A stretch of 64,000 nucleotides of DNA from Daphnia pulex (Eukaryota > Arthropoda > Branchiopoda > Diplostraca > Daphniidae). This document shows positions 1-64,000 of the stretch, piece after piece (the first letter of the stretch is position 1; every line of letters begins with the position of its first letter). The notes beneath the pieces are model-generated. The model saw nothing but the letters and a program-made list of their open reading frames with translations. It ran no database searches and was not told the DNA's origin. The position numbers and the translations under genes are program-made. The DNA lies in contig NC_060021.1 of the NCBI RefSeq assembly GCF_021134715.1, positions 8,216,501 to 8,280,500 of the forward strand. The letters are read 5' to 3'.

Positions 1-3000
1 TGGTAAGGCGGTTGGGGGAGGAGGGTTGTGCGTTTTCTCATGTCCTCGGACAAGTTGGTCATCAGATGAAGATGAATAAGTCAAAGACTCCGGCACATGA
101 GAGCAGTCACGCTGGACGATGCATGGCCCGCGTGAGGATCATTTGCCTGGCCCCTTCAAACTTTTGCCACGCTATTATACCACTCGGATTTGTCCGTGAT
201 TTCTCGTGCAGCTCTTTTTTTTTCTTTTTTTTCTTTTTTGGCTTTCACGCTATATTTAAACACACACACATGCAAAGGTGTGTAGAGCGTGTGTGTGAGG
301 TACGGCCGCGTGCACTGCGCGTTGCAGGTGAGTCAATCAAACCAGAGGGCTCGTTTTTTCTCTCTCTAGGAGAGGTGGGACGGATGAAAACGGCCAAAGA
401 GAGAGGAACGCCATCAAAATATTAGATTTTCCTTTTTGTGTGTGTGTGTGTGTCTGTGTGTGTACTGTGTGTGTGTGTAGCCCTTTTTTTTTTACTTCTT
501 CTTTCTCTTTTCTCAGTCAAGTGACCGGACACGCATTTTGCGAGTCTAAATGTCGTCGCATCCGGTTGAAAACGGTACAGTCCGACTATTTCCGCCGCGC
601 TGGACAACGTCATCCCAATGGCGAGCGCGTAGCTCTTCATCCGGCCCGCCAAAACGCACCGGATCAAAACAGATGTCTCGCATCCGCTATAGTGCTGGCC
701 CCCAACTCTCTCTCTTTCGCTCTCGGTCGGGACGGGCGATGGGGACGGTGTTGCGCGTCTCGCCAAGCCAAGAGGGGAGGGTTAATGGTTGCTCCCACAA
801 TGTTACACCGTTCCATGGCCTTGCCCAAAAAGTATTAAAGAATCAGAGAGAGAGAGAGAGAGACGAAACTAAAAAAAAAAAAAAAAAAAACATTTGGGAG
901 TTTGAAAAGAAACAAGAAAGAAAAGAATCGTGACGTGTTTGGTATCAATGGAAAAAAACTTCTCTCTCTCTCTCTCTCTCCGGGAACCTTATCACTAGTT
1001 TGCTCTTTATCTATATCCCCTTATGCTCAAAGCCCCGGAGAAAAATGGGAAATAAATTAAATAAAACACCCAAAACACACACACACACCTTATTGTGAAT
1101 AAGAGAAGTCACACAGTTGGAGTGGTGGACCCGAAAAAATCAAAGAGATGAAAGGAAAAAAAAAAATGACTTGACTCTAAAGGTAGACACAGTATAACAG
1201 TCTCTTTATAGTGGAGACAGGAACAAGACACTTTCGACTTGTTCATTTCAAGAAGTTTTTTTTTTCAAGAGATGGGCTTTTTGCTATTCTCAATATTTGA
1301 CTATTGGCTCTGCTTGCCTTTTAAAAAAAAGAGAAAAGATAAAAATTATTGTTATTATAATTTTTATTTTTTACTTCTATTGTCGCCCACCCAGGCACTA
1401 TATATCATTGGGATCTCAAATGACGTCATAGCAGCAGTGAAAGCCGCTCATTTCGCCATTTTGTCGCTGACGTTCATTGTCCGTAACGTTTAATTTATCG
1501 ATTTTTTTTTTCTCTTTTTCCTTCTTATCATCATGGTCATCACGATCATCATTTTCATCTTGTATTTTGTCCACGCGACGTCCCCGTTTTCTTTGATTTG
1601 AACGGCCGCCGAAAAAGAAAAAAAAAAAAGAGTCACGCGTGGCGGATTTCCCGAATCGCCTTGAAGCGTCGCCAGCGTCCATCGCACAAAAGGAGAAGAA
1701 GAGATCGGGGCGATGAGATTCTATTTGGAGAAGATATAGCCTATATAGCATGCATATTATAGAGACTGCATCTAACCTATTCTATAAGAGAGAGAGAGAA
1801 AAAAAGGAAAGAAACAGGCAGTTGTATAGGAAAAACATACACAGAGAGCTGAGAGGAGCTCTGCCTCCCGCCGAGTGATTTGCTTTGTAATTTATACTCG
1901 TTGACTTGTACAAGAAGAAGAGAATCAAATGATAAGAAACCCATAAAATATGTATGCATCATATATAGCTATAGACTGTTTGGGCTGCCGTGGCCACGCC
2001 GGGATATGCTAATCTCTTATAAGGTAGTAGCCGTACAGTTTTTTTTTTTCAAAATAAAAAGATCTGATGGTATAATGCGCGTCTTTCTATTTATTTTCAT
2101 TCGGCGCTGCTCTGGCACCGCGCGCGAGCAGACTTCCAGCTCTTTTCAACATTTTTCTTTTTCATTTCGAGAAAGAAAAAAGTAAAAAAATAAAAATATG
2201 GGAGGGAAATTTCTGTATTAGTCATTCCCCCCTCCGATTTTGCTTATTTATATATACACACGAGCTCCGGCGTTTTATGCATACAGAAAAATAAAGACGA
2301 CACACACACGGCAGACACGGGCGAGAGCTATATAGCCCCGCCGCCCGCACACCCGCAAACAAAATAAATGCGCATCGGTATTTGCCTGGAAACACCCCGG
2401 TGTATCAGTGATCGTTTCTATGCCGAGATATTTATCCAATTGTGTTTCGATGTTTATTTTTTTTTATTTAAATTCCACCAGCTCAACAAATAAGAAACCA
2501 GTCAAATAGAAAAATGCGGATCGATGGTGGCCGACTTTTACTTCCCTTTTCTTTAAAATAAAATAATTCCTCCTCCCCCCCTTTTTTGTTGGTTACCTTC
2601 CAAAGTCCTTGTGAAAAATCTCCCCCCATGTTGAGAGATCATCTCATTAAATCATCGGACTTGTGTAATATGCATACACGTTTCAATAGCCGAGCATTTA
2701 GATTTTACACCAGGAGGCACAGTAAGCGGCTTCGAGAGATGTTCTACGAGAAGGTTACGTAGCTACCAGAAAACCGGTGACGTTTGGATCGTGATAGGTT
2801 AGGTTAGAAATTCAGAGAGAGAGAGAAAGAGACTCGTGTCTATAATTCATTCCATTCTGTATCGGAGCTGGGGGAAAATAGGGGCGTAGAAGAGACAGAG
2901 ATAGAGAGAGAGAGAGAAAGAAGGATGAATAAGCTCGTCGCATGTACTCTGTCTGTCTTGTCTTGTACAGGGCCTCCTACTATACAGGAGAGCTAGAGAG

Positions 3001-4010
3001 ATAGGATTTTTGGTTATCCATTCGGGAGTTCCAGAGACCATTCAACAGACTCAGCTTCTTCTTCTTCTTCTTCGTCAGGTGTTTGGGGTCTATGCCCCAG
3101 ACACATTTCTCAATCTATCAGATATGCTGCGCGCTAGCTGGAACCCCTTTTTCTTTCTTATTCTTCTTTATCTGACGACCTGTTGGGTAAGTAGTCTGGA
3201 GATCTCTCCTTCACGCTTCATTTCTCTATTTTATCCCCTTTAAAAAAAAATAATAATAATAAAATAAAATAAAGAAATTCCCAGCGTTTTTGGACTTTAT
3301 CGAACGACACGCAACTTCATCCCGGAGAGAGCGCATTTTTGTTGTTCTTATAATGTCTTTTAAAAACATATTTAGTAGTATAGTACGAATTCGTGTTCTT
3401 TTGATGTTGTCGAGGAGAAACCAGCTGCCGGAGAAAAGAGAAAAGCTTGGAGAGTTATTTTCCGAGAGAGAGATGAAATAGAGGCGGATGGTATTAGATA
3501 GATAGATATATGCACGTATCAAAATATTGCGTATCAAAATAATGGAAGGAACCCTTCCCGTTGATGATGATGGGCCCCAGCGAGATACAACAGGCTGCTT
3601 CATCTTTATGGCGTGCGATGCGATCCGCCAGCTAACAGCTTCCCACTCCGATCCCTGTTTATTATAATTTTTTTTTTCTTCTCTTCTTCTTCAATTTAAT
3701 TTTCTTCTTTTTATTTCCATTTCATCTCCCTCTGATATTCCTCCCCTGTTCCCCATTTAGACGGTCTAATACCCTTTCGCTTTTTATTACCCCAATCTTC
3801 TCCTTCTTTCTTATCTGAGTAGGCCAAACCCAAACCCCTTTCGGTCCCCACATCCACACACAATGAAACTTTAGATGAGAAAGTGAAGGTGGACGGATCG
3901 TGTGATAGGCTCACCCTGCTGCACGTAACAGCCATCAGATTTAAAAAAAAGGGATGTACTACCGTTGTTATAGTATTAGTAAAAATAAATTGCGGGCCAT
4001 ATATATAACC
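1..4010. other. Gene-poor low-complexity DNA
   Basis: No gene can be supported here. The stretch is dominated by microsatellites: a GT tract at about 436-479, GA at about 846-863, poly-A near 870-889, CT at 961-980, CA near 1,074-1,087 and repeated CTT around 3,056-3,075. Open frames in it run through these tracts and resemble no family I know. Isolated splice-donor-like strings occur (GTGAGT after position 322 and GTAAGT near 3,188, both plus strand), but I could not join them to a second exon. Confidence 0.6.
436..479. repeat. GT/TG microsatellite
   Basis: A nearly pure GT dinucleotide run interrupted by single substitutions. It creates the spurious Val/Cys-repeat peptides in the overlapping open frames. 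Confidence 0.9.
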
Positions 4011-5243
4011 AGGAGGTGCCGGTGTGGCAGCAGGTCCATCGTGGACAAACAATTTGATGACTTTGCACATTGTTTAAAGTGTTTAAAATTAAACCATTTT
4101 TTGAATTTGATTGTTTGCCCGCAGACAAAGTTGTGAGGTATAAAACAAGCCTAATCTGCAGTCGCTATACAAATGAGTTATTTAATCAACCCTGATTGAG
4201 ATAAAAGAAACGGCAAGAGAAAACTTGCAGTAAACCGTCTAGCTTAGGAATAATCGGAATAATCGTACTCCGAAGCTTTTTTAAACCAACGCAGAAAAAG
4301 AAAAGGATAGAGAGAATTTCTCCTACCTTTAAGCCCGGGAAATCAACAGCCAGGCATCCACAAGTACCAATCCTCAGTAAAGTTTACGCCAGGCAGGATA
4401 GGAAAAGGGGGTCATCGTGAATATACAATACGCACACCTTCACATGGGTGTACATGAGGACAGACATCACAAAGTTTTTCCAATTAAACTAGGAGATGTT
4501 TATCTAAACAAAAAATAAAAAATGGGTTACGAAAAAAATTGTTGCAGAGACAACAAGTAAGGAAAAGTTAGAAAGAAGACAAAGGGTTACCCATTATTGT
4601 TAATAAACAGGATTACTCAAGGTTTAGGTGTAATACCCTTTTATGCAAGTTTCAGGCAGTATTAAAATACGTGGCAGGTCACAGGTTAACAAAAAGAACA
4701 AATATATATCATACCCAATTGATGATACTGAGATTGTTGGTGATGACGGGTCAGTATCAAACTTGCACATCTTGTGGTTACGATGGCTGGCTCAGACCTG
4801 AAATCTCCACAAAGGTAAAGGTTACATAGAACAAACAAACTCTGCCATGCATCAACAACAAACCTACATGATAAATGTTAGTCACTGTAGTCAGGCACCA
4901 ACTTTGCACAAATTTGGAACAGTGGTTTAACTCTTTTGTATAAGCTCCCAAAATCATTCTATTCGTACTCTCAGTTATGTTTGCCTGAGAAACAGCATGG
5001 AGAGGAAAGCATGGTGAGTCATGACAACAAATTTCACACGAAGACCACATTTTATTTTGTTCTGCTATTTACCTAAGTATTTCTATTGCAGCCACGTACA
5101 AGTTTTTTTCCAAAACCAGTGATCCGTTCAGTTTTCTATAATATAAAATCTGGAACTTCGTCCATGCTTCGTCTCTCTTTGCTGGTTTTTCGAAACTGAA
5201 AACTGTTAACGAAAGCAGCAGACGATGCTAATATTCTAATTAG

Positions 5244-5458
5244 CCCGCCAAAAACTTTTTGGCGGGTGGTGGGAGGCAGGGATGGTAGATTTTTAATATC
5301 TCAAGCGAGGTTAATTAGAATATTTGTTACGCTTACAAATATTCTAATTAGAATATTTGTGTAACAAATATAATAGGCAATATATTTGGTAATAGGCTAT
5401 GCTTAAGATATTAAAAATCTACCCTCCCTCCCACCACCCGCCAAAAAGTTTTTGGCGG
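5244..5458. repeat. Central nested palindromes of copy A
   Basis: Two near-identical short palindromes, built of CCCGCCAAAAA and its reverse complement separated by one base, lie at about 5,244-5,266 and 5,435-5,457. Between them is an AT-rich stem, ATTAGAATATTTGT and its exact reverse complement with a 7-base spacer, at about 5,316-5,350. These sit at the symmetry centre of the foldback element. Confidence 0.8.
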
Positions 5459-6336
5459 GCTAATTAGAATATTAACATCGTCTGCTGCTTTCGTTAACAG
5501 TTTTCAGTTTCGAAAAACCAGCAAAGAGAGACGAAGCATGGACGAAGTTCCAGATTTTATATTATAGAAAACTGAACGGATCACTGGTTTTGGAAAAAAA
5601 CTTGTACGTGGCTGCAATAGAAATACTTAGGTAAATAGCAGAACAAAATAAAATGTGGTCTTCGTGTGAAATTTGGTGTCATGACTCACCATGCTTTCCT
5701 CTCCATGCTATTTCTCCTGCAAGCATAACTGAGAGTACGAATAGAATGATTTTGGGAGCTTATACAAAAGAGTTAAACCACTGTTCCAAATTTGTGTAAT
5801 GTTGGTGCCTGACTACAGTGACTAGCATTTATCATGTATGTTTGTTGTTGATGCATGGCAGAGTTTGTTTGCTCTATATAACCTTTACCTTTGTGCAGAT
5901 TTCAGGTCTGAGCCAGCCATCGTAACCACAAGATGTGCAAGTTTTGATACTGACCAGTCATCACCAACAATCTCAGCATCATCAATCGAGTAATGATTTT
6001 TGTTCCTTTTGTTAACCTGTGACCTGCCACGTATTTTGAGGATGCCTGAAACTTGCATAAAAGGGTATTAAATGTAATCCTTGAGACTTAATCCTGTTTA
6101 TCAACAATAAGGGTTAACCCTCTGTCTTCTTTCTAGCTTTTCCTTACTTGTTGTCTCTGCAATAATTTTTTCATAATCCATTTTTTATTTTTTGTTTAGA
6201 TAAACAACTCCTAGTTTAATTGGGAAAACTATGTCCTCGTGTACACCCGTGTGAGTGTGGGGGTATTCACGAAGGCCCCTTTTCCTATCCTGCTGCCTGG
6301 CGTCAACGTCAACTTTACTGAGGATTGGTACATGTG

Positions 6337-6504
6337 GATGCCTGGCTGTGGATGCCTGGCTGTGGATGCCTGGCTGTGGATGCCTGGCTGTGGATGCCTG
6401 GCTGTGGATGCCTGGCTGTGAATGCCTGGCTGTGGATGCCTGGCTGTGGATGCCTGGCTGTGGATACCTGGCTGTGGATACCTGGCTGTGGATGCCTGGC
6501 TGTG
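6337..6504 (+). repeat. 14-bp tandem array (12 copies)
   Basis: Twelve head-to-tail copies of GATGCCTGGCTGTG, with single-base variants in the seventh (AATG), tenth and eleventh (GATA) copies. The array lies only in the right arm of copy A; the left arm and the two other family members carry one copy. Because 14 is not a multiple of three, all frames give a 14-residue repeat rich in Cys, Leu, Ala, Trp and Pro. Those peptide frames are artefacts of the array. Confidence 0.97.
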
Positions 6505-6845
6505 GATTTCCCGGGCTTAGAGGTAGGAGAAATTCTCTCTATCCTTTTCTTTTGCTGCGTTGGTTTTAAAAAGTTTCGGAGTACGATTATTCCTGAGCTA
6601 GACGGTTGACTGCAAGTTTTTTCTTGCCGTTTTTTTATCTCAATCAACAGGGTTAATTGAATAACTCATTTGTAGAGAAACTGCACATCCGTGCACATTA
6701 GGCTTGTTTTACACCTCACAACTTTGTCTGCGGGCAAATAATCATAAACATTTTTTTTTAAATATTTTAAACAAAAAAAAAACAATGTGCAAAGTCTATC
6801 AAATGGTTTGTCCAAGAGGGACCTGCCGCCACACCGGTACCTCCT

Positions 6846-9800
6846 CTTACATCGGGTCGAATGTATAACAAACTAACGAGACAAATATCACGGCCCAATT
6901 CCTTGCACGTTCCTCTTAATAACTGTATACACAACTGGCTGGTCGACTCGCCTGTGGAATGTAGACTATTTCTCCTTTAGCCTACTTGTCGTTATGTATA
7001 CTGCGCATAGACTGTAGAGCATATAGCAGCAGCTATGTATATATATTTTACATTTTGTCTTTCATGTCTCTCTCTTTTTCTCTCTCTCTCTGGAGCTCAC
7101 TGTCATGTATCAGATACAAAAGACGTAGAAAGAAAGTCGAGAGAGAAAAAAAGAAACCCAAATTCGTGTGTTGAGAGTGTCCAGCTCTATCGTTGACATT
7201 GAAATGCCGAAAAGAAAATCGAAAGCTTATTTTGGGTGACCGAGAGCGAAGGTGAAGACCAGGCACGTCTATAAAGTCGGCGCCAGCAGTCCAGCACCGT
7301 TCGGGACTCGATGAAAGAAAAAGAAAAACAAATTTCTTGAGTTTCTTCATAATTTTTTGACTCGACTCTCAATCGATTGGCGATTGGCAGCATTGTGTTA
7401 TTTGCGACGCGCTCGTTCGGAATCTGCCATCCAATCGGGGCTAGCCGCCCGGCAAGGGGTTGAAATCGTTCAAAAGGGTAGCGCGTGTTCACGCGGGAGC
7501 GGGCGGCTCATCTGCGGGGCTCCGTGATTCAGTGAGAGAGAGAGAGAAAACGCTGGCGCTGGTGAAAGCCCTACCGCGCACTCTGCGCCGACACCGGCCG
7601 CCCTATAACCGCTTTGTACACACACACACACACATAGACACACGAACGCATTTGAATATCTATATACGAGCGTCCTTGTTGTGTTTTGTTTGCTGGTTCT
7701 CTCTTTTTTCCCTGTGTCTTTCAGTCGTTCTCTCTCTCTCTCTCTCTCAGCGTATAGAAAAGTTTTCCTTTTTTCTTATTCTCTTCTGTGTTTTTCATCA
7801 TCCCGTTTGGGGCTGGTTGTTGGGTTGCGCGTTTGGTTGGCTCCCGCCGAAACAACCAAAGGGGTCGTACGAAAGTAAAAGTTTCAACCCTCCTCCTCCT
7901 CCTCCTCCACCACTGGTAAAATTGGCAGGTGAAGGACGCGGCCTTTTCTATATGTTTTTTATATTCTTGTTTCTTCTTCTTCTTCTTCAATAGACTCTCT
8001 CGCATGAACCATATACGTTTGGTGCGTTTTAATGTTTTCTTACCCTACTAGTCGAGAGGAGATATAGACAAGTAGAACCCGTTGAACTTGGTCGTTTTTG
8101 GGGAGAGGATCCAGTCAGAGCCAACAAAGGCAGACGCAATAACGACAAGAGAAGCGTCGGCAATAAATATTACGTAAAAAAACAAGAAACAACACGGACG
8201 ATATATAATAAATGAAGGGCAAAGGGAAAATATCTTTTCTCATTTTGAGTCATAGCTCACTTTTTTTTCCCCTTCAGAAGCCCCCCGCTAGTTACCATTT
8301 TCAACGTGAAAACGATTTTCGAACCGACTTTGTTTTTTTGTTTTTCTCGGACTACACGGTAATATGCAAAGCAGAGGGTAATGTTTTTCCACCTGCTCGA
8401 ACGGTGATTAGGTCATTTCTAATTGGACCTTTACGCTCTTTTTTTTATTTCTCCGTCTCACGTTCGCTCTCGACGACGGCCACCACTCTCGGCAGAACCC
8501 ATTTTTCAATAGAAAATTACAGGTCGTAATTTCATTGTTCTTTTGTTTTTCTTCTTCTTCTGACTTGGAGAAGTTTAGAAAAAAAAAAAAAAAAAACGAA
8601 ATCCTTGATGATCTTTTTTCTCTCTCTCCTTCTCACTTTGCATCAGCAGGTGCAATCGTCAGCCCACACAGCGCCAGAGATATCTAACGTCTATACACGC
8701 ACGATCACGAACGAATTATACCGGGTGGAAGTATAGACGTTAGAGCGCGGCGCTTATGCTGGTGAAAACACCCGCGCGCATGGGCCCGCCGAAGAATTTC
8801 AATTGATCATTAGAAAGCGAACCCGTGATTTTCGAATAGCCGCGCCGTTGTAATTCGGCGTATCATATCACAATAATAGTCATAATAATAACAATACCGT
8901 AATCCACCCAACTTCCTTTTTTGTTTTTCCCCTACCCCGCTCGAATCACTTGGCGCGCCGTTTGAATCGACCCAATTTGAATTATAAATTCAAACAGCAA
9001 AAAAAAAATGAAGAAAAAAAAAGGATAATTTAGATTGGATGACACACTTACCGCCATGATTGTAGTTATTTGAGTTGGCGCGAGTTGGTTGTGTATAATG
9101 AAACCGAAATTCACAATGTCTCGGTTTCTACCGAGCAATGTGGAATATTCGTGATCTTGAAAGTCCGGTCCGAGGTCAGAGATGTGTCCAGTTTTCCCGC
9201 AACCGGTCGCGATCCGAGCTTTTTTATCTTTTATTCTTTCGAATATTTTTCTTTTTTTAAAACACAGCAGCCACTAACACATCCACACACACATCCACAC
9301 GCACAGATACACGAGAAAACCACTTGACTTGGGGTCCCGGCACCTTCTTGACAAGACGAACGGTGACGGAATCGGATCGGGGCAACCCGAAGATTTCTGC
9401 GCTCTGCTGCTGGGGGGATCAAAGTTCAAAAAACGAAATAAAGTCTTGTGTAATCGAGTAGTCGAGTGTTTTTTTTTTTCGGGGTTCTCGATTATGAACG
9501 GAGGGTTGAAGGCGGCGTAATTTGTTGTGTAACGAAAAACCACCAATTCGAACGATTAACTCCCCCCGTCACAAGATGAAGTTGAGATAACAATCTCTGG
9601 GGATGCACCAGCGGTCACCACCCGCGTTTCTTTTCTTAAAAGAGCGAGAGAGAGAGAGAAAACTAATAAAGTGATAGAGATAGTAAAAAATAAATAAATA
9701 AAAGAGCCGGCCCAGTGTAAGGGCTAAATGGATGGGGGGGATTCAAACGAGTGTGGAGAGAAGCAGCTCGAAAAGAGCCAACAGCTCACGTGCTCTTGTG

Positions 9801-12800
9801 TCGAGAGACTCGAATCGCCTGCTGCCGACTCGACTCACGGGCCAGGTCAGAATGAGACTCTCTCTAGTCGCAGCCGACTAGCACACACACACACACACAC
9901 TGATGGGCTGCGAGCCAAGGTAGGCGGGCAGGTACCATCGAGGTATATAGTATAGTAGGTAAAGGGGGGAAAGAAAAAAAAGGGAAAAGCTCAAAAAGAA
10001 GAAAGAAGAAGAAGAAGAAAGAGTCAAGGTGGGCGCGGCTCTTGTCTCTTGGCGGAGATGAGGAGCGGGACTGACGGGTGTGAGAGGAGCGCCCACGTTC
10101 ATTTTCTCCAGGAAGGAGAAGAGAAGAGAGAGAAGAAAAAAAGCCAAACACACACACACACGGAAAAGAAGATTGAAGAGAGTGGAAAGAAAAAATAACA
10201 AGGAAACTTATCCGCCCTGAAAAACCTCTTTTTTTTTCTTTCCTTTTGGCCGAGGGTTTTTGACGTGTTTTTCTCTTGCGCATGTACCGGCAGCAAACAC
10301 GGCAGCTAGTGACTGACCCGGCCACCATCATCAACCGTGAACCGTCGCCACCCATTCACTAATAGGCACTTCTTTTTGAGGTTCTCTTCTTCTTCTTGGC
10401 TTATTCTTTGTTGGTTCTTCTTTCTTCATCATTTTCTCTTTTTTCGGTTGATGTTTCAGTTTCTCGTGTTTCACCATTTTAAACGGTCCCGTTTTTCTCT
10501 TCAAAGCGGGACAAGGAGAGAAAAATGAAAACGGCAGCAGCTCTTATGCAAGTAATCATCTTAGGCTCTGCGATGCCGGCTCATGAAATCGTTAAGGAAA
10601 GAAATTAAATGTTATAAGAAAGAGGCAGCTAAATGGCTAAATATTATACTCTTTTTTTTTGTTCTTTTCTTTTCTCGCTCGATCTTCCCGTCCCGATTGT
10701 TGTTGCTGTTGTTTTCTTTTGTTGTTGTTGTCGCTCTTGTTTGATCTTGGCCCCATTTTTTTGGCTGGTTATTCCGTGTTGTTTTTTTGTTTTGTTTTTT
10801 ATATATTAAGGATATGTATATTATACATACTCTTCTTTTTTAATCGACTTCGCGGCCCGCCCTGCTCTGGGCGAGGCCCGAATAATGTATAACACTCTCA
10901 AATAACCAGAGCCGTGATGATCTCAAAATATCGAACCGGTTGATTGAATCGGCCATCGCCCGCGCGTTCACGCGTGCTGCTGCTCTCGTCCAAAAGTCCC
11001 TTAATTTGGTCATCTAAAAGACTCTCGAGATAGAATCCCGGAGGAGGCGAAGCGGGAGGGACCGGATAATACAGGATGGAGCACTAGTGTATAGTAGAGA
11101 AACAACAACAATCAACTATAAGATAGTAATATACGCGCAGGATATACCCAATCACGAGAGTTGTTTCAAAAGCCACGGCATTTTTCAATCAAGATTCCGG
11201 TTGTTTTTAATTTCTTCGTTCCTTTTGTTTCTCCTTATCTCGCCTTGTGCATCGTCGTCCTTTATACGCCGTAGACTTTTAAATGCACTTCACATTTTCT
11301 TTGATGTATTTGTTATAAAGAATAACAAGAAAAGTAAAGGAATGAGTCAACGATTCGAAACAAGAAGAAATTTTGGTTTGAGCCGCCCTTTTCTCAATCC
11401 GTTTCTCTTTCATTTCTTCTCTTTTTCTCGACTGTCGATTTCACCCCCTGATTTCTTTTTGATGTTTCATGGAAGAAGAAAAAACGAACGAACGACAATG
11501 TCCAAACGACCGCCGATAGATGATTCACGACCGAACTCTCTCTCTCTCTCTATCTTCACAGATATTTTTGTTCCCTTCAACTGTCTGTATACCCCACACT
11601 ATAGACATGTATATACACTTCACAATCCAAGTTGTATAGACAGTAGGCCTATCGGCGCCATCAGGGGGTATATCTCGAAGAGGGAGTCTTCTTAGACATC
11701 TTCATATTGAAAGGGCTCAACACACACACACACACAGTATGTACAGGAGAATGAAGAAGATGAAGGAAGAATGGACAAAAAGGGATTCTCTGTTTCGTTT
11801 TCTTTGGTTCCAACGTGTGTGGAATGCGCTGCGTCGTTGTGTTGCGTTCTTGTAATAGTATAGCCGGATAGATAGAGAGCGCTGAGCTATAGCAGCGGAG
11901 AGTGTCTCTCGTAGGGGGGGGGAGCGCTCGAGAAGCTGTAAACACGGACAGGTGTTTATCCAGCGTAGATGTCTCCATCTAGATAAATATATATCTAGGG
12001 AAATGCGTCCTATCGGAATGAATAGAGAGAGAATGAGAGAGCGAGAGAGACAAGAGGGGGCAGGTCCATCCGGCACGCAACGTTTCTGTGTTACAACCCA
12101 TCAACAGTAGGATCGATCGAGAACGAAAAAGAATCAGAAAGGAGCAGCAGAAATCATCATAAAAAGAAACCAGCAGCAGCATAGCCATACCAATTTCTCT
12201 CTAAATAGAATCTGAGGGGGAAAAAAGGAAGAAAAGATGACGTCGTTACACTCGGCAGCAGCAGTCGCTTTTCGTTTGTTTAGGGCGTTTGGCGCTGATG
12301 ATTGGGTTGGAACCTTTTCTTTATTCAACAACGGCAACTTGTTTCTTTTTTTTCCTTTCGATCGTCGGGTGGGAGGAGACGCCGTGTTACATCACAAAAC
12401 CGGTGAACGAAGGACATGTGTGTGTGTGCAGTATAACTTTTGTGCAATCATTTCCCGGCCGCCATAGGCAAAAATAGGAGGAGAGAATATCTACATATAA
12501 AAAGAATTGTCGTTTTTTTTTGTTTTTGTTTTTCCTTTTCTTTCGTTGCATCTCAATTTCCCCCCCAGTTTCAGACTTTAAACAAGAAAAAGAAGAAATT
12601 TCTCCGCTCTCGGTGTTGGCGACTCCCAATTTCCAATGGGACTTATTCTCCTCGCTCCTCCTCGTTAGAGAAATGTTCTCGCTCGTTTTCTTCTTCTTCT
12701 TTGCCCTATGCAATTTTCGTGATGCCCGACGTCTCGACGTTGAAAAGAAATGTCTTTTCACCAAGAAGGAGAAGAAGAAGAACGAGGCCGCCGCCGGCTT

Positions 12801-15800
12801 GCCTCCGTTCGGGGGACTCTATCGCTGGGAAAACAAATTCTATGGACGTGTTGCGCGAGCTGGGCTATGCAGCTCGGCGAACCCGGTCGAGACTGACAGC
12901 CGGGGCCATTCAGGTTAGATTTTATGGACGCCGAGGAAGACGATATAGATATATATGTACATTTCTTTAACCCGGTGGCGCGCAGATATATTATGCATCT
13001 AGTATAACAGTATGTGTGTGTGTGTGTGTATATTTTCGTCCGCCCAGCAATGGCATAAATCTAAGCCGCGGTTTTTATAATGAGACGTCTGGAAATAGAA
13101 TTGACACATAAAGTAGTATGAAAAGCTTTTGCTGCTTTGCCGTTCGGTACTCTATGGCCTATTCGCTGGAAGAAAGAGAGAGAGAGAGACATGCACACAA
13201 CAGCACACATCGCACTGCAAACAAAAAAGTGAGATCTGCGCGCTGTGAGCCCCGCGAGAAACGTGAGCTTCAACGAGAGAGAGAGAGAGAGAGTCAGTTG
13301 GGGAATTTTTATCGCGTGAATGGATCATTCACGTCATCCGTCCGACACGACAGCCGAGGACAAAAAGGGACAGCAGCAGCAGCTCTAAAGGGCCGCGCGC
13401 GGCCGGGGTGTCGGACAGCTCAAGCAGTCAAGGTCCGTTTGATGTATATAGAGACGAGCGACAATGGCGAGAATCCAAAGTAGGCAAAAATAGACAAACA
13501 AAACGAATGAAACGGGGTGCGCACGCTCAATAGCTTCGAATTTGGATTCTCGACTGTCCTGTGTGTGTGTCTGATGTTTAGACACAATTGATGTAACGCA
13601 AAGTACGTAATCTTGTTCGTATATCTCCCAACTTTTTTTTTTTTTACCCCTCCCTCCTTTGTGTCTGTCACACACGAAGCAGCGGTCACGCCGGACAAAG
13701 AAAAAATAAGATTCCAGAGTCCATAGTACATATGACAGAAACCCATTTGAGTCAAACGTATCTGTTGTGGAGAGAAGCGCAAAGTGGGCGAAAAACCGTC
13801 TGTCGATTTGTCAACGATTATATTATATGGGCTGGTGTCATCGTGAGCGTTCCGGCTCGGTGGCTTTTGCGATCCCTTGGCGCGTATATATGAAATGTGA
13901 CGAGCTGAACACTTGAAACGACAATATCAACACAAACGTGTAACAGACAGAGTGTCACTTAAAAAGAGGCGACCAAGATAAGGCATCAGGTGTGTTGGAA
14001 TAGGCGTTATCTAATTGTTTAGATTTTTGTTAATGAAACATTCACGTTGAAACCGGATTGAAGTAATGACCCGAAGGTCGTCGGTTAAATGGAATCAGAT
14101 AAATAAATCTCGTTAGATTTATTTATTTATTTGTTTTCTTTTTCAAATGTTTTTGAATTTCGCGCACTTTCCGCACGGGAGCCCAAGGCTTTTCCTCCCG
14201 CCATTCTCGTATAAAGGTCTGATAAGGTTTTTATTTTTTTCGTCGGTTAGCGATTGTTTGAGAGGAGAAAATACGAAAGTCAGATGCGCAATATATGCAA
14301 AAGAGGAGTCGAACAATAGAGCACTAGCTCTTTTCAACAGAAATATGACGACGACGCCCTTCCTTCCTTCTTCATGGGAAAACATTTCAAAATAGCAAAT
14401 TGACCCTCCCTAAATTGTGCCGTTGTATCTTTTTTTCGTGATGTGTTCATCACAGTGCTCACAAAGTATTGGTACAATATGCATACGACATGATGCCTGT
14501 ACATCCCCCCACGGCGGGACTTTCAAAACCTCGCCAAAACGATGCGTATAACATATAGTAAACCGGTCTATGTAAATTCACCAGGCGCCGTTTATACCAG
14601 TTCATCAGACAATTGAGCCAACGCATGTAGCAACAAGTATGTATTACATACGACAGCAAACGGCTTTGTTCGGTCGACATCATCTGTGACTATTACGTGA
14701 TTCTTCGTTGAATGTCCATATCTAAATTTTTAAAAAGAAAAAAAGAGGAAACGATTCAATTGTTCGCACCGTGTGCGAGAGAGTTACGATGATGATTTTG
14801 TTCAACCATTTTTTACCTAGCTCCGTGTCTGATGCGCGTGAGTCGAGAATTGAGAAACAGACGTAACAACAAGTACTTCTAAAGAAAAAGAGTCACAAGT
14901 TATTTTGATTTTTCTCGTTGTTTTCAAGAGGCGTCCCCGTCGCGAGTTGGCCGTAAATCATTCGCCCGGCGTGCTGAACCGGGACCGGCTCTTCTTCTTC
15001 TTTTTTTCTTTTCTTTTTTTTTTTTACCTTGTGCGGTTTGAAATGTCTGATGGGCTTCGATTGTGTGCGGTAAGCCTCGAGGTGGTCTCTCTACGATGTG
15101 TACACGTAGAGACGTCTAAACCAGCAAGTACATTCAATCGTGGAGGCGCCATAAAAGCTGTGATTTGAATAATATCGGGAGAAGATATTATTTAGTGCTG
15201 TGTGGTGGTGACGAGGAATAAAAAGCGGAGATATCATAAAGAAAGGCCATCCCGAGAGTGTTACATAATGCTGTGTATATGACCAAAGTGCTGAAAAATG
15301 GTGTTGTGAGAACTTTCTTATAAGGGATTCAGGGCTGGCACCTCCGGCTCGTGCCACATTGAGCGCAAAACGGACCATCCGTGACGGATGCAATAGTGCG
15401 GAATCATCATACATAATATATATATACTATATATGAGTATATGGTGGTGCTCCTCTCTGAGGGTGATCTGTTATTTCAATGCGAAATTTACATTTTTCTT
15501 TGAAAAAAGCGGAGGCGGGAATTTGGCAATTCCCGGAGATTTTCAAAACGCTTTCGTGATGCCGGACTATAAGGCGAGGAGGAGACTCTGCTGAGAGGGA
15601 GGCGGTTATACAAGGGCTAGCGAATCAAAGATTGGGATGAACGTATTATATGGACGCGTGACTCCCGCAAAAAAAAAAAGAAATACATATACTTTAGCTA
15701 GCTGTACGAGTGCACACAGAGTTAGCGAGAGAGAGAGTCAGCAACGAGAAAGAGAGATGTGATAAACAACAAGAGGGTCAACGGGTCAAGGAGGACATTT

Positions 15801-18800
15801 CATGAAAACAAACTGCTTCTTTTTCGAGATTTTATTTTCCATCACTAGCCAAGGTTTTCTCTTTTTTTCTCTTTTTTTCGCCTGGCTTCTCCCAAGTCCT
15901 CCTCCCTCCCTCTTCAGACTGTCTAATAGCCCTGCTGTGTTGCCCCGGCACCCAGACTCTGAGGCGGCTCTCCCGCTCGTCAGGAGAGCTGCGAAAAACT
16001 CTCTTACTCATCCAGCAACCCAGTTGAGTAGAAACAACATCACTCGTCGTCGTCGTCTGCCATGAGCCATCACGAGGAACCCATTCATTCTTCACGATGC
16101 CCTTATGTTAAGACTGCCGACGTGGTTGACTCTCCGGGGTCATCCGCGTTTAGAGACGATGGCACGCGCATAATGTGAGCCAACCGCGCGCGCTAGCTCT
16201 GCTCCGCACCGGGCGACTATAGAGAGAGAACCAATTTCGATAATGAGACGAGCGTGAAATATTCAACGCCAATTACTATCGACTGTCCCGAATGGAAGCG
16301 AACACCATGCGATTTCACAGTTGGGCGTGGGGAAAATCGATAAGAATAGAAGATCTATTCATTTTAACGATAGTATAGTAGTTTCTCTAATAATAAAACT
16401 TTTTGAATTTTAGCGCCAATAACATTCAGAAAGTCTAATTTTTTTCTAATACTCGAGATGTGATGAAGAAAGAAACTATCCAAGACAAATTGAGAATCTG
16501 GAGAAGCCTGGAGCTGAGGGGAGAGCGGAGAAACTGATGTGTGATGGTAGAAAGAATGCGCGTCAGAGGTTCTTGCGTAATAATGATTGCCCTTAAATAT
16601 TATAAGACCAGCGCGGAACCATATTTAATGCGCATATAGAAGCTAGCGGCTGCGGCCTATAATATAAACCCGACCATGGATGAAAAATGCGTAGGAAAAA
16701 CCGCTATCTTATTCCTCCGTGTGTTTTTTCCTCTTTTTTTTCTTTTTTCTGACAAACAGTTTATTTCGTTTCTACTTCTGGCTTGCTGCTCATTCATTAT
16801 TGAGAATATAATTTGTTTGGTTATCTTATTTTTTTTTTCTTTCTTTTTTCTGCCTTTTTGTCTCTCGAGTGTACATATAGGAATAGTAGACACAAATGTT
16901 CTCACGCTCCCGCGTGTCACGGCGAGAATAGCGACCCCTCTCTTAGTTGGTTTCACTTCGGAAAGAGAGTTATAAAAAGAGCGTTTCAGAAATACACGCG
17001 TGACCCCATTTCGGCATCGTCTTCTTCTTCTTCAACTCTCGGCAGAACAATGCTGATATTTCTTTTCTTTTTTTTTTTTTTTTTTCCTCGACTTGTTTCT
17101 TTCATAAGTCGTTCGTCGTCCCGGCTGTGACACCCCCTTTTTTTTATTCTTTTGCCGGAGATCGCGGTTGAATGAATGTGAGACTACAGTATGGTATAGA
17201 CACAACGCCGGTGTAGTTATATTACATATAGATGCGGGGGGACTTATATGCATTAGTTCTAGCCAGAGCCAGCCGGCGTGTCTATGCCATTTGAATGAAA
17301 TTCAAAACTTGTTTCACATATCTTTTGGCGAACCGCGAGAGTGCCGCGCAGAAACCCCGTCAGATTATCACCAGACAGTCAGACAAAAGAGTTTCGATCG
17401 AATTATTATTCGCTGTCGTCGTCGTGGACAAATACGGACGAGCTTACTGGATGGAGTCCCAAGAAATCTAAGCAAATGAATGCAGCGTGCATGTTTGCTT
17501 TTTTGTATTTGTTCGAATTTTTTTTTCTTTCATTCAAACGCCGCTGGTGGTGAACGTCCGGCCTGGATTATTTCCCAGCTTCGTACAGAAAAATTACATC
17601 GTCTCGACGGTGCGCTGATTGTTCCAATTCTTTTCGCATTTGATATACCAAGAAAAAAAAAAAAAGAAGTTTCAAGGGGTGGCCCTCATTATCGCCATCA
17701 TTCTTTTGCGGTAGAAGAATTTGGAATAATTCAAACAAACAAATGGGAGCTGGGGGAAAAAAAGAAAAAGACCGCAATTCCAAAAACAGGAACAATTCAT
17801 CCGGAATAACAAGCGGCTACCGGGAATCTAATATATATAATATCGGATCGGGTTTTTGTGTGTGGGAGCTAGAGAAAGGTGATAATGTGCTATCAGAAAA
17901 AAGGAATAAATACAACCAAAAAAGGGATGTAGTGTATATAGGCATCTTAAATGTAACTAGCTCGGTGCGGTTGCTGTCGAAAACCATCAACTCAACCGCA
18001 CGTCTATTACACACTCCGTTTGTGAGCGCTACTTGTGTTTTTTGAAACTAAGCGGGAAACCGCTGAATTGTATAATTTCAATCAAATTGGAAATTATCCC
18101 TCATCAATGAATGAACCACATCCGATTTCCTCCCGACGGTTTTCTCTATCGCTTACCGCTAGATGGTGCGGACGGATCACGAAATCACGCACGAACTAAA
18201 CAAGTCCGCCCACTTTCCACCTGTTCGACCTTGCCCAAAAGGGCGCCCACTGGGGCTGTTTGGCGATGGGAGGTATTTTTATGTGTAGTAGTTAAAGAAT
18301 CACGACCCACTAGTTATTATTATTGTTAGACTATTACCCGCACGCAGAAAGTCAGCCAGCAGCACAAACCCTTGACTTTCGGCTCACGAGATGCCATCTA
18401 TCCGCGCACGAACGGAAGCTTTCGATCGGAACTCTTTCTGCCGTTCTTATATACAGGGGTTATATAAATATACAATCAAGCGAGTCCGTTCGGGTTGAGC
18501 AGTGATTCCGGCAACGCGTGTCACAAAGGTCATAACAACACGATATTATGTTGTCACCCTCGATTCCCGCGAAAGGAAACCGAAAGCTTGATCGGCCCAT
18601 TTTCTGATTCTTTCCGCCCTGATCGCTTTTGAATGCGATGCTTTTATTAGTACGTACGTAGTGTAGCATCCAATAAGCGTCGGCTATCGGATCTGACGAC
18701 ACTAGAGCCGACTAAATCTCACGGGGGGACATCTCAAGTCAAAAAGAGATTCATCTTCGCTCTATCTGATTCGAATTTCGACTGCATCGTTGATCGCGCT

Positions 18801-21800
18801 GTGTGGGATGCGAGTTGCATTCAGCACTGTATACACTACAGCCTATACTTCTCGGTTCCCGATATAGCCTATCCCGCCTACTACGCGTCGTAAAAAGCAT
18901 ATCTGTCGGTTGACTTTGACGAGACTTTCTCCGGCGTAGAAACTCGATTTGTCACTCACTTGCTTTGTTGTTATTGATTGTTTGTCCTCTTAGAGTTTGA
19001 CTTTGTTTTTTCTGCGTTCTTTCTTCTTGTCGTTTCCTTTCTTTTTGGTAGTCGTTTCCCAGCAGTGAAAGATAACAAATTCTTTTCGTGTTGCATTTTG
19101 CATTGATGACCTGATGGAATTTTGACCAAACAATAAATTTCACTAACGAGCTTACTCAGTAGCAAGGTTTTGTCTAGATGTTCCTGTTCTTGTCTGGAAA
19201 TGGATACGTGATAACGCTGCAATTCATTTCTGATTTCCACCAACATTTCTTCTTTATTTCGAATTGTGTTTAGGCCAATGGTAATCAATAGTTTAACAGG
19301 TCAATCAGTATGCGCTCGTATCTTAAATATCCAGTACTAAGTGGAAGGTTGCCTTACTGTAAATCTAGCGCGCACGTGTGTAGGGAAAAATCATGCATCT
19401 TGGAGAACTTCCGAACCTCGTCCCCCCTCTTGATCGTCCTTAACCTTTAATGATATTTTCTTTTAAGCTCGTTTTTTTTCTTATTTTCTTTTTTAAATTC
19501 ACAGTAGAGTAAGTCGAGATAAAGTAAAGCAGAACAAGCAAATTGGGGGGGGGGCTCTGTGATATTCAATTGAAGTACAATCAGGAGCAATAAGAGCTTG
19601 ACGTGAGTCAATGACGTGTCTCACTTAACGCTCGAACGGTATCGTGATCCGCACTCGGCAACACGTCCACATAATATTGACGATTCTAGATTTTCTAGTC
19701 TTACGCACTGTACCAACAAGAGAGATAGCCCTATAAATACGTCTTATTATTTGTGTTTGCTGTTGGATGAAATGCGCATTTGTCGCTACGTCAATTTTTT
19801 GTCGGCACTGATTTATTTAAGCCACGATTTGCGAGCGAATCGCCGGTTGACGCACTTTACATGATTACGTAATAAATTCTTGCGATAGATTTGATTAAAA
19901 CATCGGATAGTACGTCAGTGAATCGAACCAATTTTGGCGATTGGACGGCTTCTTCCTGCTTCCGATACCAATCTATTTTAGCCTATAGGCATACAGTGCT
20001 GTACAGCGGTTGTAACAATGTCGTAACGCAATTTAGGAAAAGCCATATTCGATTTGCCCACTAAATACATCCAGCCACAAGTGACCGTGTGCAAAGTGAC
20101 CTTAGTTAGCATAAGGGAACTTGAACTTCAGAAAAAATATGTAAGTTATTTAGCTTCATTGATGGCTTTGTTGATCGATAGCGAGTGGATCCAGTATGAA
20201 TCCAACACCTTGAATTTCAGTAGGACCTAATGGCTTGGGGAACTTTATTCTACCAAAATTGGGGATCTCCGCGAGGTCCCCCGAGTCCATACTTGGGGAA
20301 GTCGGTATAAACCGCGAGTTGCCCTGGGTTCATCTTTTCCTGCAGCTTCTCTGCTGTCGTAATTGGTGTGGTGCTGGGCTGATGTGCAATTGATGTACTA
20401 TATAAAAGAGCGAAGCGGAATCATGCCCTCGGGGAGTGAGTGTTACTTTTTGTTGTTTTTTTTTTTGTTTGTTTTTTTATTAATAACTTTTATTGATTGT
20501 GTTGCTTACACTAAAAAGGGTACAATATAATCAATAAGTGCATTTTCTTATAGACACCTGTAAAATTTGCAAACAAATAACTAATAGATACTGAAAGTAT
20601 TTCTAACGGAGTCTTACAGTGGACAATCAAAAACTCGAGCAGACAACAGGCGCAAGTGTTAGCTGGCGCATACACCGCAAATAGTCATTAAGGTGGAGTG
20701 CCCGAGTGCGGCAAATCGTTATACAAGTGCGAAAGCCAAGTGTCTACACAAATATGGGATAGAGAAAAGCTAACATGTAATGGATGAGCCAGATTTAGCA
20801 CCGTAATAGGAGGCGGTCGAGAGACATGTCACACGGTCTCTATTAGCGCGGGCCGCTTATTATGCGCAAATGAGTCGAGACTCGTGAGAAGTGGGTGGGA
20901 AAAAGAAGCTCAAAGACAGGTCTCGGTGCCAAATTCAACGAACTGACGTGGCGCTCTTTTATTAGCTAATTTAAACAAACCGCTCGGAAAGGAGTTTCTC
21001 CATTGCGCACCGATAGTACTACTCTGGCGTGCAAGTAATATGGAAAGATATGGGATCTAGGGGTGGTGTGATGTCGCTCGGCTATTTGGTCGGTCAGAGA
21101 AAATCCAGAGAACATCCAGATCGGCCCAGAGGAAATTCTTGTTGAAATATCGAAGAGTAACGAGACTTTTTATTACTGGCCAGACGTTGACACTAAAATG
21201 GGTACCGCGTTCAACCGCGTCCAATATTGGCTCAGGCGTGTCTTTTCTTTGGCGATCGCGCGGCTTCATTGTAATAACATTCCTCCGCACATATTTGAAC
21301 GATTTGTCTACCCGGGGTAAAAAGGACCCGAGAGCGTTTGAAGAGCGGGATAACTGGTCGCTGTATAACACAAAATTTTTTTTTTTTTAAATTTTTTTTT
21401 TCAAAATCTTTTTCCTTCAATGTCTATACCAAATTGGCAAACAAAAAATAAATAATAATAATAATAATAATTTAAAAAACAAACATTGAGAAGTTCAAGC
21501 CAGCGTGTTCGACATTGAAATGTATTGATTTTTTGTTTGCTTATTATTTTTTGTTTTGTTACGTCTCTCATTTTTATTTTGGTGGAGAGGCGTAGCAGAT
21601 TACACATCGATTATAAATCGGTCGATTTCATTGTGATGGGCTTTGTGGCTCGCTTTCATCAAGTTCGCTGTCACATCGATTGCTGACGATGATCATCCTC
21701 CTATTCTTCATCTTCTTCACTTGTCAATGATTCATCTTCATTTCTTATTGGGAGGGGAAGAGAGGGGGGGGGGAGTCTCTTCTCAGGGGATTTAAACCAA

Positions 21801-22972
21801 ATTCCCGTGTCTCCGGTATTTCAACATGTTCTTTTTATCAGTTATTAAGAGGAGAAAGAGAGGGAGCGTGGATGGGAGGGGCTGTTGTTGCTGTAAGAGG
21901 TGGTGCATTGACAAATCGTAATTTAACAAAAGGCGTTTAAAAAGTGAAGGAAGATCAAACAACAACAAAAGGAAGATTTCGGTGTGCATAATTAAGATAT
22001 AATATACACGGACAGCATATTACGTACATCATACAACATAAGGATAATAATAATAATAGTCATTACTGATAATACAGTATAGGTTCTTGTTTTGGCTGGC
22101 TTTTCTTCTGGCGATTCTTCTGTTGGTTCAATTTTAGTTTTTTTTTTTCTCAACAATAATAATATATATAATCTATGCAAATATCGGTCATAAAGTATAT
22201 ATATAATTGGAAATAAATATAGACGGGCAATTGATTGCTTTAAAGAAATGAGAACGAAAAATTTTCAAAGTAGCGGTACATTAAAAAACGCAATGTAAAA
22301 AATGAGGACCACCTTGCACGGAATAGTTGTGTCATAGAGATTTGTTTCTTTTTTTGTTTTTTAAGTTTTTGCATTTGGACAAAAAGTAAAAAAGAAGAAA
22401 AGAGAAGCTGTTTTTTTGTTTTTCAGCTGCCATATCAAGCGGCGGCTATACGCTATAGGCTGCTGTTGATATATCCTACGCATTTCTCTACAAGTTATTT
22501 CAAACGTTATAAAGAACCGTGCAGAAACACTCGGGACAAGGTTTCGGGGCGCACGATATTGACTCCGCTCAGGTGGTCGCTGCTGGAGAACATAGGAGTA
22601 CATCTTACAGAAGTTGAAATCCGGCTTGGTGACTAGAGATGTTTGTTTTAGTGAGAGAGAGAGACAGACAAAGTGGAGGATAGACAGGGAAGATGGATGG
22701 AAAAAAACAGGCCATCAACGACTAAATATCTCAGATCTGATGGCGCGATGATCGAATCACGTCGTTACATCGAGGGGAATGACTTTGACGTCAAAGGAGC
22801 AGCAACAAAATAGGAACGGTTGAGAGGGAATTCCAGTTGTTTCTTTTTTGAAATGAGTAAAAGTAATGCCTTAGAAATTCGAGGGTCAAAATTCAAATGA
22901 TGGTTTTTGAGACGGAACGCAGAGAAGATTGAGGGGGTGGCGGGGGGCGAGTAGGCGAACCGAAAATCCTGA
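6846..22972. other. Long gene-poor stretch
   Basis: No gene is supported over 16 kb. The stretch contains many CT/GA, CA/GT and poly-A/T tracts, a G10 run at about 19,545-19,554, and an AAT/TAA trinucleotide run near 21,453-21,472. A stem-loop lies at 8,670-8,754 (listed separately). TATA-like strings on the plus strand occur near 7,270 and at 20,399-20,408 (TATATAAAAG), but no coding exon could be tied to them. At 9,057 on the minus strand ATGGCG runs straight into GTAAGT, a possible tiny first exon without a convincing partner. A large gene with few short exons could be hidden here and would be missed by eye. Confidence 0.5.
8670..8754. repeat. Stem-loop with perfect 13-bp arms
   Basis: CTAACGTCTATAC at 8,684-8,696 is exactly reverse-complemented at 8,731-8,743. 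The outer hexamers AGCGCC (8,670-8,675) and GGCGCT (8,749-8,754) also pair across a small asymmetric internal loop. The terminal loop is 34 bases, longer than usual for a microRNA precursor, so the role is unknown. Confidence 0.75.
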
Positions 22973-24048
22973 TCAACGGATTTTGTTGTTGCTGCGCAGG
23001 TAACGCCAAATGTCGTCGTAGACCTCCTCTTGACTTTCTGCCGAGTCTCTGTCGTCATCCGCCCGGCTCTCGTATTCCGCATGGTTGTCCAACTGTGATT
23101 CGTCGGCCGGAATCGCTTGACTCCGCTTCTTGCGGCCACTGAGACGGAGGAAAGCAAATTTAGCAATTAGGAACAGCTTCGAATCAATCGCTGATTGTAT
23201 ATATTTGAACAGCAAATTCAATTTGTTCTATTGTATCAAAGAGATGATGCCTTGTCAAATATGTATACAATGTCTTCGCGAGCAAACGGAAGAAAGTCAG
23301 CGAATTACAATGAAATAGATATATTAGTAGACTCACATTTTGGATGGATCGACGTAGCCGTAGTATTTGCCCGATGACGACGTCATTTTGCCTTTGAGAC
23401 GGGCAATGGCCAATAAAGTCTGTAACTCTGCCAGTCGTTGATCGGACACTCTCTTCTGCCGGCTACCCCTGCTGCCATAACGTAAACAAATCGACGATCA
23501 ATATACTGAAATGCGATTCGTCCATAGCCAATTTACTGCTGCACAGTCATGTGTCAAATTTGAAAACGTCTGATGAACGAAATCGTTCAAATTAAGCCAA
23601 TCAAATTCTATCCCCGAATTGACAAGAGTCTAAAATGCTAATGCGTTACAGACTGTAATCAGATTACATTGAATCTTGCTGAAGGCTAATGCTGAATGCA
23701 AATTTGATACAAGTTGACGAGGAAATTGGAAACTCACCTCCAAGACGGGTATGCCTGAATGGAGACGGCCAGTAGGGCGAGAACGACCACCGCTATGAGA
23801 ACCGAATGTGCCAGTTTCTGATGCATTTTTCTTCTCTGATGTGTGTGTTTCCTTGGATGCTGCTACTCTGTTACTCTTCTCCGGTTGTTCGTCCTTAAGG
23901 AAATGTCGATACCAAAAAGTTCTCGCTTGGTATTGGACGACGAACGAAGTTGCAAAAAAAAAAAACGTTCGAAAAACTTTCACAGTTCCTTGAAAACTCC
24001 TTTTGACAAGAAGATCAAGTGTTGAGGTCGACAGTTGAGACGCTTACA
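22973..24048 (-). CDS. Prohormone/neuropeptide-like precursor, multi-exon
   Basis: Not matched to a named family with certainty. The coding exons are 23,826-23,738, 23,468-23,337 and 23,138-22,973, all with GT-AG borders; together they give 128 residues. A probable 5' untranslated exon ends at 24,048 (GTAAGC donor) and rejoins at 23,893. Residues 1-25 form a classic signal peptide (MHQKLAHS, then a Val/Leu/Ala core, ending SIQA). A dibasic site, QKR at 34-36, is followed by a 38-residue peptide (37-74) that starts VSDQRLAELQTLL and ends GYVDPSKI. Then come Gly75, the amide donor, and RKKR (76-79). An acidic 49-residue tail ends the protein. The layout predicts a secreted, C-terminally amidated hormone. 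LLAIAR at 48-53, the length and the Ile-amide end faintly recall CRF-like diuretic hormone (DH44). That is inference only; a novel peptide is equally possible. Confidence 0.72.
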
Positions 24049-24377
24049 CTTCGGCCGGAACTGGTGACTCTGCGTTGGAAGAGTAATCCGAACCGAAATC
24101 CAATAAACAGGTTGTTATGCTATTCAATGTTTTGTCTGTCGCTCCGAAATCGTCCCCAAAACTAATTTGAGAGACAGTAGTGATGGTGTCTTTGCGATAG
24201 AAGAGGAATAAGTTAGATGAAGATGAGCGTGATCAAAAAAGGCGCTGCTGGGGACTACGGGGAGTGAATGTGTATAACAGCTGTTGCTGAGTGTGCTGCT
24301 CGGCTTGACTTGGTGAACTAGCTTCCGCGACCAGCTCTGCTGTCTGTGTGACGTGCCTTGGTGCGGGTCTCGTGGTA

Positions 24378-24386
24378 TTTTATATA
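24378..24386 (-). promoter_or_regulatory. TATA box of the prohormone-like gene
   Basis: On the minus strand the sequence reads TATATAAAA, 330 bp upstream of the 5' untranslated exon's donor. A start site about 30 bp further on, near 24,350, would give a leader of about 300 bases ending at the GTAAGC donor (24,047). The assignment rests on position and motif only. Confidence 0.55.
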
Positions 24387-26697
24387 CGGCATGCGACGCA
24401 AAGAGCCGGCGACGCGGCTTCCCCTAGACACACGCCCACCTAGGGGAAAGAAGCTTATCTCATCGCGTTCAAAAGAACCCCCGAGAGCTGCTGCTGCTGC
24501 TGAGTGAGCGCGCGCCTCTCTCCCGAATCCACCCGGCCCGGCCCTATTGCGCTACTAACGCCGCCTCACTCACGTTTCCTTGGCTGTTGATGCCGTCCCT
24601 CTCCTGTTGCAATTTACAGGGGGAAAAAACAAAAGGGAGTTGATAAACGAAATAAGGATTGGCCCTCTTATTTTTTTGGTTGTTGTTACTATTCATTAAC
24701 ATATGAATGCAAATGAAGTATGAGGCAATTTTCCGTTTTTTCTGTTAGACGCTATTGTTGAACGATTAATCGGAAGACATCATGCCGCTAACAATACAGC
24801 TTCGTGGGTACTACCCACGCAGAAAATAAAGTTTCGATCCTGTTTCATTTCTTTGAAATCTCGAAAGACTTTCACGATAATTGGAAAAAAAGATAAAAGC
24901 ACAATAATCTGTAATAAAGAAAATAGCCATGTAAACCCCCGTCGTGATTATACCATGTGCAGCCTATATATTCTGTACATAAAACATTTCTCGATCCGCA
25001 CATACAAAAAAGGGCAATGACGGAAAGCTTTTGGTGATTTCACGATTCATCAATTGACGTCACAGACTTGTGTATTGTGTGAAGTGGGGGATCTCTCTCT
25101 CTTTCTCTGCTGTGTCCAAGTCGCGTCGTGTAGGTTTCCGCCGGGTCTGCTGTATGACGACAGACATTACACGACCGAGACTTTTTTTTTTCCCTTAAAA
25201 CACGAGGTCATACCGCCCCAAGGAGGACTTTCACGCCGAAAACATGGGATCCATTCCGTACGGGAAATTCAACCTCCTTATCAATCTCGCCCCCCCCCCC
25301 CCCCACATCAACTCCCGGCTCTGCCACATTGTAATCTCGGCAGACCCCGAAAATGATGTAGCCACAAATGGCTTGATTCTCTACACGTCTATTGTACATA
25401 CAAATCAAGAAAAGAGATCGGGAGAGCCAAGGCGATCTCGTTATTTTGAAACATGTGACTTGAGTGGCGCAACCAAAAGTTGCCGCTTGTTCAATTCAAT
25501 TCCACCGCGCCAATTGACATGCAGAGAGAAGAAGAAGAAGAAGTAGAAGAAGAGAAAAGCGCGAAATAAAAACTGGTAACTCCGCCATGGCGTCATAGTT
25601 TTTCTCGTCCGTGAAGGTTTTCTAACAGCGCGCAGCACTATCAGTATTCCATCAGTGTCATTTTGGCCTGGGTTTCTCCGAATAAAATAACACCCAGTAT
25701 CTCTCTCTATAAGTCAGACTCTGTAAACACACATCGGTTTATTTCAAATGGAGACCATCCAAATGAAATGGTGTTGTTGGGAGAAGAATTCTGTTGCCAG
25801 GCGCTGTATGGGGAAAGAAGCTAAGAAATATTACTGGACACAATTTGAACTGGCTTCTTATTCCATTCGATCTGTTCAAACTCCAAAGGCTATATGGTAT
25901 TTGTTTTATGGTTCGCCCAAAGGGCTAGCGCCCCGCCGGCTGAGCATACCATCCATAGTTGCGTCATAAGTTCCAAGTCCATGTTACGTTTTACAATCTC
26001 CGGGTCGACTCTATGGAATAACGAGGAGTGTCGTGTTTTCCAATCCAAGGAACGATAATTAAGAAATCAATAAAAATAGATCGAAAGAAATTATTGACTC
26101 GTCATTCAAAGATCCGGTTGTGACGTTTTTGACGTTCTGATTATTGAGTGAAATCACGCACCGACGGCGAGATTTTTCACACACGAATCGGTGAGTTTAA
26201 ACAATCTGCTGGGAAAAGAAGAAAACGCCGGGAAACGCAGAGCACAAAATGTGGATAGTACATCACCGGCCGCACTTCATCATGTCAATATAGTGTAGAG
26301 CATCCCTTGTCGAATAATATAAATATATATAGACGGATGCGATGCTGCTGCTGCTGTCCGGACATAATGCAGACGCGATCTGATGCAGCGGCACACGCCC
26401 GACAGTACACATCTCCCGGCCCGCTTTTCACGGTGAATCATTTCACGACAGCTCCCAACCGCATCCAGCAAGTTTTACCAGTTTGGTTTTTATGTGAGCT
26501 CATAGAGACATAGAAATAAAAAATGGAAAAAAAGGGGAAACCTACTGTATATTTATCAAACCGAACCGTATACTACGGCATTTGAATAATTTGTAGGCGG
26601 CCGTTTGAGGCCTGAAAGGTTTCCCGGTTTTATATCAAAGAAAAATGGTAAATTAGGTTTCAACTAAAACTTATTTCCTCAACTTATTCCCTAATCA
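24387..26697. other. Intergenic, no gene seen
   Basis: Nothing convincing is present. There is a C15 homopolymer at 25,290-25,304 and scattered CT/GA tracts. A plus-strand GTGAGT donor-like site lies at about 26,191 without a partner exon. The open frames are short and low in complexity. Confidence 0.55.
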
Positions 26698-27810
26698 TTT
26701 TTGAGCGGTTTGCATTTTGAGGGGGGAGTTTGATTTTTTATCTTTTCTAATTTCTACCGATTTCGTATTATTATCGTAAGCATGCTGATTAGAAGAAAAT
26801 TGGGCAAGTGTCGTCTGCTGTCGCTTAGTTGAAAATTTCGAAAAAGTCAGAGACAAAGTTCCAGATTTATATTGTTGTAGATTTTTTTTGTTTTTGGTAA
26901 CCGTCATACTCCATGCTGTTTAGCAGGTAAATCAAACTAAAAATACAAATAGAATGATACTGGGAGCAATAGAAGAGTTAAACCTTTTCCAAATTTTTGA
27001 ACTGCTAGTTCCTGACTAGCATTTACCATGTGATTACTGATTGCCCTGTCGATGCATGACAGTTTATGTAACATTTTTTTTTTCTTTTTTGCAGATTTGA
27101 GGCTGGAGTCATCATAACCACACAACATACAAGTTTTTCTTGGGCAGGTGTTAACCTGTCATCAGCCACAATTTCAGCATCATCGCTTTGGTAATGATTT
27201 CTTTTACTTTAATTGACCTGTGACCTACTAGATATTGTAATGCTGCATTAATTTCTATTTTTATTTAGATGAAAAGCATCTCATTGTATTGGAAAAACTA
27301 CCGATGTCAATCGAGTTACGGATCTCTCCTTTTCCCCTTTCTTTTAATGTCTTCGTGTACGCCCATTTGAATGTGGGTGTATTCACGAGGACACCCTTTA
27401 CCCTATTCCGTCTGGTGTGATTTAACTCTTCATCGGATGGATGGAGCAACTGTAGATGCCTGGCTGTATTTCCCAGGCACAAAGGTAGGACAAAGTTGAT
27501 CTCTATTCTTCCTTTTGGACAGCTTTTGGTGGCGTTGATTATGAATCGTTAGATGGTATGTTTATTTCTGAGCTAAGCGGTTGACTGCAACTGTTTTCTC
27601 TCTCCGTTTTTGTTTTTACTCAGTCATGGTTCACTAAAAATCTCATTTGTTGAACGACTGCAGATCAGGCTTGTTTTGTTTTGGACCTCACAACTTTTTC
27701 TGTGGGTAAGCCATCACATTCGAACATTTTTGAACTTGAACACTTGAAGCAAAGTGCAACAAGACCTTTTTTTTTACCAAGGGGGACCTGCCGCCTCACC
27801 GGCACCTCCT
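26698..27810 (+). mobile_element. Dispersed repeat family, copy B
   Basis: A single unit colinear with each arm of the palindrome at 4,011-6,845 and with 56,148-57,431. It begins TTTTTGAGCGG and ends CACCGGCACCTCCT. Compared with copy C it lacks about 140 bp around 27,245. It shares the element's conserved blocks: GTCGTCTGCTG, TTAACCTGTCA, TTGACCTGTGACCTA, GTGTATTCACGAGGACA and a single copy of GATGCCTGGCTGT. Acceptor-like and donor-like borders (TTTTTTGCAG near 27,095; GGTAATGA near 27,189) frame short segments, as if an intron-containing gene had decayed. No intact protein remains. Confidence 0.8.
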
Positions 27811-30800
27811 CGTTAATAGCACCGAATCATCCAGAATTCCAGATGAGACTTTTCTCTATCTAGATTATGAATCAACACGGGACAAATAAGTCCACCATAT
27901 CTGGCCATGAAAGCGTCCTAGTTTCCATGGTGCAGAAATTGTGGAAAAGTAAGAGCACATCCGAGTCTTCAGCGCGTATCTTTCGGTACGTGATGGACAA
28001 GTTAAAAGCGCTGAACTAACCAGTTATAGAGCGTCACCATCTAAATGTTGGTGGGGGAAAACCCCTCGTAAAAGAAAATCCCTTGAATGTAATAAAACAT
28101 GTCAAGGAGAATTGGAACGTGAAACACGGGGAAAAGAAAGAGAAGCGCCAGATTGCCTTATTACATACGGACAAGCGACTGTATATCTTATATACGATGA
28201 CGAGAGCAGCGACTGAATATCGTCCAGACAAAAAAGGAAAGCGAGAAACGGACATTTTCTGCTTCGTTATCTTCTTGACGAACGTGCGACCTTTTATCTC
28301 GCAGGGAAATATCTTTTCATCCGAAAATCATTGCCGCCATAAAAGGGGAGGGGGAGTATATACATGTTGATATTAGATGTACATTTCCAAGAAGTGGTTT
28401 CTGGTAGGATTGCGACAGCAACTCTGCGAACACGATTGCTCGACAGTCGTTGACAAGAGCTACTGGAAACTCATGTCGTTAATCACCGAGGCCACTTGTA
28501 TATCTTTCTTTCTTTTTTTGTATCGATATCTAGTTTTAGAATAAATGACCGCATTTGCGGGTTGAAGCCTTGAAGGGTTACAGTATCTGATTTATATTTA
28601 TAATTTAAAAATCTTTAAACGAAAAATGCTTGGGGCTGCATGACCCGGAGAGGGTGTGAAGCTTCATTCACCTTGTTACCTCGACTTGCAAATAATTATT
28701 TTACTGTTATCGCAGCCTACGTTTGACTTGATTAGCTACAAGGACCCAATTATTCAAACTCCATGGGGAACCCCAAGTCGAATTGCGTCATCGACTTCCG
28801 ACGTCAAAAGCATGTTATTAAGAAACAGGTGTTAGTAGGAACGGCCAGCACTCTAGGAACGGCTTAACCCATTGTAGAAAACTGCTCGTGGTACAATACA
28901 AACTGCACCTCATCTTTTCACACTTGTTATGATAAGTAGGTGCTGATTGGTGCCGGCCAGCAAGGGGCTCCATTAAATTTCCTTTCAATCACGTTTGCCG
29001 AATTTCTTTGCTCACATCTACCGGATTGAAACATCATGTGCTGAAACGAAAGCGAAGCCGTGCCCAGTATAAAAGACATGCCGCTCGCTATGACAAAGAT
29101 GATGAATGGCCGATGAAAACATCTAGTACGATCAATCAAATCAGTGTTTTACATGTGCGTACGTGCGCGTCTTGGGTAGTCGGAAGCAGCTGCCTGCGAG
29201 TTTCGTGATAGCAGCCAGCAGCGGGACTGTATAGCTCGTTCAAGAGGAGTGCTGTTCAGCATGAAGCCGGGAATCGAATTGCGTCATCGGCAGGGAAGAG
29301 AAAGGTATATGGACTCGCGAACCAAATGGTCATTCGGAGAAACGGATAGAAGAGGTGGGTGGAAAAGCCAAGTTTGTTAATCGTGTTACAAGGACAAGTA
29401 AACTATAATCATAGAGAAGCGACGATTCTTCGCCGTGACGCTAATTGAATTTTACGTGACAGCAATAGGCAATGTGTTCCGCGGAGTTATTGCTAATGCA
29501 TCTTATTCATTCACGCTGGCTCTATACAGAGAGAAGAGACGCGCTGGTATCATGTTGGACCTGGTATTTACCTTTTAATATCTGATCGGAAATATTATTC
29601 CGGGTTTTCTGACGAAATACAGAAAAATATCTATCTATGAGTCGCCCCTTAGAAAGCAAAAGTTGTTTTGGTACATTATGTTGCTAGACGCTTGGCAAAC
29701 TCCTAAATCGGCGTGTGTGTATCTACGAAATCACGACTCTGATTTTTATGAATGATGTTTATGGCTGCGTGAAATTGGTCAAGGCAAATGTAATGATCAC
29801 ATTTTTTTTTGGACGTCATTGTGTGTTCCATTTTTCTATTCAACGCACAACATAGAAGTATGTATTCCTCTGCCAGATTTCTATTGCTCAAGGTTTCCAT
29901 TACTAAGTGATTTATTAATCGAATTTCCAACGATGTGCCTGTGTATAGGCTGTACACTTTTACGGTTTCTCCCGATTTCTCTATGTGGGCCTGCTTGTCG
30001 ATCGTGAGATAGAATCCATGGGGAACTTGGAGTTTGTTGGTCAATAGTTTAAAGTGAACAAATTGAGCCAATTCTCTGTTGTCTGTTATATTGATCAAAA
30101 GAGTAATATTTCATGAAGTGACGTTGAAGATGAGCAACATTTCACGTAGTACCTGCGGTCGCATATAGAAACGCAGTGAGGTGGGTCCGTGTTTACTCCA
30201 TATAGTGTGTACAGTATACACATATGTTCAAGCGCAACATTTTTGTGAATACAACCCAACGCGTCATTTATGTGTGTGTAGGCTATACACGCAATAAGAA
30301 TGGTTTGCGTCATATATAGTAATAAGCTGTCCGCACTGATGTAGCTATACTTCTTCGACTTCCAGGTAATAAGCTGGTTTATTGACTTGTCTTTGTCACG
30401 TACTCATACTCAGCTTATATTTCTTTACTACCCTTTTCTCTTTAAGTCCTCCTGGCAACGGCCGATTTGGTTTAGGCCTATAGCATTTCCGGGATGAAAG
30501 GAAAAATAAGAAAAAAAAAGAGTTATAGGATTTATAGCCTAAGGTTGATAGCCAATTGATACTGGGAATCGAAAAGTTTCAGCGCGTATATGATATTTAA
30601 CTCTATAACTTTTAAGCATAATGAACGAAATATCTACTTGGCACTTGGTAATTGCTCGTTAGTCATTTTGCTCGAATGTTCACTCGTCTTCTCTTTTTCA
30701 AGTGCGTATGCTACAGAGCAAAATGCGAAACCAAAACTTATTGGGAAGTTATTGAAAGACATAAGCTAAAGAACTGCACATTCAACATCTTTGTACGTAC

Positions 30801-33075
30801 GTAACTAGATAAAATTCAATCTTGTCCTTCGGATGTTAGCAACGCCATTTTGTCATCTGGGGTTCCGGATCCTCGTTCTTTTATTTCTTTTCAAGAATCG
30901 ACAAGTCAAGACTCTGGCAAAGAAACGAGGATGAAGAAAAAGCTGCGCTTTAGTCTCGCAAGTTTAGTGATAGTCGCATACGCTGTGTTGCTGTGCCGCG
31001 CCCTTGCCAATTACACGTTTTCCGTCCGCTAATACTATTGTATATACTCGAGCGTGGGATAGGATGTGAACGAGTTGATTTTTTTTTATTCTGGGGAAAA
31101 ATAAGAAAAATCTAAAGCAGCTGAGAATGAAATTTCATTTCATAATATACATACTGTATACAACTAATCAACTCAGAGAATTAGAATTTTTAAGGGTCGT
31201 TGGCCTGTATGAGCGTGAAGCGGTCGATCGTCAAAGTCTAAACCATCGTTACTGAGCGTCACTAACGACAGCAGCAGCAGTGTTTGTCGTGAAATTATTT
31301 GGAACTAGCTAGTTAGTGATTTAGGTATTTGAGTTTAATTACATCGGAGGAAGTTGGAATATCGAAGCATAACACCTTTGAGAGCTGAAACTAATAAGTG
31401 CCAAGTGTAAGAGAGGAGATCATAAGAAAGAAGAGCCTGAATTTTCACGCGTCAAAGAACACTTTTTTGTTCATCCTTTTTTCTGCTCTTTTGATTGAGA
31501 CGCAATATTCGATTGCCCTTTAACTTTCTCACGTGTTCTCGTGACTCAACAGAAGTGCGAGGTTCTGTCAGCTGTCATAGCGGAAACTCTATAGATTAGG
31601 TCTATATATAATAACCCTTGTTTCTCGGATCCAGAAAAAAAGGGAACGAGTTCCGTGCGAGTCTGCACAAGACCTGCTTATTAGGCCTCTGTATGTACGG
31701 TAATCAATTTTCTATACGTCTTCTGCGCAGCTACGATGAACCATAGAGCCGCGGGACTTATGTCTGCCTTATTCTATAGACTCTGCTAACTTTAGTCCTT
31801 TCATCTATTTTTTACCGGGAGAGTGTAAAAGCCTATAACTTGATCTACGTATCGTCTGCTTTATCGCGATTGATGTATTATAACTTGGTTATATTCCCCC
31901 AAGGGCGTCATCTATGAAGTCAAATTATTGTTCGACGAATATTCCGCCTCCATTTCAATTACAAGTATATAGAGCCCGGAATCAATTGTAAAACATTTCT
32001 TCGTGCATTAGTGTACTCTGTTGCTTTTGAAATGCGACAGTTGTATAAGAAACAACGAAACTGATCACACAACAAGTTATTTTCAAAGCTTATTATATGG
32101 CGGCAATTCGGTGAAGGAGGAAATATGTTAGCGCACGCAATGTACTATAGGCTAGGCCATACATTATGTGTCGGACTATGTGTGGTGCTGTGGAGGGTGG
32201 ACTATATATATAACGCGCTGTCATGTTGCCTGCATACACGATTAGAGTTCTCTACCCCATCGCCCATAGTCTATATACAAAGGCAATCAACACGCGAGGG
32301 ACAGGCGAAAGCAGACCGTAGGTCGTCTGTTATACAACAGAAGAGGAGTAACTAGCCTCTACTGAGCACTTTGTCTCCTTTTATGTGTCATCCATAGTGC
32401 ACACTTTTTCGTCCAATGAACAATTCCCAGCGCCTATCAATATTTGAATAAAGCAATCAATAAATATTGTGATCAATTTGTCGTCATTAGTGTTATTAGC
32501 TAATGCAATCATTTTAAAATGTTAAAATCTTTCAGTACACTAGTGAGTGCTGTCCCGGTGCTGGTATATTTTTGATTCAATTCTAAGAATTTCAGCTGTG
32601 CTTCGATTGCTGATTTTTTAAAATTATATCAATGCTGTTTTCGTTTTCCCCTCATCGAAGCGACTAATTATAGGCCTTACGCAAGAGGCCAATTAGAATA
32701 GAATGCCTTTTTCTCGAACTTCCCTCGCCTCATTTGGTTTGGTAATTATCTCGCGATTCTTTGCCAATAAATTTAAGAAATTAAATTTCAAATTACGCGC
32801 CAACGTCAGCCAAAATAGAGCAAGCTGCAGTATGTATTCTACATGAGATCAAATCGATGGTAGGCTATTATTGACGTCACAAAATGAACAGCAACGATGC
32901 ATAGCCAGCGACTCTGAATGTGACATCGACCTGACTGTGCTCGCGTTGATATAGTATGCGAACCTCCCCCGCCGCCCGGAAGCCTGAAAACGAGATGGAA
33001 TATAGAGCAGGCAGCTCACGCATTGTTTTTCAATTGAAAATCGTATATAACCACGGACTGGATTAAACTGCGCAC
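27811..33075. other. Intergenic, no firm gene
   Basis: No firm gene. Candidates are described separately: a 33-codon signal-peptide-like frame at 30,931-31,032 and a minus-strand frame at 28,927-29,139 with one hydrophobic segment and two cysteines. Otherwise the DNA is AT-rich with few microsatellites compared with the flanks. Confidence 0.5.
30931..31032 (+). CDS. Small ORF, signal-peptide-like (uncertain)
   Basis: Thirty-three codons that read MKKKLRFSLASLV, then a short hydrophobic core, then CRALA followed by NYTFSVR and a stop. The shape is that of a signal peptide with a seven-residue mature end and a plausible cleavage after ALA. No homologue is known to me. There is no clear splice donor before the stop and no promoter motif. 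It could be a secreted micropeptide, the first exon of a gene whose donor is weak (GTCCGC), or chance. Confidence 0.2.
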   Translation: MKKKLRFSLASLVIVAYAVLLCRALANYTFSVR

Positions 33076-33081
33076 TTTATT
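33076..33081 (-). terminator. Poly(A) signal for candidate terminal exon
   Basis: AATAAA on the minus strand, about 49 bases after the TGA at 33,130-33,132. The spacing fits a short 3' untranslated region of the exon at 33,430-33,130. Confidence 0.45.
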
Positions 33082-33129
33082 GTGGCCCGTACCGTATACA
33101 TTTGTGGATGTGGTGCGATTCCAGCAATA

Positions 33130-33429
33130 TCAAAAGAAACCTGAAGATTCACTCCAACCTCTTCTCTTTGCGGGTTTCCCCTCTATACAATCGTAAAGCA
33201 GAGTGCTGATGTGAGTCAACAGTGATGTAAAGGGCGCATTAGACACGAGCCGTTTGATTCGTGCCCACTTGACTTGGGCGTCAGAATGGGACCGCCAACA
33301 CTTGAATCCCCATAGACACAATTGCGTCTCTTCTTCAACCGGTACGGGACCCGTCGGGACCCACTCTCCTTTGGTCTGGGTTACAACACTTTCACGAATG
33401 ATACGCACAGTGTAACTTTTGCTTTGAGA
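33130..33429 (-). CDS. Candidate 3'-terminal exon, unknown protein (partial)
   Basis: Not recognised. A strong acceptor (pyrimidine run CCCCTTTTTT then ATATAAG) opens a 99-codon frame at 33,429 that ends in TGA and is followed by AATAAA. The codons look protein-like, and the other two frames on this strand close quickly. It contains YTVRIIRES, then GEWVPTGPVPVEEE, then two cysteines in LCLWGFKCW, and a basic KPAKRR near the end. The strand pattern (YTVRIIR followed by a Trp-Val strand and a C-x(n)-C) is vaguely like the end of secreted cystine-knot cytokines, but this is speculative. A possible upstream exon in phase is 34,190-34,005. No start exon or signal peptide was found, so the protein is partial. 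Confidence 0.4.
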   Translation of the reverse strand, partial: SQSKSYTVRIIRESVVTQTKGEWVPTGPVPVEEETQLCLWGFKCWRSHSDAQVKWARIKRLVSNAPFTSLLTHISTLLYDCIEGKPAKRRGWSESSGFF

Positions 33430-34004
33430 CTTATATAAAAAAGGGGAAAACGAATGATCTACAAAGAAAATTGAATGCCAGAAACCATTAGATCTACGGC
33501 ACTCGCAAACTGTGTATAGAAAATCCTCCGGCCAACAAAAAGAAAGGAGCGGCACCTGCGATTCAATTAGGCCGCCATTGTGTATAGCATCCTCTTTTTT
33601 TTATTATTATTTGCGTTCAAAAGTTAAATTTTTTTCTCTGCCGCCGCCATGAATGCAAACAGCAAGTTCGCCGAAAGCGTACGGCAGCAATATTTGCCAA
33701 CCACCGGGGAAATATTAAAATGTAAATCAACATGGGAAAACTTGATACAGTCTTAGGTTCCGTACAAGGTAACAAGAGTGGGTTGTGTTTCTTCTTCTAT
33801 TCTTTGTAACAGCACAACCGAGTTCTGGGGATGGTTTCGTTTGACATGTGACGAAAGACGGAAAGTTTTTCCACGTTTGCGCCTACGGGTGGTCTCCCGT
33901 GTGTTGACGTTCCATCTTCTTCTCTGCCGCCGCAACCTGAGAGCTTTCGCCCGCGCTCCGCAATGTTGATTCGTCCCCGTCGGCTGTTTTCTCTTCCTGC
34001 ATAC

Positions 34005-34190
34005 GAAATCGTAGCTATAGACATCGGCAACCTCTTTTTTATTTTCCTTCTTCTTTTCTCTATACTGATTCTGTCGCATTTTTGCCATCAAATAGACAAA
34101 CACGGGAGCCAAGCGGATGGCGACGGCCTCGGCAAACAATTGACCGACGTCATAGGGTTTTTCCCTCAAGGTGTTGCTACACAATCGTAT
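34005..34190 (-). CDS. Possible internal exon upstream of the 33.1-33.4 kb exon
   Basis: A very good acceptor (TTATTTTTTGTGTTAG) precedes a frame that is open from 34,190. It reads IRLCSNTLREKPYDVGQLF, then a hydrophobic stretch ending in VFVYLMAKM, then a charged Lys/Glu run and VADVYSYDF. A GTATGC donor at 34,004 would join it in phase to SQSKSYTV of the next exon, with an intron of 575 bp. The frame stays open past this donor to 33,753, so the donor choice is uncertain. The product is unknown. Confidence 0.22.
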
Positions 34191-34747
34191 CTAACACAAA
34201 AAATAAGTTTTACTTCCAACCTCGTATATAATCTAAGCTTTCCATCTATATGTGATTATTATTTTCATTCATTTATTCAGTACGTCACCGTTCAAAAGAG
34301 AAACAGTTGCTGTTGCCAGTGTTGCGCCATATAGCCAAGAGGTTCATTGCAATTCCAAGTAAAGACAACAAGGGCTGCAGCTGTGAGATCAGCACGAAAC
34401 AGCAGCCAAAATCTTTTATTTTTTTATACGACAGCAACTTTGGCCCGGACTTTCCCCGGAAGTTATTCCTTGACTGTCACGAAATCCATATAGATCACCA
34501 TTGCCGTGTGGGTTTTCTTCTTCTTTCCGTGCAGATCCCGGAGTTCTGGGCGTCATCCGAGAGTCTCCGTTCTTATTCTCTCCGTTCAGCCAAGCGCACC
34601 ATTAAATTATCACGTTGCCATCATCATCGCTTGCGGGGGTGTCATCCTATAAACAATATGCAATCAGGACGTGCTGCTATACTCCCACTCATCCGCGTCC
34701 GGAATCCCGTTTTTTTTTTCTTCTTCTTCTTTTTCTCCGCTGTGCTG

Positions 34748-34918
34748 TTATTTCGGTCCTTCCATTTCCTTGACGTTGAAGTTGTCCCGAAATGGAGACG
34801 AAAAAGTGCGGGCAATCGGTCGACAATGGGTCCGCCGTTTATATTCTGTCATTTTGGTGGTGTCTTTTATTTTTGTTTCACAGCGGAAGACGATTTCCAC
34901 TTTACACGATTCCGGCAT
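34748..34918 (-). CDS. TATA-preceded 56-codon ORF (uncertain)
   Basis: On the minus strand TATAAATA (34,964-34,957) stands 39 bases before an ATG at 34,918. The frame begins MPESCKVEIVFRCETK, includes a third cysteine in RRTHCRP, is basic in the middle and ends KEMEGPK. The codons use C and G in the third position often, unlike the AT-rich surroundings. No splice donor, signal peptide or known motif is present. It may be a short protein, an exon, or chance. Confidence 0.2.
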   Translation of the reverse strand: MPESCKVEIVFRCETKIKDTTKMTEYKRRTHCRPIARTFSSPFRDNFNVKEMEGPK

Positions 34919-35047
34919 CGAGATGTGGGTATTGTACCGTAAACGTCCGCTGCGGATATTTATACGAGACGCGACGCCAGAGAATATTTGACAGTACCTT
35001 ATTTGTTCACTCTTGGTATCCTTCCAAAAGTATACTCTTTCACACAA

Positions 35048-38000
35048 TGCGCATAGCTTGGAGGGCGTTTAGGATCGTGTATACGTGACCTGCTGAGGGC
35101 ATATTGAGAAACCAGTTCGACCTTCGTAAAAGTCGCCTTAGCATTTATATGTATTTGTAACGACGACGAGTGGCCATCTAAACTGACGACTTTTCATCTG
35201 TAGCTACCAGAAAATTCCCAACAAAGCGGTCGTCAGCAGCTGGAGACACTGATGGAGCGGCCAACGGGCACCCAACGACAGGAGAGGGCCAGAGAATGCC
35301 GGGAATCCTGTTTTCCGTGCAGCAAGCGGTGTTAATGCGTGATGCGTTGGCGGGGCCGCAAGAACTATGTGCGTCTACGTCCGTTCATACCGCTGTCGCT
35401 TCTGTGGGGGAAAAAAAAAGGACAAGCAAAAGTCCAAGGAAAACAAAAGAAAGAGAAACATTTTCCCAATGTAGAGTCACGCTTCGGAAATAGAACTGAT
35501 GTCACCCACACATCAGCACTTGTGCCATGCTGTTGCGTGAAAGGTCTCCAAGATGAGGTGGCGCATATCATGCATGCACCGCGTATAGTCCTTCGGTTAT
35601 GTACTCTTATGCGTACCTCATCCCGATAGAGTTTGCTTTCTTTCTTAATTTTTTTAAATGGGTTTCACCTTCTTCTTAATACGATGCAGCTTATGTAAGT
35701 CCATAAGCTGGACGGATATTGTGCGGGTATAATACAGCGACTTCTGTTTGATTAGAATTATAACGAATCAAGACCAACAGTCCTGTACATAATCCACTAT
35801 AGTGTTTTTAATCTCCATTGAATTGAATGATGGACGACTGTACGTCAGCGGTTTAGTATGACTGCCTTGCTGATATTCACGTTGAACGATCGAGGGTCTT
35901 TTTTAATAACCATCCATTAGAGCAGTTAATAACGAATTCTGATGAAGACGAATCGGGAGAAACAGTCGGAACGAAACGATACCGCGCCCAATAACGGAGA
36001 CTGGCGAACAATCATGACGCCCGAACTTATACAGCACGTCGGCACACGCCGTAAAAAAGCTCACAAAGGTTCACCTTTTTATATTTGATGGAAACGGTCA
36101 CGTTGATACATACGACTTGCATGCGTGACTGGCGACCGCCGATCTATACCCTGTTTTATTATCGGCATCATCGCATCAATAGTAATAAAACATTGTGACT
36201 AAAAGGCAACATATATCTACTACATCAAAACCCAAAAAGCTGTCTGATGGATGTAGCGGGAAATGTATGCGAAAGAGAAAACTTTGCGTGCTGATATATT
36301 TCCCCGTATATACTATGTATACCCTCCCCCTCTCTCCAGCGCGATCCATTTGTTTAACTAGTTGTAATAACTTCTCGTCTCTCCCCATACATTCTTTATT
36401 CTTCTTCCGAACTTTTTCTAGGGTGTTGGTTCGTTAATCCAATTAAAATGGGATGTAACCTGTATCAGGTGGCAGGGAGTGACATCCGTGTCCGATGTTG
36501 CTCTGGTGTCCTAGGAGAAGAATCTACTTTCTTCATAGGAGAAATGTGACCCAAATGTTGAAGGGTTAAATTTAATGCCAATCGTAAGTTACTGTTATGA
36601 GAAAGACCTAGTTTCGACTGGTTTTCGTCTTCCGTTATAAGGCCCCTTGATTATATAGTAATTTTGATTGAAATAAAATGATGGGATTGACTTTAGCATG
36701 TAAAACACGTATAGCAGTTTTGGCGCTGACGAAGTTTGACGTCACCTCGTTTAACTCGGTGACTTGCGTTACGTGAAGAGTACAGAATCCGGCTCGACTT
36801 TTATAATTTGGCGTTGTCAAACAAACGATTCGTCGATGACAGTGATTTGATGATGCGCCCATTGATCGTATCTTATACGACAACAAACGAGTAAGGCTAA
36901 TGTTGTGCTATAACTGAAGTTCACAACGGGAAACGAGACCTTACTGGTTTTGATCAAGAGGTGTACGACACTTGGGTGGGCGTACGTCATTAAGACCCGT
37001 GCACCCAATACACCTACTGTATAGGTAAAGTCTATGCTCTACATGGACGCTTTTAAACGTGAACTCTGGATAGGAAATACGTAGCGGACGTTTATATATA
37101 AAGTCTTAATATAGCTGGGGAAATTTGATTTCTTTTTACCAGGCTCTTTTCTTTTTGCGAGTCGAGAAGCAACAAAAGGACAAAAACTTGGACAAAAAGG
37201 GTTCCATTAAGGATATCTACGTAGGCACATTAGATCGATCATGCAATACATTGACGGCGGTACTATGTTCTATTTTTAAACATTGATTTTTCTTTTAAAA
37301 ACAGGCAAAGGCACATCAAAAATGAAAATGCGGAAAAGAAAAGGGGATAGAAAATTGATATTATTCCGCCTACGCTTTCCTTTCCACGTTTTCTCTTCTG
37401 TTTGTCCTTGTGTTGAATAGTCTGTGCTGTTTGCTTATCTGGTGAATGGAAAGGAGAATTACGCGATTGCCGTTGAATTGATGAGTGTCGGCCTGCATCA
37501 AGAAACGCGCGATTCAAGCGTCTCACATTCGGTCAAAGCGAAACCAATGATCTAATCTCGGCCCGACAGTCATGTATACAAACGGTCATGTCAAATAACG
37601 GAAAAATCACTGCCAGACTAAAAATAGGAACTAGTAAAGACAACAAATCCGAATCGCCTAAAAAAAAGAATGTTGGAATAATATTCAATCTCTGTTGAAT
37701 ATAGGATGAAGCTTGCTTGTTGGCTAGGCACGGATGAACTCTCCTTTCTCCTATTATTTCGAGTCTATATCGACGGTGGTTGCTATGCATTACCCCGCCG
37801 TTCGCAGTGTCCCCCCGGAGTCACCTCAAACCGACCAGAACGTTGGTGGTCCCGCTAGACTGCTGCATTGAATACAAATAAGATCCAACTCCATAATCGT
37901 GCCTTTTTTTCCAGTCTCTAGAGTCCAACGAATAACGAGCACTGATACGCATAATCCACAATCATTGAACTGTGTGAACAGGAGAACGTCAGCAAGCAAA

Positions 38001-39048
38001 AGAAAGTAGTTGTGTGGAAATCGAAGTTCTTGTTGCTCCTCATCCTCTTCAGGAGCACTATATAGGCTAGGTACTGGTACAATATACATTTAGAGAAGAT
38101 GATTTTTCTTATTTGGATATCGACTTTTTCTTTCTCCCATCTGACTACGTGTTTTTTTTTATTTCGTTTACAAGTTGCTACGAAAACACAATCGTCTAGA
38201 CGTAAAAGCACAAATTCGCTGATAACGAATAAATAATGAATCAATGTTGTGCCACTCCGAAGGAGCAGAAGTGTTCCCCCCGCGCGTGAGAGCTTCTGCA
38301 CATTGCACGAAATGGGAGACCCCGTCAACGCCCACACGTTTTCCTAAGGCTAAGTGCGGTAAAATATTAGGCAACTGCTACTGTATATAGCAGCATGACG
38401 TTTTATTATTATCAACGACCGGCGACAAGACAAGCAGAAAACAGAGCAAACTCTCATGAAGGTAAATAATCGTGTCGCAAAGGGAGTTCGTTATTTTCCG
38501 ATCGATTTCTTTAGCACCCGCGAACGCACGGGAGCGATGCTTCGCTTAATCCTCGATGCCTAAGAATAGCGCTCATTTTTTACGTGGTGAGGTTATCAAC
38601 TGGGTTTCTGTTTGGCCAAGAGATTATCCTATTTGCCAGAAACCCGAATTCAATTTCGCATCCATTTACGGATAGACGAGCTTATGCTTGTTGAAAAGAT
38701 GCGGCGGCAAATGCCTTAAAAAAATAAATTTGGGGAGACATTCTATCACACTGTGTGGCTATTTATTCAGTTAACGAACTACAGCCATGGACGTCAAGAG
38801 CCATGCGATACAATTGGCCTCCAGTGGTGACTGAAATAAAAAGCGAATAACGTTGAACACTTGAAGGTAACACGTAATAAAAAGGTAGAATTCAAATCTG
38901 AATGTTTCCAGGCAGTTTAAAAATCGACCGCTAGATGTACTCAAGTTGCCTAGAGAAGAAACCGAAAAAAAGTTCGAAAAGTTGTAAATACATGTTCCTT
39001 AATTTCTGTCTAATCGAGATTGTCGTGTAAAAACACAATCAGCTTAAA
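35048..39048. other. Intergenic region upstream of ANAPC4
   Basis: No supported gene. A plus-strand frame at 35,342-35,629 starts MRWRGRKNYVRLRPF after an acceptor-like CCTGTTTTCCGTGCAG, resembling the N-terminus of a membrane protein, but no further exons join it. A minus-strand frame at 38,168-38,374 ends 10 bases before an AATAAA; it has no recognisable similarity. The last 200 bp before 39,049 presumably hold the ANAPC4 promoter and leader; no TATA box is evident. Confidence 0.5.
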
Positions 39049-41537
39049 ATGGTGTCGTGTATGATGAGACAGAGTGACGAAAAACACATTCTTGGAACTG
39101 CGTCAACAGAAATCCTTTTGTGGTCTTCCAGACGAGATCTGATTGCCGTCTCAAACAGCTCTGGTGAAAACTTGCAATCCTTCTTTTTCCCATTGTGTTA
39201 CTATGATAATAAAATTTGTTTTGTATGTTATTTTCTTGTAGGTGAGGTTTTTCTGAGAAGGTTGTCATGGAGCAAAGTTTGGAAGCTTTCTAAAAGAGGT
39301 GATGGTGTCAAAGTCACAGCGATCGTTTGGAGACCAGACAGTGTGATACTAGCTGTAGGATACAGTTCTGGGCATGTGGTTCTAGTTGACGTTGAATCTG
39401 GAGAAGTAGTACACACATTCAACCCATGTGAGGAACCCATCACAGCTCTTTCCTGGGAAAACTGCAGCACAAGTGTGAAAGAAGAGGCAGACAATTTTTT
39501 GCTGCCAGAACTGCTGCCTCAACCATTGAAAGTTAACTCTTCAAAGCTAGATGCTGGGTCAGCACTTGATGGCGACAAAGGATTGAAACATGAAGAATTA
39601 CTGAGCATTTTGTGGATTGGACTAAAGAATGGGTTAGTTTACGGATTCGCCTTTGGACTCTTTCCTTGCTGCCTTCTAAAACTTTCAGAAATGAGTGGTG
39701 GGAGCGATTCAATCGGACCTGTACGAAGTGTTTTCCCGAATGGTGATCACAGCCAACTGTGTTTACTAGCCGATGTTCGTGCCGGATCCTCAGAAGTTTT
39801 ACTCATGACTGTGGAAACCCCACTCATAACTCATTGTTTGAAAGAGTTGTACGGTCTAGGATTTCTCTATCGGCAGATAACTGGCCTCATGGACTGCCTA
39901 ATCAGTGCTCAGAAAGCTCTACAAGAAGCCTGGGAGGATGCACTAGTCGACCTCGAATCGAAAATGGTTCGCTATGAAAGCAACGACGGCAAGAGTAGCT
40001 TATCTGTCGACTTGATGGAGCTCCTGATGTTTGGCCACGCCGGGATCAAGCTGGAGAAATTTCTTGTTACCGATTTGACTGACAAAGGATTGAAACGAAT
40101 CGGCCAAGCCGTAGAGTTATCCTATAGCAACATGCAGAAACTGCTCATCAAACACATCGTGTGTGCCAACTACCAACTGTCGCACTATTTGACACAACTT
40201 TGCGGGCTGGCCAAACAAGAAGATCGTTTCTCATGCCTCGGCCTCCAAGTCAATTCGTGTTTAGCTGCATACCGGGCGGCCGGCTCTTTTACCGCCAAAA
40301 CCGCTGAGCTTCAACAGGTGATCGATGGTTCTGTCAAGTACCTCAAGACATTCTTCCGCTGGCTTTACGTTACCATCTTGCGCCTCTCGGACGAGCCTAT
40401 CCCACCCGAGCTTGCCACCAGTACCCAGCAAGATGTACGGTTTATCGCCAACTTCCTCGCCAAAGATTTTGAGACCGATGGACAAGTACGTCTGGATCGT
40501 ATTGGGCAATATTTGAGGAATGAGCCGTTGACTTTTGTTGCCAGCTCTAAAACTAGACCCTGGGACATGTTGATAGAAGCTTGTCCATCTATTGCGAATC
40601 TTCAGGACTCGGACTTATTTCAACCCCGTGCTGAACGCTCTCTTGCTCAAGAGTTCGCCCATTTGGAACATCAGGTCAAAGCCAGTTTCGAAGCTATCCC
40701 TTCAGCTGTTGGACAGACTGCGTCGTTGCCGTTTATCACCGACCTGACGTTAGATTGTCCTTCGGACAGTCTGGACAAGATCAGAATCACAACACGATCC
40801 ATCAACCAACCAAAAGATCGGTGTAATCTTCTTGGCTTGACAAATTCGACCACTCATTCTTCAGGATTTTACCTGTTTGAATTCGCCTCCGAGAAGGAAC
40901 GTAAGAACTTGACTCGAGCAGCATTCTTCTCCTTTGGCAAGTGCGACCATCTACCTCCTGGCGAATATAAAATAGCTGATCTGCAGTTCTATAACAACGA
41001 GATTATGTCAGTTTTGCTTTCGATCGAACGCAGCACGAATAGCATCTTCGTACAACTCAGTCTATGTCTGTTACGCGAACATTTGGCTCCCGTTGTGTCA
41101 CGGCGAGGACCTTTTAACTCGTCCTTCCATTCAGACGTTTTCGTTTCATCAGTTCTCAGCCAAGGCAATCTTCGATCAGTGGATGTCAATACCTTTATTG
41201 AAGCAAGCTCGTTTCGTGTCTTAAACGACTTTCAGGCTACTACCCTCGGTCTATCGTCCAGTCGAAAGGTTGCCGCTATCTTTTCTTCGTCAAAAAGGAA
41301 GGTTCGCATATTTGACATGGAAGTTGAAGAGGAAGAAGACGTCGAAGACGAGGATCAGGACATTGAGGATGTTTCAGACTTATCGCACGGTACGTAAAAG
41401 TGAAAACCTGGTTAACTTTCAAATTGTTTATTATTAACAAGGTATGTTAATGGAATGGCATTTTTATCGCAGATATATCAAAAGATGGAGGAAATCAAAA
41501 GGATATCAGCGACGTGGATATGGCCGTCTCTCCCTGA
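39049..41537 (+). CDS. ANAPC4: Anaphase-promoting complex subunit 4
   Basis: Apc4 is a scaffold subunit of the APC/C ubiquitin ligase, which marks securin and cyclins for destruction in mitosis. The exons are 39,049-39,163, 39,242-41,389 and 41,473-41,537, giving 775 residues (human about 808). Splicing restores the family's conserved N-terminus: LLWSSRRDLIAVSNSSG joined to EVFLRRLSW, matching the first WD-like blade (human has SPKRDLIALANTAGEV). IVWRPDSVILAVGY is the next blade. The middle, around DVRFIANFLAKDF and YLRNEPL, is the helical Apc4 domain. The C-terminus is very acidic and ends DVDMAVSP. The first ATG at 39,049 is used; the ATG at 39,061 is an alternative. The last 65-bp exon overlaps the NCAPH2 transcript on the other strand. 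The first intron is 78 bp, free of stops and in frame. Confidence 0.92.
41427..41432 (-). terminator. Poly(A) signal of NCAPH2
   Basis: AATAAA on the minus strand, 142 bases past the NCAPH2 stop. It lies inside ANAPC4 intron 2, so the NCAPH2 3' end runs antisense across the last ANAPC4 exon. Confidence 0.6.
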
Positions 41538-41573
41538 TGGACTATTAGGACCAAACATCTTGCTGACAGTTCA

Positions 41574-44018
41574 TCAGATGAAATCGTCCATGTGTTCGTG
41601 ATGCCTCTCTCGAGATAGGAGTTTTAGTTCCACTCCATCGAGAGTTAAAGCATCTTGAAGTTGAATTTCCACGTTGTAAGCGTTTGCCTATAATTGTTAA
41701 TAAAATTGCATATCAAAACGAAATTGAACTGTAGCTTTTATGAAACTTACTAATTGCAGAGTGGCGAGAAAATATCTGGCTACTTCGTTTTTCGGTTGGT
41801 CATGAACAATTTTGGTAAAAGCACATTGGCTTCCTATAGGCGCATCAGACCCGAATTCCTCTATAATGCGACTTCCATAAAGGTGAATATCAAAATCACG
41901 ACGCGTTTCGGCCTCACGAAGTCTCGGTTGAATCATATCATGCCACGCCTGAACTCGGCGGGTCGATTCAGTCGACGTTACAAATTCCTGAAAGAAAAAT
42001 ATATGCGACCGATTTCATTATAAATGTTTCATCAGAAGTAAATGGATCGTATGTACTTTGGCGGAAGCAGTATACTCTGCCATAAACTGCTGAACAAGTT
42101 CAAAAAACTGTTTTGATTCATCCATTTCTTTTGTGGGTTCTACCGGATCCCCAACAAGTTCTGGATGAAAACCGTCATATGAATCATCTGAAAAAAAAAA
42201 AGAGAGGGGGAGGGGGCTGATGAGTGAGTATCTCAATTTGAGAGATTAAGTTGGAGAACTAAGAATTATTACCAAGACCACCAGAATTGTCAAAACTATT
42301 TTCAAACTCTGGGGTATCTTTGTGGAAATGGTCATCGTCTTCGTTATTGATGTCCTGTTGGTCCATTTCTTCGATCCCTTCCGCGATATTTTCTTTATTG
42401 ATAGGAGTAAAGGACACATTACTCCACATTCTTTTGCGAATTATTCAAAATATACTGACTTTCAGGCCGAAGTTTTTGTTGTTTTTTAATGACGGTCCCA
42501 GTTGTTTTCGTAAAGTGTACGTAATCTTCCCAGAATTCGGTATCAGGCTGGGAATATTTTAAGGCAGGCTTTTTAACGATTTGACTTTTCCCTAGAAATT
42601 CGTCTATTTCAACGCAAATTTCTTCATTTATGGGAACCTTCCCCACCCCTTTCCGTTTTCTCCTGTAAGCGATTGTTTGATAAATGACGTAATAAAGCAG
42701 TTTGACCGAAAATCGGAACTTACAAGGCAACAGGCATCTTGCATCGAACCGGAGCTCCACAAGGTTTCTTTAAAGCGTCACTTTCGGAATAGGGATCCAT
42801 ACCACCCCAAGGATCTTTTTCTTTTACTTGATTCTCCTGTAAAAAGATGATCAATAATGTAATAAAAAATTTATCTAAAAAAATATTACACATTCGTTCT
42901 AATAAAAAAAAAAAAACAGAATTAATGAGTACCACAGAAATTGGAGCCGGAGCTCTCTGGCGTAGTTGCATTCTCTCAACAACTTCTTCGGTTAAACCGT
43001 TGGAGTTCCCGTTTTCTTCGAGGTCATCTGGAATGATTTCGTTTTCTGAGGCCATTTCTCCGTCATTTTGCCAATCATCCAAGTTAGGAGGTTCGACTTC
43101 TAGATCATCTTGGTGCATAGACGTTATAGGAACTGGTTCGGTTGGCACCAAATCTGCGACGGAATGTTCAGCTTCTTCGTTAAAAATAAAATAAATTAAT
43201 AAACGGAAAAAAATATCCACATTTTTCATTTTACCTTGGTTTTCGTTAAGGACATCTCTCTCGGGATGTACTTTAAATCCGTTTGCGTGATGGATTTGCA
43301 AAAACAAAGTGTAAGGGTCAAAGGGGAAATTAGATCTTAGATCAGAGGGGTAACCCAAATGCTCGTTTGAAAGTGTGTAGAGTTTAATTTTAACAGAATT
43401 TAAGCTTCCTATAACTTCTTCTAGTTGCAAGATTTCATACGGTAAAGTTTGGATCTTTTTTGTGTCTTTGGCTGTAGCTTTTCTCTTTAATTTTGAGCCA
43501 AACTTTCTAAACTTCAGTGGAATTGGTTCTGTGATAAGATCTACATCTCCTTTGTGATGTTTTTTTCGGTGATTTCTTCTTATCTTGGAGCCAGGTGTTT
43601 GATTTTCATCATTTTCATTACCATTCCTATAGAGAGTAGAGAGAAATGTGTTTTATTAGAAAGTAAAACATTGTACAGTACATGATTTTAGTTACCCATT
43701 CGAACTTAAAAACTCAATCACTTCTTGGAGAAGAAGCCAGAGCTGCTCAACTTTCTTGCTATAGATTTGTGCACTATTCTGTACAACCATAGCAGCCTTA
43801 GCAAAATCTAGCTTCATTTGCTCCCCGTTTACATTAACTTCAATCCGCAAATCTTGAATATACTGGACATATTCCTCCAATTTATCAGCTATATTCAGCT
43901 CCCAACATCCTTGTTTAGTAAGCTCTCGAATTGGCTTAAGAAGAGCAGCAAATTGAGAACTGAAAACATCATCTTCTTCAACAGAACTCCCACTCGAATT
44001 CGCAAGACCAGGGCCCAT
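41574..44018 (-). CDS. NCAPH2: Condensin-2 complex subunit H2
   Basis: NCAPH2 is the kleisin that bridges SMC2/SMC4 and the HEAT subunits of condensin II in mitotic chromosome condensation. Nine exons join in frame: 44,018-43,696, 43,626-43,235, 43,174-42,933, 42,836-42,724, 42,662-42,460, 42,392-42,273, 42,187-42,057, 41,987-41,751 and 41,687-41,574. They give 624 residues (human about 605). Residues about 20-107 are the N-terminal domain (FAALLKPIRELTKQGCWELN, YSKKVEQLW). DPWGGMDPYSES near 327 matches the conserved mid-protein DPW-LDPF block. The C-terminal domain includes FDIHLYGSRIIEEF and FLATLQL joined to ANAYNVEIQL. Exon 3 has two alternative acceptors 3 bp apart. Exon 5 uses a GTCAGT donor, which is needed to keep the frame. 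The gene is convergent with ANAPC4 and divergent from NUP98. Confidence 0.92.
41699..41704 (+). terminator. Poly(A) signal of ANAPC4
   Basis: AATAAA on the plus strand, 162 bases past the ANAPC4 stop. It lies within intron 8 of NCAPH2 on the other strand, so the ANAPC4 3' untranslated region covers the whole last NCAPH2 exon in antisense. Confidence 0.65.
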
Positions 44019-44771
44019 TGTTTAACACGACTGCGAAACTTATTACAACAAAAAATATCTCGAATCTTTAACTATTTCAGAAAAAGAAGAACATTTTTCA
44101 TATTGAAAAATAAACTGTCAGCCACTTTGCCTGAACAAACAAGAAAACACAACAATTCAAAAATTGAATTTTGGAGTAAACGTAAGTGTTGCGTTTAGTT
44201 CTGAAGTACAAGGCCCACTATGCAACTAAATCAAGGGTCAAACTTTGGTGGCCATGTACGTAGCGCCACCTATAATGACTCTCAGTGTTTAGATTTTTGC
44301 GAAAACTAACCAAAACTCTTTAATTTTGCAACAATCAAATTCTAATTAAAATATTTTACACCTCTTAAATTTCGTGTCATCATAGTGTAAACATATTGAA
44401 TTGCTAAATGCAAGTTAATGAATACTAACCGCTGGAAGACGCAGTCAAACGGCCTTCTTTCTATTCTCATTCTTGTGCGCCGCAACTGCTTTTTGCCTTT
44501 CGTAATTCGTATGAGCACCGTCTTGCCTTTTCAACGTTTCATTGAATTGTCAGCAAGTTCATACGACTCCCGCGTGCTGAGATTACTGTTGTGTTCTAAA
44601 AACTTGTGTGACGACCGCTAGCCATTGTAAGTTCAAATTGTGAGTTCTCCGAGATTAAGACTTCTGTGGTGTTGCATTTCGTACTCCATAAATATTGGGA
44701 GACATTTTTGACATTTTCTTTTTTACTTAGCTGCGGAGTGTGCCGGCTTCTTCAATGATACATCTTTAAAA
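44019..44771. promoter_or_regulatory. Divergent promoter region NCAPH2 / NUP98
   Basis: About 750 bp separate the two start codons on opposite strands, so both promoters must lie here or overlap. No TATA box is apparent, as is usual for housekeeping genes. A likely intron in the NUP98 leader runs from a GTAAGT at 44,627 to a pyrimidine-rich acceptor TTTTTTACTTAG ending at 44,730. A 67-codon open frame at 44,418-44,621 lies in or before that leader and is probably not a gene. Confidence 0.6.
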
Positions 44772-47700
44772 ATGTTTGGACAAAATAGACCCACTTTTGG
44801 AGCCCCAACATCAAATACTTTTGGTAATGCATCCAGACAATTATTATTCTTTACCATTGCATAAGCATATTTCATGTTTACAAATGTATCTTATCTTGTC
44901 ATTACGTCACCATTTAAATTTCAACATTTTTTGTTTGCCCTCCATTGTTTGTTGCATTTAGGCGGTTTCGGTACAAATACATCAACAGGATTTGGGCAGT
45001 CTTCGTTTGGGGCAAAGCCAACTGGAACGGCTGCACCAACTTTCCAATCTACAGGTTTTGGATCAAATACCTCGATGTTTGGAAGCACAGGTACTACAAC
45101 AAGCCAACCCTCGGGAGGTTTGTTTGGTACACCTACTGCCACTTTTGGAGCAGCACAACCTACAGCAGGATTTGGAGCACCTGCAACTAATACTGGCTTT
45201 GGAGGTATTTTATGTTTTATAGTTACATTTCATCAAACAGTAGATATCTTTGATGAACTTCATTAATTTGCAATCAAAGAGCACTTAATCATGTTGTTGG
45301 TTTTGTAACAAAAGGATTTGGTGGTGGGACTTCAGGGGGGAGCTTATTTGGAGCCCCTGCTGCTTCAACTGGTATGTTTGGATCTAATACCCAACAAACT
45401 GCCCCTTCAACTGGTACAACTGGCATGTTTGGAGCAGCCACCAATACAGGATTTGGAGCTCAAGCTAAACCTACATTTGGCTTTGGAGCAACTAGTACCT
45501 CCAGTAGCTTGTTTGGACAACCCCAATCCCAGCCCACTCAAACCACCTCACTTTTTGGACAGCCCACAGCACAAGCAACGCCGTCAACGGGTACTGGTTT
45601 GTTTGGGACATCATCTTTTGGTAACACAATTGGGGGATTTGGTGGTACTGGTGGAGCCATTACTGGTACCCCAGTAAAATTCAGTCCTCTAACAGGGACA
45701 GACTCTATGGTATAATATTTATTCATACACATATTTTTCTCTATGAATTATAATTTTCATTTTGTGGTCTTTAGATGAAAAACAATGTCCAAACGACAAT
45801 AAACACACACCATCAGTGTATAACATGCATGAAAGAATATGACAATAAATCTTTGGAAGAACTTAGATTTGAAGACTACTCTGTAGGACGGAAAGGACCG
45901 ACCCCGGGAACCGCACCACAAACTGGAGGATTATTTGGTGGGACCACTACGACTACCCAATCAACTCCGTTATTTGGACAAACTCAACAGACGCCCCTTT
46001 TCGGAACACCAGCACCCAGTAAGTATTTTTCTTGTGTATGATGAACAAAAGAGATAATTCGTATGTATTTAGCTATGGGACAGCCGAGCTTATTTGGACA
46101 GCCTCAACAGCAACAAGCTCAACCTTCGGCCTTTGGAGCAAAACCCATGGGGTTTGGTCAACCTGCTACTTCCACTCAATCATCATTTGGTTTCGGGACG
46201 CCTGCACCTCAACAGCAACAACAGCAGCAACCCAGTCTCTTCGGTCAGCAACAACAAAATAAACCTTTTGGCTCATCGATTTTCGGTCCCCAATCTACGA
46301 GCCAACCCACTCCTGCTTTCGGGACACAAACACCCGCTCCCGCATTTGGATTTGGTGCCCCACAACAGGTAATGATAATATTTTTATTTATTCCTTTTTA
46401 TTTGAGATTGTTTCCTACTTATCGTTTTCTTTTTATTTCTGATTATTGCAGACCAGTCAAAGCTTTTTCAACACTCCAAAGCCAGCAATGGGAGTTCAGA
46501 CTTCAACAGCAGGTTTTGGTTTTCCTCAAACGACAACCACTCAGTCCGCTGGATCCAACATCTTCGGTGCGAAACCAATAACTGGTTTTGGAGCGACACC
46601 TACCCCTGCATTTGGAACTACTCCCGCTCAAACAACGACGCCAGCGTTCGGTGGATTTGGTACATCAGGTTAGATCAGGAAATTGTTTTTGTTGTTTGTT
46701 TGTGTTTGCACCAAAAAAAATTTCGACTGTATTTTTTATAGGTACTACTGGAACTGGGTTGTTCACACCTGGACAAACGGCTTTTGGAGTCAAACCAGCC
46801 GGGCAAACATTTGGTGCGGTGACATCAACTCCGTCGACTCTAGGATTCGGTCAAAATACAATGTTCGGCGGGGCATCGGCTGCAAATGCAAAGCCCAGTC
46901 CATTTGGCGGTACTCCCTTTGGAAGTTCTGGCTTTGGCACTACACCTAGCTTTGGAACAGCTACTGGTGGGATGGGTACTGGCGCTCCCGGTTCACTCTT
47001 TGGGAACACAAGTATTGGAGCACCCTCAACTTCAATGTCTTTCGGAACGACGCAGCCTACTACTGGAACTAGCAGTTCCCAGTTGCCTATTCATCAGTAT
47101 ATCTTGACGCTAAGTGAGATTTCTCAGTCTAGTGATCATCCTCTCTTCCGGAAAATGCTGGAACCGTCAGGTAAGCCACTTCGAATGAACACAGTTGAAC
47201 GCATTTCATTCATTAATTGTTTCATTGCGTTTTCAGGAAAAACAGAAGAATTGATCAAATCAAGCGCCCGTACCAGTTTGTCCAACGGGGCTGCACCAAC
47301 TCCTCCTCAATACCGTATCTCACCCCTTCCCTCGAATAAAATCCGCACGAAAGCTTTGCTTAACGGATCCTCGACTGGTGGTGGAAGACGTTCGATTTTT
47401 GAAGGATTGAGCGACGAAGAAGAAGGTGAGGAGAACGGAGCTGGATCGGAAGCGAAAACAGATTTCTTCGTACCTCGACGAAGTGTCAAGAAACTTCAAC
47501 TGAAAGCCATTTCCCTCGACACTACCGTCGATACTGATAATAAGCCGGACGATGATGCTGAACCCATCAAATCAGCACCGTTAATCACACCTTCTGAAGA
47601 AAGACCTGTTGTCCTAGACTCTCGACCAGATCTTAGAGTCCGAGAAGAACTTGATGATAGTTTGACTGTGTTGAAGATACGTAGACCAACTGTTGCGTTC

Positions 47701-50700
47701 CTTAACCAATCAGCGATGCTAGAACGCAGTAGTATGCTGGATGAAACTGGCCTTGGAGAAGGGGAAGTCACTGTTGCAGAGGAAATCAGTGAAACAGTCG
47801 AAGAAGAAATCGTGCCTCCTCACCCTGCTGGCATAGTTTTACGTCGTTGCGGATATTCGACAATGCCGACCATGGAAGACTTGGCAATCAAAGGATTGGA
47901 TGAAAATGGGAAGTGTATTATTACTTCGTTTTCTATTATTCGTCAGGGCTATGGTCGAATATTTTTCGAAGGCCCTTTGGATGTCGCGAACTTGAATCTG
48001 GATGAAATTGGTTAGTGACCTCACAATAATTCTTTAAAAAAACGTATTGTTAACCCTCTTTTTTTGTTGTCTAGTATTGTTTCGCCACAAGGAAGTGACT
48101 GTATACCCCGATGATTCAAAGAAACCTCCTGAAGGAGAAGGACTAAATCGCAAAGCTGAAATCACTTTGGACCGCGTCTGGCCTGTAGATAAATCCACTG
48201 GAGACTACATCACCAATCCTGAGAGATTAGCTGTTTTGCGTTACGAAGAACGACTTGCCCGAGCTGCCCATCGCCTACAAGCTAAATTCATCGAGTACCG
48301 ACCTGAAACAGGATCCTGGGTGTTTCGAGTGAACCATTTCTCCAAATATGGATTGGAGGATTCTGATGAAGAAAGTGAACTTCCAGCCGCTCCACCCAAA
48401 GCCGCTGCTGCTCTTCCAACTACACAAGGCCAGGCAGCTCAAACCACCGTCATTGGTGCTGGTATGTTTATCCCCTTTCCGATTTTAGTTTTGTTTATCT
48501 AACGTTTGTCGTTGTTTCCATTTTTGTAGGTATGGGATTAGGAGGATTGTCTGCGACTATTGCTCAAGTCACCTCAATGTCGATGACATTTGAAGAAGAT
48601 ATGGGTGTCGAAGACGATTTGGTTATTCCTCGGTTCGCTGATGAGTTCGATGACTCGGTGCGCGTCCAGTCACCTCCGCCCGTCAGTACGCAGTTGGCCA
48701 GAACATTGGGCATGCCTTCTCAGCGAGTTCAAATTATGAAAGCATCTTTCTTCGATGCCGATAACGATTATATGCAAGACGTTTCCATGGGTAAGTTTGT
48801 GCTCATTATTTTTATTAGAAAATTTGCTCAAATTGAAATATACATCTCCTTTCAGGTATTGGAAGCTTCTTCGATCAATCTGTGCGGATGTCTCAGTCGA
48901 TTGCACCAAGAAAAGACATGAGTCGCCTCTTCAAAGATTCCCCTGCGCAGAGTCCAGGAAGCCTCTTCAAGTCTAGCGCCATTCCTGGAATCCAACAACC
49001 AGAGGACCTTAATAGGTCGCATGTACCGATGGATCAATCCTTCACTGCCATAGCTAAACTGCAACAGACTACTGAAATCGAAAACTTGTCAACTTACGTC
49101 AGATTGGAACACGCCCGAAATTCAGAACAATGCCGAAAAGTGGTACCACGATTCGCCACAGCTGAGATTCCCCTCTCTCGGTCCATCATTCGGGACAAAT
49201 TTGGAATTGTTATGGATGCTTCCTTGTTCCAGAATCGTCGGTCACGTGTAGGATGGGGTCCCGATTTGCAACACTTGGAGCTCTCGACCACAACTCGACT
49301 CTCACTATTATCGGTGAAAACGTCTGATCTGAAGCAGAACATCGATCTGGAAGAGGATATTTTCAGTGTTGACAGCAAAAATCCATACGTTGTCTTACTA
49401 GCGACGTATTTGAACTTTACAAAGGCAACTGTAGTTGACGGTGTGCCAACTCTGCGTCCAGTACCAGGATCGCAAGCTGTTGGTTTCCTCAAAGCAGCCA
49501 CCGAGAGCTTACTCTCCAAACTGAAGAACAAGGGCAATCCGGAGGCGTTGCAGCTGCTCAACTATATGGGCAAAGTTTGGAATCTTTGCATCGCTCTTTG
49601 GGGTCCTTTGGACGTCGAGGCTGGTTCGCACGCGGAAACTATGGCTAGGAAGGAAACTTTGACGCAGTGGCTGGAAGAAGCTACCATGGAGACAAATATC
49701 ACCGGTCTGAATGAAGAAGAAGAGGTATCCATAACTTTTTTTTTAATGTTGTGTTTATGTAAATTGTAAATCACTTGTTTGTTTCGGTGTTAGGTCTTGA
49801 CTCTACTAGCTCGCCACGACGTTGCTGGCGCTGCTCGCCTTGCTCACAAGAACGGCGAATACTATCTGGCGTTGCTGATTTCACAAGCAGGATCGTCCCT
49901 GGCTTTCAAGGGAATGCTTCAACGCCAACTGAACCTCTGGACGGAAAACCGCGCCGATGCCTTCATCACTCAAGATCGTCTTCGCGTCTTTGCCTTATTG
50001 GCTGGAATCACCGTCTGGGAAACCACTGAGGGCAAGATCAACACCTGTGAAGGAATGGATTGGATCAAGGCATTGGCCCATCATCTATGGTACGTCATTT
50101 CCCCGGTTGGGAGCATCACTGACGCCTTGCTCGAGTACGAGGCCGCTTGCGGAATATCGTCAGATCAGAACGAAGCTGAAATCTATGCCAGTGAGCCAGC
50201 TCCTTCCTATTCACAAACATCTACTTCGTTCAGGTAAGCCTTTTTATTCGTTGATTAACCATTGGAACTGTCATTTAGGTTTTGAAATTTCTCTTTTCAG
50301 AGACTTGTGTTTCCAACTGATTTCACTCTACTGCCACCGTACGACTCCGCTGGAAAAGTTGGTCAATCCTCTGAGCCACACATGGAACGTATGCGAAAAT
50401 GTTTTGTCTTGGTTGCTGTGGCAGCAACTCCAAGCCTTGGGCTACTCACATCTTTCGGAAACTGCTGCTGCCCAGTTGTCAATTGCGTTCGCTTCCCAGT
50501 TGGAAAATTGTGGCCTCTGGCATTGGGCCATTTTTGTTGCGATGCATCTGAAATCGTCACCGTCTTTCGTTCAAGCGTTTGTCGAAGACATCCTCGGCCG
50601 TCATATCGGACAAGAAAAGGACGAGCAGTGCGAGCGTTTCCTGGTCGAAAAACTTTGCGTTCCGTCTCAGTGGATCGAGAAATGTCGAGCAGTTAAGGCG

Positions 50701-51406
50701 CTCTATGCGTTTAATCCGAAACTGCAGGCCACTTCCCTGCTTGCCGCTGGACTTTACAGCCAAGCCCATGACGTCATCTGTGATGAACTTGCTCCGGAAG
50801 CTATCCTGTCTGAATCCTATCAGGAGTTGGAGGAACTCTTGGCTCCCTTGGCTGACCCGGAACGATTCAGTACGATTGCCGATTGGTACCTAAAGGGCAA
50901 GGTTTATTGGAATTACATCACAGTCGTCAAAGCCGTAGATCGAATTTTAAAGCAGGTATTGCATTTTTTCTTATCTTTCTTTGATTGATTGTGGCCGTAT
51001 CTGTAAATCTAAATTCGTTTCACGCAGGATAATTCCAGTGAAAAGGGAATGCAACTAGAAAAATTAACACCAGACTTGACATCTCTCTGCAACTTGGTGT
51101 CCTCTCTACCCGTACCCTCCGCCAAGCACAGGCTGGTTCGCACGGAAATAGCCCAGAAAGCGGCTTACATTTTGAAAAACGTTATCGGACTCCAGGTAAA
51201 GTTGCTGATTGAAGTCGAAAAAATGCCTGGTCATTTTAGCTTAAATTTATTTGATCTCTCATTAGTCGGTCAACGCATCCGAGGAAATTGTGGTCCCCCC
51301 TCGTTTTGTCCTGCCGCAACTCCGCCAGCTTCCTGTGACGCAGGATTACTCGCTCTCAGAGCTTAACAACGTTGTTCGTGCGTACTTTCTCGAACTTAAG
51401 GTTTAA
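44772..51406 (+). CDS. NUP98: Nucleoporin Nup98-Nup96 polyprotein
   Basis: The product is cut by itself into Nup98, a mobile FG nucleoporin, and Nup96, a scaffold of the Y-shaped Nup107 complex. Fifteen exons join in frame: 44,772-44,823, 44,962-45,204, 45,315-45,709, 45,775-46,018, 46,073-46,368, 46,452-46,668, 46,742-47,170, 47,237-48,010, 48,075-48,461, 48,530-48,790, 48,856-49,724, 49,794-50,233, 50,301-50,955, 51,028-51,195 and 51,266-51,406. They give 1,856 residues (human about 1,817). Residues 1-220 and about 280-620 are FG/GLFG-type repeats. The Rae1-binding GLEBS segment spans about 222-275 ([20 protein letters not shown]). The autoproteolytic domain is about 820-972, with the cut in NHF/SKYG between Phe972 and Ser973. 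Nup96 (973-1,856) carries [11 protein letters not shown] and a helical solenoid. All exon borders are GT-AG. Confidence 0.96.
48335..48343 (+). other. Nup98/Nup96 self-cleavage site (His-Phe-Ser)
   Basis: CAT TTC TCC encodes His-Phe-Ser within VNHFSKYGL. In this family the peptide bond before the serine is cleaved by the protein's own autoproteolytic domain, so the cut falls between bases 48,340 and 48,341. The catalytic triplet is intact, so processing should be normal. Confidence 0.93.
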
Positions 51407-51605
51407 ATGGTGCCAAGTTCAAAGGATCCTGTATTTTTTTTTTTTTTTTAATTTTCAAAATTGTCTTGGGGATCGACAGTGAATTTGCGTCTTTCCCTGA
51501 TTTCAGATTTTACATTCTTTTTTAAAAACCACTGTGGATGAAAGTGCAGCCACACCAATTTCATTTGTTGATATACCCCGCCTGTCTGATGGTTGAAAAA
51601 TTGAA

Positions 51606-51611
51606 AATAAA
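51606..51611 (+). terminator. Poly(A) signal of NUP98
   Basis: AATAAA, 200 bases past the NUP98 stop codon (51,404-51,406), with a T-rich tract in the untranslated region between. Confidence 0.65.
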
Positions 51612-54600
51612 CGAATTGTCCCTTTGATCCTTAAATTTAAATAAGCAAAACAAACAACAACTTGATAAGATTTTGTGCTTGGTTATTTGTGAACTCAAAA
51701 TTACTAACCCAAATCTAGAGCAAATGTAATAGGCAACACTTCAACACTCGCCTTATTGTGTCACAGTGGCTGTATCAAAACAAGGACTATGAATAACTCG
51801 TGAATAAAACTGTGTTAAATTGTAAATGTGTGCCGAATGATGACATCAGACCGCTCACGTATCATCTCGTTCTATTGGGTGAACGCGTGATCTTGGCCAT
51901 CTTCCGACCCAAACTTTTGACTCTTTGACGTAGAGACGTGTCCAATTACCCGTTTTGACACCCACAGTAGATGGAGGGTGGAGGGTTTAAGTGTCCGAAA
52001 TAAAATAAAAAAATCTCTCGTCTTCATGCCACCCAACTTGCAACTCTTCATCGTTTCGTTTGATTTCTTTCCCTTTCTCTTCTTCTTTTTTGATCAATTT
52101 CTTCTCTGTCGGTGATGTGCGAAGATGTCATGCCGTGTGGTGTCTCGTCCCCGCGCAGCAGAGACTGCCGCGTTTCTATATATCTTTTTGAAAGCCCTTA
52201 AAATTGATCGGAATAAGAACAGGAAAGACACGTCAGACGATCGACACAAATTGGCCGTCGCGTTGATGCTCCGTAAATTGAAACGGATCGGCACACGAGA
52301 GAGATACAAAACCCCCGTGACCGGCACATGTTGTAGCGGCAGGCTAGTTTCTTGATATTTACAAGAATCCGACCAAATAAGTTAACAGAAAAAAGGGAAA
52401 AACAAGGCGATAGGGCACTAACTCTTGATTTCTGAATGAAAGGAGCTAGAGGTGTTTAAAAAACAAAAAGGAGCGAGTCAACAAACTTACGTATGCTCGC
52501 GCTGTACATCGAAAGAATGGCGACTACAAACAAGGGAGATTGACTCGAAGCGGATGGCTTTAAATATTCATTTTCCACGGTGTAGTACACACACTATACA
52601 CAGGAGCAAGGACGACTCATAAGGGCTCTCCCCCTGGATATCCTCTAAAGATGGCAGAAAGATTCTAGGGCCCACCCTGAAAACGACGAGAGCGCGCGAA
52701 AGGATTGAGTTGCAAATCCGCTCGACCGTTTTTCTTCTCTCCTATCAGAATATAAACGCCTTCATGTCTCTCTCCTGCTACTCCTTCTTCCTATTCCTAC
52801 GGCATAAGTGTGTTTATACACATACATGTATATAAATACTATAGGGCTCCTGATGCTCCTAGCGCTCTTTCGAGAAGAATGCTAAAAAGCTTTTTTCTCA
52901 GATGGATAGCGGATGGAGTAGACACAGACACACACATTTCAATATGGTCTAGGAAAAAAGGATGTCAAACAAAGACTATATCCTTCTATGATGTGAAAGA
53001 TAGATATCATACCGAGACGTAAAAAAAGGGAAAATGTTGGTTCAAATTGGATCGATTGATGTTGGCGTTGAAACCCGAATAGGACGAAAGACAAGAGATT
53101 CCATAGTGCCTCGTCTGTGATGGCCCTGTGTGTGGTAATAGGAGAATAAGAGACACGTCAAAAACCAACAAAAATGGCGAATAAAAAATCAAGAATGTGG
53201 AGCGGGCGCAGGACGCGGATACGCAAGAGTCTCATAACCCAAATAAACATGTATATATATAGCGTGAGCGGCGGCTCACACAGTCTATATATAAGGCGGT
53301 TGCAATCTGCCCGGCCTTGTGGGGGTCGTGAATAAATCACCAGTTGACTCACTTTGTGCCGGCAAACTTACCATGCGGCCGCCGGGCCTATTAAAGTGGC
53401 AACAGCATGCAGTCGGGGGCTATATAGACGGGGATCGTTTTCTTTTCATCTTCGAGTCCCTTTAGCAGGAGCAGCAGAGACGTCGCTCTCTTCTCTTGTG
53501 TGATCCGCGCCAGCGATGGAAGGAATGACGCGCTGAATATATGTGTCTAAGGGAAAGGACGAATAAAGGCCAAGACATCCGCCGCATCCATCACTCACTT
53601 TGAAGATGGGCGGGATCGTTCTCCCCCCTCTCCTGCGAATAAAGGTTGGAAAGGCAAAACACAAAATATCAGACGACAGATAGAAAGGGGCCAAATCGTC
53701 ATTGCATCAAATCGATTGATGTGCGGCTTCTCTAACCCCCCGGCTGAGGTCGGAAATCCAGCAGCAGCTATTCCGGAATGCGGAATAAAGAGACTATGGT
53801 ATTATATATCTTATATCCACACAGCACGCACATATCGTTTTTAACTGCATCTCGACTATGAGACCTGCTAACCCCCGAACGGATTTATTTAAAATCGAAT
53901 CGTTTGCAAAAGGAAATTTAGAAGAGCAGCCGAAATTCCCAGATGCAAAACGTAGAGATGGGAATCAGGGACGCCGTTCTCTCTGATATACATGTATATA
54001 ATTGACACACGCATATATCAGTCGACGTCAGAAAGCGGCTGGTTGCTGTGTGTACACTAAGGAAATATTCCAATGCAACAGCAGAGAGAGAGAGAGCTAC
54101 AAAAAGACATGGAAGCAGCAATTATGTGTTGGCCTTCCGGACGTAATTAGGCCGTGTATGCGCTCGACACAAACAGAAAAGCAGCAGGAGCAGGAGCAGG
54201 AGCCTATATAGTAGTAGTAGCTGGGCCGGCATTGATGTGTACAAGATACGATTTTCATACATCCTTATTTGTGTCTACTCTGTATACACACACACACGCA
54301 TAGAGTTTGAGGAGCCCCCTGATTCTTGGGGTATATTGCATCAGTGATGAGGATCACGTTCGCGGACCTCGCTCCTTACTCGCGAGTCATCTCCGGCGTC
54401 GTTACGAGCTTCAAAGAAAGCAATAAACACTATAACCTGGTGCGCCTACGCCCTGCCTACGACTGGGTGTAAGAGCGATGCTCTCTAACGCGCGTCCCAT
54501 GTCTCTCTATAGCACTAAGTATATACTCTGTGACCAGTTTATGTCTTTTGGTATACTGGCTACTATTAAAAGGATCCTCAAGCCCAATCATCCAGCAAAA

Positions 54601-56147
54601 ACCCCAGCACCTACATAGGCTGCAAAGGAATTAAGTCATAAAAAGCTCAAAACGACAGAGATATTTCCAATTGTAATTTCTTTGGTGAACGAAATTTGAA
54701 AAAAAAAGTCGAAAATTCATACGTCAAAAGTTGACGGATTCTCTCTCGATCGTCGGGTGTGTATTTTATAAACAAGAGGAAAGTTTCAAGGTATATAGAC
54801 ACACATCCATCCCTATACAGACTATTGAATGACGGGAGGGGGGAGCGCCGCTGATGGGCTCGGCCGGGAGCTCATTTGCCTTTGTCGTGATGAAATCGAC
54901 CGTATCACGCGACGACAGCAGACAACAGGAGCTAGAGAAGTCGCAATATGTAGGCGCAGTCTATAAAAAGGGGGTTGAAAGCAGAGAGAGAGCCCGTGCG
55001 ATGTTAAAGTAGGAGCAGCAGCAGCAGGTCTGTTTCTTTTTGATTAAGAAAGTCGACACCTTTATTTCTTTTTTTCCCTCACGTCACGTATATAAGCCGA
55101 GCTCCTTTTCTATTCCCGATCGGGAGCGCTCCTTATTTTTTTTTCAATCCGCCTCCTGTGTGTGGCTCCTTAATATCAAAGGCCGCAGTTCTCCCATAGT
55201 GTTTTCTCAACGCGTCAATGAAGGATTGTTTTCCTGCGTCTTAAATTTTAATATTGGCCTGTTGTATATAAGACGTCCTCCTTTTTTACCCCCGCGCGCG
55301 TTCCCATATAACCGCCAGGATATAAAATATCACGGTGCCAGGGCTCTCCCGCGTTCACGTCATCTTTTTTTTTGTGTGTGCCAGTTGAAACAAAAGCGTG
55401 GGGGGAGAGAAAGAAACTGGGTGGCAGCCGAGAAGACATAAATAAGCCATTATCGATGCGGGAAACCGAGTGTCGTATCTGCGCGACAGGAGTCGGATCA
55501 GTTGGCTATATTATAGCTGTGCGAGCGGATCTAACCGGAAGAATGGAAGCAGACGAAGTCTGAAAAAGAGGGGGGAGAGAGAATACACACACACACACAA
55601 TAAATACAAATAAGAAAATCTTAAGAGAGAGACTCCGGCCCCCCTCTCTCGCCAGCCAAGTGCCAAAAGATGAAATGATGATGTCGTCGCTAGATCTTAA
55701 TTATAATAGGAGCCTCCAGCTCATCATCATCGGCCCGCCCGTCGGCCATTAATGCGGATTCAAAACTAGCTCGCAATGATTTATCACGGAAATCAACTCT
55801 CTCACCCAGCAGCAGCACCACCAGCCAAAGTCCTACACACACACACACACTCGGCATCTTCTGGCGCGACACATCTCATTGCTGCTCGTCACACACACGT
55901 GATTTCCTTCTCTGCCCGACTTTCTTCGCCAAGGCAAAACTTTGATTATATCATTCAAATCAAATCCCAACAACTCTAGCAGATTTAAACTGTCAGTTAT
56001 ATTATATAGAAAGGCGCCGGGAGAGATTGTTTTTCAACGGGACAACTTGTATTCGGCTGTGCTGCCATATATTATGATTACTTGCATTACATTATTGAAC
56101 AGTAGACATTATTTTTACTCAAGATATTTATTCGCTCTTGGCCTCCG
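51612..56147. other. Intergenic with weak exon candidates
   Basis: No firm gene. Microsatellites and AG-rich tracts are frequent. A minus-strand pair at 53,632-53,599 and 53,546-53,446 can be spliced in frame (listed separately). GTAAGT donors on the minus strand also occur near 52,490 (just after ATGTACAGCGCGAGCATAC) and near 53,371, without convincing partners. A plus-strand frame at 52,125-52,355 is unremarkable. Confidence 0.45.
53446..53632 (-). CDS. Two-exon candidate, gene end (uncertain)
   Basis: On the minus strand an acceptor (CCTTTATTCGCAG) precedes a 34-base segment, 53,632-53,599, ended by GTGAGT. A 52-base intron then leads to CTTTCCCTTAG and a second segment, 53,546-53,446, ending in TGA. 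Joined, they read ERGENDPAHLQN, then TYIQRVIPSIAGADH, and end AAPAKGTRR. Phase and splice signals agree, but there is no poly(A) signal nearby, no upstream exon and no known similarity. Confidence 0.18.
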
Positions 56148-57431
56148 TTTTTGAGCGGTCGGGAGTTTGATTTTTTATCATTTCTAATTTCAAATTATCG
56201 ATCGAACTTTCGTATTATCGTAATTCGTAAGCATGCTGATTAGAAGAAAATTGGACAAGTGTCGTCTGCTGACTCTGCTCTTGTTCACTTGTTGCAGTTA
56301 AAAATTTCGAGACGACAAAATTCAAGCATGATTCAAGATTAGATTTATATTGTTATAGATTTATTTGTTTTTGACAACCGTCATACTCCATGCTGTTTAG
56401 CAGGTAAATAAAACTAAAAATACAAATAGAATGATACTGGTAGCTATAGAAGAGTCAAATCTGTTCCAAATTTATGAAATGCTAGTTGCCCCTGTTGATG
56501 CATGACAGTTTGTTTGTCCTATGTAACCTTTTGCTTTTTCTTTTTTGAATATTTGTTGCCAGAGCCAGCCATCATTATAACACAATATGCAAGGTTTTTT
56601 TTGTGCATGTGTTAACCTGTCACCAGCAACAATGTCAGGATCTTGAATAGGTAATAATTTTCGTTACTTTTATTGACCTGTGACCTAATGGTCTTAGGTA
56701 ATTAATGCAGTGTATTACATGTAAACCTTTAATTCTCCCATTTATTAATAATTAGGGTTTACCCAGCGTCTCATTTTAAAATTTTCCTGACTTGTTGTTT
56801 TTGTCAATATTTTCTGCCGATATTTATTTGTAACCTATTTTCTATTTCTATTTAGATAAAAAGCATCCCATTGCATTGGAATGCAATTGAATGCACTGCC
56901 AATCGAGTTACGGATCATTATCAATTATCATCATTTTCCCCTTTCTTCTTTAAATATCCTCGTGTACGCCCATGTGAATGTGGGTGTATTCACGAGGACA
57001 CACTTCATACCCTATCCCGTCTGGTGTGTTTTAACTCTTCATCGGATGGATGGAGCAACTGTAGATGCCTGGCTGTATTTCCCAGGCACAAAAGTAGGAC
57101 AAAATTGATCTCTATTCTTCCTTTTTGACAATTTTTGGTGGGGTTGATTATAAATCGTTAGTACGTAGTCAAGGAGTATGTTTATTCCTGAGCTAGACAG
57201 TTGACTGCAACTGTTTTCTCTCTCCGTTTTGGTTTTTTCTCAGTCAGGTTTACTGAAAATCTCATTTGTCGAACGACTGCAGATTAGGTTTGTTTTGTTT
57301 TGAACCTAACAACTTTGTCTGTGGGTAGAAAACTATCGCATTCGAAAATATTTGAACTTGAACACTTGAAGCCAATTGCAACAAGACCAATTTTTTGACC
57401 AAGAGGGACATGCCGCCACACCGGCACCTCC
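56148..57431 (+). mobile_element. Dispersed repeat family, copy C
   Basis: A single unit of the family, 1.28 kb, beginning TTTTTGAGCGG and ending CACCGGCACCTCC. It aligns along its length with copy B and with the right arm of copy A. It keeps one GATGCCTGGCTGT and the block GTGTATTCACGAGGACA. A segment of about 230 bp between an acceptor-like CTATTTAG (near 56,855) and a GTAGG (near 57,093) stays open in one frame and includes VNVGVFTRTHF and DGATVDAWLYFPGTKVG. Related strings occur in copies A and B, so a decayed protein-coding exon is possible. No transposase was identified. Confidence 0.8.
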
Positions 57432-60400
57432 GCGTTCGCCCTCTCTTATGTAAATGTTATCTCCATTAACCCTTGCACAGTATACAGACACACTCCGGTG
57501 TCTTGAGGATTCCATATCGACTATATACGGAGAAATAGATCAGAAAATCGGGAGCGATTTGGCATTGAGCTCACGTTTTGTCGTTGGCTGCTGGGGAGGA
57601 GTGGGTGGAATAAAAGAGAAGGGGGAAGGAGGATCGTGTAAATATATCCATCGGTATCTCGTCGGTGGTAGGCCATTATTCAAATGCCAAGCTGACGAGA
57701 CTAGGCCTCAAATACGAGTCCAGGGGATCATGTGTGTAAGATCGGGTTTTGATACCGCCACACAACGCATTTTATTACGGACTAGACGTCTAGGATAACG
57801 CTTGATTTTTGGGTTGAAAAAGGTCGTTTATGCAGAGTTTGATGGCGTCATGTGACATTAACTTTGAGACGAGTTACACCTCGATGCAATCTATACAGAC
57901 TTATGCATACGTACCGTGAATAATGCATACCTGCGCAAAGTGTGTGTTAACAACTTCAAATGACAACGTTTCCGTTGGTCTATATTGTACACGGTAAAAT
58001 ATGGAAACAATGGCGTTGCAATTTCTTTATTTCGTTAGAAACGTGAGTTTTCTGCAGGCGTTAATAAACTAGACTGTTCTTGTTTGCATACGAATATAAT
58101 TAAAATTCGGCAATGTAATCTCAGGTCATGTGTCTAGTCCCAGATTTTTCTTTTTTCTTCTTTGATATCAAAGTCAAATGTCGGAAAAGTCAAAAGTCAA
58201 ATGAAATGTCGGGATGAGATATTGGAAAAGAGTTAAGTGGGAACTGATGCGGAGCCCAATGGCCGCCGCCGCCCTCCACCATTTTCACAAAGTTCTCCAA
58301 TTGATGGGCTGGCATTTTTCTGGTTCATATTTTGTCCAACCGAGTGGGAGTAGCTCTTCGATTAATATCTTTCAAACCGATTTTTCGTTTTTCTATACAT
58401 CGCGACATCATATCTTCCCCCCTTTTTTATGTAGATGTATAAGTGTGCGGAAAAGATCGCATTAGTTCTCCCGACGACTGCACCGTGGCTCTTATTAATC
58501 ACTTTTTTCTTTTCCCTCCCGCATAAATTGTTCACTCGACGAAATCTATTTCAGACGAACAGATTTCCGCGATGGGGCCACACAGCCACACACACACGCC
58601 CTTTTGATGGATGCCGGATATATTATAGATATGTTTGGCCGACAGATCGTACGCGGACGGGACCTGTTTGTAGTACAGATTAATGCACGACACTCTCTTT
58701 TTTTTCTTTTCCCGCGATCCTCCCATCGTCCGCACTTTTACACACACACGGAAAAAATAGGGGGGGGCTGGACATGGCGCTTGCCCCTTTATTTTTCTTA
58801 TGATTCTCCAGTTGGAAAAAAATGGGGAGCCAGCAGAGAATATCGGGTCGCGAGTCAAAGCTCTATAGCTGTTAAAGAATGATTGCCGACAGCCCGTTTA
58901 TCATCGTGTTAGCGTTCGGACGACGTCGGCGACGACGACCGCCGAGTAGGAGGGGTGGGAGAGCGTCGTTACACACAGACCGAGGCGTCGGTCTCCGCCC
59001 TTTGCGTTCTTGGGACAATATATATATAACCCATATATTGTGCAGAAGATAGAAGCTTCTTCTTCTTTTTATATAGATCCGCCCCAGCGGCAGCAGCATC
59101 CGCATTTCGACCAGATTAGACCAACAAGCGCAGTGAGCTCTTTTTTTTTTTCTTCTTCTTCTTCACCAGGATTTACCTTCCATCACGAATGATGACCATA
59201 TACACGCGGTCGTGAAAAGACAAAAAAAGGGGAAAAAAATAAAAACGAGCCGTCGACAGCAGTCGGACAATAAAATTTGCGCGTGAAACGTCCCCCCTTT
59301 TTCTTTTTCTTATCTTCCGCCTACGCGAATTATCTCAAAATCTCAAAAGATCGTTCAAATAATTTCCCCGCTATTATTCGGAATGTATATATGCCCACTG
59401 GGGTGCGATCTAATTGACCGCTTCGTGGAGTGTGTACAAATTTCTCGACACACACACACACACAATAAGGAAATCGTCTTCCGGGGTCTCCCCTCCGTCC
59501 GTTTATGTTAAAACGAGTCAATCTCATTCATGAACAATAGCCAGAAAGGGGAGTGGGGTGTCTGGGCTCTTATATAACTGACCCCACTGGTCGTCTATAT
59601 TGGTTTCTTATAAACACACACACACACAGAGAGGGGAGGAGAGGGCGACGAAGAGCATCAAAGAGCGGAGGATCTAGCGAGAAGAAAAAAGGGTCGGCAA
59701 GATTCCTTCATTAGAAACTAGGAGCCTATATAGGAGCCGACTTGGGAGCTTTATATAATAATATGAAAAGGGCGACAACAAGCGCGCACATAAGAAAAAA
59801 CGTTAGGGGTGTGTGTGTGTGTGTGTATAGCGCTGGCTGAACATTCAACCCAAAAGGGCAGGCTCGTTCGGTCTCACCCTGTTGTGTGTGTGTGTGCGAG
59901 AGCTTAATGAAAAATAATGTGCACCTTCCACAACCAGCGAAAGACTTCCTCTCTTGCGCGTCGTCGTCGTCGTCGTTGCTTTTCTCTCTCCCTCGGCAGT
60001 CTCTATTGTATTGGCCGGAGAGAGCGTCGTCGTCGGCGTCGGTTAGACTATTGCTCCGGCCGCTGCTGTTGTGCCCTTCTATTATTGTTGGCATCTTCAT
60101 CTAGATTTTATTTACGAACCCAAACACACACCCGCAGAGAGCGAGAGAAGCCAATAATAACCTCAAAAAATAATAATAATAATATAAAAGAAAAGAAAAT
60201 GAAGGGGGAAAAAAACTTGGATAATCAAAAAGCGTCGCGACGCTTTCATTCGTCACGCCTCTTTTCTTTTCTCGCTATTCTTTTATTTCTGGAAGAAAAA
60301 AAGAATAACTAATCAGCAAACTATTGTGATTTCTTCTTCGACACGAGTTTTGATTGAATAATTAATAACTTTTTTTCCTTCCCTTGGTAACATTTTAAAA

Positions 60401-63400
60401 TATATAGATGAACTCTGGTAATAAACGACCGAGAAAATATCCAATATTAAGGCGTTTGCAACTTATATATTCTCCCCGCTTTTTTTGTTCATATGTTATA
60501 TAGTCAATCACACCGCTCGCCCGATGTATAAAAGATATAACCAAAAATGGGCGGCCTCTTATAAATCTCCTTCTCGGATCTCTATTCCTCCATCCCAGCG
60601 CAGTGCACACGTTATGTACGTATGTCATTCTTTTCATGTGCTGGGTTAGAGGTGTTTTTTTTTTCTTCGCTCCGAGGCACGTTATGGAGAAATGAGCCCG
60701 TGTACACACACAGCACCAACTCACGTGTAATACGCGTCCATACACGCTGCTGCTGGGCTGGGCTGGGCTGTTGCGGGGTATATCATGTCTATAAGGAGCG
60801 CTAGGAAGAACTTTTTTCATCTGTTGGTTGGCGTCGCATTCACTCCATTTATGACGGCTCAATTCTTTACTCGCTTTTATTATTATGATCACCACGCACC
60901 GACATTTTATTTATTCATTGTGGCGGATGCGGTGCTGTGTGTTCGCCGTTTTTTGATCCAGCAGCGGACGCCAATCGATTGCCGACGGCCACCCATCCAT
61001 TGGCGATGGTGTTATTCCGATTGGATAACTTATTACAATGTAGACACACACGGCACATTAGCGCTAAATTCGCCTCAGGTTCTTATTCCAATCATCGGCT
61101 GCTGCGTTCAGTTCCTTGACAACCATCAAAGTTTTCTTTTTTACCTTTCTCTCTCTTTGTTAGACAGGTGTTTTTTTCTCATTACCACAATAGAGTTGGC
61201 GCGTGTATATCATCCTTTTATTTTTTTATTTATTTTTGAAATATTTGCCAGCTGCTGGAAATGTAGACACACACACACCAGTTGTGATTTCTTATTGATG
61301 GGAGGGACCGGGCGAGAAAAAGTTTTCAAGGTTTTCTTTGCCCTCTATGCACACAGAAGTTTTAGACGGCGGGTGGCGGGTGGCTTTAAGGGTTGGGGGG
61401 GGGGGGGGGGGGCCGACGACGTAACGTCTATGAGGATACGGTTCGATTCGGTTGCCTAGTGGCACGAAGCCGTGCGGATGAAAACAGGCGACGTATTATA
61501 TATACATCCAACACACAGACGGAATCAAAATCAAATGGGGAGGAGGGACTTTGAGAGAAGCTGAAACGTCAAACGGCCGCTCTTCTCCAATCGAGCGAAA
61601 TATTATCGTAGAAAAAGAATCAAAATCAAAAGGAGAGAGAGGTAGCACAGGAACAAGAAAAAAACACACTTTCCGTGTACAGTATTTATTTTCAATATTT
61701 AAAGATACAAAAGAAGTTGAAGGGAAAAAGAATTCGACAGGGTGGGTTTGATAGCGTCGGTCGAATTCACGGTAATACCATCAGGGCTCTAAAATATATA
61801 GACCGGTGGGGTCCGTATATACAAGTCTAGGAAGCAGTGAGTCTATCTTAAAAGATATCTATCGTATATATGTACAAACAAGTCACAGTGTTCCATGTAT
61901 ATAAGTCTCGGGAATATTCTAAAAGAGTAAAAAAAGGAGTGTATAGACGGGCGGAAAGGGGGAAAAAAACGAAGGACACAGGACAGGGTTCGACTTGGGC
62001 AAAATGAAGACAAACGACGATAAGATCCGGCTGCGGCTTTTGATCAATCCCTCCTCCCCTCGACCACACGCAGAGAAAAACCTACTGGGGTTGGCCCCTC
62101 CTTCTGTTGAAAGGCTAAATAAGCGACGACGTCGTCGTGCTATGGTACTGCTGGTCTCCAGCAGCAGCACATCAAGGATATATTAGAAATATAAAGACAA
62201 AAAGGGGCAAAGAAAACTTTTCTATATCCGCCGAGCGATCGGCTTGCCAATTTTGCGGCCGAGGGGGGTAAATCTTTTGGCTATACAAAAGATATGACGT
62301 GATCCATCAGCTATCAATCACCATCTCTCTGCAGCTAGCTAGCTTGCTCTTTCAACGGCCTACAACCCTACACGTGTATTGTTATTTGTTTCAGAACTTT
62401 GTCCATACAAAATCTCCCAATGAGGCAATAAGAAGAAACAAAACAAGACCAATCCATGACAAACTTTTCCATTTGGTGGTTTTTTTTTCTGAATATATAT
62501 ACAGATTTGATTTGTGGCTGTGTATCGAAAGTATAGAAACGGAGCTCATTGAAGGAGGCACTCCCGCGCTTCGATGATATGATAGAGCACGAAGAAGAAG
62601 AAAAACCTTGCTCAGATTTTCTATAGAAATCGTTTTTGACAATAGCTTTATACTTGTCTTTGTCGCCCTATCTCTCTCTGCTGTGAGGAAGAGTCTCCAC
62701 GGTCATCTGGAAAAAATGCAATCGATTCAGCAATGGATTTACACTGTATACATGTCCAACGTTTCTTTATTTTCTTTTCAATCGTTGAAAGTAGTTTAAC
62801 ACTAACAAGCTCATCGGCTTGTTCTATACTCTTTCGCCAAATGATGGCAACTTTAGATTCCCCTTATGTGTGTGTGGCCTTCTTATGACCGTCGACAACT
62901 GGAAAGCTATCGTGAGTCAAAGGTACATATAAATCAAAAAAAGAAGAAGAAGAAGAAGAAACCTTACTTATATACTCGATAATCAGCTGCTGAGGATCGG
63001 CTTTGGTCTTGGCTGATGATGCGAAGGCGGATTTCCGTCCCAATAAGAGATCTATATACTCTTCTCTAGTAGTAGGTAGTCGTCTTCGAGTCTTCTTCTT
63101 CTTTTAGTTTCTTTTTCTCCCCCCTTGTCGGCTTTTTAAGAGTTTTCTTCTTCTTCTTTTACTTCTTCTACTTCTTGTCGGCGTGTGTGTGTGTTTTTTT
63201 AAGGTCGGAGAGTCTAGTAGAAAACTCTTGAGCGAACCTATTGAAACTGATCAGATGGTTCTAATTAGCGCGTGTTTCCACTTCAATTTCAGATGAGCAA
63301 AGGGAGGAGCTGATGATTCAAGAACCACTGAATGATCGGGCTCTTCGGACGACATATATCCTCCGTCGAGATGCGCGCGCAATTCGAAATAATCTGAACA

Positions 63401-64000
63401 AAAAAAAAATCCCAACCCCGGATCGTGGATCTGGCGAGGGTATAGACACACACACACACACACACAACAGGATCGAGAGAGTGTGTGTGTATAGTGGGTG
63501 GCGTATAATGTTATTGGATGAAAGTGATAGAGAGAAGGTTGAAAAGCAGAACGCCACCGGCTGGAACGTGTCAGTTGACTCGGCACGATCGGCAACTCAA
63601 GATCGAAGCAGCAGTGAAAAGGGCTGACATTTTTCCCGCTTGAATTTTTCAAATAATCAACCACAAGTTTCGGTTTATAGACCCTCCAACCCGAAATACC
63701 AGAAATTAGATTGAACTTCTTCGACCGCGCGGTTCGATTTTCGCTGAAACATTCGACATGGTCGTGAAATCGGCCCGGCAGCCGCCAAAAAGAGCCGACA
63801 ACAACAACGAATCGTGTTACTGTTATTACCGCCACTATTAAACATTTGATACAATTAAAAAAAAAAAGAGAAACAAGAAAACAGTTGGTGATTGATTTAA
63901 CTGCCTGGAGGAGATTTAGGAAATTGAAGCCGAGCATGGCTAAAAAGATGTTAGGCTCTGTGTCGCAATTGATTCTCTTCTTCTACTTCTCGGCCAATCC
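57432..64000. other. Gene-poor, microsatellite-rich right flank
   Basis: No gene can be supported. The stretch contains CA/GT tracts (for example 59,810-59,827 and 63,446-63,490), a G18 run at 61,395-61,412, many CTT/GAA runs and TATA-like strings. A minus-strand two-part frame near 63,050-62,669 has acceptable splice signals but no known similarity. The long open frames at 60,785-61,459 and 63,251-63,937 run through homopolymers or CA repeats and look like chance. Confidence 0.5.
61395..61412 (+). repeat. G18 homopolymer
   Basis: Eighteen consecutive guanines on the plus strand, followed by GGCC-rich sequence. The length is likely variable and prone to assembly error. Confidence 0.9.

What the first reader, a model, noticed from the sequence alone, without database searches (positions are those of the whole stretch)
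22973..24386. Unannotated amidated-prohormone gene split into short exons
Three short exons with GT-AG borders assemble into a 128-residue protein with a signal peptide, a KR site, a 38-residue peptide, an amidating glycine and a tetrabasic RKKR, followed by an acidic tail. A TATA box and a spliced 5' leader are also visible. The peptide (VSDQRLAELQTLL ... GYVDPSKI-amide) is not one I can name. LLAIAR, the 38-residue length and the Ile-amide end recall CRF-like DH44, but the Tyr-Tyr-Gly-Tyr-Val region does not. It is either a divergent DH44-like hormone or a new family.
Basis: partly seen in the sequence, partly recalled or inferred. Interest (0 to 1): 0.75.

Follow-up and report, generated by a model that had tools for sequence, protein, structure and literature searches.

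The report
Daphnia gene for iPTH-family peptide hormone
This water-flea gene is real and encodes the precursor of a known arthropod peptide hormone, insect parathyroid hormone (iPTH, also called PXXXamide), so it is most likely a member of a described family and not a new hormone or a DH44.

Summary
Three minus-strand exons (23826-23738, 23468-23337, 23138-22973) join at GT-AG borders into a 128-residue secreted precursor with KR, a 38-residue peptide ending PSKI, an amidating Gly and RKKR. Daphnia pulicaria LOC124311506 differs at one residue; three more Daphnia have full-length homologues.

The interpretation does not hold. A profile search finds 207 homologues; of the 120 listed, those with an organism name shown are arthropods. 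Their anatomy is that published for iPTH/PXXXamide, ligand of the class B1 receptor iPTHR in Tribolium (PMC7224569). The printed Tribolium C-terminus matches family members at up to 10 of 14 residues (0 of 2000 shuffles reach 10), but the Daphnia peptide itself at only 4 of 14. One such gene was found in this genome, plus a separate weak CRF/DH44-like locus and a receptor locus of the secretin/glucagon/PTH group.

A figure legend in PMC8398477 already lists D. pulex among aligned PXXXamide/QSamide peptides. The Daphnia oddity is a rewritten stretch, MTSSSGKYYGY where the family majority reads LVTVPVGFG. Expression, amidation and receptor activation were not testable.

The parts
24376..24386 (-). 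TATA box (TATATAAAATA); expected transcription start about 30 nt downstream
   Evidence: pattern; sequence; start site inferred
23827..24355 (-). putative 5' leader, no ATG in 529 nt; splicing not established (one GTAAG donor-like site at 24047)
23738..23826 (-). exon 1: start codon, signal peptide, AYPSW
   Evidence: conserved in Daphnia homologues
23337..23468 (-). exon 2: RQKR cleavage site and the 38-residue mature peptide VSDQRLAEL...YVDPSKI (last codon completed by exon 3)
22973..23138 (-). exon 3: amidating Gly, RKKR cleavage site, acidic C-terminal spacer peptide, stop codon

Best explanation
The gene is the Daphnia orthologue of the iPTH (PXXXamide) neuropeptide precursor. The signal peptide directs the precursor into the secretory pathway. 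A prohormone convertase cuts after RQKR and at RKKR, and the exposed Gly is converted to a C-terminal amide. This gives the 38-residue VSDQRLAELQTLLAIARLKGKMTSSSGKYYGYVDPSKI-amide, with an acidic spacer peptide left over. The amide would act as a neurohormone on a class B1 (secretin-type, cluster B / iPTHR) receptor, for which a candidate gene lies on another contig of the same genome. By analogy with Tribolium it would take part in cuticle maturation at the moult and in fecundity. Shown here: gene structure, precursor anatomy, family conservation and presence of a candidate receptor locus. Inferred: expression, cleavage, amidation, receptor pairing and physiology.
For: Gene structure. Full-length Daphnia homologues. 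207 homologues with the A1 profile; the named ones among the 120 listed include hymenopterans, mayflies, dragonflies, termites, crickets, bugs, thrips, beetles, decapods, an amphipod and Artemia, the rest being unnamed sequences. Of 131 proteins retrieved (isoforms included) carry the SD-x-R-x-AE core and a G+basic end; in these, Pro is at -4 in 105 and KR or RR precedes the peptide in 116. Xie et al. (PMC7224569) describe the same anatomy for iPTH: signal peptide, KR, conserved SD, mildly conserved Pro at -4, amide, GXX. Their printed Tribolium C-terminus (the leading Cys left out, taken as a coupling residue) matches family members at up to 10 of 14 positions, 0 of 2000 shuffles reaching 10. 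Receptor pieces at about C1:4687320-4688127 match secretin, glucagon, VIP, GIP, GLP, PACAP, GHRH and PTH receptors, with no CRF or calcitonin receptor among the 60 of 92 hits shown. This fits 'cluster B', which was reported in D. pulex (PMC3961327, passages). The AlphaFold2 model puts a helix at residues 31-60, pLDDT about 88 over 41-50.
Against: The Daphnia C-terminal 14 residues match Tribolium iPTH at only 4 of 14, against a mean of 7.1 over the 118; the link rests on the N-terminal half and on intermediate species. The best receptor matches are secretin and glucagon receptors, with PTH receptors lower, and no receptor tree was built. A simple hydrophobic-moment calculation on residues 1-20 gives no amphipathic signal (0.04; 98.7% of 5000 shuffles equal or higher). 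The model as a whole is poor (mean pLDDT 64, pTM 0.21). I did not retrieve the full Tribolium precursor. No transcripts, peptidomics or receptor assay were available.
Confidence: 0.94

Rival explanations
1. A divergent DH44 (CRF-like diuretic hormone), acting on a CRF-type receptor.
For: Length of 38, Ile-amide end and a leucine-rich helix; the genome has a class B1 receptor locus whose best matches are CRF receptors (C2:3854219-3854928).
Against: CRF is not listed for the protein at E up to 10, nor among the 17 families listed for 38 family members at E up to 1. Another locus carries the CRF/DH44-like peptide (weak score). The relatives' conserved features are those of iPTH.
Confidence: 0.02
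2. A hormone family not yet described.
For: No Pfam match above cut-off; no hormone name appears in the source names shown for the hits, which are cut short in the listings.
Against: Described as PXXXamide (cuttlefish, per PMC7224569 and PMC8398477) and iPTH (PMC7224569); D. pulex is listed in an alignment of these peptides (legend only, PMC8398477).
Confidence: 0.02
3. A secreted protein whose conserved stretch is not a processed hormone, or a non-expressed gene.
For: No RNA or peptide data could be checked here. In PMC9552230 iPTH could not be confirmed by mass spectrometry in Zophobas atratus (passages).
Against: Intact frame and splice sites, full-length conservation within Daphnia, and G75 and the KR site invariant in 38 aligned sequences. 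iPTH of Tenebrio molitor was confirmed by Orbitrap mass spectrometry in the same paper.
Confidence: 0.02

Closest known systems
iPTH / PXXXamide of insects (Tribolium castaneum, Xie et al. 2020, PMC7224569)
   Same: Signal peptide, then KR, SD near the peptide N-terminus, Pro at -4, C-terminal amide signal G plus basic residues.
   Different: Daphnia reads MTSSSGKYYGY where the majority consensus of 38 aligned relatives reads LVTVPVGFG; only 4 of the last 14 residues equal Tribolium's. 38 residues, where 90 of 118 relatives have 37.
QSGamide / QSamide of annelids, molluscs and brachiopods
   Same: Stated in PMC8557429 and PMC8398477 to be orthologous or related to iPTH/PXXXamide (passages).
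   Different: No lophotrochozoan sequence was compared here.
DH44 / CRF-like diuretic hormone
   Same: Amidated peptide of about 40 residues, leucine-rich helix, class B1 ligand type (recalled).
   Different: No CRF-domain match; a CRF/DH44-like locus, scoring under the cut-off, exists elsewhere in the genome.
Vertebrate PTH / PTHrP / TIP39
   Same: Ligand of an orthologous receptor group, according to PMC7224569.
   Different: No match to a PTH chain in the PDB by sequence; Xie et al. give under 12% identity between Tribolium iPTH and the human peptides.

Membership tests
iPTH / PXXXamide | signal peptide followed by a KR site directly before the peptide | tested here: met
   RQKR at 33-36 after a hydrophobic N-terminus; KR or RR in 116 of 118 relatives. 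Signal peptide judged from sequence and an N-terminal helix in the model; no signal-peptide predictor was run.
iPTH / PXXXamide | conserved SD near the peptide N-terminus | tested here: met
   VSDQRLAEL; S38, D39, Q40, R41, A43, E44 and L45 invariant in 38 aligned sequences, chosen from 131
iPTH / PXXXamide | Pro at -4 before the amide (mildly conserved according to Xie et al.) | tested here: met
   PSKI-G; Pro in 105 of 118 relatives
iPTH / PXXXamide | amidation and cleavage signal G plus basic residues | tested here: met
   G-RKKR; G75 and R79 invariant in 38 sequences
iPTH / PXXXamide | direct sequence match of the Daphnia peptide to the tested Tribolium peptide | tested here: inconclusive
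   Only the last 14 Tribolium residues were in print text; Daphnia matches 4 of 14. Full Tribolium sequence not compared.
iPTH / PXXXamide | match of the tested Tribolium peptide to the family that holds the Daphnia peptide | tested here: met
   Up to 10 of 14 with four rows from three species (a dragonfly and two wasps), mean 7.1 over 118; 0 of 2000 shuffles of the Tribolium stretch reach 10
iPTH / PXXXamide | a class B1 receptor of the secretin/glucagon/PTH group (cluster B) in the same genome | tested here: met
   Pieces at about C1:4687320-4688127 match this group, with a hormone-receptor-domain piece at C1:4689434-4689535; cluster B reported for D. pulex in PMC3961327. No tree was built, so orthology to iPTHR is likely, not proven.
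iPTH / PXXXamide | activation of iPTHR by the peptide | not testable with these tools
   needs a receptor assay
DH44 / CRF | CRF-family sequence domain (PF00473) | tested here: not met
   not listed at E up to 10 for the window protein (filters drop most matches above about 0.1); genome search with PF00473 gave 3 weak places, none in this gene

The most novel reading that the evidence does not exclude
In the Daphnia lineage the stretch before the C-terminus of an otherwise strongly conserved arthropod hormone has been replaced (KYYGYVDPSKI in place of VPVGFGRVDPxKI). The pocket of the Daphnia cluster-B receptor would have co-evolved, giving a lineage-private hormone-receptor pair controlling carapace moulting and egg output.
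Probability: 0.15. Interest if true: 0.4.

Novelty: already known. Interest (0 to 1): 0.2.

Why it matters
Naming the gene turns an 'uncharacterized protein' of Daphnia and of many other arthropods in these search results into a testable hormone. Daphnia would be a good place to test whether iPTH controls cuticle and fecundity outside insects. The finding itself adds no new kind of system.

Tried and rejected
DH44: rejected. Vertebrate PTH or any solved-structure relative by sequence: none for the single protein at E up to 10; the profile gave only two HNF1 entries at E 0.5-0.6, which are chance. Pfam: nothing above cut-off for the window protein; its best match, CD34 at E 0.092, covers the hydrophobic N-terminus and is chance. 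A second iPTH gene in the same genome: not found with the Daphnia precursor, a mayfly-type mature peptide or a D. galeata variant, within the tool's limited first look. A spliced 5' leader: neither shown nor excluded. Searching papers for the peptide string itself gave nothing. The bacterial promoter/terminator scan is irrelevant to a eukaryote and was ignored. The hydrophobic-moment test went against a simple amphipathic helix and is kept as evidence against. None of five polyadenylation hexamers was found in 22972-21900, so the 3' end of the transcript is not placed. A third protein search, from a rove beetle homologue, was meant to find the Tribolium precursor by name and did not (27 hits).

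Full report
What is there. The window lies in a 133-Mb, 13-contig genome at contig 5, 8.22-8.28 Mb. On the minus strand, exons 23826-23738, 23468-23337 and 23138-22973 join at GT-AG borders into a 387-nt frame of 128 codons plus stop. The protein reads: hydrophobic signal, AYPSWRGSRQKR, VSDQRLAELQTLLAIARLKGKMTSSSGKYYGYVDPSKI, G, RKKR, acidic tail. A TATATAA lies at 24386, and the 529 nt between the inferred start and the ATG hold no ATG, as do 60 of 1000 shuffles. A spliced leader is therefore possible but not needed.

It is conserved. The first protein search gave 13 hits, among them complete 127-128-residue precursors in D. pulicaria, D. galeata, D. carinata and D. sinensis (99, 90, 81 and 80% identity) and precursors of a sawfly (Neodiprion) and a katydid (Anabrus). 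A profile of 8 sequences found 207 proteins, of which 120 were listed. The listed ones with an organism name shown are arthropods: several insect orders, decapods, an amphipod and Artemia; the others are unnamed. In an alignment of 38 sequences, chosen from 131, K35, R36, S38-R41, A43-L45, T47, G75 and R79 are invariant (position 42 is nearly invariant). These are the cleavage site, the N-terminal core, the amidating Gly and a cleavage-site Arg.

What family. Of the 131 proteins retrieved carry the core plus a G+basic end, some of them isoforms of one gene. The 13 dropped are partial, unspliced or exon-skipped models, five proteins with a variant core (three of them named thrips), and models that missed the end pattern. 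In the 118, Pro stands at -4 in 105, Asp or Asn at -5 in 117, Ile at -1 in 96, and KR or RR precedes the peptide in 116 (SD and G+basic are required by the pattern and so not counted). Xie et al. 2020 (PMC7224569; abstract, first part of the Results, Discussion and Methods read) describe iPTH, formerly PXXXamide, with this anatomy and show that it activates two class B1 receptors of Tribolium (EC50 63 and 413 nM). Their antigen, the C-terminal 14 residues of Tribolium iPTH, matches four rows of the family at 10 of 14 (Ladona, Microctonus and two isoforms of Venturia), with a mean of 7.1 over 118. Shuffled versions never exceed 9 in 2000 trials. The Daphnia peptide itself shares only 4 of those 14, so the link to Tribolium runs through the shared N-terminal core and intermediates.

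Not DH44. The CRF Pfam family does not match. The same genome has, at C1:6251576, a CRF/DH44-like peptide (LSIISPIEALRSRLRLEML... followed by GKRRKR). It scores 19.3 bits, under the curated cut-off of 22.1, so this rests partly on reading the sequence.

Receptor. Joined pieces at about C1:4687320-4688127 (minus strand) match secretin (E 1.7e-32), glucagon, VIP, GIP, PACAP, GLP, GHRH and PTH receptors (best PTH receptor 3.2e-23), and none of the 60 shown of 92 hits is a CRF or calcitonin receptor. Pieces at C2:3854219-3854928 behave differently and match CRF receptors best, then calcitonin and PTH1 receptors. The first pattern is what PMC3961327 calls cluster B, which it reports from D. pulex (passages). 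No tree was built, so orthology is likely, not proven.

How it works. Most likely: secretion, convertase cleavage, amidation, and release as a neurohormone acting on the cluster-B receptor. In Tribolium, receptor RNAi disturbs cuticle maturation and fecundity, whereas RNAi of the peptide gene itself gave no phenotype (PMC7224569), so the physiology is uncertain even there. AlphaFold2 predicts a helix over 31-60 (pLDDT about 88 in 41-50), with a poor model overall. A helical N-terminal half fits class B1 ligands (recalled), but the hydrophobic-moment test found no amphipathy.

Known or new. The full-text searches lead to PMC8398477, whose Figure 5 legend lists 'Dappu: Daphnia pulex' in an alignment of QSamide/PXXXamide peptides (legend and passages seen, not the figure). 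Since one such locus was found in this genome, that row should be this gene. I therefore score it as already known, with the caveat that the database entry of D. pulicaria still calls it uncharacterized. What remains peculiar is the Daphnia replacement of the VTVPVGFG-like stretch. It is identical in the D. pulicaria and window proteins and nearly so in three more Daphnia, and partly shared by an unnamed homologue, P0008. Other unnamed homologues with the same AYPSW/AYPTW start differ: P0024, P0026 and P0038 keep a more ordinary stretch such as NVQVGYGFIDPNKI, and P0020 has another variant, SSYGFLRIDPAKI. The change may therefore be confined to part of the branchiopods, but the species of these four are not named.

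Noticed in passing
G000:C1:6251576-6251683 (+), locus L050: CRF/DH44-like peptide followed by G and KRRKR, perhaps the true DH44 gene of this genome; Pfam CRF score is below cut-off.
   Followed up: partly
G000:C1:4687320-4689535 (-), loci L020, L031, L032, L035: Multi-exon class B1 receptor of the secretin/glucagon/PTH group, candidate iPTH receptor.
   Followed up: partly
proteins P0007, P0010 (D. galeata) and P0013 (unnamed source): Extra iPTH-like models with a variant signal peptide (QKQAHSVFLAVVV) and missing or altered mature-peptide exon; no such copy found in this genome (run with P0010 only). Possibly recent, degenerating duplicates in D. galeata or its relatives, or gene-model errors.
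   Followed up: partly
protein P0032 (Camponotus floridanus): One ant model holds two iPTH-like units in tandem, recalling the oyster gene that splices between QSamide and PXXXamide exons (PMC8398477); may be alternative exons read through by the gene model.
   Followed up: no
proteins P0058 and P0083 (Ischnura elegans): A damselfly has two distinct iPTH precursors under two gene numbers, suggesting a duplication.
   Followed up: no
proteins P0020, P0024, P0026, P0038 (unnamed sources): iPTH precursors starting like Daphnia's (AYPSW/AYPTW) but with a different, in three cases more ordinary, C-terminal half; possible intermediates in the Daphnia change.
   Followed up: no
window 39049-41397 (+): Anaphase-promoting complex subunit 4 gene (Pfam ANAPC4 E 3.4e-49).
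   Followed up: yes
window about 44870-50990 (+): Nup98-96 gene with FG repeats (read), autopeptidase and Nup96 domain.
   Followed up: yes
window 25062 and 22793 (-): Perfect CRE palindromes TGACGTCA upstream and downstream of the gene; function untested.
   Followed up: no
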